Positions 1 to 53,408 of a stretch of 53,408 nt of DNA are shown here, in pieces (position 1 is the first letter of the stretch; every line of letters starts with the position of its first letter). The position numbers and the translations under genes are program-made. Under the pieces are notes generated by a model. It saw nothing but the letters and a program-made list of their open reading frames with translations, was not told where the DNA came from and did no database searches. This DNA comes from Herpetosiphonaceae bacterium (GTDB taxonomy: Bacteria > Chloroflexota > Chloroflexia > Chloroflexales > Kallotenuaceae): the NCBI GenBank assembly GCA_036374795.1, contig DASUTC010000157.1, forward strand, positions 1 through 53,408. The letters are read 5' to 3'.

Positions 1-1002
1 GATCTGACCGACCTGCCGTTCGACTGGTCGGTCGACGTGATGCGCTGGTTCGGGCACCTGCTCTTCGTGCTGGTCGCGACCTACGTCTCCGCCGGTGCGC
101 TGCTGACCGCTCTGACGCAAGATCAGTCAACGCCTGCGCAAAGCCTGACTCCCGGCGATCTGCCGGTGGAGCCTGCGGAAGGCGAGACTCAGAAGCTCGG
201 CAGGCGGGGCCGTCGCTTCCTGGGCTTTACCGAGGCGCTGACGGTCCTCGTCGCGGTCGATGTGCTCTTCGGCGGCTTTATGGCGATCCAGGCGGCGTAT
301 CTCTTCGGCGGGATCAGCACGCTTGAGCGCACGGGAATGGGCTACGCCGAGTATGCCCGACGCGGCTTCTTCGAGCTGGTTGCTGCGACATGTCTGGCGC
401 TGGGCCTGATCTGGCTGCTGGCCTTCTTGACGCAGCGCGTGCTGGTCTGGAAGCAGCGCGCCTTTAACACCAGCAGCGGCATCTTGATCCTGCTGATGCT
501 GGGCATGCTTGCCTCGGCCTTTAAGCGGCTGCTGCTCTACGAGGATTACTACGGCTACACCCGTCTGCGCCTTTACACGCACGGCTTCATGATCTGGCTG
601 GCGGTCATCCTGCTCATCTGCCTGTTCGCGCTCTGGCGTACCCGCTTCCGGCTGTTCGTTGCGGGCAGCATGGCAACCGCATTGATCTACCTGGCGCTGC
701 TGAACGTCGTCAACACCGACGCGCTGATCGTGCGCGAGAATATTCGGCGCTACCAGGCCAGCGGCAAGCTCGATGTCGATTACCTGCAAACGCTGTCGGT
801 CGACGCGACGCCGACGCTGGTTGCGGGACTGGATACGCTCAGCGATCAGGCGCGAGCCAGCCTCGACCAGCACTTGATCCGGCAGTTGCACACGCTGCGC
901 GCCATCGCCGCAGACGACGGCTGGCCGAGCTGGCATGTGGCAAGGATGCGGGCGCTCGCCGCCTTGCTCCAGCGCTACGGCGATCCTCCGCCGAGTAGCT
1001 AG
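1..1002 (+). CDS. DUF4173 (DUF4153-like) integral membrane protein, 5' end cut by window
   Basis: The frame is open from base 1, so the N-terminus lies outside the window; the GTG at 37 is probably internal. About 334 residues are visible, with several hydrophobic helices and then a soluble C-terminal tail. Two conserved blocks identify the family: the stretch YLFGG followed by GYAEYARRGFFEL, and later the pattern NTDALIVRENIRR followed by LDVDYLQTLSVDA. Proteins of this family are polytopic membrane proteins of unknown function; no catalytic role can be assigned. The gene converges on the Fe-S oxidoreductase at 1079. The short gap holds a 6-bp inverted repeat (1020-1025 with 1038-1043), which could help termination. 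Confidence 0.85.
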   Translation, partial: DLTDLPFDWSVDVMRWFGHLLFVLVATYVSAGALLTALTQDQSTPAQSLTPGDLPVEPAEGETQKLGRRGRRFLGFTEALTVLVAVDVLFGGFMAIQAAYLFGGISTLERTGMGYAEYARRGFFELVAATCLALGLIWLLAFLTQRVLVWKQRAFNTSSGILILLMLGMLASAFKRLLLYEDYYGYTRLRLYTHGFMIWLAVILLICLFALWRTRFRLFVAGSMATALIYLALLNVVNTDALIVRENIRRYQASGKLDVDYLQTLSVDATPTLVAGLDTLSDQARASLDQHLIRQLHTLRAIAADDGWPSWHVARMRALAALLQRYGDPPPSS

Positions 1003-1078
1003 AGAACCCACATTGAGGTGCTCCACCGCACCTGCGATGGAGCGAATGCTGCCAGCTATACGCTCGAAAAGGAAGCTG

Positions 1079-3331
1079 CTACGCCGAAGCTGCGGTCGAG
1101 CCGTCCTGCCTGGGCAGCGCATCCAGCAGCAACTCGGCAACGTCCTTGCGGCCAAGCGTATCGCCCACGCCGGTATTCTTCGCGGCGTCCTCGAACATGA
1201 CCATGCAGAAGGGACAGCCCATCGCGACCGTCGTCGGCTTGGCCTGCTGAAGCTGCTCAAGGCGGATCACGTTGATGCCCTTGGTGCCCCAGCCTTCCAT
1301 CCAGACGTTACCGCCGCCGCCGCCGCAGCACATCGCCTTCTCGCGATTGCGATCGGGCGCTTCGACCAGCTCCACGCCAGGGATCGCCGCCAGCAGGTCG
1401 CGCGGATCGTCGTAGATGTCGTTGTAGCGCCCGACGTAGCATGGATCGTGGTAGGCCACCCGCTCGTCGACCTGCTCGGTGGGCTTGAGCTTGCCCTGCT
1501 TGACCAGCCGCGCCAGGAATTGGGTGTGATGGATCACCTCGTAGTCTTTGCCAGCGCCGCCGCCGAACTGCGGATACTCGTTCTTGATCGTGTTGAAGCA
1601 GTGCGCGCACGTCGTCACGACCTGCTTAAACTTGTACTGCTGCATCGTCTCGATGTTGGTCTGCGCCTGGGTCTGGTAGAGAAACTCCTCGCCCATGCGC
1701 CGCGCGGGATCGCCGGTACACGTTTCTTCTTCGCCCAGGATCGCGAAGCTGACGCCCGCCCGCTGCATGAGCTGGACCATCGCGCGGGCCGTCTTGCGCG
1801 AGCGCGCATCGTAGCTCGGCGCGCACCCGACCCAGTAGAGCACATCGACTTCCTCGACCTCGGCCAGCACCGGCACGTCCAGGCCCTCGGCCCACGCGGC
1901 GCGCTCACGCTGCGGCAGCTTCCACGGATTGCCGTTGCGCTCGATGCCGGTCAGCACAGTCGACACGCCCTCAGGCACCTCGCCCTCGACCAGCGCCAGC
2001 TTCCGGCGAAGATTCACGATGTCGTCGACATGCTCGATCATCGCCGGACACTCGCTCATACACGCGCGGCAGGTGGTGCAGCTCCACAGCTCGTTCTCCG
2101 AGATCAGCGTGCCGTAGAGCGGCAGCGTCTCACGATCGCCCTTGACGAACTTGACGCCGCCGCCCTTGAGCCGATTCAGGCCATGCAGCTCGCCGTTGCC
2201 GCCCTCGTGAACCGCCTCGGTCGGCGCGCGATCGGCAGCCGCCAGCGCGCTCTCGTCCTGCGTCACATGCACGATCGTGCCGTCTCTCATCAGCACCGGA
2301 GCGCCGCGCATCAGGTCGTCCATCTTGGTGATCAGCCACTTGGGCGACAGATCCGAGCCTGAGGCATAGGCCGGGCAGTTGGCCTGGCAGCGACCGCAGC
2401 GCATACACGCATCCAGGCTCAGCCGCTCCTTCCAGGTCAGATCGGCGATGCGGTTAACGCCCAGATCTTCCTCTTCCTTGTCCTCGATGTCTTCGATCTT
2501 GTCGAGCGCGCCCTTCGGCTCGATGTCGCGGAAGAAGCTGTTGAGCGGCGTGTAGAAGATATGCTTGAACTTGGTGTAGGGGATCGACGCCACGAACGCG
2601 AACGTGGTGATCATATGCGGCACCCAGAGGAGGCGATGGAAGACGAGGCCCGCCTGCCCCTCAAGGCCGATCTGCCGGAAGAAGAGCGCCAGCGGATAGC
2701 CGATCACGTTCCAGCGCGCCCAGCTCTGCTCCATCACGCGCACGCCGCCGATCTCCTGGTTGAGAATACGAATGCCCTCGATCAGGAAGCCGCCGATGCC
2801 GATGAAGAGCATCGCGCCGAGCACCCACGCATCCGTGACGCGGTTATCAAGCCGGTTGGGCTTGCTCACATAGCGCCGGTAGGTCGCCCACAGCAGGCCG
2901 ATCACGAACAGCAGGCCCATCGTGTCGAGAATGAACTCGTAGAACGGGTAGAACGGACCCGCCAGGATACGCCCCGCGTCGGGGCCAAGCGTCGGGATCG
3001 TAAAGTCCTCTTCCATAGCGATAATATCGGTGCCGATGAACAGCGCCAGAAAGCCATAGAAGATCATCGTATGCATGATGCCGGGCGCGCGATCACGCAG
3101 CACGCGCTTCTGCCCAAAAATCTGCTGCAAAAACTCCGACAGACGCGCAGCCAAGCTGGTGGCGCGCTGTGTCGGACGACCAAGCCGCCAGCGCCGGACA
3201 TCGCGCCAGATGCCGTAGCTCAACACTCCAATCGACGCGATGGCGAGCAGGTACAAGAACGTCTGAATAAAAGGAATATGGCCCTGGATGTTCCAATAGA
3301 TCTCGCGAACGGGGACGATCGAGTCGTTCAT
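1079..3331 (-). CDS. Membrane-anchored (Fe-S)-binding heterodisulfide-reductase-like oxidoreductase (FadF/HdrD type)
   Basis: 750 residues. The N-terminal ~255 residues hold about six membrane helices like the NarI/HdrE haem-b subunit. Next comes an acidic linker, then two 4Fe-4S motifs: CMRCGRCQANCP near residues 309-320 and CTTCRACMSECP near 417-428. Two CCG domains follow, with the landmarks TTCAHCFNTIKN, HDPCYVGR, MCCGGGGG and GCPFCMVMF. This architecture is typical of oxidoreductases that pass electrons between a soluble partner, often ETF or an acyl-CoA dehydrogenase, and membrane quinone. The partner is not encoded nearby, so the substrate is unknown. ATG start at 3331; the upstream RBS is weak. 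Domain assignment is firm; the physiological role is inferred. Confidence 0.9.
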   Translation of the reverse strand: MNDSIVPVREIYWNIQGHIPFIQTFLYLLAIASIGVLSYGIWRDVRRWRLGRPTQRATSLAARLSEFLQQIFGQKRVLRDRAPGIMHTMIFYGFLALFIGTDIIAMEEDFTIPTLGPDAGRILAGPFYPFYEFILDTMGLLFVIGLLWATYRRYVSKPNRLDNRVTDAWVLGAMLFIGIGGFLIEGIRILNQEIGGVRVMEQSWARWNVIGYPLALFFRQIGLEGQAGLVFHRLLWVPHMITTFAFVASIPYTKFKHIFYTPLNSFFRDIEPKGALDKIEDIEDKEEEDLGVNRIADLTWKERLSLDACMRCGRCQANCPAYASGSDLSPKWLITKMDDLMRGAPVLMRDGTIVHVTQDESALAAADRAPTEAVHEGGNGELHGLNRLKGGGVKFVKGDRETLPLYGTLISENELWSCTTCRACMSECPAMIEHVDDIVNLRRKLALVEGEVPEGVSTVLTGIERNGNPWKLPQRERAAWAEGLDVPVLAEVEEVDVLYWVGCAPSYDARSRKTARAMVQLMQRAGVSFAILGEEETCTGDPARRMGEEFLYQTQAQTNIETMQQYKFKQVVTTCAHCFNTIKNEYPQFGGGAGKDYEVIHHTQFLARLVKQGKLKPTEQVDERVAYHDPCYVGRYNDIYDDPRDLLAAIPGVELVEAPDRNREKAMCCGGGGGNVWMEGWGTKGINVIRLEQLQQAKPTTVAMGCPFCMVMFEDAAKNTGVGDTLGRKDVAELLLDALPRQDGSTAASA

Positions 3332-3412
3332 AGCGGCTGCAATACTTTCACTACAGTGTGGTCAGCACCTACGAATCAATGAGGGCTGCTGGCTATCCGG
3401 CTCCGCGTATCC

Positions 3413-3460
3413 TACCAGCGATGCTGGTACACGTCAAAAGGGGTAGCCAGCGCCACCCCT
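3413..3460. other. Two small hairpins between the regulator and the Fe-S oxidoreductase
   Basis: A 7-bp perfect inverted repeat (3413-3419 with 3423-3429, 3-nt loop) is followed by AGGGGT/ACCCCT (3439-3444 with 3455-3460). They lie between two leftward genes and may end transcription of the regulator operon, but no T-run follows on the minus strand. Confidence 0.35.
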
Positions 3461-3555
3461 GTATGACTCAATACACGGCTCAACCCATGAGATCGCATCA
3501 GCCAGGGCGTTTTTTTGCCTTTCCCCGGCCTGACGGCTCCCAGGCTGGCGGCGCG

Positions 3556-4236
3556 CTACGGAGCGAGCCGGTAGCCGACGCCCCACTCGGTCATCACGAT
3601 CTTGGGATCGTGCGGATTCTGCTCGAGCTTACGGCGCAGGTGCCAGATATAGACCTTGAGATAGGCCGTATCGTTGACGTACTCCTCGCCCCACACCCGC
3701 TGAAGCAGCGTGTGATGATCGAGCACCTCGCCGGGATGCTGCGCCAGCAGCAGCAGCAGTTGGTACTCGGTGGGCGTAAGATCGACCTGCTCGCCGCGCA
3801 CGCGCACGATCCGCATCTTGGTATCTAGCTCAAGCTGCCCCTCCGCGGCGACGATCGGTTGCTCGGAGCTGGGCACGCGCCGCAGCAGCGCCCGAACCCG
3901 CGCTAACAGCTCGTCGGACTTGAACGGTTTGGTCAGGTAATCATCCGCGCCGCTGTCGAGGCCGCTCACGATGTCGGAGCTTTCCGCGCGGCCCGTCAGC
4001 ATCAGCACGGGCACGTTGGAGAACCGCCGCAGCTCGCGCACGACCTCGAACCCAAGCATATCGGGGAGATTCACATCCAGAATAATCAGATCAGGAGCAC
4101 GTTCAGCGGCCACGGAGATTCCCTCTTTCCCCGTCGGGGCGGCTTGAACGTCGTACTCCTGCGTGTTCAAGACGATCGTCACCGTCTCGCGAAGCTGCGG
4201 ATCATCATCAATGATCAGGATGCGCCGTTCAGCCAT
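3556..4236 (-). CDS. OmpR/PhoB-family two-component response regulator
   Basis: 226 residues. The receiver domain (about 4-118) has acidic residues D10-D12, phospho-acceptor D54 (ILDVNLPD), T81 and K103 (LTKPF). A winged-helix DNA-binding domain follows (about 128-226) with the typical end MTEWGVGYRL. KdpE and PhoB are close in style. The start has a good RBS (AGGAG, 6 nt before ATG). The gene lies 24 bp downstream of the thioredoxin-like protein and appears to be the last gene of the cytochrome c maturation operon. No kinase is adjacent, so its signal is unknown; a redox or respiratory role is only a guess from position. Confidence 0.93.
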   Translation of the reverse strand: MAERRILIIDDDPQLRETVTIVLNTQEYDVQAAPTGKEGISVAAERAPDLIILDVNLPDMLGFEVVRELRRFSNVPVLMLTGRAESSDIVSGLDSGADDYLTKPFKSDELLARVRALLRRVPSSEQPIVAAEGQLELDTKMRIVRVRGEQVDLTPTEYQLLLLLAQHPGEVLDHHTLLQRVWGEEYVNDTAYLKVYIWHLRRKLEQNPHDPKIVMTEWGVGYRLAP

Positions 4237-4260
4237 GCTCCACTCCTATTGCTGCATAGT

Positions 4261-5034
4261 TCAACTGCCAGTAGCCTGCAAACTACGAAACACGCGCTCG
4301 ACATCGGCGGTGTTCAGTTGGCCCACTTTAAGATAACGTACCTTGCCCTGCGGGTCAATAAAGTATGACGTTGGGATCGGATGGATCGCGTAGGCTTGCC
4401 CCACGCCGCCGCTCTCATCCAGGACGATTGGATAGGTGACACCGTAGCGGCTGGCAAACTGCCGCACTTCCTGGACGCCATAGTTCCGACTTCGCTCCGC
4501 GTTGAAGAGATCGACGCCGACGATCACCAGGCCCTGATCCTTGAGCCGCCGGTAGGCCGCCTCCAGCGCCGGTGTTTCTTCTTTGCACGGATCGCACCAC
4601 GTACCCCAAAAGTTGAGCAGAACCACCTTTCCTTTGAAATCGCTGAGACGTACCGGCGTGCCGTCAAGATTTTGAAGCGTAAAATCGGGCGCGTCATAGG
4701 GCTGCACCTCAGTGATCGTCGGAACGTTTGCCTCGTCCCGCCCGGCGATCAGCCAGACGCCGCTCAACACCAACAATCCGACCAGCACGCCGAGCACTCC
4801 AAACAGGATCTCGCGCCCGCTCATGGCGCGCGGCTCCGGCTGAGCCAGGCCATGCTCCCGATCATAGCTCTGGCGCTGCTCAGGATCGGTCAGCACATCC
4901 ACCGCCATCTGAAGCTGCCGCTCCCCTGCCTCCTCCGACGCCGAACGCCGGGCCTGATAGGCCGCTAAAATCTCTTCGGTAGTGGCGGTGGGCGAAACGC
5001 CAAGCAATGTATAGTAGTTCTGTGTCATACTCAT
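4261..5034 (-). CDS. Degenerate J-domain / membrane helix / thioredoxin-fold (CcmG/ResA/TlpA-like) fusion
   Basis: 257 residues. Residues ~6-62 resemble a J-domain (YYTLLGV at the start, DPEQRQSYDREHG at the end) but lack the HPD tripeptide needed to stimulate DnaK. One membrane helix (~75-98) leads to an extracytoplasmic TlpA/ResA-like domain (~110-257) with active site WCDPC (146-150) and the likely cis-Pro P221 (HPIPTSYF). The thioredoxin part would reduce apocytochrome haem-binding cysteines, the job of CcmG or ResA, fitting its place downstream of ccmF. The J-like part would be cytoplasmic by topology, with unknown function. ATG at 5034 has only a weak RBS; ATG at 5028 is an alternative. 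Confidence 0.87.
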   Translation of the reverse strand: MSMTQNYYTLLGVSPTATTEEILAAYQARRSASEEAGERQLQMAVDVLTDPEQRQSYDREHGLAQPEPRAMSGREILFGVLGVLVGLLVLSGVWLIAGRDEANVPTITEVQPYDAPDFTLQNLDGTPVRLSDFKGKVVLLNFWGTWCDPCKEETPALEAAYRRLKDQGLVIVGVDLFNAERSRNYGVQEVRQFASRYGVTYPIVLDESGGVGQAYAIHPIPTSYFIDPQGKVRYLKVGQLNTADVERVFRSLQATGS

Positions 5035-5091
5035 CGTGCTTACTCAAGACACCTCTGTAGCCATACGATGTTGTGTCTCGACCCTGGGACG

Positions 5092-5128
5092 GAGGCTTCG
5101 CGGGGGCTACCCCCACATCCCCAGCCTC
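5092..5128. other. Nested hairpin between the two J-like genes
   Basis: GAGGCT (5092-5097) pairs with AGCCTC (5123-5128) and encloses GGGGG (5102-5106) and CCCCC (5110-5114) with a 3-nt loop. It lies in the 102-bp gap inside the ccm operon and lacks a T-run, so it may be a processing or attenuation element rather than a terminator. Confidence 0.45.
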
Positions 5129-5136
5129 ACGGCGCA

Positions 5137-6141
5137 TTAGGGCTCGTATGTTTGCAGCAATACCTGAGCCTGCTGTGCCTCGCTCGATTGTGGAGCGATT
5201 TCAAGTATTGTACGCCATTGCGCAAGTGCCTCTTGCGTGCGCGGCGGATCGTGTGCGATCAGGATCAAACCGTAGTTGAGCAGCGCGCGCGGCTCGGTCA
5301 CGCCGCTCTGAATACCGCGCTCGACCTCGGCCAGCGCCTCCGCCACCCGCTGCGTGTCGGGCGCGTCGGTGCCGTAGTTGAATAGCGCCACGGCGCGGTC
5401 GGCGCGCACCACCGGATGATCTTCCAGCGACAGCGAGCGATCGTATGCCTGCACCACCTCAAGCCAGCCTTGCAGCCCGCTGCGATACTGCGGCGACTGA
5501 GGCGCGTTTTCGCGGAGCGTCTGCAAATTGTCGAAGAGCGCGTTGCCGAGCGCCCGCCAGGTTGCAGCCGTGTTGCTCGTCTCAGCCGCCGACCGGAACT
5601 GCGCGATCTGCTGCGCTGTGAACGGCAGTTGCCCGCCGCGCAGCAGCGGCGTCGGCGTGGCTAGCGCCTCTGCGCTGCCGCTGGTACGCACGCCGCTCAG
5701 CACAATCAGCAGCAGCACCGCCAGCAGGCCGGTTAGAACGACCACACCTGGCAGCCAGCCGCGCACGCCCTGAGGCTGTGCCCTCCGAACCGGACGCTCG
5801 ACAGCCGGCGCAGCAGACACGGCGCGCTCCTGACCGCGCGCGGGCGGCAAGGGTCGATAGTCGATCGCGTCGGTCGCGTCGGCCACGCCAGCCTGCGAGA
5901 AGCCGCGCTGCCGATCGTAGGCCGCGCGGCGGTCGGGCTGGATCAGCACCTGATACGCCGCCGCGAGCTGCTCGCGCTTCTGCGCGGCCTGCTCTTGAAA
6001 CTCCGGCGCGGCATCCGCCATCCGCTCGGCGCTGTACAGATCGCTGAGCCGCGCATAGGCCGCGTCGATCTCAGGTCCAGACGCTTTCGGCGGCACCTGC
6101 AACAGCGTGTAATAATCTGGCTCGCTTCGACGGTGTGCCAT
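5137..6141 (-). CDS. Degenerate J-domain / membrane helix / TPR-like protein (possible CcmI analogue)
   Basis: 334 residues. The N-terminus (~9-80) resembles a J-domain (DYYTLLQVPP; PDRRAAYDRQRG), but the HPD site is replaced by YSAER. A Pro/Ala-rich linker, one membrane helix (~130-150) and a helical TPR-like domain (~175-334) follow; ALLNYGLILIAHDP is TPR-like. The start abuts the ccmF stop (6142) with no gap. In other bacteria CcmI or NrfG uses a membrane-anchored TPR domain to hold apocytochrome for the haem lyase, so this is a candidate for that role. J-like and TPR-like folds are seen in the sequence; the CcmI-like function is inferred from context. Confidence 0.8.
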   Translation of the reverse strand: MAHRRSEPDYYTLLQVPPKASGPEIDAAYARLSDLYSAERMADAAPEFQEQAAQKREQLAAAYQVLIQPDRRAAYDRQRGFSQAGVADATDAIDYRPLPPARGQERAVSAAPAVERPVRRAQPQGVRGWLPGVVVLTGLLAVLLLIVLSGVRTSGSAEALATPTPLLRGGQLPFTAQQIAQFRSAAETSNTAATWRALGNALFDNLQTLRENAPQSPQYRSGLQGWLEVVQAYDRSLSLEDHPVVRADRAVALFNYGTDAPDTQRVAEALAEVERGIQSGVTEPRALLNYGLILIAHDPPRTQEALAQWRTILEIAPQSSEAQQAQVLLQTYEP

Positions 6142-8493
6142 CTATCGATACATACCACGCCAGCCGAGCACCCGCTGGCTCCAGCCGCCGACAGGCGCGC
6201 GCGCGGGCGCGCGCACCGGCAGCGATTCCCAGCGCCGCCGCACGACCGCCAGCAGGCCGCCGAGGGCCATCAGCAGCGTGCCGATCCAGACCAGCGCAAT
6301 CGCGGGCTTGATGCTGACGGTAAAGACCGCCCGCGCGGGAACCACCGGCAGGTTCAGCCCATCGACGCGCAGCCGCGCGACCTGCTCGCGTGGATTGAAG
6401 TTTTCCAGCGCCAGCTTCTTACCGCTCGGCAGCGCGACCGCCAGCTCTCGCAAGGCTTTATTCGGCTCCAGCCGCATCTGCGGCGTGAGCACCTGCACCG
6501 TGTTCTCGTGCGTGATCGTCACCGTCGCGCCAACCAGCGCGCTGTTGTCGGTCGCGAGATGATCCTGCACGTCGAACTTATCGAAGCGCAGCGCGTACGG
6601 CCCGATCTGCGCCTGCTGGCCCGGAGCCAGATCGACCGTGCTCGGATCGTCGGCGGGCAGGTACTCTTCGGGCGAGATGTACAGATCTTGCCACAGGTAG
6701 CGCTTGATCGCGGGCGTGCGCACCCACGCGCCCATGCGGCTGTTGAAATATACATCGGGCGCGGCGATAAACGGCGTATCGCTCTCCTTATCGACTTCCA
6801 GCCGCAGCACATGCTTGCCGTTCTCGCGCTCGTCGTAGCCCCAGAAGGTGAAGCTATGCCCGAAGATGCTCTGCGTCTCGGCCTGGGGAATCACCAGCTT
6901 CTCTTCCTCGGACGAGTAGGCATACGAGCCGACCACGCCGACGAGCAGCAGGGCCATGCCGACATGCGCCACGTAGCCGCCGATCCGCAGCCAGCCCGAC
7001 CGCAGCGTGCGCGCGATCATCAGCAGATTGGTGCCGAGCGCAAACGTCGCAATCGCCACGTACGCGATCGACATGCCATCGCGCACGCCCAGCACGATCG
7101 CCACGCTGGTCAGCAGCACCGCCGCCACGAAGGGCCAGCGCAGCGATAGCAGCAGCTTGCGTGCGTTAGTGTCGCGCCAGCCCAAGAGCGGCCCGACCGA
7201 CATCAGCACCGCCAGGATCAGGCCGAGCGGCGGTGTGGTCTTTTTGAAGAAGTCGGGGAGCAGCGAGAAGCGACCATCGCTGAAGGGCTGCCCGCCGAAG
7301 CGCGTGCCGTTGTCCAGATCGAAGGCGCGGCTAAAGATGCGCTCCAGGTTGTAGCTCAGCCCCTCGATCGAGGTGATCCAGGGCATCGACGTGCCGAAGG
7401 CGATCACCACGCCGATCATCACGAACGTCAGCATCAGCAGCACAAAGGCCGTATCGCGCGAGAGCACCGCCTCCGACAGCGGCTTGCGCGGCACGTCGCG
7501 CCAGCGCAGGCTCAGAAGGCCGAAGCCCAGGATCAGCAGTGCGACCAGCGCGCCGATCATGATGTACTTCAAGCCCTCTTCGACGAACGAGTGAACCGAG
7601 AAGTTCGACAGCACGCCGGAGCGCGTCAGGAACGAGGCATAGAAGACGAAGCCGTAGGTCAGCACCGCCAGAAAGAAGTTCGCGCGGCGCAGACCGCCGT
7701 GGGTGCGCTGTGCCAGCAGGCCATGCAGCAGGGCACCGCCCGTCAGCCACGGCACCAGCGACGAGTTCTCCACCGGGTCCCAGCCCCAGTAGCCGCCCCA
7801 GCCCAGCGACTCATACGCCCAGTAGCCGCCCATCGTCAGCGCCAGCCCCAGGATCGTCCAGCCCGCGACGGTCCACGGCAGCGCCATACGCGCCCAGGTG
7901 TCGTAGTCGCGCCGCCACAGGCCCGCCAGCGCCATGCAGAAGGGCACGCCCAGCAGCCCATAGGCCGTAAACAGCGTCGGCGGGTGGATTACCATCCAGA
8001 CGTTGTGAAGCTGCGGATTCAGGCCGCGTCCCTCGGTGATCGGGCCGCTCAGCCCTTCGATCACCGTGGGCAAGAACGGGTTACGCACCAGCATAAAGAC
8101 GAGCAGGATCGTCTGAAGCAGCATCAGCGGCGACAGAATGTACGGCTCGAATTGGCGCGTGCGGCGCATCAGGAACGGCGCGCAGATCAGCCCGACCAGC
8201 GCCCAGACAACGAGGCTGCCGGGCTGCCCGGCCCAGATCGCCGCGATCCGGTAGCGCATTTCGAGATCGGTCGAGCTATAGTCGTAGACATAGCGGATGT
8301 CGTAGCGCTGCAACACAAACAGCGCCAGCAGCAGCGCCGCCGCGCTCAGCGCCAGCGCCAGCGAGCTCCACGCCCCGGCACGACCCCAGCGGATCAGCCG
8401 TGGCCGCCCGCCGACGACCAGCGCATAGCAGATCGACGAGCAGAGCGCGGCCAGGATCGCGCCATAGATTAGCGTTGAACCAATGATATACAT
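6142..8493 (-). CDS. ccmF: Cytochrome c haem lyase subunit CcmF
   Basis: 783 residues, slightly above the usual ~650. It is polytopic and carries the tryptophan-rich WWD haem-handling signature (GGYWAYESLGWGGYWGWDPV) in the first half, preceded by the conserved MVIHPPTLFTAYG block. The long extracytoplasmic segment near residues 520-740 and a last helix before the C-terminus match CcmF family architecture. CcmF takes haem from CcmE and attaches it to the CxxCH motif of apocytochrome c outside the membrane. It sits between ccmE and the J-like/TPR gene in one leftward operon. The RBS before ATG 8493 is weak. Confidence 0.96.
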   Translation of the reverse strand: MYIIGSTLIYGAILAALCSSICYALVVGGRPRLIRWGRAGAWSSLALALSAAALLLALFVLQRYDIRYVYDYSSTDLEMRYRIAAIWAGQPGSLVVWALVGLICAPFLMRRTRQFEPYILSPLMLLQTILLVFMLVRNPFLPTVIEGLSGPITEGRGLNPQLHNVWMVIHPPTLFTAYGLLGVPFCMALAGLWRRDYDTWARMALPWTVAGWTILGLALTMGGYWAYESLGWGGYWGWDPVENSSLVPWLTGGALLHGLLAQRTHGGLRRANFFLAVLTYGFVFYASFLTRSGVLSNFSVHSFVEEGLKYIMIGALVALLILGFGLLSLRWRDVPRKPLSEAVLSRDTAFVLLMLTFVMIGVVIAFGTSMPWITSIEGLSYNLERIFSRAFDLDNGTRFGGQPFSDGRFSLLPDFFKKTTPPLGLILAVLMSVGPLLGWRDTNARKLLLSLRWPFVAAVLLTSVAIVLGVRDGMSIAYVAIATFALGTNLLMIARTLRSGWLRIGGYVAHVGMALLLVGVVGSYAYSSEEEKLVIPQAETQSIFGHSFTFWGYDERENGKHVLRLEVDKESDTPFIAAPDVYFNSRMGAWVRTPAIKRYLWQDLYISPEEYLPADDPSTVDLAPGQQAQIGPYALRFDKFDVQDHLATDNSALVGATVTITHENTVQVLTPQMRLEPNKALRELAVALPSGKKLALENFNPREQVARLRVDGLNLPVVPARAVFTVSIKPAIALVWIGTLLMALGGLLAVVRRRWESLPVRAPARAPVGGWSQRVLGWRGMYR

Positions 8494-8544
8494 AGTGTAT
8501 CTTCAGGCAGTTGCGTCGTCATGATCAAGCGCGACAGGCGGCGC

Positions 8545-8967
8545 TCACATGCCCGCCTGCTCTTGCTCCTGGTATTTCGACGGGCACTTGACCAGCAGTT
8601 GCTCGGCCTCGAACACGCCCTTCTCGGCGTTGAAGCGCCCGGTCGCGGCCACGCTGATCGCGTCCTCGAAGTTGCCGGGCTTCGTCGGATGAACGACCTT
8701 CAGCGTCGATCCGTCGTGGCCTTGAATGTCAAAGGTCCAGTTATGGTGATCATCGTACGCGCCCTTGCTGTGCAGATAGCCAAAGACCTGGACGGTGCCG
8801 CTGGCCTCTTTGGCCTCCGCGATCGTCACGGTGCGAGCCAGCGAGCCGCGCAGCGACCAGCCGCCAAAGCCCAGCGCGAGCGCGATCACCGCCAGCATCA
8901 TCCATTGTACCGGCTTGAGTCCAAATCTACGTCCACGAGCGGCAGGCTCAGCGACGATCGAGGCCAT
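8545..8967 (-). CDS. ccmE: Haem chaperone CcmE, CxxxY variant
   Basis: 140 residues: a short cytoplasmic N-terminus, one membrane helix (~21-40) and a compact OB-fold-like beta domain (~45-125). In typical CcmE a histidine in an HDExY-type motif binds haem covalently. Here the matching place reads LLVKCPSKY, with C128 and Y132 spaced CxxxY. A natural class of CcmE with cysteine in place of the histidine is known from Desulfovibrio-like bacteria and archaea, usually in systems without CcmH; this protein fits that class. The gene overlaps the end of ccmD by 20 bp, which suggests translational coupling. Confidence 0.93.
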   Translation of the reverse strand: MASIVAEPAARGRRFGLKPVQWMMLAVIALALGFGGWSLRGSLARTVTIAEAKEASGTVQVFGYLHSKGAYDDHHNWTFDIQGHDGSTLKVVHPTKPGNFEDAISVAATGRFNAEKGVFEAEQLLVKCPSKYQEQEQAGM

Positions 8968-9196
8968 TGCTCAACTCCTTCTCGATGCGCTGCGGCTTTA
9001 ACGGCTCGGCTGCTTCCGGTCTGGTACGCGCGACGCGCTCCGCCGAGCCATCCGCGCCCGACTCCAGCGCGCGCTGTAGCTCGCGCACATGACGGTCCAT
9101 GCGCCAGAGATAGATGAAGAAGCCGATCATCACCACGAGCGCCACGGCGGCTGCGACATACATCGCCACGGCTGGATTATTGATCACGCCAGGCAT
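8948..9196 (-). CDS. ccmD: Small membrane protein in the CcmD position
   Basis: 82 residues with one N-terminal membrane helix (~9-29) and a charged cytoplasmic tail, the architecture of CcmD, the small protein that helps release holo-CcmE from the CcmABC complex. CcmD is poorly conserved, so the call relies on size, topology and position between ccmC and ccmE. Its first base is the last base of ccmC and its 3' end overlaps ccmE by 20 bp. The tail is longer than in many CcmD proteins. Confidence 0.82.
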   Translation of the reverse strand: MPGVINNPAVAMYVAAAVALVVMIGFFIYLWRMDRHVRELQRALESGADGSAERVARTRPEAAEPLKPQRIEKELSNGLDRR

Positions 9197-10158
9197 TAGG
9201 CAAGCCCCTGTACTTCAACCCGCCGCCGCAAGCGCAGCAGCGTTGTACGCAAATTGTAAACCCAGAAGAATAGTCCCGTAAACCCCAACAGCGATGCAAA
9301 CAATGTTGTTGTCGTACGAATGTTACCACGCTGGCTGGAATTTCCCGGCGCTTGAATATTCAGCCGCACGCCCGCATCGTCCGCCGATTGCAGCGCCAGC
9401 ATAAAGCGGCTTTCGGGAAAGCTTGGCGTGGTGCGCTCCTGCGTCGTCAGGTTGAGCGTTGGCCGCAGCGTGGCGACGTTCGAGAAGCCGACGCCCGAAA
9501 CCTCGACGACCGCCGTGACGGTATCGCCGTCGCGCTGCACGTCGAGCAGTTGCAGCCGCCGATCGCCGAGCGCGCCGACGCCGTTCTGCTGGAGCGTGAT
9601 GCCGTTACATTTCGAGCCGGGAAGAAACGCGCAGTTGGGATGGAGCGTGCTGTCGTACAGGCGCGGCACCACAAACGTCAGCAGCGGCGCGGTCGCAAAC
9701 GCGAAGAGCGCATAGACCGCCGCGAGCTGCCGTCGCCGCTCGGCATCTTCGATCGCGGTGCGCAGCGCGAAGTACGCGCCGTAGATCAGCAGCAAGATCA
9801 AGATCGATGTTTCGCGCGGCTCCCAGTTCCAGTACGAGCCCCACACAATCTTGGCGAACATCGAGCCGGTGACGGTTGCCAGGATCGAGAACAAAAAGCC
9901 AAGCTCCGTCGCGGCCAGCGCCCGATCGTCGTCGCGCGGCTGTCGGCGGCGTAGAAACATCAGGCTATACCAGGCCGCAATCGCAAACGCGAAGGTCGAG
10001 AGCCAGGCCGTGGGCACGTGCATCATCACGATCCGGCCCGTATTGCCCAGCCCCTCGTACTCAGGCACCCACAGAAACATCGCGACGACAACCGCCAGCA
10101 TCCAGAGTGTCACCAGCCACTTGGCGGCAGTTGCAATCGATTGTCTTCTCGCATTCAT
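9196..10158 (-). CDS. ccmC: Haem-export/haem-handling protein CcmC with an extra extracytoplasmic domain
   Basis: 320 residues, clearly longer than the usual ~240. It carries the CcmC core: H47 in MMHVPTAW, the WWD segment WGSYWNWEPRET (107-118), and H173 in STLHP after the fifth helix. About 100 polar residues (~175-280) separate this histidine from the last helix (~285-302), where normal CcmC has only a short loop. The insert contains two cysteines (C176, C184) and beta-rich sequence. CcmC loads haem onto CcmE. The insert should face outward and may contact CcmE or replace a missing partner; that is inference. No clear RBS precedes ATG 10158. Confidence 0.94.
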   Translation of the reverse strand: MNARRQSIATAAKWLVTLWMLAVVVAMFLWVPEYEGLGNTGRIVMMHVPTAWLSTFAFAIAAWYSLMFLRRRQPRDDDRALAATELGFLFSILATVTGSMFAKIVWGSYWNWEPRETSILILLLIYGAYFALRTAIEDAERRRQLAAVYALFAFATAPLLTFVVPRLYDSTLHPNCAFLPGSKCNGITLQQNGVGALGDRRLQLLDVQRDGDTVTAVVEVSGVGFSNVATLRPTLNLTTQERTTPSFPESRFMLALQSADDAGVRLNIQAPGNSSQRGNIRTTTTLFASLLGFTGLFFWVYNLRTTLLRLRRRVEVQGLA

Positions 10159-10402
10159 CGTATATCAACCTAAGTTTCGCGTTCAAAGTTTCAAGTTTCG
10201 CGTTCCAGGCCCTCACCCCCGGCGCTTGCGCGCCACCCCCTCTCCCACTGCGTAGGCGAGGGGGAGCCGTTAGTTCTTGGTGCGCCGGGTGCCAGACCGG
10301 GCGCCCTTTGGGCATGGTACCCCGGCATGGCACCCAGTTCTCCCCTTGTTCCTTTATTCTTTATTCTTTGTTCCTTTGTTCTCTTGTTCTTTGCTCTCCG
10401 CC
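10159..10402. repeat. Intergenic repeat region between ccmC and ccmB (R1)
   Basis: This 244-bp gap has no gene. On the minus strand, just after the ccmB stop, it carries GAACAAAG-type units (10338-10402), then the dispersed ~60-bp repeat (10273-10336), then a CCCTCTCCC/GAGGGGGAG inverted motif (10227-10265), and finally CAAAGTTT-type units (10170-10200) before ccmC. It interrupts an otherwise close-packed operon. Confidence 0.75.
10273..10336 (-). repeat. Dispersed ~60-bp repeat, copy 1
   Basis: On the minus strand this reads as several GGTGCCAT-like units around ATGCCCAAAGGGC, then CACCCGGCGC and ACCAAGAAC. It matches the plus strand at 14518-14579 over about 60 bp with a small number of differences. 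Both copies are joined to GAAC-type units. Confidence 0.75.
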
Positions 10403-11143
10403 CTAGACTTCCCACACGTACGGAAACAACAAGACCGCCGCCGCGCTCATCGCCACCGCGTACGCGCCGAGCCCTTGAAGCTGCGGCAGCGCTGCGCTCC
10501 ACTGCGCCCCGATCAACGCCTGCTCGGTCGCGGTCATCGCCACGGCCAGCATCGGAAACACAACCGGAAACGCCAGCACCGCAAAGAGCGCCGAGCGCGC
10601 CGATGCCTTCGCGATAATCGCCGCGATCAGCGTGATCGTCGCCGCCAGACCCAGGCCGCCGAGCAGCAGCGTCAGGAGCAACATCGCGGGATTGACGATC
10701 CGCAGATTCATAAACAGGCTCAGCAGCAGCGTTACCACGACGCTCAGCCCGGCCAGCAGCAGCACATTCAGCAGCCACTTGCCGACGAACACGGCCAGCG
10801 GCGGCGCGTTCAGGCGTAGAAACGTCGCGGTCTGCGCCTCCTCCTCGTGGACGAACGCGCGCCCCAGGCCGGTCAGCGCCGCGAAGAAGAGCGCGATCCA
10901 CAGCAGCGCCGCGCTCGTGGCCGGGGTGACGGGATCGCGGGGCGATAGGCGCGGGCCGAGATAAAAGCTGACGACCAGCACGACTGTGAGCGCGAAGACC
11001 GCCAGCGCGTTCAGGGCATAGCGCGTGCGAAGCTCGCTGCGGACATCTTTACGAAACACCGCCCAGGCCGCACGCCAGAAGCGCAGCGCATGACGCTCAC
11101 GCGATTCTACACCTGATACCCGTCGTTCGATCTCTTCTGCCAC
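10403..11143 (-). CDS. ccmB: Haem ABC exporter permease CcmB
   Basis: 246 residues with six predicted membrane helices. Family blocks are visible: the N-terminal FRKDVRSELRTRY, then LLWIALFFAALTGLGRAFVHE followed by AQTATFLRLN. CcmB is the membrane part of the CcmAB transporter, whose ATP hydrolysis releases haem-loaded CcmE from CcmC/CcmD. It starts 2 bp after the ccmA stop, so the two are probably co-translated. Length is slightly above the family's usual ~220. Confidence 0.95.
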   Translation of the reverse strand: MAEEIERRVSGVESRERHALRFWRAAWAVFRKDVRSELRTRYALNALAVFALTVVLVVSFYLGPRLSPRDPVTPATSAALLWIALFFAALTGLGRAFVHEEEAQTATFLRLNAPPLAVFVGKWLLNVLLLAGLSVVVTLLLSLFMNLRIVNPAMLLLTLLLGGLGLAATITLIAAIIAKASARSALFAVLAFPVVFPMLAVAMTATEQALIGAQWSAALPQLQGLGAYAVAMSAAAVLLFPYVWEV

Positions 11144-11145
11144 GG

Positions 11146-11778
11146 CTACGCCTCACCAAGCGCCAGCACCAGATCGCCGTAGCGATGGTCGCGGCGGTCG
11201 TTCGTGGCGATCACCGTGATGCCGCGCGCCCGCTGCTCCGCCACCACCCGATCGACCAGCGCGATCCCAGCCGCATCCAGATTCGTCGTCGGCTCGTCCA
11301 GCAGCAGCACGGCGGGCCGGTGCAGCAGCGCCAGCGCATAGCGTAGCCGCTGGAGCATACCTGACGAAAAACTAGCGATAAATTCATCGGCGCGACCGTC
11401 AAGCCCGACCTCAGCCAGCGCGCGCTCGACGGTCGCTGCGTCGGCGTGCAGGCCGCGCACATCGGCGACAAAGGCAAGATGTTCACGTGCTGTCAGCTCG
11501 CGGTAGAGCTGAATATCCGCGCCGACCATCCCGATCGCGGCGTGCGCCTCGTAGGGCGTGTACCGCGCTCCGGCGATCTGATACTCGATCGTGCCGCCGC
11601 TGGGCTGCTGGACGCCCGCCAGCAGACGCAGGAGCGTTGATTTGCCGACGCCGTTATGACCCGTCACCAGCAGCACGTCGCCCGTCGCCAGCTCGGCGGC
11701 AATGTTATACAAAACGCGGCGCGAGTTATACAGTTTACTGACGCCGTCAAGAATAAGCCGATCAGATGCCGTTTTCAC
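11146..11778 (-). CDS. ccmA: Haem exporter ATP-binding protein CcmA
   Basis: About 210 residues from the preferred start. ABC ATPase motifs are all present: Walker A GHNGVGKST, signature FSSGMLQRL (a variant of LSGGQ), Walker B AVLLLDEPT, and a late ATNDRRDHRYGD block. It powers release of holo-CcmE with CcmB. The longest frame begins at 11868, but a promoter with -35 TTGACA and -10 TACAAT lies at 11813-11786 and would start RNA near the GTG at 11778. That GTG gives a normal CcmA N-terminus and implies a leaderless mRNA. ATG 11787 overlaps the -10 box and is less likely. First gene of the ccm operon. Confidence 0.93.
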   Translation of the reverse strand: MKTASDRLILDGVSKLYNSRRVLYNIAAELATGDVLLVTGHNGVGKSTLLRLLAGVQQPSGGTIEYQIAGARYTPYEAHAAIGMVGADIQLYRELTAREHLAFVADVRGLHADAATVERALAEVGLDGRADEFIASFSSGMLQRLRYALALLHRPAVLLLDEPTTNLDAAGIALVDRVVAEQRARGITVIATNDRRDHRYGDLVLALGEA

Positions 11779-11785
11779 TGGCAGC

Positions 11786-11813
11786 ATTGTAGCATAATGC
11801 CCCCTTATGTCAA
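11786..11813 (-). promoter_or_regulatory. Sigma-70-type promoter of the ccm operon
   Basis: On the minus strand TTGACA (11813-11808) is followed after 16 bp by TACAAT (11791-11786). The GTG start of ccmA begins 7 nt after the -10 box, so transcription probably begins at or next to the start codon. Confidence 0.75.
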
Positions 11814-11906
11814 AAGCATTTGGGGGCATCGCATATCGGGAGTGTAAAGTGTTTTTAGCTCGGTTCACGATCCGAAGCAGCCGGGGGTGACGATCGTAGG
11901 GCGATC

Positions 11907-12872
11907 TCAGGCAACCGGATCGATCGCGCCAGGTGAAGGGCTGACGCTGGAAGGTAGCTCCAGCACGGCAGGAGGGCTTGCCGCATCGGCTGGCTCCAGC
12001 GCCGCAGGCGTGGCTGCGGCCTCGGCGGGCGGCGGCGCAGCCTGGGCCTGGATCTCCTTCGCCGTGATAGGCAGCAATTGGTCGCGTGGCGCGCGCAAGA
12101 AGGCGAGAAGCTGATCGTGGAACACATCCGGCTGATCGACCCAGGGGAAGTGGCGCGAGCCGTCGATGCTGCGCTGCCGCAGGTAGGGCGAGGTAGCCAT
12201 AGCGCGGCGAATCACATCAATCTGGCTGGGCATCACAATATCGTCGCGCGTGCCGTGCAGGACCAGGGACGGAACACGTAGACGGGGAAGTTCGGGGCGC
12301 AGATCGGTGCGCATCATCGAGCGGATCGAGGCGCGAATGCTGTCGGCGGTGGCCTTGATGCTATCTTCCAGAATTTCGAGCATCGCCTGCTCGTCCGCCG
12401 ACGCCAGAAAATAGCGGAAGAGCCGCTTGGTCAGCCCGGGCAGCGCATCCATGCCGCGCGCGATCGGACGAAAGGCCGTCAGCTTCAGCAGCAGCGCCAG
12501 CGACGATCCGACGATCGGAGCGCCGACCGTCACCACGCGCTCGATGCGGTTGGGATGCTCGATCGCCGTTTTGAGCGCGACCATCCCGCCCATCGAGTGA
12601 CCGACCAGCGCCACCTGCTCGATGCCCAGCTCGTCGAGGAAACGGATCACCTGTTCGGCGTAGGCGGCGATCGACGGCTCGATATGCCGCTGATAGGTAT
12701 CGCCGAAGCCGATCAGATCGAAGGCGTAGGTGCGAAAATGCGCCGAAGCCACCTCCATGGACGGCAGCCAGTAGCGCCAAGAGCCAAGCCAGCCGTGCAA
12801 AAAGAGCACTGGCCGGCCTTTACCGAAGACTTCGTAGTGAACTGCTTGCTGATCGATGTAGACGACGCTCAT
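11907..12872 (-). CDS. Alpha/beta-fold hydrolase with Ala/Pro-rich C-terminal tail
   Basis: About 321 residues from ATG 12872, chosen for its AGGAC RBS; a longer frame to 12932 adds sequence unlike the family. The fold is shown by LFLHGWLGSWRYW (oxyanion region), the nucleophile elbow GHSMGG, an acid in HGTRDDIVMP and a histidine in GSRHFPWVDQP near the end of the domain. Such proteins hydrolyse esters, lactones, epoxides or C-C bonds; the substrate cannot be read from sequence. The last ~65 residues are low-complexity Ala/Pro/Ser and probably disordered. It is preceded by the convergent end of nothing obvious and followed by the ccm promoter region. Confidence 0.88.
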   Translation of the reverse strand: MSVVYIDQQAVHYEVFGKGRPVLFLHGWLGSWRYWLPSMEVASAHFRTYAFDLIGFGDTYQRHIEPSIAAYAEQVIRFLDELGIEQVALVGHSMGGMVALKTAIEHPNRIERVVTVGAPIVGSSLALLLKLTAFRPIARGMDALPGLTKRLFRYFLASADEQAMLEILEDSIKATADSIRASIRSMMRTDLRPELPRLRVPSLVLHGTRDDIVMPSQIDVIRRAMATSPYLRQRSIDGSRHFPWVDQPDVFHDQLLAFLRAPRDQLLPITAKEIQAQAAPPPAEAAATPAALEPADAASPPAVLELPSSVSPSPGAIDPVA

Positions 12873-12945
12873 GCGAAGTCCTTTATGTTGACGACGTTCC
12901 AGTTGTAGGTGGTTGGCAACGACGAGGACCATCGCGTGCCATCAG

Positions 12946-13629
12946 TCAGGCGGCGCGGTGATCGACCTTGAGCGCGCTGCCAACCTGTGCCCGCAGCGAT
13001 GCGAGATTCGTCTCGCGCTCGATCACCGAGCGGCGGAGCTTCCATTGCAGACTGGCAATTTCGTCGGCGATGCCGCGCAGATGTTGCATCTCGCTTTCCA
13101 GCGCCTCGACAACCCGCTCGACCGCCAGCGTTGGCTGTGTCTGCTGAACGACCAGCGCCTGGTTGAGCACGGCGATGCGATCCTGCATTGTCGCAAGCAA
13201 TCCTACCAGATTACTCCAACTTTCGCTATCGGCAACTCGCTGCTGGTGGTGGACCTGCGAGCGACCGTCGAACCACTCGCCGAGCTGCCCTTGCAGCGCT
13301 TCGATGCGCCGCTGCAACTGCGGCAATCCGGTTGCCTCGGCGATCTCATCGGCTGAGATCGACAGCCTGGCCGTCGTCTCCTGCGTCGCGATCTGCCCGA
13401 TCTGGTCGTGCATGTAGGCGATCGAGCTGCCGATCTGCGCCTGCCGTAAGGTGACGGCCTCTTGCTCGCTCAATACGTCAAGCAGCATTTCGCGCAGACG
13501 CGCCGCTTCCTCGGTGGCTCGCGACTCCTGGCGCGACATGATGCGCGGCATCATGACGATCAGGCCAAACAACAGCAGCACATTGAGCGCAATCGCTGCG
13601 ACAATAAAATACGGAACGTAGTCTTGCAT
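12946..13629 (-). CDS. Membrane-anchored coiled-coil protein, unknown function
   Basis: 227 residues. One N-terminal membrane helix (~9-27) is followed by long charged helical sequence with heptad-like spacing (for example EEAARLREMLLDVLSEQEA and LQRRIEALQGQLGEWF). No enzymatic motif is visible. RBS GAGG lies 9 nt before ATG 13629. The gene is divergent from the response regulator at 13786, with which it shares a 156-bp intergenic region. It could be a scaffold or sensor-like accessory, but nothing in the sequence settles this. Confidence 0.75.
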   Translation of the reverse strand: MQDYVPYFIVAAIALNVLLLFGLIVMMPRIMSRQESRATEEAARLREMLLDVLSEQEAVTLRQAQIGSSIAYMHDQIGQIATQETTARLSISADEIAEATGLPQLQRRIEALQGQLGEWFDGRSQVHHQQRVADSESWSNLVGLLATMQDRIAVLNQALVVQQTQPTLAVERVVEALESEMQHLRGIADEIASLQWKLRRSVIERETNLASLRAQVGSALKVDHRAA

Positions 13630-13773
13630 GGACCGGTGCCTCCCGTCGATGCCAATTCAAGCTGGCGGTCAAACCCACATGGGGAAACGTCATCAACACT
13701 GGCATTATAGAAAGCTGTCCGAGGCCCGGTCAATGTTGCAGGAACAACAGCGATTACATCTCCATTACAGGGC

Positions 13774-13779
13774 TACAAT
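13774..13779 (+). promoter_or_regulatory. -10 box for a leaderless regulator transcript
   Basis: TACAAT ends 6 nt before ATG 13786 and no Shine-Dalgarno sequence is present. The -35 region is weak. The spacing matches that before 30770, 46077 and 47813. Confidence 0.6.
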
Positions 13780-13785
13780 ACACAT

Positions 13786-14484
13786 ATGCAACGGATTTTA
13801 GTCGTCGACGACGAGCGTACCATCGTCCAAATTGTAGAACAACGCCTGCGCCGCGATGGCTTCGACGTGTATAGCGCGACGAGCGGCGCGGGAGCGTTAG
13901 CGGCGCTGCGCGAGCACGAGCCTGCCGCTGTGCTGCTCGACATCGGCCTGCCCGACATCGATGGCTTTGAAGTGCTGCGGCGGCTGCGAGCCGAGGGCTT
14001 CAACGTCCCGGTGATTATGCTCACCGCGCGCGGCGAAGAGGTCGATCGGGTGGTCGGGCTGGAGCTTGGTGCCGACGATTATGTCGTCAAGCCATTCTCG
14101 CCCCGCGAGCTGGTGGCGCGCGTCCGCGCGCTGCTGCGCCGCACAGCCGAGGCGACAGCGCTCCGCGCGCAGCTTCAGCCAGCCAGCCCAGGCCCAGCCG
14201 CATTGCACCTCGATCCCAAGCGCCGCATCGCGCATTTCCACGGCCAGACGCTCGATCTACGGCCACGCGAGTTCGATCTGCTGGCGCTGCTGGCGACGCA
14301 TCCCGGCCAGGTCTGGACGCGCGAGGCGCTGCTGCGGCAGGTGTGGGGCACCGACCAGCATATCGACGCGCGCACTGTGGATGTTCACATCAGACGCCTG
14401 CGGGCCAAGCTTGCCGCCGTCACTGCCGAGTCGGAGCCGATCCAGACCGAGTGGGGCGTTGGCTATCGCTGGAGCGAGCCATAG
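13786..14484 (+). CDS. OmpR/PhoB-family response regulator
   Basis: 232 residues. The receiver domain starts MQRILVVDDERTIV and has the phospho-acceptor Asp in AVLLDIGLPDIDG, then MLTARGEE and DDYVVKPFSPREL. The winged-helix domain (~135-232) carries LDLRPREFDLLALLATHPG and ends QTEWGVGYRW. It probably binds direct repeats as a dimer; targets are unknown. The mRNA appears leaderless. The convergent gene at 14609 encodes a DegS/NarX-type kinase, a class that usually pairs with LuxR-type regulators, so partnership is uncertain. Confidence 0.93.
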   Translation: MQRILVVDDERTIVQIVEQRLRRDGFDVYSATSGAGALAALREHEPAAVLLDIGLPDIDGFEVLRRLRAEGFNVPVIMLTARGEEVDRVVGLELGADDYVVKPFSPRELVARVRALLRRTAEATALRAQLQPASPGPAALHLDPKRRIAHFHGQTLDLRPREFDLLALLATHPGQVWTREALLRQVWGTDQHIDARTVDVHIRRLRAKLAAVTAESEPIQTEWGVGYRWSEP

Positions 14485-14487
14485 GGA

Positions 14488-14605
14488 GCCGAAAGAACCA
14501 AGAACCCGGTGCCATACAGGTGCCATGCGGGTGCCATGCCCAAAGGGCACCCGGCCTGGGCACCCGGCGCGCCAAGAACCGGAAACTTTGAACTTTGAAC
14601 TCCGT
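14488..14605. repeat. Intergenic GAACCAAG/TTGAAC repeat region (R2)
   Basis: The gap between the convergent regulator and kinase genes holds GAACCAAGAACC units just after the regulator stop, the ~60-bp dispersed repeat, and a CTTTGAACTTTGAACTC block at 14584-14601 directly before the kinase stop. Confidence 0.75.
14518..14579 (+). repeat. Dispersed ~60-bp repeat, copy 2
   Basis: Plus-strand copy of the element at 10273-10336 (inverted there). It shows the GGTGCCATGC units, ATGCCCAAAGGGC, and the CACCCGGCGC end joined to CCAAGAACC. Confidence 0.75.
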
Positions 14606-14608
14606 CCG

Positions 14609-15685
14609 CTACATCACCGGCATTGGCACGGTCGCGACGACGCGCGTGCCCCGGCCCGGCGCGCTCTCGACGCCAAGCTGGCCGTGCAGCAGCGTCTCGA
14701 TCTGCTGGCGCATCACGGCAAAGCCCATCGCGGGACGGCCCGGACGATCGGACATCGCCTCGCTGATATTGAAGCCGGTGCCGTCATCCTCGACCAACAA
14801 CTGCGCCTGGTTGCCGAAGGCATCCAGCACCACGCGCGCCGAGGCAGCGCTGGCGTGCTTGGCGACATTATTCAGCGCCTCCTGCACGAAGCGGAAGAGC
14901 GCGACCTCGTAGTGACGCGGCAGGCGATTATCCATATTCTGGACGGCGACTGAAATCTCAAGGCTGTACTTCTCGCCAAAGTCCTGGGCATAGCGCCGGA
15001 GCGTCGGCACCAGGCCGAGATCGTCGAGAATCATCGGGCGCAGATCGAAGATGAAGCGCCGTGTCTCTTGCAGCGTCGTGTTGATCGCCTTTTTGAGCGA
15101 GGCCAGCTCGGCGCGCGCCTGGGTGACATCGCGATCGACGAGCCGCTCGCAGATCTCTGCTCTGAGGATCAGGTTCGATAGCGTCTGCGCGGGGCCGTCG
15201 TGCATCTGTAGCGAGATCCGCAGGCGCTCCTTTTCCTGCGCCTGAATCACCTCGCTGATCAGCGCGTCGTTGACCGGATTGGCGTTGGTGGGAGTGGCGC
15301 TGGTGAGATCGCGGAAGCTCTCCTCGATCGGCGTCAGCACGCTCAAGAGCGAGCTTAGCTCCTCCTGGCGGCTGCGCAGGCGCTGCTGCTTGGCCTGCAA
15401 CTGCTCGACCTGGCCGCGCACCGATGAGAGGCGCACCTGCACCTCCTGCACCATCGTATAGACGTTGCGAATATCATCTTTCGAGAAGCGATCGATATTT
15501 GCCTGCAAGTTGCGCAACTGGCTGGACGCGCTCAGATCGCGCTGAGCCAGCTTTTCAGCCTCGGTCTGCGTCTGGCGCAGCAGCCGCTCAATCTCATCAA
15601 TCTCGCGCCGATTACGCTCTTGTTCCTGGCGATATTGTTCGCGCAATTCCTGTAACTGCTCAGCAACCGTGCTCGTATCGACCAC
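14609..15685 (-). CDS. DegS/NarX-type sensor histidine kinase with coiled-coil input region
   Basis: About 358 residues from GTG 15685, which has an RBS (GCGAGG, 6 nt upstream); the longer frame to 15760 adds an unlikely N-terminus. Residues ~1-150 form a long coiled coil without membrane helices, as in DegS-like cytoplasmic kinases. The HisKA_3 segment has the phosphorylated His in LRISLQMHDGPAQTLSNL and the conserved RRFIFDLRPMILDDLGL block. The HATPase part shows FVQEALNNVAKHA, EDDGTGF and GFAVMRQQIE. Kinases of this class sense cytoplasmic signals and phosphorylate a response regulator. The stimulus is unknown; the nearest regulator is the OmpR-type protein at 13786. Confidence 0.92.
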   Translation of the reverse strand: MVDTSTVAEQLQELREQYRQEQERNRREIDEIERLLRQTQTEAEKLAQRDLSASSQLRNLQANIDRFSKDDIRNVYTMVQEVQVRLSSVRGQVEQLQAKQQRLRSRQEELSSLLSVLTPIEESFRDLTSATPTNANPVNDALISEVIQAQEKERLRISLQMHDGPAQTLSNLILRAEICERLVDRDVTQARAELASLKKAINTTLQETRRFIFDLRPMILDDLGLVPTLRRYAQDFGEKYSLEISVAVQNMDNRLPRHYEVALFRFVQEALNNVAKHASAASARVVLDAFGNQAQLLVEDDGTGFNISEAMSDRPGRPAMGFAVMRQQIETLLHGQLGVESAPGRGTRVVATVPMPVM

Positions 15686-15793
15686 AAAAAACCTCGCTTT
15701 GGAAAGGGATGTCGATTGGCCTTCATTATAGCCAGCGCCACGCCTCCTGTCCGCGCCCACGTTGGGCGTCTGGTCCTATGTTAAGCTAAACGA

Positions 15794-15838
15794 TGTGGGC
15801 AGGTCCGAGGGGATGACCCCGTCGTTGACCTGCCCACA
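15794..15838. other. Long hairpin in the 329-bp gap between kinase and glycosyltransferase
   Basis: TGTGGGCAGGTC (15794-15805) pairs perfectly with GACCTGCCCACA (15827-15838). Inside, GGGG (15809-15812) pairs with CCCC (15817-15820). No T-run follows on either strand. The remaining gap holds two crossing 7-bp inverted repeats (15861-15867 with 15919-15925; 15869-15875 with 15933-15939), which would form a pseudoknot if real. No gene is visible in 15686-16014. Confidence 0.6.
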
Positions 15839-16014
15839 CGGCCTTCCTATACTGCCAGCACGAGGTTACATCACAGGAGTTACGCGGTTTCCAGCACGGG
15901 CCTGCGGCAGCATGGGCCAACCTCGTTTCACGTGTGATGGATGCGCGCTGACACACAACACAAAATGCGCTACCGCTCTGCCGAAGGCTAAACGCACCCG
16001 CCGCGTCGGGCTTC

Positions 16015-16782
16015 TTACATCAAGCCGAGGCGCAGCCTGACCACGTTGAGCAGCGCCTCGGCGACGATCTGCTTGCTCATCTTCGACGCGCCGACGCGCC
16101 GGTCGGGGAAGATAATCGGCACTTCGCCGACACGCAGACCAGCCTGATGCACGCGGTACGCCATCTCGATCTGGAATGAGTAGCCGTTCGACCGAATGCG
16201 GTCCAGATCGATCGCCTCCAGCGCCCGCCGCCGGTAGCAGCGGTAGCCGCCGGTCATGTCGGAGAGCGGCAGGCCCAGGATCAGACGGGCGTAGAGATTG
16301 CCGCCACGGCTGATCAATTGCCGTCCGAGGCCCCAGTCGGTGGTGCCGCCCCCGGCGATATAGCGCGAGCCGATCACCAGATCGTAGCTGGCCTCGGCGG
16401 CGTGGAGCAGATCGGGCAGGTAGCGCGGATCGTGCGAGAAGTCGGCATCCATCTCGAAGACATAGTCGGCTCCGTGTGCCAGCGCGTAGCGAAACCCGGC
16501 GACATAGGCCGTGCCCAAGCCCTGCTTGCCTGCGCGCCGGATCAGATGGACCCGTGGGTTATGCTCGACCTCGGCGGCGACCAGATCGCCCGTGCCATCC
16601 GGCGATCCGTCATCGACGACCAGCACGCTCAGCTCTGGATGCTCCAGCACGCGGGGCAGCAGTGTAGGAATATTCTCGCGCTCGTTGTATGTAGGAATAA
16701 TGACCAGCGCAGGTGTCGTTAAACGCCGTGCCACGGAGGTATGCGCAGCAGGGGCGTACACGGGCGCAGTATCGATCGCCAT
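16015..16782 (-). CDS. Polyprenol-phosphate mannosyltransferase-like GT2 enzyme (Dpm1 type)
   Basis: 255 residues. The GT2 fold is shown by IIPTYNERENI near the start, VVDDGSPDGT, the metal site MDADFSHDP (DxD) and QGLGTAYVAGFRYAL. The end blocks SNGYSFQIEMAYR and RRVGASKMS are typical of dolichol- or polyprenol-phosphate mannose synthases without a membrane anchor. The enzyme would move mannose or glucose from a nucleotide sugar to polyprenyl phosphate at the inner membrane face, making donor for membrane glycosyltransferases such as those encoded next door. RBS GGAAGG precedes ATG 16782. Sugar identity is not determined. Confidence 0.92.
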   Translation of the reverse strand: MAIDTAPVYAPAAHTSVARRLTTPALVIIPTYNERENIPTLLPRVLEHPELSVLVVDDGSPDGTGDLVAAEVEHNPRVHLIRRAGKQGLGTAYVAGFRYALAHGADYVFEMDADFSHDPRYLPDLLHAAEASYDLVIGSRYIAGGGTTDWGLGRQLISRGGNLYARLILGLPLSDMTGGYRCYRRRALEAIDLDRIRSNGYSFQIEMAYRVHQAGLRVGEVPIIFPDRRVGASKMSKQIVAEALLNVVRLRLGLM

Positions 16783-16885
16783 TAATAAATCCTTCCAGAT
16801 AGCTCGTCAGGTCGCCTGTACAATAGGCACAGGCAGGAAAGCCCATTGTAGCACACGCTTTTGCGTACTTCTCATAGAAAGAGAT

Positions 16886-18424
16886 ATGCGCTCACGGCAT
16901 TTAGCACGAAACGGGCCAGGTATGAATCGCACAACTCGACCGACCGCGTGGCCGTCTCTCGATCAGATCTGGGTGCTGGCGCTGGCTGCGCTGGTCGCGC
17001 TGCGGGTCCAGCTCACGCCGATCGCGCCCAACGATTTCTGGTGGCATCTGGCGACAGGGCGCACGATCGCGCAGACCGGCGATGTTCCGCTGCTCGATCG
17101 CTTCTCGTACACGCGGGACGGACAGCCCTACTACAACCAGCCGTGGCTCGCGCAACTGCTGATGTACGGCGGCTACCAGATCGGCGGCGCGGCGCTGCTG
17201 CTCTTCATCCAGACGTTGCTGATTGGCGGATCGTTTTTGCTGCTGTACGCGATCTGCCGACGCGAGGGCGCAGGCGTGCGGCTGGCGGTCGGCTGCGCGC
17301 TGGCAGGCGCGCTGGTGGCGATGGACAACTGGCAGATCCGGCCTCAGACCTACGCCGTCCCGCTGTTCATCGGCACGCTGGGCATCCTGCTGGCGTGGCG
17401 GCGCTCCGGTCGTGCTCCGCTCTGGCTGCTGCCGCCGATCATGCTGATCTGGGCCAATCTGCACGGCACCTTCACGCTGCTGCTGGCGCTCTGCGGCCTG
17501 GTCTGGCTTGGCGCTGTCGGAGAGCAACTGTGGCGGCGCGGCGGGCAAAGCTGGCGCGCATGTGGCATGCTGGCGCTGTGGAGCGGGGCGGCGCTCCTAA
17601 CGACGCTGATCAACCCGCGCGGCATCGCCATCTGGGGCTACGTGGCGAGCCTGCTCTCGAATCACTCGGTGGGTCAGCTCGTCACCGAGTGGGCATCGCC
17701 GCTGCGGCTGCTGGACGAGCCGATGACGCTGATCTTCTTTGGCGTCTTTGCCTGCGTGCTGGCTATCGCGCTGTGGCGACGACGCCGGATGCGGCTTTCG
17801 GATCTACTGCTGCTAGCGCCGTTTGCGCTGCTGGCCTTTCAATCGGTGCGCAACATCCTCTGGTTTGGCATCATCGCCGCGCCGATCTGCGCGCGCTGGC
17901 TGAGCGCGGAGCAGCCAAGACCCAGGCCGCAGCGCGTCGAGATCGCGGTGCTGAACCGGCTGATCGCGGGGCTGCTGGCGCTGATGGTGCTCGGTACGCT
18001 GCCCTGGTGGAAGGGCAGCCTGGGCCTGCCGCCGACGGTCGGCAATCTGGTGAGCGTCGACAGCCCGATCGCCGCGACCGAGCACCTGCATACGCTCGAT
18101 CGACAGCCGCAGCGCCTTTTTCACGAGATGGGCTTCGGCTCGTACCTGATCTGGGACGCGGAGCAGCGCGTCTTTATCGATCCGCGCATCGAGCTTTATC
18201 CCTTCGAGCAATGGCGCGACTACATCACGCTCGGCCAGGGGCAGGAGGTCGATGTGCTAGCGCAGAAGTACGGCTTCGACGGCTGGCTGATCCACGCTGA
18301 GCGCCAGGCGGGCCTGCTGGCAGCGCTGGAGCGACACGCAGGCTGGCAGAAGGTCTTTAGCGCGGAGCAGGCGGTGTATTTCGCGCCACGGGCCGCAGCA
18401 GGACAATCACGCCCACACCGCTAG
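16886..18424 (+). CDS. Polytopic membrane protein, GT-C/GT39-like
   Basis: About 512 residues from ATG 16886 (AAAGAGA-type RBS); ATG 16922 is an alternative. Ten or more membrane helices precede a soluble C-terminal domain (~390-512). The first loop reads DFWWHLATGRTIAQTG followed by DRFSYTRDG and NQPWLAQLL. This acidic loop and layout resemble membrane glycosyltransferases of the GT-C class that use polyprenol-linked sugars, although the canonical double-acid motif is only partly present. It is divergent from the Dpm1-like gene, with which it shares a 103-bp promoter region. The membrane-protein call is firm; the enzymatic role is inferred from family resemblance and context. Confidence 0.8.
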   Translation: MRSRHLARNGPGMNRTTRPTAWPSLDQIWVLALAALVALRVQLTPIAPNDFWWHLATGRTIAQTGDVPLLDRFSYTRDGQPYYNQPWLAQLLMYGGYQIGGAALLLFIQTLLIGGSFLLLYAICRREGAGVRLAVGCALAGALVAMDNWQIRPQTYAVPLFIGTLGILLAWRRSGRAPLWLLPPIMLIWANLHGTFTLLLALCGLVWLGAVGEQLWRRGGQSWRACGMLALWSGAALLTTLINPRGIAIWGYVASLLSNHSVGQLVTEWASPLRLLDEPMTLIFFGVFACVLAIALWRRRRMRLSDLLLLAPFALLAFQSVRNILWFGIIAAPICARWLSAEQPRPRPQRVEIAVLNRLIAGLLALMVLGTLPWWKGSLGLPPTVGNLVSVDSPIAATEHLHTLDRQPQRLFHEMGFGSYLIWDAEQRVFIDPRIELYPFEQWRDYITLGQGQEVDVLAQKYGFDGWLIHAERQAGLLAALERHAGWQKVFSAEQAVYFAPRAAAGQSRPHR

Positions 18425-18490
18425 CCGCACCCCACGATGCAGAACAGGATCGCCGACGCATCAGGTCCGCGATCCTGCCGCCGCGCCGGG

Positions 18491-19408
18491 CTACTTCGGC
18501 GAGGCTGAGGCGAGGGCCGACTCCGCGACCGGACGTTTGGCAGGCCCGCCCATGATCATCCACGCGGCCAGCAGGTGCCCCGATAAAATTAAAGGCAGCG
18601 TCAACGTCGTCATCGGCCCCTGTAAGATGCCAGCCAGACCCAGGCCGGCCAAGGTCCAGTTATTTTGACGGGGCCGCAGCACCGGCAGCAGCGTAACGGC
18701 GGCATAGAAGCTGACCTGAGGAAAGACCGCCGCCGCCAGCCACCACTGCCAATTGCCGTAGCCGCTGCGATACCACAGGTAGGCCGCCAGCGCCAGCACG
18801 ACCACGCCTACGCCCTGCCAGGCAGCCATCTGTAAAATTCGAGCGCGATAGCTGCCCAGCGAGCCGATCCAATCGATCCAGATGCCAGGATTGATCACGG
18901 TCGGCGGCAGCGCCAGCAGCAGCGTTCCCAGGACGATCCCGCCCCAGAAGCGCCAGCGCAGCGGCGACGCGCGATCCTGCCACAGCAGCCAGAGAACGGG
19001 AATGATCGCCACCTGAGGCTTTGTGAGCGCCCACGCTACCGCCAGCCCCCACAGCCAGCCCCGACGATCCGCCAGAGAGGCTGCCCACAAGACCAGCACC
19101 ATCGCCATGCTGCTCTGCCCTTCGACCAGATGGAGCACGATCGGCGACCAGAGCAGGAGCAAGAGCTGTGCGCGACAGCGCTTGCGGATCAGCAGCCACC
19201 AGCCCAGCAGCTCCAGGCCGGTCCAGATATAAAAGCTGAGCGCGCCGAGCGGAACAAAGAGCGCCAGCCAGGTCAGGGCGGTAGGTGGATACCCGAAGGC
19301 TCCCGCGCTGAATTCCGTCGATAGCGCTCCGTAGGGATTTCGTCCGTCTAGCCAGGCTTGAGCGCCAGCCATAAAGATCCGCCAGTCGATCTGGTAAAGC
19401 TCTCGCAT
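18491..19408 (-). CDS. GT87 (DUF2029) membrane glycosyltransferase-like protein, N-terminally short
   Basis: 305 residues. Family blocks are visible: DWRIFMAGAQAWLDGRNPYG, AFGYPPTALTWLALF, and WALTKPQVAIIPVLWLLWQ. GT87 proteins, for example mannosyltransferases using polyprenol-phosphate mannose, usually begin with a membrane helix before the acidic loop. Here the start (ATG 19408, RBS GAGGAAG) falls directly before the loop and an in-frame TAG lies 33 bp upstream, so the first helix is missing. The gene may be a shortened but active form or an early pseudogene. It converges on the 16886-18424 gene. Confidence 0.8.
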   Translation of the reverse strand: MRELYQIDWRIFMAGAQAWLDGRNPYGALSTEFSAGAFGYPPTALTWLALFVPLGALSFYIWTGLELLGWWLLIRKRCRAQLLLLLWSPIVLHLVEGQSSMAMVLVLWAASLADRRGWLWGLAVAWALTKPQVAIIPVLWLLWQDRASPLRWRFWGGIVLGTLLLALPPTVINPGIWIDWIGSLGSYRARILQMAAWQGVGVVVLALAAYLWYRSGYGNWQWWLAAAVFPQVSFYAAVTLLPVLRPRQNNWTLAGLGLAGILQGPMTTLTLPLILSGHLLAAWMIMGGPAKRPVAESALASASPK

Positions 19409-19794
19409 ATCTTCCTCGTGCTCGGCAACCTTCAGCGCCTATCTGCAATATCCAGTCGAGCGATCGTCAAGCATCAGCAGCGCCAGCCTCGGCGGGCGAC
19501 GACGCGATCCGGCGGCGCTCGGCCCGCTTCCCAGGGACGGCACGCCACGCAATACGGCTGGCACACTCCCTGCAAGGGAGCGCTCGCAGCCGGTAAGGTA
19601 GCAGGTAAGGTTGAGATGATAGGATGAGATCCAGATGAGCTCTCCCCCACTCATCTGCCAACACTTACTTGTGCAGACCAACGTGTCGCCACTACACCCT
19701 CCAGCGGTACGTTCTGCGCGGTGCTCGGCTACCACCCCGGTACACCCCCCTACCCCCACCCTTCGATGGACTCTCACCTCCGGCTTTGCCCGCA
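19409..19794. other. 386-bp intergenic region, no convincing gene
   Basis: This gap separates the GT87 start from the esterase stop. A 118-residue minus-strand frame fills it but is Arg/Cys-rich with no domain and poor codon character. A short direct repeat (GGTAAGGTAGCAGGTAAGGT, 19590-19609) and C-rich tracts (19733-19760) are the only landmarks. It may hold the remains of the lost GT87 N-terminus or a regulatory region. Confidence 0.5.
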
Positions 19795-21036
19795 TTACTC
19801 CGAACTATCGCAGTTGGTGCAGCGCACGTTCTCAACGTCGCGTCCGTTTGCCATCGCATCAACCCAATCGCGGAAGTACACGCCATCGGACTGGACGGCA
19901 TAGAACGAGCCGAACGGCGTGATGCAATGGCTGCTGCCGCCCGCAAGATACGAGCGGAAGTTGGGCGCTTTGGCATGAATCTCCTTCATGCTGGCATCGA
20001 GCGCCTCTTCCCAGGAGCCGACGCCGTTTGCCGCGCGGAAATAGCGAATCTGCACCGAGTCATGAGCGGTGTTGTACTGCGAGAAGCGCCGGTCGGGGTA
20101 GAAGTTGGCGATGGCGGTGTAAAATTTTTCGGCGGTCCACTGCCCCGGCTCGATCGCACGCACCGCCGGAATCCAGTCGGGAAAATTATCGTGGGAGCGC
20201 CAGTCTTCCTGTAATTCGACCGGACGCCCAAACACGAACGCCTCGGAGTCGCCCATCTGAACGACCGGGACTGAGCGGTAGTGCTCGATCACATACGGCG
20301 CGAACATGATCGAGCCGACGCTGCCAGCGCTACAGCCGCTCACAAAGATCGATTCGGGAGCCTTAAACTGCTGATAGACCCACTCCATGACCGTCGAGGC
20401 GTTGACAAAGCCTTTGTGATGAATAACGATCTCTTCGCCGGATGCGTCTTTGTAGGTATAGACGTTGTTGCCCAGGTGGACATCGCCGGTACAGTAGGGA
20501 ACATAGACGATGTAATAATCCTTGAACGGATTGTCAGGATTTTCCAGATCGAAGATCCCCGACTCGTAGCTTGGATTGTCGCGCTCGTCGGCGGCATCCT
20601 GAAAGAACGTGCTGCCCTGGCGGCACGTCTCGGCGCTCCAGCAGCCGCCGCCGCCCTGAAAGTAGATCAGCAGCTTATTGACGGTGCCGGGCCGGACCCA
20701 GAAGGAGTAGGGCGTGCCCCGCGCGCACATCGCCTCGCCGCCCGCGTCGATTCTGGTCCAGCCAGATGCCAGTTCGGGCAATCCCGCCGCAGTTCCTTCG
20801 GAGGTTTGCGCAGGCTCGGCTGAGGCAGCGGGCGTTTCGCTCGTCGCGGTCGACGTTTGCTCGGCGCTCGGCGCTGCCGAGGGCGTGCTCGCCGCAGACG
20901 GCGCGGGCGATGGGCTGGCAGCGGCTACGGGGTTCGTCGCGGCGGGAGCCGCCGTGCCCACCTCGCGGCTCGTGTTCGAGCTACACGCAACGACCAGCAG
21001 ACAAAAGATCATCAGGACGACCAGCAACCTTCGCAA
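19795..21036 (-). CDS. Pectinacetylesterase/Notum-family lipoprotein
   Basis: 413 residues from a TTG start at 21036, supported by AGGAGG 5 nt upstream. The N-terminus is a lipoprotein signal with lipobox LVVAC (C18), then a Ser/Thr/Ala-rich linker to about residue 90. The hydrolase domain has the oxyanion block LIYFQGGGGCWSAETC, the nucleophile in VSGCSAGSVGS and a histidine in GGSSHCITP, matching the Ser-His arrangement of pectinacetylesterases and Notum. It also has several cysteines likely to form disulfides. The enzyme would sit on the outer face of the membrane and remove acyl esters from a polysaccharide or lipid; the substrate is unknown. Confidence 0.9.
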   Translation of the reverse strand: MRRLLVVLMIFCLLVVACSSNTSREVGTAAPAATNPVAAASPSPAPSAASTPSAAPSAEQTSTATSETPAASAEPAQTSEGTAAGLPELASGWTRIDAGGEAMCARGTPYSFWVRPGTVNKLLIYFQGGGGCWSAETCRQGSTFFQDAADERDNPSYESGIFDLENPDNPFKDYYIVYVPYCTGDVHLGNNVYTYKDASGEEIVIHHKGFVNASTVMEWVYQQFKAPESIFVSGCSAGSVGSIMFAPYVIEHYRSVPVVQMGDSEAFVFGRPVELQEDWRSHDNFPDWIPAVRAIEPGQWTAEKFYTAIANFYPDRRFSQYNTAHDSVQIRYFRAANGVGSWEEALDASMKEIHAKAPNFRSYLAGGSSHCITPFGSFYAVQSDGVYFRDWVDAMANGRDVENVRCTNCDSSE

Positions 21037-21039
21037 AAC

Positions 21040-21185
21040 GACCTCCTAGAAGAACAAAGGGCCAAGAACCAAGCACCGAGAACCAAACGAAGGAGCAAAA
21101 GAACAAAAGAACAAAGGAAGAACCAAGAACCTTCTACCCCGACCTCTGATCCCTGATCCCTGATCGCTTGTTCGCTTGTTCCCAT
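21040..21185. repeat. Intergenic GAACAAAG/GAACCAAG repeat region (R3)
   Basis: Between the esterase start and the glycosyltransferase stop lie at least ten GAACAAA, GAACCAA and related units on the plus strand, then CCCTGAT tandem repeats (21147-21163) and inverted CTTGTTC units (21168-21181). No gene is present. Confidence 0.75.
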
Positions 21186-21192
21186 GCTACCC

Positions 21193-22389
21193 CTAGATGC
21201 CCCGCAGCACCGCCGCGTAGGCCGTCTCCAGGCGGTCAGCCAGGAGCGGCCACGCGAACTGCTCGCGGACATAGCGCTGCCCTGCGAGGCCAAGCTGCCG
21301 CGCGCGCTGCGGATCGGCCAGCAGATCGAGGACGGCCTGAGCCAGCGCGCCGCCATTGTCGGGCGGCACCAGCACACCGCCCCGCCCATCGACGATATAC
21401 TCCTGCGCCTGACCGACCCGGCTTGCCACGACGGGCACTCCGGCATGCAGCAGTTGCAGCAATTTTGCCATGCCCTTGGCACGATTCATCAGCGTATCGG
21501 CGAATGGCACCAGCGCCACGTCCGCCGCCGCAAAGGCCGCCGCGATCGTCGGCTGGTCGGCCCAGCCGCGCTGATCAAGCTGTGCGGCAACGCCCGCCCG
21601 CCGCGCCAGGCAGGCCAGATCTTGCTCTTCGCCGCGCTCGCCCGTGCCGAGCACCAGCAGCCGTGCATCAGGACGCCGCGCACGGAGAGCGTGCAGCACC
21701 GCCAGCACATCGCGCAGCGGATACTCCCAGAAGCGCGTGTAGAGCAGCACGATCGGCGCGGTGCCAAGCCCAAGCTGCCGCCGCGCCTGCTCACGATCTG
21801 GGAGCTGCGGCGGCGCTGCCGGAGCGCCGTTGGGCACGTACCAGACCCGCGCGGCGGGCACGCCAAAGCCCCAGACCTGCGTTTCAAGCGTGCGCGAGGC
21901 CACGGTGACGCCCCGCGCGAGGCGCGGCAGCGTCCGCTCCTGCCAGGCAAAGAAGAGCTTCATCGGGTAGGAGTATGGCGCGAGATCGTTCCAGCCGCCC
22001 CAGCCTTCCCAATCGTCGGTATCGACCAGCACCGGCAGATGCGGATACAGCACGTGCGACAGCAGCGCCGCGATGCCGCTATACCCTTTGGGCTTGAACA
22101 GATGGATCAGATCCGGCTGCGTCCGGCTCGCGGCCTTGAGCAGCAGCGCGGCGCTCTCTAGCGCCGCGAGCGGACCCGGCAGCAGAGGCAGGCGGACATG
22201 CGTCACGGAAACACCGTCCACCTCGCAGGTCGTCGCGGCATCCGCCGGATTCAGATACGACGGCGCGACGATCTGGATGCGATAGCCGCGCCGAGAGAGC
22301 GCGCTTGCCAGCGGCAGCATCCGCGCGCTCAGCGTGCCTTTTGGCCGAATGCCGAACGGTGCAAGCATGGCGATCCGCAGCGCCCTCAT
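21193..22389 (-). CDS. GT4-family glycosyltransferase
   Basis: About 398 residues from ATG 22389, chosen for its strong RBS GGAGGT; the longer frame to 22530 overlaps the HAD gene and lacks family sequence. The GT-B fold is seen in RIAMLAPFGIRPKG at the N-terminus, PILVD-like TDDWEGWGG, then VLLYTRFWEYPLRD and the donor-site block PFADTLMNRAKGMAKLLQLL with GVPVVASRVGQAQEYI. Such enzymes add sugars from nucleotide donors to lipids, proteins or polysaccharides on the cytoplasmic side. It starts 10 bp after the HAD gene stop, so the two are co-transcribed. Confidence 0.9.
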   Translation of the reverse strand: MRALRIAMLAPFGIRPKGTLSARMLPLASALSRRGYRIQIVAPSYLNPADAATTCEVDGVSVTHVRLPLLPGPLAALESAALLLKAASRTQPDLIHLFKPKGYSGIAALLSHVLYPHLPVLVDTDDWEGWGGWNDLAPYSYPMKLFFAWQERTLPRLARGVTVASRTLETQVWGFGVPAARVWYVPNGAPAAPPQLPDREQARRQLGLGTAPIVLLYTRFWEYPLRDVLAVLHALRARRPDARLLVLGTGERGEEQDLACLARRAGVAAQLDQRGWADQPTIAAAFAAADVALVPFADTLMNRAKGMAKLLQLLHAGVPVVASRVGQAQEYIVDGRGGVLVPPDNGGALAQAVLDLLADPQRARQLGLAGQRYVREQFAWPLLADRLETAYAAVLRGI

Positions 22390-22399
22390 GCGACCTCCA

Positions 22400-23011
22400 T
22401 TAGGGTAACAGCTCATGGCGGCGTAGCTCATCTTCCAGCGTGGGCGCGTCGGTGAACAGGATCGAGGGAATGCCCAGCGCCTCCGCCGCCACAATATTGC
22501 GCGGCTTGTCGTCGATAAACAGCGCCTCACCTGGCGTCAGGCCCAGCCCGCTCAAGGCCAGATGGTAGGCCCGCGGATTGGGTTTTGCCACGCCGGCGCG
22601 CGCCGAGTTGACGACGACCTCAAAGAGATGATGGATACCAAATTGCTCTTCGAGCAGCATCTCAAGCTCGTCTGTGGCGTTCGACAGCAGCGCGAGCGGG
22701 TAGCGCTGGCTGAGACGCTCGGCCAGCACAACGACATCGCGGTTCAGTTGCTCGCCGGTAAACAGCGCGGCCCGAAACGCATCGACATCGCCATTCGGGT
22801 CGAGGCCAAGCTCGCCCATGATCTGCCGCCAGTAGGCCATGCTCGTGATCTGCCCCAGCTTGGCCGCCTTCCACGCCGAGCCGCTATACAAAAGATCGTA
22901 CAACGCTGCGGGCGTGTGTCCGAAGCGCTGAGCCGCGTCGGCAAAGCCGGTCATAGCTTCGTGAGCGTTATTGAAGACCCCACCGAAGTCGAAGATAATA
23001 CCTTTAATCAT
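22400..23011 (-). CDS. HAD-superfamily hydrolase
   Basis: About 203 residues from ATG 23011, which has GAAGG at good distance; ATG 23017 is too close to that RBS. HAD motifs: I, IIFDFGGVFNN (nucleophile Asp; the usual second Asp is Gly); II, ALLSNATDE; III, lysine in AKPNPRAYH; IV, LFIDDKPRNI. A cap domain lies between motifs I and II. The Gly in motif I also occurs in the N-terminal domain of epoxide hydrolases and in some phosphatases, so catalysis may be altered. Substrate unknown. First gene of a short operon with the GT4 enzyme. Confidence 0.9.
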   Translation of the reverse strand: MIKGIIFDFGGVFNNAHEAMTGFADAAQRFGHTPAALYDLLYSGSAWKAAKLGQITSMAYWRQIMGELGLDPNGDVDAFRAALFTGEQLNRDVVVLAERLSQRYPLALLSNATDELEMLLEEQFGIHHLFEVVVNSARAGVAKPNPRAYHLALSGLGLTPGEALFIDDKPRNIVAAEALGIPSILFTDAPTLEDELRRHELLP

Positions 23012-23181
23012 CGCCATCCTTCATCGATGTTCTATCCAGCAGCGCGTATGATAGCGCATGACGCGGCAGTGCGGAACAGACAACACCAACGTCGAGGCGG
23101 CTAGCATCCTGGCTGCCGGGGTTGCGCGGGAGCCGATCCGCACATAGAATGAACGAAGAGCGTCAAGAAGGAAACAAGTTT

Positions 23182-23442
23182 ATGGATCAGCCGCCACCAA
23201 ACACCCCCCGCGTGATGCAAGACGGACAACTGGAAGTGCGTGAGGGGCATACCGTGCCCGTGTTAGCCCAGACGGCCACGCACCGTTTGATCGTGCTCAA
23301 CTCGACCGCCCTGGGACATATGCACATTGGTCAAACGCTGGTCCTACACCTGCCCAACACCGAGCCGCAGCCAATCACTCTGGAGTCGATCGATCGGCTG
23401 GCGCTGATCGCGCGCTACATCGAGGGCGCAGAGGATGTTTGA
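23182..23442 (+). CDS. Small conserved-looking protein, unknown function
   Basis: 86 residues from ATG 23182, chosen because AAGAAGGA lies about 9 nt upstream; earlier in-frame ATG codons at 23122 and 23149 lack an RBS. The protein is beta-rich with hydrophobic and polar alternation (THRLIVLNSTALGHMHIGQ). It has no membrane helix or known motif. A perfect hairpin follows the stop. It stands alone, and the gene is supported mainly by RBS, codon use and terminator. Confidence 0.65.
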   Translation: MDQPPPNTPRVMQDGQLEVREGHTVPVLAQTATHRLIVLNSTALGHMHIGQTLVLHLPNTEPQPITLESIDRLALIARYIEGAEDV

Positions 23443-23464
23443 GCCGTGCTGTTGAGCACACATA

Positions 23465-23496
23465 ACAACGCCGGAGATGTTACTCTCCGGCGTTGT
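23465..23496. terminator. Shared hairpin between convergent genes
   Basis: A perfect 13-bp stem (23465-23477 with 23484-23496) and 6-nt loop lies between the convergent stops at 23442 and 23516. It lacks a T-run, so it may act with a factor or in both directions. Confidence 0.7.
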
Positions 23497-23515
23497 CGTC
23501 GAACGACCGTAACGA

Positions 23516-24634
23516 TTAGTAGTTATCGCGTGGATCGCGTCGTCCAACATCGCCATCGCGATCAAGATCCGCGCCGAGGCCACGCTCGGTGGCGTTCTCG
23601 ATCCGTGACGCCATGTTCTCGATCGGTCCCTCGCTGGTCATGGAGCCGGTGCTGGTGCCGCCGACCTCGTACATGCGCGAGCGACGACGACGTGGAGTAA
23701 CATCGCCCATCGTGCTGCCCGTGCTGCCGTAGTCGGTCGCGCTGCCGTAGGCCGTGCCGCCCGTGCTGCTGTAGCTCGTGCCCGTCGTGCCATAATCGGT
23801 GCGGCGTCCCGCATCGTCGTCCGTCGCCTCCGCGCCAACCGCATCGCCGACCGCGCCGACACCGCCGCCCGTCACTGCGCCAGCGACGCCGCCGACCACG
23901 GTTCCGACAGGACCGCCCGCCGAGCCAAGGGCCGCGCCCGTCGCCGCACCGGCGACAGCGCCGCCAACGGTTCCGACCTTGCTGCTGCGATCGTAGTCGT
24001 CCTGCCCGACCGCCCGATCGGCGTCGCCCATGGTAGTGTAGCCCGTGCCCGTCGTGCCCGCGTAAGTCTCGGCATTTTCGTCGAAGCGCGTCCAGCCGGA
24101 GCGGCGGTACTCTGCGCCACGCTCATCAATATCGACGACGTTGTACCGCTCCATGATGTCAAGCGTGGTATCGACCATGTTGTCGCTGACCTGGGCCATC
24201 ACCAGCGAGCCGCCACGGCGAATGCCCTCGGAATAGACATGCGCGTCTTCCTCAGGAATACCAGCGCCGACCAGCGCGCCGAGCAAGCCGCCCGCCGCCG
24301 CGCCGATGCCAGCGCCCAGCGCGGCAGAGCCAAGCGCGGTCGCCAGGGTACCAGCCGCGATGACCGGGCCAACGCCGGGGATCGTGATCGCGCCCAGACC
24401 GACCAGCAGGCCGGTCAGACCGCCGACGATCGTGCCGCCGGTCGCGCCGAAACCCGCGCCTTCCGCCGCCTCGCTATGGCCTTCGGTAGTGTATGTATTC
24501 GCTTCCATTGTCGCCGCATCGGCATTGCGACCTGCAAAGCTGATGTCGGCATCGCTAATACCTGCGGCGCGAAGCTCACGCACTACCGCTTCGGCGTCCC
24601 GTATGCTCTCGAATAAGCCTACTACGTTTTTCAT
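23516..24634 (-). CDS. General-stress-protein-17M-like protein with glycine-zipper core
   Basis: About 372 residues from ATG 24634 with RBS GGAGGT. The N-terminal ~65 residues (MKNVVGLFESIRDAEAVV, RELRAAGISDADISF) match the YflT/GSP17M fold. Gly/Ala-rich segments follow (~70-140 and ~205-260) that resemble glycine zippers and may insert in membranes. Between them lies a second fold copy-like region (EEDAHVYSEGIRRGGSLVMAQ). The C-terminus is low-complexity with repeated TGTGYTTMGD-like and GSTGSTMGD-like phrases. Proteins of this kind are induced by general stress; no enzymatic activity is known. Confidence 0.85.
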   Translation of the reverse strand: MKNVVGLFESIRDAEAVVRELRAAGISDADISFAGRNADAATMEANTYTTEGHSEAAEGAGFGATGGTIVGGLTGLLVGLGAITIPGVGPVIAAGTLATALGSAALGAGIGAAAGGLLGALVGAGIPEEDAHVYSEGIRRGGSLVMAQVSDNMVDTTLDIMERYNVVDIDERGAEYRRSGWTRFDENAETYAGTTGTGYTTMGDADRAVGQDDYDRSSKVGTVGGAVAGAATGAALGSAGGPVGTVVGGVAGAVTGGGVGAVGDAVGAEATDDDAGRRTDYGTTGTSYSSTGGTAYGSATDYGSTGSTMGDVTPRRRRSRMYEVGGTSTGSMTSEGPIENMASRIENATERGLGADLDRDGDVGRRDPRDNY

Positions 24635-24778
24635 GCCTGAGACCTCCTCATCACGCAGCGAATGTAGCATCAGGATCGCTGCATCGACTTCACACCAGAC
24701 GTATAGCCTGTGGGATGCTATACGAGACATAGCAACATGTATGCCAGTGGCACTATGTCAACTTGAACGCTCGCGGAG

Positions 24779-24896
24779 GAGGCAGCGCGGAGAACAAACG
24801 GAGAACCAAGAACCAAGAACCAAGAACTGAGCGAAGAACAAAGAACAGAGAACAAGTGAAACCTTGGAACTTGAAACTTGAAACTTGAAACTCAAA
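24779..24896. repeat. Intergenic GAACCAA/CTTGAAA tandem-unit region (R4)
   Basis: Directly abutting the esterase-remnant stop are four tandem units of CTTGAAA type (24866-24891), preceded by GAACAAG, GAACAAAG and three GAACCAA units in tandem (24801-24825). It is the most regular copy of the repeat family. Confidence 0.8.
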
Positions 24897-25337
24897 CTAC
24901 GGATTGAGGAGAAATGCCAGCGCATCGCCGAGCCGTACCCGCCACAGGCCCCACGAGTGGCCCTCGTGGTATTCGGCGTAGGCATAGCGGTAGCGCTGCG
25001 CGTCGAGGAGATCGCGGAACTCACGGTTGGCGCGGAGAAAATCGGCCTCAGCATCGCCCCGGTCGGGCGCGCCGATCGCGGTTTCATAGGTGCCGATGAT
25101 CAGATGCGCGGGCTGCGCGTACAGCCGCTCGGAGCGCTCGTCGAGCATATCGCCGCGCAGCAGCGCCGAAGCGGCGCTGCCTGTGTAGTAGATGATCGCC
25201 CGATCGGCGCTAACCAGGGGCGATACCGGATGCGCGGAGACAAAGGCATCGACAAGCGCCTGCTGGCGATCACGATCGTCAGTGGCCGCAACCTCGGCGC
25301 GGAGACGTGCGAAATCGCCGACCGGATCAGCCATCAT
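24897..25337 (-). pseudogene. Internally deleted enterochelin-esterase-like gene
   Basis: 146 residues. The N-terminal half (to about residue 63) resembles the start of Fes/enterochelin-esterase-like proteins (helical lead, then a carbohydrate-binding-like strand AIIYYTGSAASALLRGDML). The C-terminal half is the end of the same family: LIIGTYETAIGAPDRG, then YAEYHEGHSWGLWRVRLGD, with the catalytic-type His. The central 250 or so residues, including the GxSxG nucleophile, are absent, with the frame kept across the junction near residues 63-75. It overlaps the GNAT stop by 11 bp, so it is still translated-looking. Catalysis is very unlikely; a truncated structural role cannot be excluded. Confidence 0.72.
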
Positions 25338-25878
25338 GGCCCGGCTGGGCTGTGGCTGTCGCCGGACGCTTCTTCGCCAGCCAGATCGTCGTGCGGCTGC
25401 TCTGCGGATCGTGCGTGGTCGAGCCGGAGTAGTGGTAGCCGCGCCGCAGCCAGAATCGCTGACCAAGCTCGCTGGTTTCGGCCACGCCGGCCATGATAAA
25501 CTCGATCTCCGGCTGCGCAAACAGCGCGCGCTCCAGCAGATCGGCGGCCTCGCTGCCGTAGCCATGCTGCTGGTACTGCCCGCCGACCAGCAGCAGCGCG
25601 ATTGTCGCGGTATCCGACATGATCGCCTCAAGCTGCACATCGGCCACGCCGATCAGCGCGTTGTCCTCGCAGCGAACGATCGCGAACAGCACCCGCCCCT
25701 CGGTACGCTGCGCGTCCAAAAAATCGCTCTGCAACTGAAGTTTGCTCACCGGCTCGCGGCCATAGCCGATCGCCGCCCAGTAGTTGGTCGTCGAGCGATA
25801 CAAGCTCATCACTGCGTCGAGATCGTCGTCTTCGAGCGGACGCAGACGCACAAGCTGACCGACATATTCTTGCTGCAT
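25327..25878 (-). CDS. GNAT N-acetyltransferase (RimJ/RimL-like)
   Basis: About 183 residues from ATG 25878, with AAAGGAC 5-6 nt upstream; the frame extends to 25896. The fold begins GQLVRLRPLEDDDLDAVM; the acetyl-CoA site is around LLLVGGQYQQHGYGSEAADLL (a variant Q-x-x-G-x-G). The C-terminal EFIMAGVAETSELGQRFWLRRGY is typical of GNAT motif B. The substrate may be a protein N-terminus or small amine. It is followed by, and overlaps, the esterase remnant. Confidence 0.88.
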   Translation of the reverse strand: MQQEYVGQLVRLRPLEDDDLDAVMSLYRSTTNYWAAIGYGREPVSKLQLQSDFLDAQRTEGRVLFAIVRCEDNALIGVADVQLEAIMSDTATIALLLVGGQYQQHGYGSEAADLLERALFAQPEIEFIMAGVAETSELGQRFWLRRGYHYSGSTTHDPQSSRTTIWLAKKRPATATAQPGHDG

Positions 25879-26011
25879 CGATCGTCCTTTCGTCACTGCT
25901 GCCGTTGCATCGGTGAGGGCCGCATCAGCTTACCACATCTTTGGGCTTCCAGGTAGCGTGCATTTGGCGCTGCCGGATCAGCGAGCGCGCTCCTGCTGCG
26001 GCCCGCGCGGG

Positions 26012-26686
26012 CTACGAGCGCCGAACCTGCTTGAAGAGCCACTCGTACAATTCGGGATCGTTGTAGGCGGGCGTCCACGAGTCGTGGCCTGCATCGGGAT
26101 AGACCGTGAAGCGCACGTTGCCGCCGCACGCTTGGAGCGCATCGACGAGCACCTGCGACTCGCTGAGCAGCACGACCTCATCTTGCGCGCCGTGAAAGAC
26201 CCAGGTCGGCACGTCTTTTAAGATACACGCTTTGTCCGGAAACCCGACGAACCACAGGCCGCCGCCGCAGATCGGCACCAGCGCGGCAAACCGATCGGGG
26301 TGCAGCGCCGCGTAGTGCCAGGCTCCGTACCCGCCCATGCTCAGCCCGGTCAGGTAGATCCGGTCGTGGTCCACGGCGTAGGCCGACGTGATCTCCTCAA
26401 AAAGCGCGTCGAGCGCCTCGATCTCCACCACCCACGCCGAATCGCGTCGGCACTGCGGCGACACGACAATCGCGGGAAAGTCCGGGCGCTGGTCCAGTAT
26501 CTTTGGCAGGCCATGCCGCTTGACCTGCTCGATATGGTCGCCGCGCTCGCCGCTGCCGTGCAAGAAGAGGATCAGCGGCCAGCGTCGCTGCGGATCGTCG
26601 CGATAGCCGTCGGGCAGGTGGAGCAGGTAGCTCAGGCGTAACGTCTTGACGAACGTTTTTTCTAGGGTTTGAGCGCGTTGGGTCAT
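26012..26686 (-). CDS. Serine hydrolase, prolyl-oligopeptidase/PHB-depolymerase-like
   Basis: About 224 residues from ATG 26686, chosen for RBS AGGATT; the frame runs to 26716. The alpha/beta fold is shown by LILFLHGSGERGD (oxyanion), the nucleophile in LTGLSMGGYGAWH, the acid in VFHGAQDEVVLL and the histidine in YPDAGHDSWTP. No export signal is visible, so it is probably cytoplasmic. The family includes phospholipases, feruloyl esterases and peptidases; a specific substrate is not evident. Confidence 0.88.
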   Translation of the reverse strand: MTQRAQTLEKTFVKTLRLSYLLHLPDGYRDDPQRRWPLILFLHGSGERGDHIEQVKRHGLPKILDQRPDFPAIVVSPQCRRDSAWVVEIEALDALFEEITSAYAVDHDRIYLTGLSMGGYGAWHYAALHPDRFAALVPICGGGLWFVGFPDKACILKDVPTWVFHGAQDEVVLLSESQVLVDALQACGGNVRFTVYPDAGHDSWTPAYNDPELYEWLFKQVRRS

Positions 26687-26689
26687 GGG

Positions 26690-27016
26690 AAAATCCTTTT
26701 TGAGAACAAAGAACAAAGGAACAAGTAGAGAACCTTGAACTCGAAACTTTGAACGTTGAACTCGAAGATTGCGCTACCTCCAGTTATGGAGATTCCTAAA
26801 CAAGTCTAACCTGTGAGCTTCTGGAACCAAAATCAGCGCGATGTCATCTATTGCTCACACGCGCCCGAAAGGAGGCCCCGCTGATCATCGTCCTCAGCAG
26901 CCGACGAGGAAAGGAGACAGACCCCATCGACAGATAAACAGAAAAGCTGCTCTATGATACCTCGATTGCGTGGGCGCGTCACAACGAACAATCCGCTTAT
27001 GCTCAAGGAGGGTTTC
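26690..27016. repeat. Divergent intergenic region with repeat block R5
   Basis: 26700-26768 contains GAACAAAG units followed by GAACTCGAAACTTTGAACGTTGAACTCG. The rest of this 330-bp gap has no gene. A TATGAT-like -10 (26952-26957) and the strong RBS AAGGAGGG (27005-27012) belong to the VWA gene. Confidence 0.6.
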
Positions 27017-28753
27017 GTGAAACGACGCAACTCGATCCTGATCGCGCTCATCATCTGCCTGACGCTTGTGCTGACGGCATGTGGCGGCGCTGCTGGAACA
27101 CCAACCAGCTCGACCACCGACCGCTCGAACACCGCTAACCAGCACTCCAACCGACAGAACAAGTCTTCAGAAAACAGCGCCGCCGCATCTCCTGCGGCAT
27201 CTCCGGCAGCATCAGCCATGCCCCAAGCCTCCCCTCCTCCGAATACCGTCGCGGCGGGCGCAGCGGCACGACCAGCGGCAGAAGCACCTGCGGCAGATTC
27301 GAGCAGAGACGCGCAGCCGCCTGCTGCCCACCCCCGGCCAACCGCGCGGCCTGACCGCTCGCCCCGGCCCGACGACGAGCCGTACGACTCGACATTTTAT
27401 CGCAACTATGGCGTCAATCCATTCGTGGATACGCTGGAAGATCCCCGGTCGACGTTCGCGATGGATGTCGATACCGCCTCCTACGGCGTGATGCGCCGGT
27501 ATCTCGCCGACGGCTACCTGCCCGATCCCGATTCGGTGCGCGTCGAGGAGTATCTCAACTCCTTCAACTATCGCTATCCGCAGCCGGAGGATGGCAGCAT
27601 GTTTGCCGTCTACACCGAGGCCGCGCCGTCGCCGTTCGGCGGTAAAGGCTACGACATGGTGCAGATCGGGATTCAGGGCCGCACGATTCAGGAGGAAGAT
27701 CGCGCGCCCGCCTCGCTGACGTTTGTGATCGATGTGTCGGGATCGATGGAGCGCGAAGAACGTCTGGAGACGGTCAAGCAGGCGCTCGCGCTGCTGGTCG
27801 AGCAGCTTCGGGCCGACGATCAGATCGGCATCGTGGTCTATGGCAGCGACGCCCGCTCGATCCTGCCGCCGACTAGCGGCGCGAATAAAGGACGGATCTT
27901 GAGCGCGATCGACGAGCTACAGCCAAGCGGCTCGACCAATGTCGAGGCGGGGCTGGACATTGGCTTCGCCCAGGCCGAAGAAGCGTTTGTGCCCGACGGC
28001 AACAACATGATCCTGCTCTGCTCGGATGGAGTCGCCAACAATGGCGTGACCGACCCGGAGACGCTGCTGCAAACGTACCGGCGCTACACCTCGCAGGGCA
28101 TCAAACTCTCGACGTATGGCTTTGGAATGGGAAATTTCAACGACGAATTGATGGAACGACTCGCCGACGCGGGCAATGGCATCTACTCCTACATCGACAC
28201 GCTGGACGAGGCCGAGCGCGTCTTCGTCCACAATCTGACCGGCACGCTGCAACTGATCGCGCGCGACGCCAAGATTCAGGTCGAGTTCAACCCCGATGTC
28301 GTCAGCCACTACCGGCTGATCGGCTACGAGAATCGCGATGTCACCGATCAGGACTTTCGCAACGACTCGGTCGATGCCGGTGAGGTTGGAGCGGGCCATA
28401 GCGTAACTGCGCTCTACGAGATCCGGCGCGTCCCCGACGCCACAGGCGACATCGCGACGGTTCGCATTCGCTACCACCAGCCCGACAACTCGAAGATCAT
28501 CGAGGAGACACAGACGCTACGGAGCGAGGATCGGCGGGCCAGTTTCGGCAGGGCCAGCGGGCGCTTCAAGCTCGCGGTCAGCGTGGCGCAGTACGCCGAG
28601 CTGCTGCGGCACTCGCGCTGGTTCCAGGGCAGCACGCTGGACGACGTGGTCGAGCTGGCGCATGAGGCGCAGCGCGACTTCGAGCGCGATCCAGACGTGA
28701 CGGAGTTCATCAGGCTGCTCGAAACCGCCGCGTCGCTGGCGCGGGCTGAGTAA
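27017..28753 (+). CDS. VWA-domain lipoprotein (YfbK-like)
   Basis: About 578 residues from GTG 27017, with AAGGAGGG directly upstream; an ATG at 26954 lacks an RBS. Lipoprotein signal VKRRNSILIALIICLTLVL ends in LTAC. A long Ala/Pro/Ser-rich region to ~residue 110 is probably disordered. The YfbK-type N-terminal domain (NPFVDTLEDPRSTFAMDVDT, RVEEYLNSFNYRYP) is followed by the VWA domain with the MIDAS motif DVSGSM and later SDGVAN. The C-terminal ~170 residues match the DUF3520-type tail. Such proteins bind metal and partner proteins at the cell surface; the ligand is unknown. Confidence 0.92.
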   Translation: MKRRNSILIALIICLTLVLTACGGAAGTPTSSTTDRSNTANQHSNRQNKSSENSAAASPAASPAASAMPQASPPPNTVAAGAAARPAAEAPAADSSRDAQPPAAHPRPTARPDRSPRPDDEPYDSTFYRNYGVNPFVDTLEDPRSTFAMDVDTASYGVMRRYLADGYLPDPDSVRVEEYLNSFNYRYPQPEDGSMFAVYTEAAPSPFGGKGYDMVQIGIQGRTIQEEDRAPASLTFVIDVSGSMEREERLETVKQALALLVEQLRADDQIGIVVYGSDARSILPPTSGANKGRILSAIDELQPSGSTNVEAGLDIGFAQAEEAFVPDGNNMILLCSDGVANNGVTDPETLLQTYRRYTSQGIKLSTYGFGMGNFNDELMERLADAGNGIYSYIDTLDEAERVFVHNLTGTLQLIARDAKIQVEFNPDVVSHYRLIGYENRDVTDQDFRNDSVDAGEVGAGHSVTALYEIRRVPDATGDIATVRIRYHQPDNSKIIEETQTLRSEDRRASFGRASGRFKLAVSVAQYAELLRHSRWFQGSTLDDVVELAHEAQRDFERDPDVTEFIRLLETAASLARAE

Positions 28754-28772
28754 AATCGCTACACCACTACCG

Positions 28773-28798
28773 GACAGGGGCACGCAGGTGCCCTTGTC
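28773..28798 (+). terminator. Hairpin after the VWA gene
   Basis: GACAGGGGCAC (28773-28783) pairs with GTGCCCTTGTC (28788-28798) with one G-T wobble and a 4-nt loop, 20 bp after the VWA stop. No long T-run follows. Confidence 0.6.
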
Positions 28799-28894
28799 TC
28801 ATCTCAGGCCCCTGCTATCGCGCACCCCGCGCGGTGGTACAATCGAGTCAACCGTTCAATCGCACGAACAATCGCATGGAAAGGACGCCTGGCA

Positions 28895-30595
28895 ATGCCG
28901 CTCGAAATCCGCGATCTGCGGGCGCTCGAAGGTCCCAATATCTACTCGTTCCAGCCGACGGTCAAGCTCCAGATCTGGGCCGACCGCGACATCAGCCGCA
29001 CGATCGGCGATACCGTCAAAACCTGGGCGCAGCAGGTCGGCGTGGTGATCGGCGCGCTGCGGCAGGAGGTGCAGCCAGCCGACGGCGGCTTCGTGATCAC
29101 TACCACCTGGACGACGCCGCTGCCCAACGTGGGCGAGCGCATCGCGGAGGGCGCGGCTGCGGATCTGGTGGCCGCCGAGCAGCGCGACGAGGAGTACAGC
29201 CACGACGAGGCGCTCTTCGCCGCGATCGACGCGCGCAAACACGAGGAGCCGTCGCTCCGGCAGCTTCAGCTCTACGCCGAGGCGCGAGTGCGCGATCTAC
29301 CAATGGTGCCGCGCGGCGACGGCACGGTGATGATCGGCAGCGGCGCGCGGGGCTGGGCGCTCGATCCGAGCGTGCTCAGCCTGGGCATGTCGGTCGATGT
29401 TCCCTGGGAGCAGATCGGCACGATCCCGATCGTCGCGGTCACAGGCACCAACGGCAAGACCACCACCGTCCGGCTGATCGCGCACGTCCTGCGCGAGACG
29501 GGCCTGCGCGTGGGCAACACCGACACGGACGGCATCTTCATCGACGGGCAGCAGGTCGAGGAGGGCGACTGGGCGGGCTGGGCCGGGGCGCGGCGCGTGC
29601 TGACCGATCCGGCGGTCGATGTGGCGGTGCTGGAAACATCGCGCGGCGGCATCCTGCGGCGCGGGCTGGGATTCAACACCTGCACCATCAGCGTCATCAC
29701 CAACATCTCGGCGGATCATCTCGGAGAGTTCGAGATCGACACGCCCGCGAAGATGGCGCGCGTCAAGGGCCTGCTGGTGCGCGTGACGCACCCCGACGGC
29801 TACACGATCCTCAACGCCGACGATCCGCTCGTGCGGGCGATGGGCGAGACGAGCGCTGCGCAGGTGGTGCTCTTCAGCAACGATCGGCAGAGCGCCGCGA
29901 TTGCCGCCCACCAGCAGATCGGCGGCTCGTTCGTCCGCAGCGACGGCCAGCAGGTCGAGGTCAGCTTTAACGATCAGCGGGGCCACTTCGCGCTGGCCGA
30001 CATTCCGATCACCGTCGGCGGCGCGGCGCTGCACAACGTCCAGAACGTCCTGGCGGCGACGGCGGCCTGTCTCGGCCTGGGCGTGCCGCTCCCGACGATC
30101 GTCGATGCGCTGCGCACGTTCATGCCCTCGGCCAGCCACAACGCCAACCGTCTGAATCTCTTCGACCGCGACACCATGCTGGTGGCCTTCGACTACGCGC
30201 ACAACGAGGCGGGACTGATCGCGCTGCTGCGCTTCGGCCAGGAGATGCGGCAGCGACGCGGCGGGCGGCTGCTGCTGATCCTGGGCGGTCCCGGCGATCG
30301 GCCCGACGAGCAGATCCGCGAACAGGGTCGGCTCGCGGCTGAGGCGGTGGACACGCTGCTGCTGCACGAGGAGGAGCGCTACCTGCGCGGTCGAGAGCTG
30401 GGCGAGACAACCAGGCTCTACCAGGAGGGCGCGCTAGCCGCCGGGATACGTGCCGATCAGGTCGTGATCTTCCCCGACGAAGTCGCCGCGCTCGACGCCG
30501 CGCTGGCGATGCTGCAAACCGGCGATGTGCTGCTGGTGGCGGCGCACGCGCACCGCGCGACCGTGCTCGATCGGCTGGAGCGGTGGCAGGGGTAA
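28895..30595 (+). CDS. Mur-ligase-family protein, cyanophycin-synthetase-like without ATP-grasp
   Basis: 566 residues. The N-terminus (ALEGPNIYSFQPTVKL, to ~165) resembles the N-domain of cyanophycin synthetase. The Mur-ligase module follows at once: P-loop VTGTNGKTTT (~182-191), ETSRGGILRRGLG, TNISADHLGEF, INADDPLV-like LNADDPLVRAM and a C-terminal domain with AFDYAHNEAGL. Cyanophycin synthetase normally has an ATP-grasp domain between these two parts; it is absent. The enzyme should form an amide bond with ATP, perhaps adding one amino acid to a peptide or side chain. Substrate unknown. RBS AAAGGA and a TACAAT box (28838-28843) lie upstream. Confidence 0.88.
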   Translation: MPLEIRDLRALEGPNIYSFQPTVKLQIWADRDISRTIGDTVKTWAQQVGVVIGALRQEVQPADGGFVITTTWTTPLPNVGERIAEGAAADLVAAEQRDEEYSHDEALFAAIDARKHEEPSLRQLQLYAEARVRDLPMVPRGDGTVMIGSGARGWALDPSVLSLGMSVDVPWEQIGTIPIVAVTGTNGKTTTVRLIAHVLRETGLRVGNTDTDGIFIDGQQVEEGDWAGWAGARRVLTDPAVDVAVLETSRGGILRRGLGFNTCTISVITNISADHLGEFEIDTPAKMARVKGLLVRVTHPDGYTILNADDPLVRAMGETSAAQVVLFSNDRQSAAIAAHQQIGGSFVRSDGQQVEVSFNDQRGHFALADIPITVGGAALHNVQNVLAATAACLGLGVPLPTIVDALRTFMPSASHNANRLNLFDRDTMLVAFDYAHNEAGLIALLRFGQEMRQRRGGRLLLILGGPGDRPDEQIREQGRLAAEAVDTLLLHEEERYLRGRELGETTRLYQEGALAAGIRADQVVIFPDEVAALDAALAMLQTGDVLLVAAHAHRATVLDRLERWQG

Positions 30596-30672
30596 AGAAC
30601 AAAGGAACAAACGAGCAAACCAACAACGGCTGAAACCCCTTGTTCCCTTGTTTCCTTGTTCCTTTGTTCCTT
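30595..30672. repeat. Inverted GAACAAAG repeat after the Mur-ligase gene (R6)
   Basis: AAGAACAAAGGAACAA (30595-30610) begins inside the stop codon and pairs with TTGTTCCTTTGTTCCTT (30656-30672) with a single mismatch. It would form a stem of about 16 bp around a 45-nt loop. Confidence 0.8.
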
Positions 30673-30757
30673 ACTTAGATCGGTCCACATCCCGCGCGCC
30701 GATTGGCCCATCGCCAATACCGACCCTGCGTAATAGCGCTGTGCCGAGCGCGGTTGC

Positions 30758-30763
30758 TATACT
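30758..30763 (+). promoter_or_regulatory. -10 box for a leaderless TPR-protein transcript
   Basis: TATACT ends 6 nt before ATG 30770 and there is no Shine-Dalgarno sequence. Confidence 0.6.
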
Positions 30764-30769
30764 TGGGCC

Positions 30770-33454
30770 ATGCAATCGGGTCACTTCGCCATCCCGCGTT
30801 TTTCGCGATCGACGCTCCTGACGTGTGCAGGGATCGCGCTGCTGCTGGTACCACTTGCGCTCTATGTCGACTCGCTGCCGAGCATCAGCCCGGCGGTGAG
30901 CTGGCTCTTTTTTATTGTGCGCGTGATCGCCGCGCTGGTGCTGATCGCGGTCTGGGCGCTGCTGAACGTTCCGCCGCGCAAGCCGATCACCGGGCATATC
31001 GTCGTGGGAGTGGCGCGCTTCGGCGACGACGCGCCTGAGGGGGTGCACGCGCCGCGCCGCACGCTGCTGCAATGGGTGCGTCCGCGCCCAACCTGGGAGC
31101 CGGTGCTGAACGAAGAAGGCGAGACGGTCCTGCCGCTGCCGGACGGCGGGATCGAGGTCGGCGAGATGCTGGCCCATGCGATCCGCAAGCTAATCGCGCC
31201 GATCCCCAACGTCGCGCTCGTGACGCTGCCCTACATCGCCGACGAGCGCGAGGCGATCCTGGCGGGCGATACCGCCAACGCCGACATCGTCCTCTGGGGC
31301 GTGACGGAGCGAGCCGCAGACAACGAGCTGGTCTTTGCGCCGCAGATCACGCTGACCAAGCGGCTGGAGATGCCGATCCCGCAGAGCGACCTGCGGCTGT
31401 GCGGCCTTGAGACGATCGCGCTGCCGGTGCAGCGCATGCGCGTCTGGCAGGCGCGCTACGTCGGCGTGCAGCAGCTCTGGTCGTTCCTGCTGGGCCTGAT
31501 CTTCTATACCTACAACGCCGACGAGGAGGCGCTCAACGAGCTGGCCGCCGTGCACGTCACGCCGGAGGCGAACGGGCATATCAGCCCGGCGATTGCCGCC
31601 GCGTATCTGCTCAGCGGCAACCTGCATGTGATCGGCGAGCGCTGGGAGGCGGCGATCGAAGCCTATCGCGCCATCGCCGACGAGCCGACCTTCTCGGCGC
31701 AGGCGCTAGTCAACCTGGGCGTGCTCCACGCGCTGCGCGGCGAAACCGTCGCGGCGCTCGACCAACTGACCCAGGCGGTCGAGCAGGCTCCAATGCTGGC
31801 GCTGGCTCATCACAACCTGGCCGTGCTTCAGCAGCGCGTCGACCGCCAGGCCGAGGCCGAAAAGCACTTCGACCGCGCGATCGAGCTTGATCCGAGCCTG
31901 AGCGAAAGCTACCGTGGCCTGGCGGCGATCCTGCGTGCGCAGGGCAACGCCGCGTCGGCACGGCAGATCCTTGACCAGGCGCTCGCGATCCAGCCGATGG
32001 ATGTCGAGGCCCGGCGCGACCTGGCCGCGCTGCTGATCGACGGCGGCAACCTCGGCGCGGCGCAGCAGCAGCTTGAGCGGGCGCTCGCGCTCGATCCGCA
32101 TCACGCCGCGACCTACTACCTGCTGGGCTTGCTGTGCGAGCAGAGCGGTGACACGACCGGCGCGCTCGAAGCCCTGGAGCAGGCAATCGCGATCCAGCCC
32201 AACTACGCCGACGCCTACGCCGCGCTGGCGCGAGTCTATAAGCAGACCGGCGGGAGTCCCGAAGCGCTCAGCCCGATCGCCCGCACGCCCGTTGTGACGG
32301 CGGATGCGCGCGCGCACATGGACCTGGGCCTGGCCTACTTCCAGCAGTTCCGCGACGCCGAGGCGGAGCACGAGTTTCGCGCCGCGATCGAGAAAGAGCC
32401 GCTCTATGCTCCGGCGCATGTCCAGCTTGGCAAGCTCCTGCGACGGAACGGACGGACCGCCGAGGCGCTGGAAGAGCTGAAGACCGCGCTGCACATCGAC
32501 GCGCACGTGCTGACCACGTACCACGAGCTGGCGGAGCTTCGCGCCGAGCAGGGCGAGCTGGAGCGCGCGGCGCAAACACTGGAGCAGGCGCTCCGGATCG
32601 CGCCCACCGATGCGCGCACGGCCTACCTGCTGGGCAACATCCGCGCAACGCAGGCACGCGAGAGCGGCAGCCGCGCCCCGCTGGAGCAGGCGATCGCCGC
32701 CTACCATCGCGCGACCGCGCTCGATCCGAGCTTTGCGGCGGCGCAGTACAACCTGGCGATTGCGGCGCTGACCGACGGCGATGTCACCACGGCGGTCGAT
32801 TCCTTGCGCCAGACGATCAGCATCAATCCCGAAGACGGCGAGGCTCACCGGCTGCTGGCGACGATCTACAACGACCTGCGCCGGAGCCGCGAGGCGCTCC
32901 AGCTCATGACCCGCGCCGCCGAGCTCTTGCCCGGCCACGTCCCGACGCTGATCCAGTTGAGCCAGATTCAGCGCCAGCACAACCAGATCGACGAGGCGAT
33001 CACCACGCTGCGACAGGCGCAAAAAGCCGAGCCGCAGAATGTGCGCGTGCTGCGCGAGCTGGGCAGCCTGTATGTCGCGGCCCGCCAGCTCGACCGGGCG
33101 ATCAGCACGTTCAACCGCGCCAGAGACATCGCGCCCGATCAGGCGGAAACCCACTTCGCGCTGGGCGTTGCCTACCGCACCGCCGGGCGGCTGCGCGAGG
33201 CGATCGAGGCATTCGAGGCCGCGATCAAGCGCGATCCCAGGAATGCCGCCGCGCTGACACAGCTTGCCGAAACGCTCTACAGCGCCGGAGAGCAGAGTCG
33301 CGCCGTGACGATGTTACAGCAGGCGATCACCATCAACCGCGACGATCCGCAGTTGTACTACGCGCTCGGCCAGATGTACGGCGCGCTCGGCCAGTCGGAT
33401 CGCGCCAACGAAGCCTACCGCATGTACGCAGAACTCCGCGCGGCGAAAGCCTAA
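30770..33454 (+). CDS. Large TPR-repeat protein with N-terminal membrane helices
   Basis: 894 residues. Two membrane helices (~17-34 and ~45-65) anchor the protein. A domain of about 170 residues follows, then an alpha-helical array of at least 14 TPR units from ~280 to the end, with typical phrases such as YYLLGLLCEQSGDTTGALEALEQAI, AHVQLGKLLRRNGRTAEALEEL and TFNRARDIAPDQAETHFALG. It probably serves as a membrane-bound scaffold for protein complexes. No catalytic motif is seen. The gene is transcribed alone, apparently as a leaderless mRNA. Confidence 0.9.
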   Translation: MQSGHFAIPRFSRSTLLTCAGIALLLVPLALYVDSLPSISPAVSWLFFIVRVIAALVLIAVWALLNVPPRKPITGHIVVGVARFGDDAPEGVHAPRRTLLQWVRPRPTWEPVLNEEGETVLPLPDGGIEVGEMLAHAIRKLIAPIPNVALVTLPYIADEREAILAGDTANADIVLWGVTERAADNELVFAPQITLTKRLEMPIPQSDLRLCGLETIALPVQRMRVWQARYVGVQQLWSFLLGLIFYTYNADEEALNELAAVHVTPEANGHISPAIAAAYLLSGNLHVIGERWEAAIEAYRAIADEPTFSAQALVNLGVLHALRGETVAALDQLTQAVEQAPMLALAHHNLAVLQQRVDRQAEAEKHFDRAIELDPSLSESYRGLAAILRAQGNAASARQILDQALAIQPMDVEARRDLAALLIDGGNLGAAQQQLERALALDPHHAATYYLLGLLCEQSGDTTGALEALEQAIAIQPNYADAYAALARVYKQTGGSPEALSPIARTPVVTADARAHMDLGLAYFQQFRDAEAEHEFRAAIEKEPLYAPAHVQLGKLLRRNGRTAEALEELKTALHIDAHVLTTYHELAELRAEQGELERAAQTLEQALRIAPTDARTAYLLGNIRATQARESGSRAPLEQAIAAYHRATALDPSFAAAQYNLAIAALTDGDVTTAVDSLRQTISINPEDGEAHRLLATIYNDLRRSREALQLMTRAAELLPGHVPTLIQLSQIQRQHNQIDEAITTLRQAQKAEPQNVRVLRELGSLYVAARQLDRAISTFNRARDIAPDQAETHFALGVAYRTAGRLREAIEAFEAAIKRDPRNAAALTQLAETLYSAGEQSRAVTMLQQAITINRDDPQLYYALGQMYGALGQSDRANEAYRMYAELRAAKA

Positions 33455-33705
33455 GCCGCGCCTCAGTCCTCGCGCCGTATCCCGCAGCGCCCCCACGACG
33501 TTTAAATTGGACAGCGCTCGCCTTCGCCACAACCACACAATGTGGTGCGCGGTCTGCTATGCCGCGCATGCCTGCTCGATTTTGATCTACAATACAGGCA
33601 TCGAACCACCGTACCCTGGCACGTCCCATACCAACCTGCGAAGGTAGCGCACCCAATACGCGATACATCCAGCAGATCGACCAACCACCCAAAGGAGAAC
33701 TATCC

Positions 33706-34914
33706 TTGCGTATTCTTTTGCTGTCGTGGGAATTTCCGCCGCATGTCGCCGGTGGCCTCGGCAAGCATGTCGCAGATCTGGTGCCAGCGCTAGCGGCCCT
33801 CGGCATAGAAGTGCATGTCGTCACGCCACACCTGCGCGGTGGCGCCGAGATAGAAACGATCTGCCCGGGCGCGACCGTGCATCGCGTCATGCCTGATACC
33901 CAGCGCGATCACCAGGGTATCGTCGCGTTTAGCCAGCACAGCAACAATAGCCTTGAGCGGAAAGGCCACGAGCTTAGCCTTGATCTTGGCGGCTTCGATC
34001 TGATCCACGGCCACGACTGGCTGGTAGCCTACAGCAGCATCGCGCTCAAATATGCGCTCAAACGTCCGCTGGTCGTCACCGTCCACTCGATGGAGCGCGG
34101 TCGGCGTCAGGGCGATCTGAGCAACGAGCAATCGCTGGCGATCAACGGCACCGAGTGGTGGCTGACGTACGAAGCCTGGCGCGTGGTTACGGTCAGCCAG
34201 TATATGGCGCAGCAGGTACAGACCTTCTTCGGCGTGCCGCCCGATAAGCTGGATGTGATCTACAACGGCGTTCACGTGCCCGATGCGCTGCCCTTGCCGT
34301 GGTGCGAGCAGGTGGCCTTTCGCGCGATGTACGCCGATCCCGACGAGAAGATCGTGTACTACGTTGGGCGGATCGTCCACGAAAAAGGCGTCCAGGTGCT
34401 CGTCGAGGCCGCGCCGCAGATCCTCCGCGAGGTTCCCAGGCTCAAATTTGTGATCGCCGGGACCGGCCCGATGCTCGATCCGCTGCGCCAGCAAGTCGCC
34501 GCGCAGGGCCTTGCCGATCATTTTGTCTTTACCGGCTACATCAGCGACGCTGTTCGTGATAAGCTGTATCAAGTGGCGGACGTTGCGGTCTTTCCAAGCC
34601 TGTACGAGCCGTTCGGGATCGTCGCGCTTGAGGCAATGGCGTACAATTGCCCGGTGGTCGTGACGCGAACCGGCGGCCTCGCCGAGTTTATCAGGCCGCA
34701 CGAGACAGGGATTATGACCCATCCCGGCGATCCGCACTCGCTGGCCTGGGGTATCCTGCATACGCTGCACCATCCCGACTGGGCGGAGATGCGCGCGGCG
34801 AATGCACTACGCGATGTAAAAAGCGTCTATAATTGGAAGCGGATCGCGGCGCAGACGATCGAGACGTACCGACGAGTTCAGACAGCATGGCGTCAGAGCG
34901 CCTGGGGTCGTTAG
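33706..34914 (+). CDS. GT4-family glycosyltransferase, glycogen-synthase-like N-terminus
   Basis: 402 residues from a TTG start at 33706, supported by AAAGGAG 8 nt upstream. The N-terminus MRILLLSWEFPPHVAGGLGKH is typical of starch/glycogen-synthase-like GT4 enzymes; HGHDWLVAYSSIALKY follows. The C-terminal half has YVGRIVHEKGVQVLVEA and the nucleotide-sugar site FPSLYEPFGIVALEAMA with the EX7E pattern. It may make glycogen, maltooligosaccharide or a surface glycan. A TACAAT-like box lies about 110 bp upstream (33587-33592). Confidence 0.93.
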   Translation: MRILLLSWEFPPHVAGGLGKHVADLVPALAALGIEVHVVTPHLRGGAEIETICPGATVHRVMPDTQRDHQGIVAFSQHSNNSLERKGHELSLDLGGFDLIHGHDWLVAYSSIALKYALKRPLVVTVHSMERGRRQGDLSNEQSLAINGTEWWLTYEAWRVVTVSQYMAQQVQTFFGVPPDKLDVIYNGVHVPDALPLPWCEQVAFRAMYADPDEKIVYYVGRIVHEKGVQVLVEAAPQILREVPRLKFVIAGTGPMLDPLRQQVAAQGLADHFVFTGYISDAVRDKLYQVADVAVFPSLYEPFGIVALEAMAYNCPVVVTRTGGLAEFIRPHETGIMTHPGDPHSLAWGILHTLHHPDWAEMRAANALRDVKSVYNWKRIAAQTIETYRRVQTAWRQSAWGR

Positions 34915-34924
34915 GCCGGGGACG

Positions 34925-34995
34925 AGCAGAGAACAAAGAACAACGAGCAACGGGAGCGTTGAACTCGCAACGCTGCACGTTGAACTTTGAGCGGC
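34925..34995. repeat. Intergenic GAACAAAG/TTGAAC repeat (R7)
   Basis: Following the GT4 stop: GAGAACAAAGAACAAC, then GTTGAACTCGCAACGC and GTTGAACTTTGAGC. The two unit types occur in the same order as at 26700-26768. Confidence 0.75.
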
Positions 34996-35127
34996 TGACC
35001 CCCGATCCCTGGACCAAGCTGCGGGCCTCGGCGCGAACAACTTGAAGGCCGCGAGAAAGCATCCGTGCCGTGTACGCAGGAGCGGTTTGCGCGAGCGCAG
35101 GCTGTTCAATCTGGCGAGGTGACAAGT

Positions 35128-36327
35128 ATGACTGAGAAAGCGTTTATGAACGACGAGACACACGCTACCCTTGATCAAGCGATTGCCGCCGCCCGCGCGG
35201 GCCGCCGCGATGATGCGCTCCGTATGCTGCGGCAGATCGTCGCCGCCGATCCCTTCAACGCCGATGCCTGGGTCTGGCTTGGCGGTATCGCCACCGATCC
35301 GCGCGAGCAGCGCTCCGCCCTGGAGCAAGGGCTGACCGTCGCGCCGGCCAACCAGCGCGCGCAGCAAGGACTGGCCTGGCTGCGTCAGACGCATCCTGAG
35401 GTCTTCGAGACGGCGGAGTCGCGTCCGGCAGCGCAGCAGACGGCCAGCTACGAGCTGCCGAATGTGTATCACACGTCGTCCGATGCCGAGTGGCGGACAG
35501 CGACGAGCCACGAGCAGCAGGCTACCTACCGGCCAGCGCCCGAACCCGTCCGTGAGTCGAACGCCGCGATCTACGATATTCCCGCGCGCTCCGGCGCTGC
35601 CACGCATGAGGCCCCGACCGAGGCGATGCCGACCTATCGCGCGCAGGCCGACGCGGTGACGGCGCATCCCGGCCAGCAGACCGACCGGATGACGGCGTAC
35701 ACGCCGCTGAGCACGACGACGATCGATGGCGGACGCACCGATCGGATGGCGACGGTGCCGCCGCCGACCGCAGTGCCCGCCGAGGTCGTCTATCGGCGCA
35801 GTGTCGGCGCGGAGGTGGCGCGCTGGCTGGTGCTGCTGACGTGGCTCTTCGTCCTGGGCGCTGTGGCGACCTCTGCCGCGATGATCCTGGCCTTTCCAAA
35901 CAGCTTCGAGGCAGCCGTGCAGCCTGTGCTGGCGATCTTCCGGCTGCGGCTGGTCCCGGCGGACGTAGAGGCAACGCGGATTGGCACGGCGATCGCGCTC
36001 GGCGCGCTGGCCGTCGTCGATCTGATGCTGATCCTGGGCATGCTCTTCCGTGGCCGCTGGTCCTGGGTATTCAACGCGCTGATCGCCACGGTCGCGATGC
36101 TCGGCGCGGCAGCGCTGGTGGGGCTGGACGCCGCTGGCGTGAATCTGTTTAGCCTCGTGGGGCTGGACTACGCCGGTGCCAATCCGCTTGCGCCGGATGG
36201 CTTCACGCTCGGCAGCCTGGCGGAGCAGATCCTGGGCGGATTGCTGGCCTTTACGGTTGTCTTCTTCTTGCTATCTCTTGCAAGTCGGCGGGCCTTCTTC
36301 CGACGGCGGGTTGAGCAGCGGGCATGA
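35128..36327 (+). CDS. TPR-like membrane protein, unknown function
   Basis: About 399 residues from ATG 35128, with RBS GAGGTGA; the frame runs back to 35065. The N-terminus (~8-90) has TPR-like helices ([37 protein letters not shown]). A long Thr/Pro/Ala-rich region (~95-230), probably disordered, precedes about four membrane helices (~240-390) and a basic tail. No enzymatic motif. Its stop overlaps the start of aroC by 4 bp (ATGA), so the two are translationally coupled. Confidence 0.82.
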
Positions 36328-37406
36328 GTGGCAGTAGCTTCGGTACACTTTTTCGGATCACCACCTTCGGCGAGTCGCACGGCGCGGCGGTCGGCGTGGT
36401 GCTGGATGGCTGTCCCGCCGGTCTGCCGATCGACGAGGCCGAGATCCAGCGCGATCTCGATCGGCGGCGGGTTGGGCAAAGCCGCATGACCTCCGCGCGC
36501 AACGAGCCTGACAGCGTGCGGATTCTGTCGGGTGTCTTCGAGGGCCGCACCACGGGCACGCCGATCGCGATGATGGTGGAAAATACCAACCAGCGCTCGC
36601 AGGACTACGACGCGATCAAGGACCTGTACCGGCCCGGACATGCCGATTTTACCTGGGATGCCAAGTTCGGCATGCGCGACTATCGCGGCGGTGGGCGGGC
36701 CTCGGCGCGCGAGACGATCGGGCGGGTAGCCGCCGGAGCGGTCGCCCGCAAGCTGCTCGGCACGATCGGCGTGAGCGTGGTAGGGTACACGCTGCAACTG
36801 GCGCATCTGCGGGCACGGACGATCGACGAGGCCGAGATCGAGCGTAACCCGATGCGCTGCCCTGACCCTGAGGTAGCGCAGGAGATGATCACGCTGGTGG
36901 AGCAGGCGCGCCGCGAGCTAGACTCGCTCGGCGGTGTGGTCGAGGTGCGCGCGCGGGGCGTTCCCGCCGGGCTGGGCGAGCCGGTCTTCGATAAGCTCGA
37001 CGCCGACATCGGCAAGGCGATGTTCAGCATCCCGGCGATCAAAGGCGTTGAGATCGGCAGCGGCTTCGATGCTGCCAACCAGCGCGGCTCCAGCAACAAT
37101 GATCCGTTTGTGCGGCAGCCCGATGGCTCGATCGGCACGGCGACCAACAACGCTGGTGGTATCCTGGGCGGCATCTCGAACGGCGCTGAGATCGTCGTGC
37201 GGCTGGCGGCCAAGCCGCCCGCGTCGATCGCCCAGGAGCAGCAGACCGTCGACCGTACTGGACAGCCCACGCCGATCGTCGTCAAAGGCCGCCACGACCC
37301 GACGGTCCTACCGCGTCTGGTGCCGGTCGCCGAGGCGATGCTGCTGCTGGTGCTGGCCGATCACTGGCTGCGACAGCGCGCGGCGCGGCTGACGGTTGAA
37401 GGATAA
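36324..37406 (+). CDS. aroC: Chorismate synthase AroC
   Basis: 360 residues, normal length. Signature regions are clear: the N-terminal [35 protein letters not shown], the [19 protein letters not shown] block and the C-terminal [18 protein letters not shown]. The enzyme uses reduced FMN to convert EPSP to chorismate, the last step of the shikimate pathway. It is cytoplasmic. Overlap with the upstream membrane protein suggests co-translation; other shikimate genes are not nearby, though a TyrA-like gene lies 1.6 kb downstream. Confidence 0.98.
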
Positions 37407-37460
37407 GCGCAGGTCGCGCCGCTGCTGTGCCGGTCGCGCATCCGCAGGGAACAGACGACG

Positions 37461-37904
37461 ATGAGCGTTGTGCTACGCGAGATCACCCGCGACAACTGGC
37501 ATCAGGCGATCAGGCTCAAGGTTGCCGAGGGCCAGGAGCACTTTGTCGCCTCCAATCTCTACTCGATCGCCGAGTCCAAGTTCGAGCCGACCTTTGTGCC
37601 GCTGGCAATCTACCACGGCGATACGATGGTCGGCTTCTTGATGCATGGCCGCGACGAGCACGGGCACGATTGGATCATCCGCCTGATGATCGATCGCGAC
37701 CACCAGGGCAAGGGCTACGGTCGCGCCGCGATGGAGCAGGCGATTGCGAAGCTCACGGCCCGGCCTGATTGCACTACCATAAAGATTAGCTATGAGCCGG
37801 ACAATCACCAGGCCGAACGGTTATACCACAGCCTGGGCTTCGCGCCTACCGGCGAGATCGAAGAGGGCGAGATTGTCGCGCGGCTGGACGTGAAGATGTG
37901 CTAA
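37461..37904 (+). CDS. GNAT N-acetyltransferase
   Basis: 147 residues. ATG 37461 has AGGGA 10 nt upstream. The fold begins VVLREITRDNWHQAIRL and has the acetyl-CoA site RLMIDRDHQGKGYGRAAMEQAI (Q-x-x-G-x-G). The ending AERLYHSLGFAPTGEIEEGEIV resembles diamine/spermidine acetyltransferases (SpeG or BltD-like), which is a plausible but unproved role. Its stop overlaps the next start (TAATG). Confidence 0.92.
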   Translation: MSVVLREITRDNWHQAIRLKVAEGQEHFVASNLYSIAESKFEPTFVPLAIYHGDTMVGFLMHGRDEHGHDWIIRLMIDRDHQGKGYGRAAMEQAIAKLTARPDCTTIKISYEPDNHQAERLYHSLGFAPTGEIEEGEIVARLDVKMC

Positions 37905-38797
37905 TGTCTATGCCTGAACACGAAGCAGAACACGAGCAGACTCCCGGCGGCGAATCAGCGCCCGCAGCGGCGCAGCCGGAGGTCGAGACGCAGCCGGAGC
38001 CAACATCGGCGCTGCCTGCCACCGACGAATCTCATCCGGTCGCGCCGCCCACACCGCCTACCGAGCCGCACCACGAGTCACACTCGCATCCTCGATCGCT
38101 CAAACGTCGCCTTGAGCAGCAGGCCCAGGAGCGTAAAACGCGCGTCCGCTCGCAGCCGCTGAATGCAGCGCCGCCCAGGCGGGTGCGCGAGCCGGTGGTG
38201 CTGGACTGGGAGCCGGAGCCGATGACCGGGCCGTGGCGAGCAAAGCCGTTCGTGGTCGGCCTGGCGATCGTGGCCTGGATCGTCGCGCTGGGCCTGCTGA
38301 TGAGCGTTCCCGCGCAGATCGAGCGCGTCACCGGCCTGCTGCGCCTGCTGGTACCGCTGATCTGGGCCACGGCTGCGGCGATCACCTTCGTGCCGATCCA
38401 GCTACGGCTGGCGCTGCCCGGCGTCGGCTGGCAGGGCATCGTCGGATTCGGGCTGCTGGGCTATATCCTGGCGTTCGTGCCCGCGCCGAGCGGCTGGCTG
38501 CTCGATCTGCCGGATCTGCCGGTCTATCTGCTGCTGTTTCTGGCAATCTTCTACGCCGTGAGCGCCGCGATCGTGCCGCTGACCTACCTGCTGGGCCAGC
38601 GCTACTACAAGCTGCGCATCCACCGCCTGGACGTTGGCCGCGCGCGGCGGCAGGCGTACGAGGTTGGGCTGCTGATCGTCGTCGCGCTGGTGATGGCCGG
38701 TCTGCGCGTGCTCTCGCCGATCACGTTCGGGCTGCTGGCGCTGGTGATCGTGCTGACCGAGGCGCTGCTGCTGTCGCAGGTGCAGCCTGAGGGGTAA
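37904..38797 (+). CDS. Membrane protein with charged disordered N-terminus
   Basis: 297 residues from ATG 37904, which overlaps the preceding TAA by one base; a GTG two codons earlier is possible. Residues ~1-110 are rich in Glu, Pro, His and Arg and probably disordered. Five or six membrane helices follow (~120-295). No known motif or family was recognised. Coupled translation with the GNAT suggests the two may act together, but this is only context. Confidence 0.75.
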   Translation: MSMPEHEAEHEQTPGGESAPAAAQPEVETQPEPTSALPATDESHPVAPPTPPTEPHHESHSHPRSLKRRLEQQAQERKTRVRSQPLNAAPPRRVREPVVLDWEPEPMTGPWRAKPFVVGLAIVAWIVALGLLMSVPAQIERVTGLLRLLVPLIWATAAAITFVPIQLRLALPGVGWQGIVGFGLLGYILAFVPAPSGWLLDLPDLPVYLLLFLAIFYAVSAAIVPLTYLLGQRYYKLRIHRLDVGRARRQAYEVGLLIVVALVMAGLRVLSPITFGLLALVIVLTEALLLSQVQPEG

Positions 38798-38980
38798 GAA
38801 AGAACAAAAGAACAAAGGAACAAGGGAGCCTTGATTACCCTGATCCTCGATCCCTCGGCGGGATCGAGAACAAAACACAACGAACAGCGAATAAACCACA
38901 ACGAGCACAGCGCAAAAGACGGCGAAAATAAGGAAGGCCCGAAACCCAAAATTTTGAACGTTGAACCCGCAGCTTTGAAC
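38797..38980. repeat. Intergenic GAACAAAG/TTGAAC repeat region (R8)
   Basis: The first block (AAGAACAAAAGAACAAAGGAACAA region, 38799-38822) begins right after the stop. A hairpin TCGATCCCTCGGCGGGATCGA (38848-38868) follows, then AACAC/AACGA-type units and finally TTTGAACGTTGAACCCG and CTTTGAACTTG just before the TyrA-like gene. Confidence 0.75.
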
Positions 38981-38998
38981 TTGCAGCAGAGGATAAGG

Positions 38999-39985
38999 AT
39001 GGCGCTAAACATTACGATTATCGGGCTGGATCTGCTGGGCGGATCGCTTGGCCTGGCGCTCGGCACGCTGGACCAGGAGGCGCTGCCGACGGGACGGCCC
39101 GCGATTACCGGCTGGGACGACGACAAGCGCACGTTACAGGACGCGCGCGGGCGTTTGATGATCGACCGGGCGGCGCGTGACCTGGCCGATGCGGTGCGCG
39201 ATGCAGACATCGTGGTCGTGAACGTGCCGTTCGACGATCTGGCCGCGACCTTCGACGGGATTGCGCGGCATCTCAAGTACGGCGCGATCGTCACCGATAC
39301 GCTCGGCAGCAAAGCGCAGGTGCTAGCTCTCGCCGAGGCGCGCCTGCCGCGCAACGTCGATTTCATCGGCGGGCACGCGCTGCTGAGCCACGCGGAGAAG
39401 CGGCCCACCAAGCCCTCGATCGACCTGTTCAAAGGCGCGATCTACTGCCTGGTTGCGGGCACCAGCGCGCAGCCCAATGCGCTCAACACGCTCGATCTCC
39501 TGGTGACGGCGATCGGCGCAAAGCCCTACTACATCGACGCCGTCGAGCACGACGCCTACATCGCCGGAGTCGACCATCTGCCGCAGATCGTCGCGACCGC
39601 GCTGATGGAGACGCTCAGCCGCAGCCGAGGCTGGCGCGAGATGCAGCCGATCGCCGGAGCAGCGTTCGGCGCGATGACCGAGCTTGCGGCGTCCGATCCG
39701 GCTGCCAGCCGCGCGCTCTGCCAGAGCAACAGCGAGGCGATCGAGCGCTGGATCAACGACCTGATTCGGACGCTGGTCGAGCTGCGCGATACTCTTCAGC
39801 ATGGCGAGCAGCTTGAGGCGATCTTTGCCCATGCCCGCGACGCTCACGCGCAGTGGATGACCGCGCAGCCCCATATGCGGCCCGGCGAGAGCGATTTTTA
39901 TGGGCAGAACGAGCCGGAGATCGATCGCGGCCTAGGCGCGCTCTTCTTCGGGCGGCGCAAGCCCAGAGGCGATCGCGAGCGCTGA
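38999..39985 (+). CDS. TyrA-like (prephenate/arogenate dehydrogenase family) protein with altered nucleotide motif
   Basis: About 328 residues from ATG 38999 (RBS AGAGGATAAGG). The Rossmann start reads NITIIGLDLLGGSLGLAL. TyrA normally has GLGLIGGS; the second glycine of GxGxxG is Asp here. The remainder fits TyrA: VNVPFDDLAATF, VTDTLGSKAQVL, FIGGHALLSHAEKRP (the conserved GGH, with the usual HPMAG altered) and the helical dimer domain with HDAYIAGVDHLPQIVATAL. It could be a divergent tyrosine-pathway enzyme or a paralogue with another role. aroC lies nearby upstream. Confidence 0.85.
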   Translation: MALNITIIGLDLLGGSLGLALGTLDQEALPTGRPAITGWDDDKRTLQDARGRLMIDRAARDLADAVRDADIVVVNVPFDDLAATFDGIARHLKYGAIVTDTLGSKAQVLALAEARLPRNVDFIGGHALLSHAEKRPTKPSIDLFKGAIYCLVAGTSAQPNALNTLDLLVTAIGAKPYYIDAVEHDAYIAGVDHLPQIVATALMETLSRSRGWREMQPIAGAAFGAMTELAASDPAASRALCQSNSEAIERWINDLIRTLVELRDTLQHGEQLEAIFAHARDAHAQWMTAQPHMRPGESDFYGQNEPEIDRGLGALFFGRRKPRGDRER

Positions 39986-40085
39986 GATCGGCGGCAGGTT
40001 GCGCCCGATCGACGCGGGATGCTAGAATACAAGAAAGGTTCGAGGTATCGCCATGAACCGTCCCATAGACAACGAAGGAAGCGCA

Positions 40086-40508
40086 ATGGAGCGTAAAATA
40101 CGGGTACTTGTCGCGAAGCCGGGCCTCGACGGGCACGACCGTGGCGCGAAAGTGATCGCGCGGGCGTTGCGCGACGCCGGGATGGAGGTTGTCTATACCG
40201 GCCTTCAGCAAACGCCGCAGATGATCGTGGACGCGGCGCTGCAAGAAGATGTCGACGTGATCGGCCTGTCGATCCTGTCGGGCGCGCACATGACACTGCT
40301 GCCCAAGATCTCGGAGCTGCTGCGCGAGGCCGGTGTTGACGACGTGCTGGTCGTTGCCGGCGGCATCATCTCCGATACCGACGCCGAGATTTTGAGAAAC
40401 GAGCACGGCATCGCGGCGGTCTACGGGCCGGGCGCTTCGACCAACGAGATCGTTGAGTTTATCCGCAGCAACGTCAAGCCCGAACGATTTTCGGGCGCGG
40501 AAGTGTAG
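40086..40508 (+). CDS. Methylmalonyl-CoA-mutase-type cobalamin-binding subunit
   Basis: About 140 residues from ATG 40086 with GAAGGA upstream. It matches the C-terminal B12 domain of methylmalonyl-CoA mutase as a separate protein: [18 protein letters not shown] (DxHxxG, with His as lower cobalt ligand), [11 protein letters not shown] and [11 protein letters not shown] (SxL and GG motifs). The catalytic TIM-barrel subunit must be encoded elsewhere. The complex interconverts methylmalonyl-CoA or a related branched acyl-CoA. MeaB follows 7 bp later, as expected for this enzyme class. A TAGAAT box lies at 40023-40028. Confidence 0.95.
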
Positions 40509-40515
40509 GTCCGCC

Positions 40516-41469
40516 GTGGGATTGATCGATCAGATGCGCGGCGGCGACCGTCGCGCGCTCTCACGGCTGGTGACAATCGTCGAGAACGGCGGGGACGATG
40601 GACATCGCGCGCTCGCCAAGCTCTACCAGCACACAGGCAAAGCGCATATTATCGGCGTCACCGGCCCGCCCGGCGCGGGCAAGAGCACGCTGGTCAACGA
40701 GCTGACGCTGGATCTGCGCCGCCGGGGCCACAGCGTGGGCATCCTGGCCGTCGATCCGACATCGCCATTCACCGGCGGCGCGATCCTGGGCGACCGCATT
40801 CGGATGCAGCCGCTGGGCCACGATCCGGAAATCTTCGTCCGCTCGATGGCAAGCCGGGGCCAGCTCGGCGGCATCGCGCGCGCGACCGGCGACGTGATCA
40901 AAGTGCTTGACGCCGCAGGCTTCGACAAGATCATCGTCGAAACCGTCGGCGCGGGACAGGCCGAGGTCGAGATCGCGCGCGAGGCGCATACTACGGTGGT
41001 CGTCGAGGTGCCGGGCCTGGGCGACGACGTGCAGGCGATCAAAGCGGGCATTCTGGAGATCGCGGATGTGTTCGTGGTCAACAAGGCCGATCGTGAGGAC
41101 GCCGAGAAGACCCGTCGGCACCTGCAAACGATGATGCAGCTTGGCGCAGCGCCGCGCGAGGGCTGGAGCGTGCCGATCGTGATGACCGTGGCGACCAAGG
41201 GCACGGGCATCGCGGAGACGGTCGAGGCGATCGAAGGGCACTGGCGGCATCTCATGCAGACCGGCCACCTGGCGCGGCGCGAACGGGGCCGGATCGTGCG
41301 AGAGTTCCAGACGATCTTGCAGGGCCTCGCGCTTGAGCTAGTCCGTGAGCGCGTGCCGGAGTCGCAGCGCGAGGCCCTGCTGACACGCATCCAGGAGCGG
41401 GAGATCGATCCCTACACGGCTGCGGAAAGGATACTGGCCGAAGCGCTCGGTGTAGCCGAATTGAAATAG
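40516..41469 (+). CDS. meaB: MeaB/ArgK-family GTPase, B12-mutase chaperone
   Basis: About 317 residues from GTG 40516, 7 bp after the B12-subunit stop; the frame extends back to 40453 into that gene. Features are the P-loop TGPPGAGKSTLVNEL, the VDPTSPFTGGAILGDRIRM block unique to MeaB/ArgK, ETVGAGQAEVEI and the nucleotide-specificity motif NKAD. The C-terminal helical segment contains REREIDPYTAAERIL. MeaB guards cobalamin loading and repair of methylmalonyl-CoA mutase using GTP. Operon with the B12 subunit. Confidence 0.97.
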   Translation: MGLIDQMRGGDRRALSRLVTIVENGGDDGHRALAKLYQHTGKAHIIGVTGPPGAGKSTLVNELTLDLRRRGHSVGILAVDPTSPFTGGAILGDRIRMQPLGHDPEIFVRSMASRGQLGGIARATGDVIKVLDAAGFDKIIVETVGAGQAEVEIAREAHTTVVVEVPGLGDDVQAIKAGILEIADVFVVNKADREDAEKTRRHLQTMMQLGAAPREGWSVPIVMTVATKGTGIAETVEAIEGHWRHLMQTGHLARRERGRIVREFQTILQGLALELVRERVPESQREALLTRIQEREIDPYTAAERILAEALGVAELK

Positions 41470-41476
41470 AGGCCGG

Positions 41477-41504
41477 ACGGGCTGCGCGATGCTGCGCAGC
41501 CCGT
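41477..41504 (+). terminator. Terminator-like hairpin after meaB
   Basis: ACGGGCTGCGC (41477-41487) pairs perfectly with GCGCAGCCCGT (41494-41504), 6-nt loop, followed by TTTACG. It ends the B12-subunit/meaB unit. Confidence 0.75.
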
Positions 41505-41547
41505 TTACGTTCCGGCGGCTGAGGACATGCGGCGGAAAGGAACAGCC

Positions 41548-41890
41548 ATGCGATACCGTAGCCGGGTCAAGCCGAGCACGCCGATGTCGCTCCTGGGGAT
41601 GCTTGTGGGCAGTGTCTTTGTCGGCACCGGAATTCTTGTCGTTATAGTTTGGAATATTCGGCAGCTTGTGGACGTTGGTTGTGGGCGGGATCGCACTCTA
41701 GTACGCCTACAATTTCTTCACCCGGCGCGGCGGAGCGATCTACGAGATCGATGTCGAACAAGAGCGCTCGGCTGCCTCAGACGATTTTGAGATACGTCTG
41801 CGCAAGCTGACGAGGCTCCGCGACGACGAGCTGATCGGCGCAGACGAGTTCGAGCAGAAACGTCGCGAGATGATGCAGGAACGGTGGTAA
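41548..41890 (+). pseudogene. SHOCT-domain small membrane protein, frameshifted and with a stop
   Basis: From ATG 41548 (RBS AAAGGA) the frame encodes two-helix-protein-like sequence (STPMSLLGMLVGSVFVG) and then loses sense near 41645-41655. Another frame continues with FGIFGSLWTLVVGGIAL, is cut by TAG at 41699-41701, and resumes YAYNFFTRRGGAIYEID to a SHOCT-like end (LRKLTRLRDDELIGADEFEQKRREMM) at 41890. One frameshift plus one nonsense codon are needed to rebuild a protein of about 113 residues. SHOCT domains mediate oligomerisation. Two lesions favour a true pseudogene over a single sequencing error. Confidence 0.78.
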
Positions 41891-42079
41891 CATAGCGCGG
41901 TGTACGCCTGCGTCTCGTGCTTGAAGGCTCCAATCGCATCATACGTTCAAGACAGGAGGTTTGTTCTGTTTATGTAAACTCAGCTATCAGCCGCGTAGAC
42001 TCCCCACCTGCGTGTGAAGGCTCGGTAGCGTGCTTTGTCCATCTGTATCGTTGTGCAGCATTTGGTCAAGGAGGACTAC

Positions 42080-44182
42080 ATGAAGCCCTACGGCCCTGAA
42101 AAAATCCATAACGTCGGCATCTTCGGTCACGCTGGCAGTGGCAAGACCACGCTCGTCGAAGCGTTGCTCTTCACCGCCCACGCAACCACCCGCCTGGGCC
42201 GCGTCGAGGACGGCAACACCGTGACGGACTACGATCCCGACGAAAAGGAACGTCGGCAATCGATTAACCTGGCAATCGCCCCGCTTGAGTGGAAAGACGA
42301 CAAAATCAATCTGATCGACGTGCCCGGCTCAGCCGACTATGCCTCGGAGGTCGCGGCAGCGATGCGCGTGATCGACGGCGCGGTGATCGTGATGGATGCC
42401 TCGGCGGGCGTCGAGGTCGGCACCGAGATGGTCTGGCAGGCGGCCAAGGCGGCGAACGTGCCGGTGCTGATCTTCATCAACAAGATGGATCGCGAGAACG
42501 CCGACTTCGATCGCTCGGTGCAGGACGCGCAGACGACCCTCGACGGCGCGGTGATTCCGATGCAGTTGCCGATCGGCAGCCAGAAAGATTTTCGCGGGAT
42601 CATCTCGCTCCGCCGCCAGCGCGCCTGGATGATCAGCGCGAAGCATGACGGCTCGTTTGAGGAGGCGGAGATTCCCGCCGACTATGCGGATCGTGAGAGC
42701 GAGATGCGCGAGGCGCTGGTCGATAAGATCGCCGTCACCAACGACACGCTGATCGAAAAATATCTCGAAGGCGGTGCGGACGCGCTGACGCTCGACGAGC
42801 TGCGCGACGGCCTGCGAGTCGGCATCACCACCAACACGATCGTGCCGGTCTTCGTCGGCTCGGCGACCGCGATAGCGGGTATGGCGCAACTGCTGGACGG
42901 CATTCTCGACAGCTTCCCGTCGGCGGCGCGCAAGATCGCCAACGCGACCGATCTCAACGGCGACAAGGCGATCCAGATCCACCCCGATACCAAGGAGCCG
43001 CTCGGCGCGCTGGTCTTCAAGACGATGGTCGATCCACACGTCGGCAAGCTGAGCCTGGTGCGAGTCTACTCCGGCCAGCTCCAATCCAACTCCAGCGTGT
43101 ACAACAGCCGCACCCGCAAAGAAGAGCGCATCGGGCAACTGTACGCGATCAAGGGTAAGGAGCAGACGCCGATCCACGCGGCGGGGCCGGGCGATCTCTG
43201 CGCGGTGATCAAGCTAACCGAGACGACCAGCGGCGATACGCTCTGCTCGCCGGATCGGCCATTCCAGCTACGCGGCATTCAGTACCCGGCTCCGGCCTTT
43301 ACCGCCGCCGTCAAGCCGCACTCGCGCGCGGACCAGGACAAGATGGGCACGGCCCTGCACCGCGTGATGGAGGAAGACCCGTCGTTGCAGGTCAGCCGCG
43401 ACCCAGTCACGGGCGATACGCTGCTCAGCGGCATCAGCGAGACGCATCTCCAAAACATCGCCGACCGGCTCAAGCACAAGTTCCACGTATCGATCGACCT
43501 TGAGCTGCCGCGCGTGCCCTACCGCGAGACGATCCGCGGCAAGGCCGACTCGACCTACATCCACAAAAAGCAGACCGGCGGCGCGGGCCAGTACGCCAAC
43601 GTCTCGCTCCGCGTCGAGCCGCTCCCACCCGATCCGAATCGCGAAGATCCGCTCGAATTTGTGTGGGAGATCGTCGGCGGCGTGATCAGCCGTGGCTTTG
43701 CGCCCGCGATCGAAAAGGGCGTGCGCGAGGCGATGCAGGAGGGCCTGATCTCAGGCAGCCCGATGGTCGATGTGCGCGTCGGGGTCTTCGACGGCAAGGA
43801 GCACCCGGTCGACAGCAAGGAAATCGCATTCAAAACAGCGGGCTACCAGGGCTTCAGGCAGGCGGTCAATAAGGCACAGCCCGCGCTGATGGAGCCGATC
43901 TACGAGCTCCAGATCAACGTGCCCGACCAGTTTACCGGCGACGTGATGAGCGATCTCAACACGCGGCGCGGGCGGATCATGGGTGTCAACAGCGAGGGCA
44001 ACCGCACCACCGTGACCGCACATGTGCCGCTGGCCGAGTGCCAGCGCTACTCGACCGACCTGCGCTCGATCACGCAGGGACGCGGCACGTTCTCGATGCG
44101 CTTCGAGCACTATGAGGATGTTCCGGCACATCTGGCGGAGCAGATCAAGGAGCAGACCCAGGCGGCAAATACAACCTCCTAG
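42080..44182 (+). CDS. EF-G-like translation GTPase (EF-G2/FusA2-type paralogue)
   Basis: About 700 residues from ATG 42080, with RBS AAGGAGGA. GTPase motifs: G1 GHAGSGKTT, G3 DVPGSADYASE (standard EF-G reads DTPGHVDF), G4 NKMD. Domains II-V follow with GGAGQYANVSLRVEP, EIVGGVISRGFAPA and GRIMGVNSEGNRTTVTAHVPL, which are EF-G domain IV/V marks. The changed G3 and the GRVEDGNTVTDYDPDE start point to the EF-G-like side group rather than the main elongation factor, which is normally next to rpsL/rpsG and tuf. It may act in ribosome recycling or stress translation. A strong terminator follows. Confidence 0.93.
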   Translation: MKPYGPEKIHNVGIFGHAGSGKTTLVEALLFTAHATTRLGRVEDGNTVTDYDPDEKERRQSINLAIAPLEWKDDKINLIDVPGSADYASEVAAAMRVIDGAVIVMDASAGVEVGTEMVWQAAKAANVPVLIFINKMDRENADFDRSVQDAQTTLDGAVIPMQLPIGSQKDFRGIISLRRQRAWMISAKHDGSFEEAEIPADYADRESEMREALVDKIAVTNDTLIEKYLEGGADALTLDELRDGLRVGITTNTIVPVFVGSATAIAGMAQLLDGILDSFPSAARKIANATDLNGDKAIQIHPDTKEPLGALVFKTMVDPHVGKLSLVRVYSGQLQSNSSVYNSRTRKEERIGQLYAIKGKEQTPIHAAGPGDLCAVIKLTETTSGDTLCSPDRPFQLRGIQYPAPAFTAAVKPHSRADQDKMGTALHRVMEEDPSLQVSRDPVTGDTLLSGISETHLQNIADRLKHKFHVSIDLELPRVPYRETIRGKADSTYIHKKQTGGAGQYANVSLRVEPLPPDPNREDPLEFVWEIVGGVISRGFAPAIEKGVREAMQEGLISGSPMVDVRVGVFDGKEHPVDSKEIAFKTAGYQGFRQAVNKAQPALMEPIYELQINVPDQFTGDVMSDLNTRRGRIMGVNSEGNRTTVTAHVPLAECQRYSTDLRSITQGRGTFSMRFEHYEDVPAHLAEQIKEQTQAANTTS

Positions 44183-44201
44183 GCTGCTGGATCTCAGCCC
44201 G

Positions 44202-44240
44202 GCCCCTCTCCTGTCGCAACCGGAGAGGGGCTTGGTTTTT
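44202..44240 (+). terminator. Rho-independent terminator of the EF-G-like gene
   Basis: GCCCCTCTCC (44202-44211) pairs with GGAGAGGGGC (44222-44231), loop 10 nt, followed by TTGGTTTTT (44232-44240). Confidence 0.9.
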
Positions 44241-44347
44241 CCAGACGGGTCCCAATGACATGTTCAAACTGCATCGTCCGCCAGTCGTGCTATCATGTCG
44301 CGACCTGACAGAGACGTTGAACCATCGAGATAGGAGCCTGATCGTTC

Positions 44348-45658
44348 ATGCGGCAGATCGCATTCTTCGTTAGCCTCGTGCTGGTAGCTGCGGTGCTGGC
44401 CGCATGTAGCACCGCAAGTCGCCTCCCCGTCGAGCCTGACGCGACGGCTGCGCCGACAAGCACGACAGCCACAGGAGCCGCCAGCGCCGCCCCGACGACC
44501 GCCGCGACCAGCGATCCGACGCCGACGGTCGCGGCGACAGCCGAGCGCACGAGCGCACCAACGCCAACGCTGCCCAACGCGCTGACGCTGTGGCACAGCT
44601 ACGCCGCCGACAGCCCTGCGGCGCAGATCCTCGACGACCTGATCGCACAGGCGCGACAGGCAGCGCCCGACATGCAGATCGCGGCAACGTCGATCCCCGG
44701 CGATCAGATCGTCAACCGCTTCGAGACTGAGGCGGCGGCAGGCGGCGGCCCCGATCTGCTGCTCGCGTCCAGCAGCGGACTTGGCCGTCAGGCACGCGCC
44801 GGGATGCTGCGCGACCTGGATAGCGCCGTCGCGCCGCAGGCCAGCCGGTACCTGCCGAACGCGCTCGACAGCATGAGGGTCGACGGCAAGCTCTACGGCG
44901 TTCCGGCCTCGCTGACGACGATCGCGCTGTACTACAACACGGGAACGATCCAAAACCCACCGCGCACCACCGACGAGCTGCTGAGCGCCGTCAAGGGCGG
45001 AGCCAGGATCGCGCTGATCCGCAGCACATTCCACAATTTCGGGTTTTTCGGCGCGTTCGGCGGGCGGCTCTTCGACGATAGCGGGCGCTGCGTTGCCGAC
45101 GCGGGCGGCTTTGCAGAGGCGCTCAACTATTTACGGGAGCTGAAAGCGGCTGGCGCGCAGTTCGTCACCAGCGGACGCGAGGCGGAGGCGCTCTTCAAGG
45201 AAGGTCAGGTCGATCTGGCGATCAACGGCTCGTGGCTGCTCGATGATTTTCGTGCCGCGCTGGGCGAGCAGCTTGGCGTCGCGCCGATGCCGGACGGTCC
45301 CGGTGGAGCGGCCAGTCCATTGCTCGGCGGAACAGGCGTGTATGTCAACGCCAACACCGACACCTTCGAGCAGGCGACCGCGCTGGCGCTGGCGCTTACC
45401 AGCCAGGAGGTCCAGCAGCGCTTCGTCGAGCAGAGCGCGTTCGTGCCGTCCAATCCGGGGGTAGCGACCGCCGATCCGGCGCTGGCAAGTCTGGCCGAGG
45501 CGGCGCGAGCAAGCGCGCCCTACCCGCAGCGCACCGAGCTTGATCGCTTCTGGCAGCCGTTCGACGGCGCGCTCGTGGAGGTGCTGGAAAACAACGCCGA
45601 TCCGGTCGCCGCCGTACAGAGCGCCTGTACCGCGATGAACGAGGCGAACGGCAAATAA
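44348..45658 (+). CDS. Extracellular solute-binding lipoprotein (ABC sugar-binding type)
   Basis: 436 residues. Lipoprotein signal MRQIAFFVSLVLVAAVLAAC with C20 as lipidated residue, then a Thr/Ala-rich linker to ~75. The binding domain shows LWHSYAADSPAAQILDDLI, GGGPDLLLASSSGLGRQAR, LYGVPASLTTIALYYNTG and the late GAQFVTSGREAEALFKEGQVDLAINGSW block typical of family-1 (maltose/multiple-sugar) binding proteins. The transport permeases are not in the window. Ligand is probably an oligosaccharide. RBS AGGAG lies 11 nt before ATG. Confidence 0.93.
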   Translation: MRQIAFFVSLVLVAAVLAACSTASRLPVEPDATAAPTSTTATGAASAAPTTAATSDPTPTVAATAERTSAPTPTLPNALTLWHSYAADSPAAQILDDLIAQARQAAPDMQIAATSIPGDQIVNRFETEAAAGGGPDLLLASSSGLGRQARAGMLRDLDSAVAPQASRYLPNALDSMRVDGKLYGVPASLTTIALYYNTGTIQNPPRTTDELLSAVKGGARIALIRSTFHNFGFFGAFGGRLFDDSGRCVADAGGFAEALNYLRELKAAGAQFVTSGREAEALFKEGQVDLAINGSWLLDDFRAALGEQLGVAPMPDGPGGAASPLLGGTGVYVNANTDTFEQATALALALTSQEVQQRFVEQSAFVPSNPGVATADPALASLAEAARASAPYPQRTELDRFWQPFDGALVEVLENNADPVAAVQSACTAMNEANGK

Positions 45659-45686
45659 GCGCGATCACAGGACGGTGGCTAGGCGC

Positions 45687-45935
45687 TCAGCCCTTGCGCT
45701 CGTCGTGCAGATCAGGATCGTTGTCCGCGCCGCCGCCGGGCGGGTAGTACGGCTCGCTGTGGGTGTCGCCGTCGACCTCTGGATTCGAGAGCCATTCGCT
45801 CCCGGTCGCCGGTGAGTCGAAGCCGGTCGTGCCATCGCCCGCGCCCGTATCCCACGAAGCATTGGGAGCCGTCGAGGGTGTCTTTCCGCTCTGCTCGCTG
45901 CGCTCCCGATCCGATGTGTCTCGATCCAGTGCCAT
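45687..45935 (-). CDS. Small acidic, glycine-rich protein, unknown function
   Basis: 82 residues from ATG 45935, chosen for AGGAG 8 nt upstream; a much longer frame to 46628 is antisense to the CPBP protease gene and not credible. The protein is hydrophilic, with many Asp, Glu, Gly, Ser and Pro (for example SEPYYPPGGGADNDPDLHDE) and no membrane helix, so it is probably unstructured. It is convergent with the solute-binding protein gene. Function unknown. Confidence 0.6.
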   Translation of the reverse strand: MALDRDTSDRERSEQSGKTPSTAPNASWDTGAGDGTTGFDSPATGSEWLSNPEVDGDTHSEPYYPPGGGADNDPDLHDERKG

Positions 45936-46064
45936 ATCGGTTGCTCCTGCTATCATCGTCCACTCAAGCATCTGTTCCTCCGTTGGTGCCCGCCTAAGCA
46001 TGTCGCGTGCCAGAAGATTGAGTGGCCGCCACACGGCGTGTGCGGCGGCAGCCACGATTAAGGG

Positions 46065-46070
46065 TACACT
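46065..46070 (+). promoter_or_regulatory. -10 box for a leaderless CPBP-protease transcript
   Basis: TACACT ends 6 nt before ATG 46077; no Shine-Dalgarno sequence is present. Confidence 0.55.
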
Positions 46071-46076
46071 GTAGAT

Positions 46077-46856
46077 ATGAGTAGCCAACCTTTTGTTTCC
46101 GCGCCGCCAGCGCCGCCGGTGCAGCCGCGCGTGCGCTGGACCCTGGCCGATCTTGTGCTGACCGGCCTGCTGACGATCGGGCTGAGCGCCGCGCTGCTGC
46201 TGGTGCTGGCGCTGCCGGGTCTGTTTGGTCTGACCCTCGTGCGCGACCTGCTGAACGACCGACCGCTGGTGCTGAGCATGATCATCGGCGGCACGATCTA
46301 TCTGCTCGCGGTCGTCGCGACCTACATCGTGATCGTCCGGCGACGACGCAGCAGTTGGCGCGAGATCGGCTTTCGGATGCCGCCGCTGCTGGCGCTGCTG
46401 CTCACGCCGCTGCTCTTTTTCGGCCAGTTGCTCGTGCTGATGGTCGTCAACGTGATCCTCATGACGCTCATTGGCGAGTTCGAGAATCCGCAGATCGCGG
46501 CGCTGACCGATCCCAGGGGTTTCTCCTGGCTCAACTTCGCCTTTGTCTTCATCGTCGGGGCGATCATCGCGCCGATCGTCGAGGAGATAGTCTTTCGCGG
46601 GCTGCTCTACCAATGGTTGCGCACGCATACCAGCGCGGTCGCCGCGATCGTCGTCTCAGGCATGATCTTCTCCCTGGTGCATATCTATCCCGTGGTGCTG
46701 CTGCCGCTCTTCGCCGTCGGCGTGATCCTGGCGGCGGTCTTTGAGTGGACCAAATCGCTCTGGATCACGATCGTGCTGCATTTCTTCCAGAATGCGATGG
46801 CGATCAGCGTCTTTTTTCTGCTTCAGGCGTATCCCAACCTTGTGCCGCAGACATGA
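46077..46856 (+). CDS. CPBP-family intramembrane glutamic protease
   Basis: 259 residues. About seven membrane helices. The CPBP motifs are seen: EEIVFRG with E169, E170 and R174, FSLVHIYP with H202, and a last conserved LHFFQNAMA. The family includes Rce1-like CAAX proteases and bacteriocin-immunity proteins; in bacteria substrates are mostly unknown. The N-terminal ~20 residues are Pro/Ala-rich and cytoplasmic. Its stop overlaps the next start by 4 bp (ATGA). Confidence 0.93.
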   Translation: MSSQPFVSAPPAPPVQPRVRWTLADLVLTGLLTIGLSAALLLVLALPGLFGLTLVRDLLNDRPLVLSMIIGGTIYLLAVVATYIVIVRRRRSSWREIGFRMPPLLALLLTPLLFFGQLLVLMVVNVILMTLIGEFENPQIAALTDPRGFSWLNFAFVFIVGAIIAPIVEEIVFRGLLYQWLRTHTSAVAAIVVSGMIFSLVHIYPVVLLPLFAVGVILAAVFEWTKSLWITIVLHFFQNAMAISVFFLLQAYPNLVPQT

Positions 46857-47752
46857 GCGCGGTGATCTGCTATGGCTCGCTGATCGCCGACCGGGTGCTG
46901 GAGCTGCCGCGCTTTCCACGGCCCGGCGAGGGCATGCACGCCCTCGGCGAGCACCTCTACGTCGGCGGCGAGCCCTGCAACGTCGGCGGGCATCTCGCGG
47001 CCTGGGGCGTGGACGTGGTGATCGCGGGCAATCGGCTCGGCACTGATCCGCTCGGATCGTTCGTCGGAGCGCGCCTCCGTGAGCGCCTGCGCACTACGCC
47101 GGTTGTCGAGGGCGCTGCCGAGGTTCGGACGCCAACCTGCTACATCTGGACGACGCCCGACGGCGAGCGGACGATCGTACCCTCGTGGCCGACGCCGACC
47201 GGCTGGATGCTGCCCGGTGATGACCTGATGCGGGTGGCGCGGATGGTCAGCGTGTCGATCTATGGCCCCGGCATGGATGCGATGGTCGCGCTGGCGCGGC
47301 GCTGGCAGTTGCCGCTGGCGGTCGCTGATATTTCAGGACCCGACGATTCCCGGCTGCCGGGCGCGGCGATTGTCGCCACCTCGCGCACCGTGCTGGAGCA
47401 GCGGCACAATGTGCGCGAGATCGAGGCGTGGATCGAGGCGGTTCATGCCGTCAGCCGCGCGCTGGTCGTCGTCAGCGACGGGCCGCGCTCCGTGCTGGCG
47501 CTGGCTGCCGACGGCAGATGGTGGAGCGTGCAGCCGCCGCAGATCGCGCCCGTGGACACGACCGGAGCCGGTGACGCGCTCAAGGCCGGGCTGATCATGG
47601 GCTGGCTGCATGAGTGGCCGATCGAAGAAATGTTGCGCTGGGCGATTGCCGCCGCCAGCCTGCAATGCCTCCATCGCGGCCCGTGCGAGCATCCCGCGAC
47701 TCGTGAGGAGATCGAATCGCTGATGCCGACGGTTGGCGTGGCTCCCTGGTAG
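46853..47752 (+). CDS. PfkB/ribokinase-family carbohydrate kinase
   Basis: About 299 residues from ATG 46853, which overlaps the CPBP stop; a longer frame to 46745 is in the overlapped gene. It starts VICYGSLIADRVLELPRFP and has GGEPCNVGGHLAAWG (substrate GG motif) and the catalytic anion hole DTTGAGDALKAGLIMG. The residue set fits the PfkB family, but the sugar or nucleoside substrate is unclear. The enzyme phosphorylates a hydroxyl with ATP in the cytoplasm. Confidence 0.93.
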   Translation: MSAVICYGSLIADRVLELPRFPRPGEGMHALGEHLYVGGEPCNVGGHLAAWGVDVVIAGNRLGTDPLGSFVGARLRERLRTTPVVEGAAEVRTPTCYIWTTPDGERTIVPSWPTPTGWMLPGDDLMRVARMVSVSIYGPGMDAMVALARRWQLPLAVADISGPDDSRLPGAAIVATSRTVLEQRHNVREIEAWIEAVHAVSRALVVVSDGPRSVLALAADGRWWSVQPPQIAPVDTTGAGDALKAGLIMGWLHEWPIEEMLRWAIAAASLQCLHRGPCEHPATREEIESLMPTVGVAPW

Positions 47753-47800
47753 ATGAGAACAAAGATTATCGGCACCAGCTCACGATCTGCGGCGGTGCGT

Positions 47801-47806
47801 TAGAAT
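47801..47806 (+). promoter_or_regulatory. -10 box for a leaderless queA transcript
   Basis: TAGAAT ends 6 nt before ATG 47813, with no Shine-Dalgarno sequence. Confidence 0.6.
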
Positions 47807-47812
47807 ACAGCC

Positions 47813-48874
47813 ATGCACGAACGACCGCTACGCACAGATGATTTTGACTACGATCTGCCTCAGGAGCTAATCGCTCAGACGCCGGTCGAGCCGCGCGACG
47901 CCTCGCGGCTGCTGGTGCTGGATCGTCAGACCGGCGCGCTCCACCACGACCGCTTCTTCAACATCGGGCACTACCTCCAGCCAGGCGATCTGCTGGTCGC
48001 CAACGAAAGCCGAGTGCTTCCGGCGCGGCTCTTCGGCCACAAACCGACCGGCGGCAAAGTCGAGGTGCTGCTGCTGCGCCGTCGCGACGATCGCACCTGG
48101 GAGGCGCTGGTCGGCGGCAAGGGCGTGCGGCCCGGCACCACGCTTCAGATCGAGCCGCAGGCCGCGACCCATCACGGGCCGGTGCGCGCCGAGGTGCTGG
48201 ATGCGCTGCCGCATGGCGGGCGGCTGATCCAGTTCGAGACGCCGATCGAGCCGCTGCTGCCGGAGCTTGGGCAGATGCCGCTGCCGCCCTACATCCACCA
48301 GCAGGTCGCCGATCCTGAGCGCTACCAGACCGTGTACAGCAAGACGCAGGGATCGGCTGCCGCGCCGACCGCCGGGCTGCACTTCACGGCCCAGCTGATC
48401 GCCGCGTTGCAGGAGCAGGGCATCGCCTGGACCACCGTCACGCTGCATGTCGGCCTGGATACCTTTCGCCCGGTCCAGGTCGAGGACCCCGCGCAGCATA
48501 CGATGCACAGCGAGTACTTCGAGCTAAGCGCCGCCACCGCCGACGCGATCAACCAGGTGCGGGCGGAGGGACGGCGGGTGATCGCCGTGGGCACGACGAC
48601 CGTGCGCGTGCTCGAAACCGCCGCGCAGTGGGCTGAGCGTGACGGTCTGGCTACGATCCGGCCCTGCGGCGGCGATACCAATATCTTTATCTACCCGCCG
48701 TACCGCTTTCGTGTGGTGGATGCGCTGATCACGAACTTTCACCTGCCCAAGTCCACGCTGCTGATGCTCGTCAGCGCGCTCGCCAGCCGCGAGCAGATCC
48801 TCGCGGCGTACGCGGAGGCCGTGCGCGAGCGCTACCGCTTCTTCAGCTTCGGCGATGCGATGCTGATCGTGTGA
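47813..48874 (+). CDS. queA: tRNA preQ1(34) S-adenosylmethionine ribosyltransferase-isomerase QueA
   Basis: 353 residues, normal length. Signature regions: DFDYDLPQELIAQTPVEPRDASRLL at the start, NESRVLPARLFG, QTVYSKTQGSAAAPTAGLHFT and the C-terminal INTFHLPKST-like TNFHLPKSTLLMLVSA with GDAMLI. QueA transfers the ribosyl part of SAM to preQ1 in tRNA, forming epoxyqueuosine. tgt and queG are not in the window. Firm assignment. Confidence 0.98.
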   Translation: MHERPLRTDDFDYDLPQELIAQTPVEPRDASRLLVLDRQTGALHHDRFFNIGHYLQPGDLLVANESRVLPARLFGHKPTGGKVEVLLLRRRDDRTWEALVGGKGVRPGTTLQIEPQAATHHGPVRAEVLDALPHGGRLIQFETPIEPLLPELGQMPLPPYIHQQVADPERYQTVYSKTQGSAAAPTAGLHFTAQLIAALQEQGIAWTTVTLHVGLDTFRPVQVEDPAQHTMHSEYFELSAATADAINQVRAEGRRVIAVGTTTVRVLETAAQWAERDGLATIRPCGGDTNIFIYPPYRFRVVDALITNFHLPKSTLLMLVSALASREQILAAYAEAVRERYRFFSFGDAMLIV

Positions 48875-48898
48875 GTCATCCGGCAGCGCCATCGAGTC

Positions 48899-49366
48899 TT
48901 AGGCGCGTCGCCGGGCCGCCTCCACCAGCACGCCCGTCACCGAGCCCCAGACGACGTGCGCCAGGATCATCAGCAGATTCCGCCGGGGCGGATGCTCGGT
49001 TGCCGGGCGCAGAATGCCCATCGCGGGCAGCCAGCCAAGATAGCTTACCGTCCAGACCACCAGCCCAAAGGCGATCCCTTTGAGCGAGGGCGAGATGCGC
49101 ATCTGATTCGCCAGCGGCGCGTACAGCGCGCCCGCCGCCGCGCCATAGGCAAAGTGATTCAGCAGCGTCAGCCCAACATGCTCATCCTGATTGAGCTTGT
49201 CGCCCACGCCGATCTGATCGGTCAGCTCCGCCGTGATCTCGCTCGGCGGCAGCGGATATTGCTCGCGGCGCGGCAGCAGCCGATGCATCAGCTCCATCGA
49301 CGCCGTCATCGGTGCCGTAGCGATGAATCCGGCCAGCGCGCCGGAAAGAATGTGCGTAGCTACCAT
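48899..49366 (-). CDS. Small membrane protein, YagU/DUF1440-like
   Basis: About 155 residues from ATG 49366 (RBS GAGGAG about 10 nt upstream); the frame extends to 49489 into the repeat region. Four membrane helices are visible, with HILSGALAGFIATAPMT first and LLNHFAYGAAAGALYA next. The order and small polar motif PPSEITAELTDQIG recall the YagU/DUF1440 group, an inner-membrane family of unknown function. It converges on queA and is divergent from the DUF2721 gene. Confidence 0.75.
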   Translation of the reverse strand: MVATHILSGALAGFIATAPMTASMELMHRLLPRREQYPLPPSEITAELTDQIGVGDKLNQDEHVGLTLLNHFAYGAAAGALYAPLANQMRISPSLKGIAFGLVVWTVSYLGWLPAMGILRPATEHPPRRNLLMILAHVVWGSVTGVLVEAARRRA

Positions 49367-49439
49367 CGTACGTATACTCCTCGATCTGCTATATCCCATT
49401 GCGCTATCCTGGGGAGCAACACTCATGCCAGCCGGGGAA

Positions 49440-49530
49440 GCACAAAGAACAGAGAACAACAGAACAACGGAACATAGGAGAACCTGCAACTCGAAACTTG
49501 AAACTCCGAACTCGAAACTCCGAACTCATC
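49440..49530. repeat. Intergenic GAACAAC/ACTCGAAACT repeat (R9)
   Basis: Divergent gap between the genes at 49366 and 49587. GAACAGAGAACAACAGAAC units are followed by three tandem CTCGAAACT/CTCCGAACT units. A TATAAT box (49539-49544) for the DUF2721 gene follows. Confidence 0.75.
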
Positions 49531-49586
49531 GGACGTGCTATAATCGCGGCGCTGCCATGATGCTTGAGGAGGCGCTCCGAATCCCT

Positions 49587-49985
49587 ATGGAACTGACCCT
49601 GACGACACCCGCGCTCCTCTTCCCGGCGATCTCGCTGCTGCTGCTGGCCTACACCAACCGCTTCCTCACGCTCGCCGCGCTGATGCGCGAGCTATATACC
49701 CGCTACAAAGCTCAGCCAGACCCGAAAATCAAGCGGCAGCTTGCCAACTTGCGCTATCGCATCGTGATTATCCGCGACATGCAGATCTTTGGCGTCTCCA
49801 GCTTCTTCTTCTGCGTGCTCTGCATGTTCGTCCTGTTCGCCGGACAGCCGACCCTTGGCAAGTGGATCTTTGGCGGCAGCCTGATCCTGCTGCTGATCTC
49901 GCTGGGCCTTTCCCTGCGTGAGATCCAGGTATCGATCGATGCGCTCACGCTCCAGGTGGCGGATCTGGATGATGATGAGGCGTAG
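49587..49985 (+). CDS. DUF2721 family membrane protein
   Basis: About 132 residues from ATG 49587; ATG 49557 is an alternative, and GAGGAGG (49566-49572) suits the later start. It begins with a hydrophobic helix (LTTPALLFPAISLLLLAYT), then a basic segment (ELYTRYKAQPDPKIKRQL) and two more helices (~70-115), as in DUF2721. Function unknown. A TATAAT box lies about 43 nt upstream. Confidence 0.88.
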   Translation: MELTLTTPALLFPAISLLLLAYTNRFLTLAALMRELYTRYKAQPDPKIKRQLANLRYRIVIIRDMQIFGVSSFFFCVLCMFVLFAGQPTLGKWIFGGSLILLLISLGLSLREIQVSIDALTLQVADLDDDEA

Positions 49986-50143
49986 GCTATTACCGAATCT
50001 TAACCATGTCAGCGCCGCCCGCTGCTGCACGCTCCACCATCACCCATCTTGCGACCTGATCCACCAACTATCGAGTGATTGGACCACCGACAGCAACAGG
50101 CTATACTGCTGCGACGTGTTTAAGGAACCCTTGGAGATTATTG

Positions 50144-50728
50144 ATGAACTACCCGCTTACCTTCTCGTTCAAGATCGTCGCGCTTGCCCCCCAGATCTCC
50201 GTAAGAGACGGGCAGGGTAATCTACTCCTCTACGTCAAGCAAAAGCTCTTCAAGCTTAAAGAGGCGGTAAATATCTTTGCCGACGAGAGCCAGACCCGGC
50301 AGCTCTTCTCGATCAACGCCGACCGCCTGCTGGACTTCTCGGCCCGCTATACGATCACCGACTCGCAGGGATTGGCGATCGGAGCGGTGAAGCGGCAGGG
50401 CATGCGCTCGATCTGGAAGGCGCACTACGATATTCTCAATGGCGAGACGCCGGTGATGACCATCAGGGAAGAAAACCCCTGGATTAAGGTTATGGACGCT
50501 CTGGTCGGCGAGGTGCCGATTCTTGGCCTGTTTACCGGCTATCTCTTCCATCCGGCCTACCTCATCTCCAGGCCGGACGGCACCACGGTGATGCGCATCG
50601 AAAAACAGCGCTCCTTTCTGGAGAGCAGCTTTACCGTGGAGCAGAAAGCGCCCATGCACGACGCGGAGGAGCAGCTCGCGCTGCTGAGCGTGCTGATGAT
50701 GATCCTGCTGGAGCGAAGTCGCGGCTAG
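50144..50728 (+). CDS. LURP1-related/scramblase-like (LOR) protein
   Basis: 194 residues from ATG 50144 with GGAG 9 nt upstream; a TATACT box lies at 50102-50107. Sequence ALAPQISVRDGQGNLLLYVKQK and the tandem beta-strand pattern with a late hydrophobic helix (SVLMMILLERS) fit the LOR family (tubby-like/scramblase fold). Members bind lipids or act as membrane-associated regulators; bacterial function is unknown. Followed by repeat R10 and the promoter of the mau-like unit. Confidence 0.85.
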   Translation: MNYPLTFSFKIVALAPQISVRDGQGNLLLYVKQKLFKLKEAVNIFADESQTRQLFSINADRLLDFSARYTITDSQGLAIGAVKRQGMRSIWKAHYDILNGETPVMTIREENPWIKVMDALVGEVPILGLFTGYLFHPAYLISRPDGTTVMRIEKQRSFLESSFTVEQKAPMHDAEEQLALLSVLMMILLERSRG

Positions 50729-50735
50729 CCAAAGC

Positions 50736-50812
50736 GCGGGAACAAGGGAACAGGGGAACAAGGGAGTCAATCCTTTGTTCTTTTGTTCTCTATTCTTTGT
50801 TCCCTGCTCTTA
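50736..50812. repeat. Inverted GGGAACAAGG repeat (R10)
   Basis: GGGAACAAGG and two more GGGGAACAAGG-like units (50737-50763) begin 8 bp after the stop. Inverted TTTGTTCTTTTGTTC and CTTTGTTCCC units (50772-50803) follow. The ends can pair into a 10-bp stem and would act as a bidirectional terminator-like structure. Confidence 0.75.
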
Positions 50813-50840
50813 CCTCCACTACTCATTGTGTGAAAAACAC

Positions 50841-50870
50841 TTGACGTAGATGCTCACAATCATGTATACT
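50841..50870 (+). promoter_or_regulatory. Sigma-70-type promoter of the mau-like unit
   Basis: TTGACG (50841-50846), 18-bp spacer, TATACT (50865-50870), in a stretch clearly richer in A+T than its surroundings. It would give a leader of about 350 nt before the TTG start at 51232. Confidence 0.75.
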
Positions 50871-50964
50871 GTTTACCTGATTTATACTATTCCTGATTGT
50901 GCGTATATCTCCTTGACCCATGCTCTACCACATCCCCCCTGCTGGTAGTGGCACACAACAGCCC

Positions 50965-51152
50965 GCTGGCAAGCTAGCGTAATCGTTATGCGGTTGCTCT
51001 GCCTAACCTATTGTTCAGCCTGCGGCAGCAAGGCACATCTTCCGTAAAGACGACGTACCGCACTGCCGCAGGCTACGTGTACCCACCGCTTCAGTCCTGG
51101 TATTGATACGATGACCGTGCTTCAATAGCACCAGTACGGCAGGCTTGCCAGC
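50965..51152 (+). ncRNA. Candidate structured 5' leader RNA of the mau-like unit
   Basis: Four helices can be drawn in order. P1: GCTGGCAAGC (50965-50974) with GCTTGCCAGC (51143-51152). P2: GCGTAA/TTATGC (50977-50982 with 50986-50991, one G-U). P3: AGCCTGCGGCAG/CTGCCGCAGGCT (51017-51028 with 51063-51074, perfect 12 bp). P4: GTGCT/AGCAC (51117-51121 with 51127-51131). P1 closes a multi-branch loop containing the others. This organisation is riboswitch-like, but it matches no class I recognise. Confidence 0.5.
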
Positions 51153-51231
51153 CAAATCTTGAGTCTCCATCGCAGTATGTCGTGATGCGCTCTCCTCTAC
51201 AAGGTCTGTCCGCCACCCAAGGAGGCTATGC

Positions 51232-51756
51232 TTGTTTGGACTTGTCCTCACGTTTCCACTGTTCGCTTCTGCCGCAAGCTATGCATGGTCGCGCTACTTC
51301 GGCGCCGAGGAGCGATCACCGATCGGTCCTCAGGCTCACGTGCTGCTGATCGTCGCCCAGCTCACGATCGCGACCTGGGTGGCCTCGACATGGTATCCGC
51401 TTCCGGCGCGGATCGCGCTCGCGCTGATGTACCTGGCGCTTGGCAGCGGCGCGGCATATTTCAAACTCACCAAAGGCGATGTGCCATGCGGTTGCATGGG
51501 ATCGCAGAGCGAGCACCCGTTGACCTGGCGGCTGGTAGCCGCCGACCTGCTGCTGGCCTGTGCGGCGCTGCTCAGCACGCGCGAGCAGGTGGTCTTTGCG
51601 CCGGGATCGGGCCTGTTTCTCGGCTTCGTGATGTGTTTGCTTGGCCTGCTCGTAACAACCGGCCTGCCGGATGCATTGTATGCCCTGCGGGGTGGGCAGC
51701 GTGCCGTCGAGCGGTATCGCTCGTGGATCAATGGGTATAAGGAGTTATTACCGTGA
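51232..51756 (+). CDS. MauE-like/DoxX-related membrane protein
   Basis: 174 residues from a TTG start at 51232, supported by AAGGAGG 6 nt upstream; the ATG at 51228 is in another frame. Four or five membrane helices. The motif DVPCGCMG followed by H95 (P85-C88) matches the conserved CxC loop of MauE. In methylamine-utilisation clusters MauE and MauD are needed to form the many disulfides of the small subunit MauA. It heads the unit and overlaps mauD-like by 4 bp (GTGA). Confidence 0.87.
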   Translation: MFGLVLTFPLFASAASYAWSRYFGAEERSPIGPQAHVLLIVAQLTIATWVASTWYPLPARIALALMYLALGSGAAYFKLTKGDVPCGCMGSQSEHPLTWRLVAADLLLACAALLSTREQVVFAPGSGLFLGFVMCLLGLLVTTGLPDALYALRGGQRAVERYRSWINGYKELLP

Positions 51757-52376
51757 GCACCTTCTTCTGGGCCTCATATGTGGCGCTATGGCTGCTGATC
51801 GTACCGCTGGTCATCTTGAATCTGCTGCTGTTTCGACAGGTGGGCATTATGGTCATGGGTACCGCGCGCGGCGTTAACCAGAGCGGCATCCCCGCCGGTC
51901 GGCGGCTGCCCGCTGTGAATAGCGTCACGATCCACGGCAAGCCCTGGTCGTCGGAGAGCGTTAAGGGACGGCCACATGTGTTGCTCTTTGGCTCGACAAC
52001 CTGCAAGGAATGTAGCGCGATCATGCCTGATCTGAGCCGGGTGCAAACTATGTTTGGCGTCCAGCCGATCCTGTTGATGTTCTCCGACATTGAACAGTCG
52101 GCAAAATACGCAGAGCGGCACAACCTGAGCTACGACGTGATTATCGCCTCGCAAGAGCTAGGGGCAAAATTCGACGTCGAAGTTTCTCCGTTCGCGTATG
52201 GGGTCGATAGTCAAGGAATTATTCGCGCCAAGGGGCTGGTTAACTCTCGCCGCCAGCTAGAAGCGATTGCACAGGCCGCTCTGGGCGACGAATATCCCCA
52301 AAATCGTCCGATCATTCAGCTTGAGGAGGCAGCTAGCGCAGAGAGCACCACCGATACAGCCGTGAACTACGGATAG
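51753..52376 (+). CDS. MauD-like membrane-anchored thioredoxin-fold protein
   Basis: 207 residues from GTG 51753, overlapping the mauE-like stop. One N-terminal membrane helix (~7-28) is followed by a thioredoxin domain facing outside, with active site GSTTCKECSAIMPDL (C84, C87) and a probable cis-Pro in VEVSPFAYGVD. MauD supports disulfide formation or isomerisation in MauA. The motif CKEC instead of CPxC suggests an altered redox potential. Gene order MauE-MauD-MauA matches true mau clusters. Confidence 0.87.
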   Translation: MSTFFWASYVALWLLIVPLVILNLLLFRQVGIMVMGTARGVNQSGIPAGRRLPAVNSVTIHGKPWSSESVKGRPHVLLFGSTTCKECSAIMPDLSRVQTMFGVQPILLMFSDIEQSAKYAERHNLSYDVIIASQELGAKFDVEVSPFAYGVDSQGIIRAKGLVNSRRQLEAIAQAALGDEYPQNRPIIQLEEAASAESTTDTAVNYG

Positions 52377-52400
52377 CTCTCGCGATCGAAGCGCAATGGA

Positions 52401-52447
52401 CACGGCGGTCTTGGCGGGCCTGCCGTGATCGGCTATCTGTAGATAGC
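52401..52447 (+). other. Two tandem hairpins between mauD-like and mauA-like genes
   Basis: CACGGC (52401-52406) with GCCGTG (52422-52427) and GCTATC (52432-52437) with GATAGC (52442-52447, 4-nt loop TGTA). They lie in the 114-nt gap and could stabilise the downstream mRNA. Confidence 0.5.
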
Positions 52448-52490
52448 GGAGACGCCCGTGCCGACTGGATAAGTTTTATGGAGACATACG

Positions 52491-52925
52491 ATGGACAACA
52501 AAGACTTAGAGATCCAGGCAAAAGTAGGCGCATTTGCACGGAAGATGGGCCGCCGGAATTTCCTGTCACGGGGAGCAGCAGCCGTAGCAGGCATGATCGC
52601 GGCGGCGGTGATTGGTAAAATGGAGGGCACCGAGACGGCCTTTGCCGACAGCGCGCCCTGCTATCCACCCTACGGCGTGTACTGCTCAGGCTGTGGAGCC
52701 GACAGCACCTGCCCATCGTACTACTCGACCTGCACGACATCAAACGACGTGTGCAGCGATGGCACGCGCCTGACCAGCAGCGGGCAGTGCATCTACTCGA
52801 TCGGCTGGTGGTACACGAGCAGCCCCATTGGACAGCGCCACAAGTGCCGCGACTGTATCCGCTCCGGTCCTATCCTGTGCAAGGGTGGTAACTACTGCGG
52901 CTGCCGGTCAACGCTCCACTACTAG
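52491..52925 (+). CDS. Tat-exported 12-cysteine protein, MauA-like (methylamine dehydrogenase light-chain-like)
   Basis: 144 residues. RBS GGAG is 7 nt before ATG. A Tat signal (GRRNFLSRGAAAVAG, cleavage probably after AFA at 52) leads to a ~92-residue mature protein with 12 cysteines (57, 65, 68, 74, 81, 88, 100, 119, 122, 130, 136, 138), enough for six disulfides as in MauA. CSDGTRL and HKCRDC resemble the MauA blocks CPPGTKL and YRDCC. But the two tryptophans that form TTQ, about 50 residues apart, are absent; the only Trp residues are adjacent (106-107), and the C-terminal part of MauA is missing. It is therefore likely to lack TTQ and may have a different role. Confidence 0.8.
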   Translation: MDNKDLEIQAKVGAFARKMGRRNFLSRGAAAVAGMIAAAVIGKMEGTETAFADSAPCYPPYGVYCSGCGADSTCPSYYSTCTTSNDVCSDGTRLTSSGQCIYSIGWWYTSSPIGQRHKCRDCIRSGPILCKGGNYCGCRSTLHY

Positions 52926-52942
52926 CCCGGACGACAGACGAC

Positions 52943-52991
52943 TCTGGGTAGCTCAGGAAAGGCGAGCACGCTTCGTTTCGGGCTACCCAGA
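52943..52991 (+). other. Hairpin between the mauA-like gene and the last gene
   Basis: TCTGGGTAGC (52943-52952) pairs perfectly with GCTACCCAGA (52982-52991), 29-nt loop. It lies 18 nt after the stop and could end most transcripts or stabilise the mauA-like mRNA. Confidence 0.6.
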
Positions 52992-53014
52992 TTCATTGCT
53001 GAGAGGATCATTCA

Positions 53015-53408
53015 ATGCTTGAAATGCTCATACTCGTAGCGGTCGGCGCGGCACTGGCGGGCACCGATAGCACTTGAGGGCTGAATGTTATAGGGAGCCT
53101 GGATGGTTCCAAGATTAATCGAAAAGCATATGCGCTGATCTATGTGCTGGCGTCGGTGGTCGGCGGCCTCATCACGGGTGTCATCGTTTCCTCGGCGGGG
53201 CAGATCTTCCGAGCGTTTATCGGCCATGATGTCCGGCTCATGCTCTTTGCAGCCGTGCTGCTCCTGGCATTGATGCTCGAAATCCTGGGCAAGGCGCATC
53301 TGTGGACCGTTGGCAGCTTCGTCGTGCCTGCCGCGTGGGTTGCCAAAGGCGATCAGCGGGCGGCTACGCTCTGGGGTCTGATCCTTGGCCTGGGATTTCT
53401 GACCTGGA
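53015..53408 (+). pseudogene. Polytopic membrane protein with in-frame TGA, cut by window end
   Basis: ATG 53015 has AGAGGAT upstream and opens with a hydrophobic helix (MLEMLILVAVGAALAGTDST). A TGA at 53075-53077 follows, and the same frame then runs open to the window end: GLNVIGSLDGSKINRKAY, then helices LIYVLASVVGGLITGVIV and LMLFAAVLLLALMLEI and the basic loop AKGDQRAATLW. No good start codon or RBS lies after the TGA. I do not recognise the family; MauF or CcdA-like is possible only by context. It may be a pseudogene, a readthrough gene or an assembly error. Confidence 0.6.

Follow-up and report, generated by a model that had tools for sequence, protein, structure and literature searches.

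The mau-like locus at the end of the stretch analysed here (hereafter the window, 53,408 nucleotides of contig DASUTC010000157.1 from a Herpetosiphonaceae bacterium) very probably encodes a selenoprotein form of MauF, in which selenocysteine (Sec) would take the place of a conserved cysteine. From sequence comparison, we strongly infer that the fourth gene of the locus is a homologue of mauF with a TGA standing at the conserved MauF cysteine, and that this TGA would be read as Sec; the latter reading is drawn from the MauF homology, the position of the TGA on a conserved cysteine and the accompanying Sec machinery. An earlier, sequence-only reading had described the locus as a "reduced" unit of three genes, but it is less reduced than this, as the MauF homologue follows directly and had been hidden by its in-frame TGA.

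All features of the locus lie on the forward strand. The mauE homologue (51232..51756) encodes a 174-residue membrane protein with a conserved CxC (PCGCMG) and begins at a TTG codon, 6 nt 3' of a Shine-Dalgarno-like AGGAGG read from the sequence (51220..51225); its product passes the Pfam cut-off for PF07291 (E 1.1e-8, 35.9 bits; cut-off 27). Its stop overlaps, as GTGA, the start of the next gene (51753..52376), which encodes a 207-residue, membrane-anchored thioredoxin-like protein with a CKEC motif, matching TIGR02661 and PF00578. Family match, gene order, overlap and the CxC and CxxC motifs are shared with known MauE and MauD; however, unlike known MauD, the window protein scores under the TIGR02661 equivalog cut-off (E 2.7e-20, 72.6 bits; cut-off 188.6), and it is therefore termed MauD-like rather than an equivalog. 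The mauA slot is occupied by a gene (52491..52925) for a 144-residue protein, with MauA homology not established, which carries an RRNF Tat motif, has all 12 of its cysteines inside a 92-residue mature part, contains only two tryptophans, the adjacent Trp106 and Trp107, and has no family match in Pfam or NCBIfam. The gene order with its overlap, the Tat signal with 12 mature cysteines and the lack of a TTQ tryptophan pair had all been put forward by the sequence-only reading and are borne out, and profile searches with the proteins of 51232-52925 confirmed the MauE family, left the second protein as MauD-like and gave the third no family. The promoter that it had assigned to the unit is less secure: a promoter-like TTGACG-18-TATACT is present (50841..50870), but the number of such sites, two, is no higher than chance would give (1.1, sd 1.1), so that it is possible only and remains unproven. 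Neither MauB nor MauG was seen around the unit as far as the contig end at 53408. Upstream, at 49593-49982, lies a gene for an apparently unrelated DUF2721 membrane protein (PF11026, E 8.9e-39).

The fourth gene (53015..53408) is represented by its 5' part, 131 codons directly followed by the contig end, which cuts it. A Shine-Dalgarno-like GAGAGGA lies upstream of the ATG at 53015, from which the frame reads MLEMLILVAVGAALAGTDST-TGA-GLNVIGSLDG..., the TGA (53075..53077) being its sole interruption up to the contig end. In Nonomuraea gerenzanensis, the homologue of the Cys-rich protein, 52% identical to that of the window in alignment, is followed by MTHFTIVLAGVAGVLSFATA-TGA-GMNAAGTLYAS..., with the TGA at codon 21, as in the window. 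Neither of these two readthrough proteins matches any family in Pfam or NCBIfam, and no curated MauF model was found in NCBIfam; the relationship to MauF rests on profile comparison, as a tblastn search of plasmids with one Cys homologue failed to recover genuine MauF. By hhalign, 11 TGA proteins, that of the window included, aligned with two MauF proteins over 178 columns (probability 98.6, E 8e-16), and the TGA column was placed at the Cys of WSPCG, the only cysteine that MauF proteins conserve. As the window has a TGA codon there, the cysteine has a counterpart only if the TGA is read as Sec, its analogue, and the gene is thus regarded as a putative MauF variant. Its location together with mauE and mauD is shared by most relatives. 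With MauF of Paracoccus denitrificans (PDEN_RS23540, WP_011750949.1), a homologous membrane protein with the same WSP-C-G residue column, the window group has in common the conserved QVP and LG..LT motifs and an association with genes for MauE, MauD and a Tat-exported Cys-rich protein. The differences are that the window and its relatives bear TGA (putative Sec) at the codon that is Cys in P. denitrificans, that mauF stands after the mauA slot in the window but before mauB in P. denitrificans, and that in most of the window group, unlike in the mau cluster, the operon shows neither MauB nor amicyanin nor MauG.

Relatives were sought with a profile built from these proteins, in a search that read through stop codons; it returned members from Chloroflexota and Actinomycetota, and many of them had one TGA and no more. 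After inspection, a TGA at the homologous codon was retained in 15 genes of 12 genomes: one in the window, three in N. gerenzanensis, two in Nonomuraea SBT364, and one each in G163, G277, G282, G536, G232, G080, G590, G867 and the chloroflexotan Thermomicrobium roseum; G605 (L035), in which the match starts at the homologous position and the N terminus is not resolvable, was excluded from the counts. Where the TGA genes are complete, open frames of 184-203 codons extend 3' of the TGA. Cys occupies the TGA column in seven homologues. They include two proteins annotated as MauF, from P. denitrificans and Indioceanicola profundi, and one in G213, where the Cys form is fused with MauE in one open reading frame, followed by MauD and then by the Cys-rich protein. 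The three paralogous TGA-MauF genes of N. gerenzanensis are grouped together, and Nonomuraea holds extra paralogous mau-like cassettes (TGA codons, all on the reverse strand, at 2639-2641 and 11187-11189 of L005 and at 13266-13268 of L011), all within about 9 kb, in which other Cys/Trp-rich Tat-type proteins accompany their own TGA-interrupted MauF. Further variation among the clusters includes a Cys-rich Tat protein that continues into a large C-terminal region similar to cell-wall-binding repeats, with TGA-MauF adjoining (L040:6855-8243), a MauE domain placed C-terminal to a propeller-like domain in one polypeptide (L047:1511-3559, L066:12347-14137), and two MauD-like genes per cluster in L048 and L077, one L077 copy being without CxxC. 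A MauF relative on the reverse strand of L042 (G178 C75) carries a frameshift and has TAA in place of the putative Sec codon, and is likely a decayed gene.

Across nine relatives of the Cys-rich protein, Trp107 and several cysteines are invariant; a scan of genome contigs for the protein returned Nonomuraea SBT364 only, and a scan of viral contigs gave no match. It could be supposed that the locus represents a methylamine dehydrogenase system whose other genes, for MauB, MauG or further proteins, lie past the end of the contig, and that the Cys-rich protein is a TTQ light chain that has diverged; this proposal concerns function, is compatible with a selenocysteine MauF, and is judged unlikely. 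The gene order fits, gene slot, Tat signal and 12 cysteines are common to MauA and the window protein, and the invariant Trp of the latter, with the C-x-D-C that follows it, resembles the W...YRDCC segment of MauA, as do the position and order of its motifs (Trp, C-x-D-C, CxC) those of MauA. Real MauA-type proteins also occur beside TGA-MauF: in G282, G232 and T. roseum it adjoins proteins with both TTQ-type tryptophans (PDB match E 8e-12) together with propeller proteins, so that the Sec form is not tied to TTQ-less proteins. However, the window protein is without the second TTQ tryptophan and, with its shorter C terminus, without the C-terminal part of MauA; it has no significant profile match to MauA, the comparison of mature parts scoring 16.5 against a null maximum of 17.8 from column shuffles; it does not match PF02975 or TIGR02659; PF02975 is missing from the whole of its own genome by profile search; and in the close relatives from Nonomuraea the operon shows no evident MauB. 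A full-length profile match with MauA was rejected, being confined to the Tat region, and a PDB profile search with the Cys-rich protein returned Tat-type matches only. AlphaFold2 models from two-row alignments reached pLDDT values of 37 and 47, and the Foldseek result was dismissed as meaningless. On the T. roseum megaplasmid (L066, 2097-12315), at least four intact MauA-type, light-chain-like proteins and one that is possibly frameshifted are interleaved with propeller-like hypothetical proteins, and a single one of them is annotated as a light chain.

Less likely again is a signal or toxin role for a disulfide-rich secreted protein served by the trio, an alternative that likewise concerns function only and had been raised by the sequence-only reading. 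The protein is indeed small, Cys-rich, exported and variable among species, but it matches no toxin or signal family, the suggestion is unsupported, and the conserved Trp and the tie to MauA-type relatives suggest a redox or cofactor protein instead. The core of the same reading, in which the trio is dedicated to the disulfides of a small exported protein other than a normal TTQ subunit, is still the best account of these three genes, but the unit does not stand apart from mau systems: some relatives of the unit have Cys-rich proteins without the second TTQ Trp and others have two-Trp MauA-type proteins, and as TGA-MauF stands alongside both, the unit forms part of a continuum with mau systems.

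For the TGA itself, the reading as Sec is favoured by several lines of evidence. The genome to which the window belongs has SelB and tRNA-Sec above cut-off, as well as a formate-dehydrogenase-like gene with one TGA. In Nonomuraea SBT364 (L011, the one locus in which SelA and SelD were checked), selA, selD, tRNA-Sec and selB occupy 2665-7127, immediately upstream of the mau-like genes, which begin at about 8862; selB lies about 7 kb upstream of the cluster in N. gerenzanensis (tblastn), and in G833, which is nearly identical, tRNA-Sec is about 11 kb upstream. The SelB model scored above cut-off in all nine TGA genomes tested (T. roseum and G867 were outside the test), whereas three of the five Cys-type genomes tested had no SelB above cut-off. 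However, SelB is found in 159 of 201 sampled Chloroflexota (79%), and against this background its co-occurrence was rejected as proof of Sec, being consistent with Sec in this phylum but not strong evidence. TGA is also the ordinary stop of mauE in the same operon, and terminates several of the TGA-bearing mauF genes, so recoding is not general. Downstream of the TGA, a hairpin (GGAGCC-TGGAT-GGTTCC, 53094..53110), beginning 19 nt after its T, is a weakly supported candidate bacterial SECIS. Against codon-resampled sequence, the hairpin was stronger in the window taken alone (p 0.025), and downstream hairpins were stronger over the TGA genes (Fisher P 8e-4), with a P of 0.11 for the Cys genes, the contrast between the two classes being not significant (P 0.14); dinucleotide shuffles gave no SECIS signal. 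Over the 21 codons after the TGA in two Nonomuraea, synonymous changes numbered 0 of 19, versus 39 of 144 (P 0.004).

Were the TGA a true stop, the first codons would form a short conserved leader peptide (about 20 residues), and translation would restart after it to give a shorter membrane protein. In support of this, the RefSeq protein of T. roseum starts at an ATG four codons 3' of the TGA, and an ATG occurs 2-6 codons after it in some relatives; however, the window has no start codon for 23 codons after the TGA, the parts flanking it form one unbroken protein in the Cys homologues, Shine-Dalgarno-like sequences lie 5' of the upstream ATG in the window and in Nonomuraea, and pN/pS values of 0.33-0.38 on both sides of the TGA indicate purifying selection at the protein level on either flank, all of which makes this alternative very improbable. 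Gene decay or sequencing error, to which the TAA and frameshift of G178 and the many draft assemblies might point, has least of all to recommend it, given that 12 genomes share the same codon in the same column, that the T. roseum copy lies on a finished megaplasmid, and that pN/pS is about 0.33 and 184-203 open codons follow in complete genes.

With a Sec-containing MauF thus favoured, a model of how the locus may operate can be proposed, the relay and its substrate being drawn from family knowledge of MauE, MauD and MauF. MauD and MauE help the MauA subunit, a protein with six disulfides, to mature, and MauF is needed for the formation of methylamine dehydrogenase, although no function is known to have been assigned to it. 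The model proposes that the locus is a mauE-mauD-(mauA slot)-mauF operon, that the Cys-rich protein would be exported via Tat, and that MauD (by its CxxC), MauE (by its CxC) and MauF (by one Cys or Sec) would form a redox relay across or at the membrane, which may make or rearrange the many disulfides of the Cys-rich protein, with Sec in place of Cys in MauF possibly allowing faster exchange. The CxC is kept in the MauE homologues of these clusters (PCGCMG, DCGCWG, DCGCLG, RCGCFG, PCSCFG, PCPCFG, DCSCFG, ECNCFG), and contact between MauF and MauE is supported by their fusion in G213. A thiol/selenol relay with MauD, MauE and MauF would be the simplest reading, and it is somewhat likely that this relay acts on the Cys-rich protein. 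More tentatively, and with the odds against it, a selenium-dependent membrane relay of MauE, MauD and Sec-containing MauF might mature a family of Cys-rich Tat proteins in which a single Trp is invariant and which bear an undescribed Trp-derived cofactor (e.g., Trp-Cys) rather than TTQ.

As in known prokaryotic selenoproteins, Sec would replace a redox Cys in the window MauF, with Cys homologues in other species. No Mau protein is among the entries of a 2026 inventory of 119 prokaryotic selenoprotein families and subfamilies (PMC13188914, Table 1), and a full-text literature search, not exhaustive, for MauF or methylamine dehydrogenase together with selenium returned no relevant paper; TGA-MauF would thus be a new selenoprotein family and, at the same time, a variant of known MauF. 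Genes of this kind are mis-annotated at present, the T. roseum copy in RefSeq beginning 3' of the TGA. If the Sec reading is correct, the list of selenoproteins would gain a membrane family, and the occurrence of Sec in two phyla at the sole conserved cysteine of MauF would single this residue out as redox-active; MauF, so far an accessory protein without explanation, could then be tested as a thiol/selenol enzyme.
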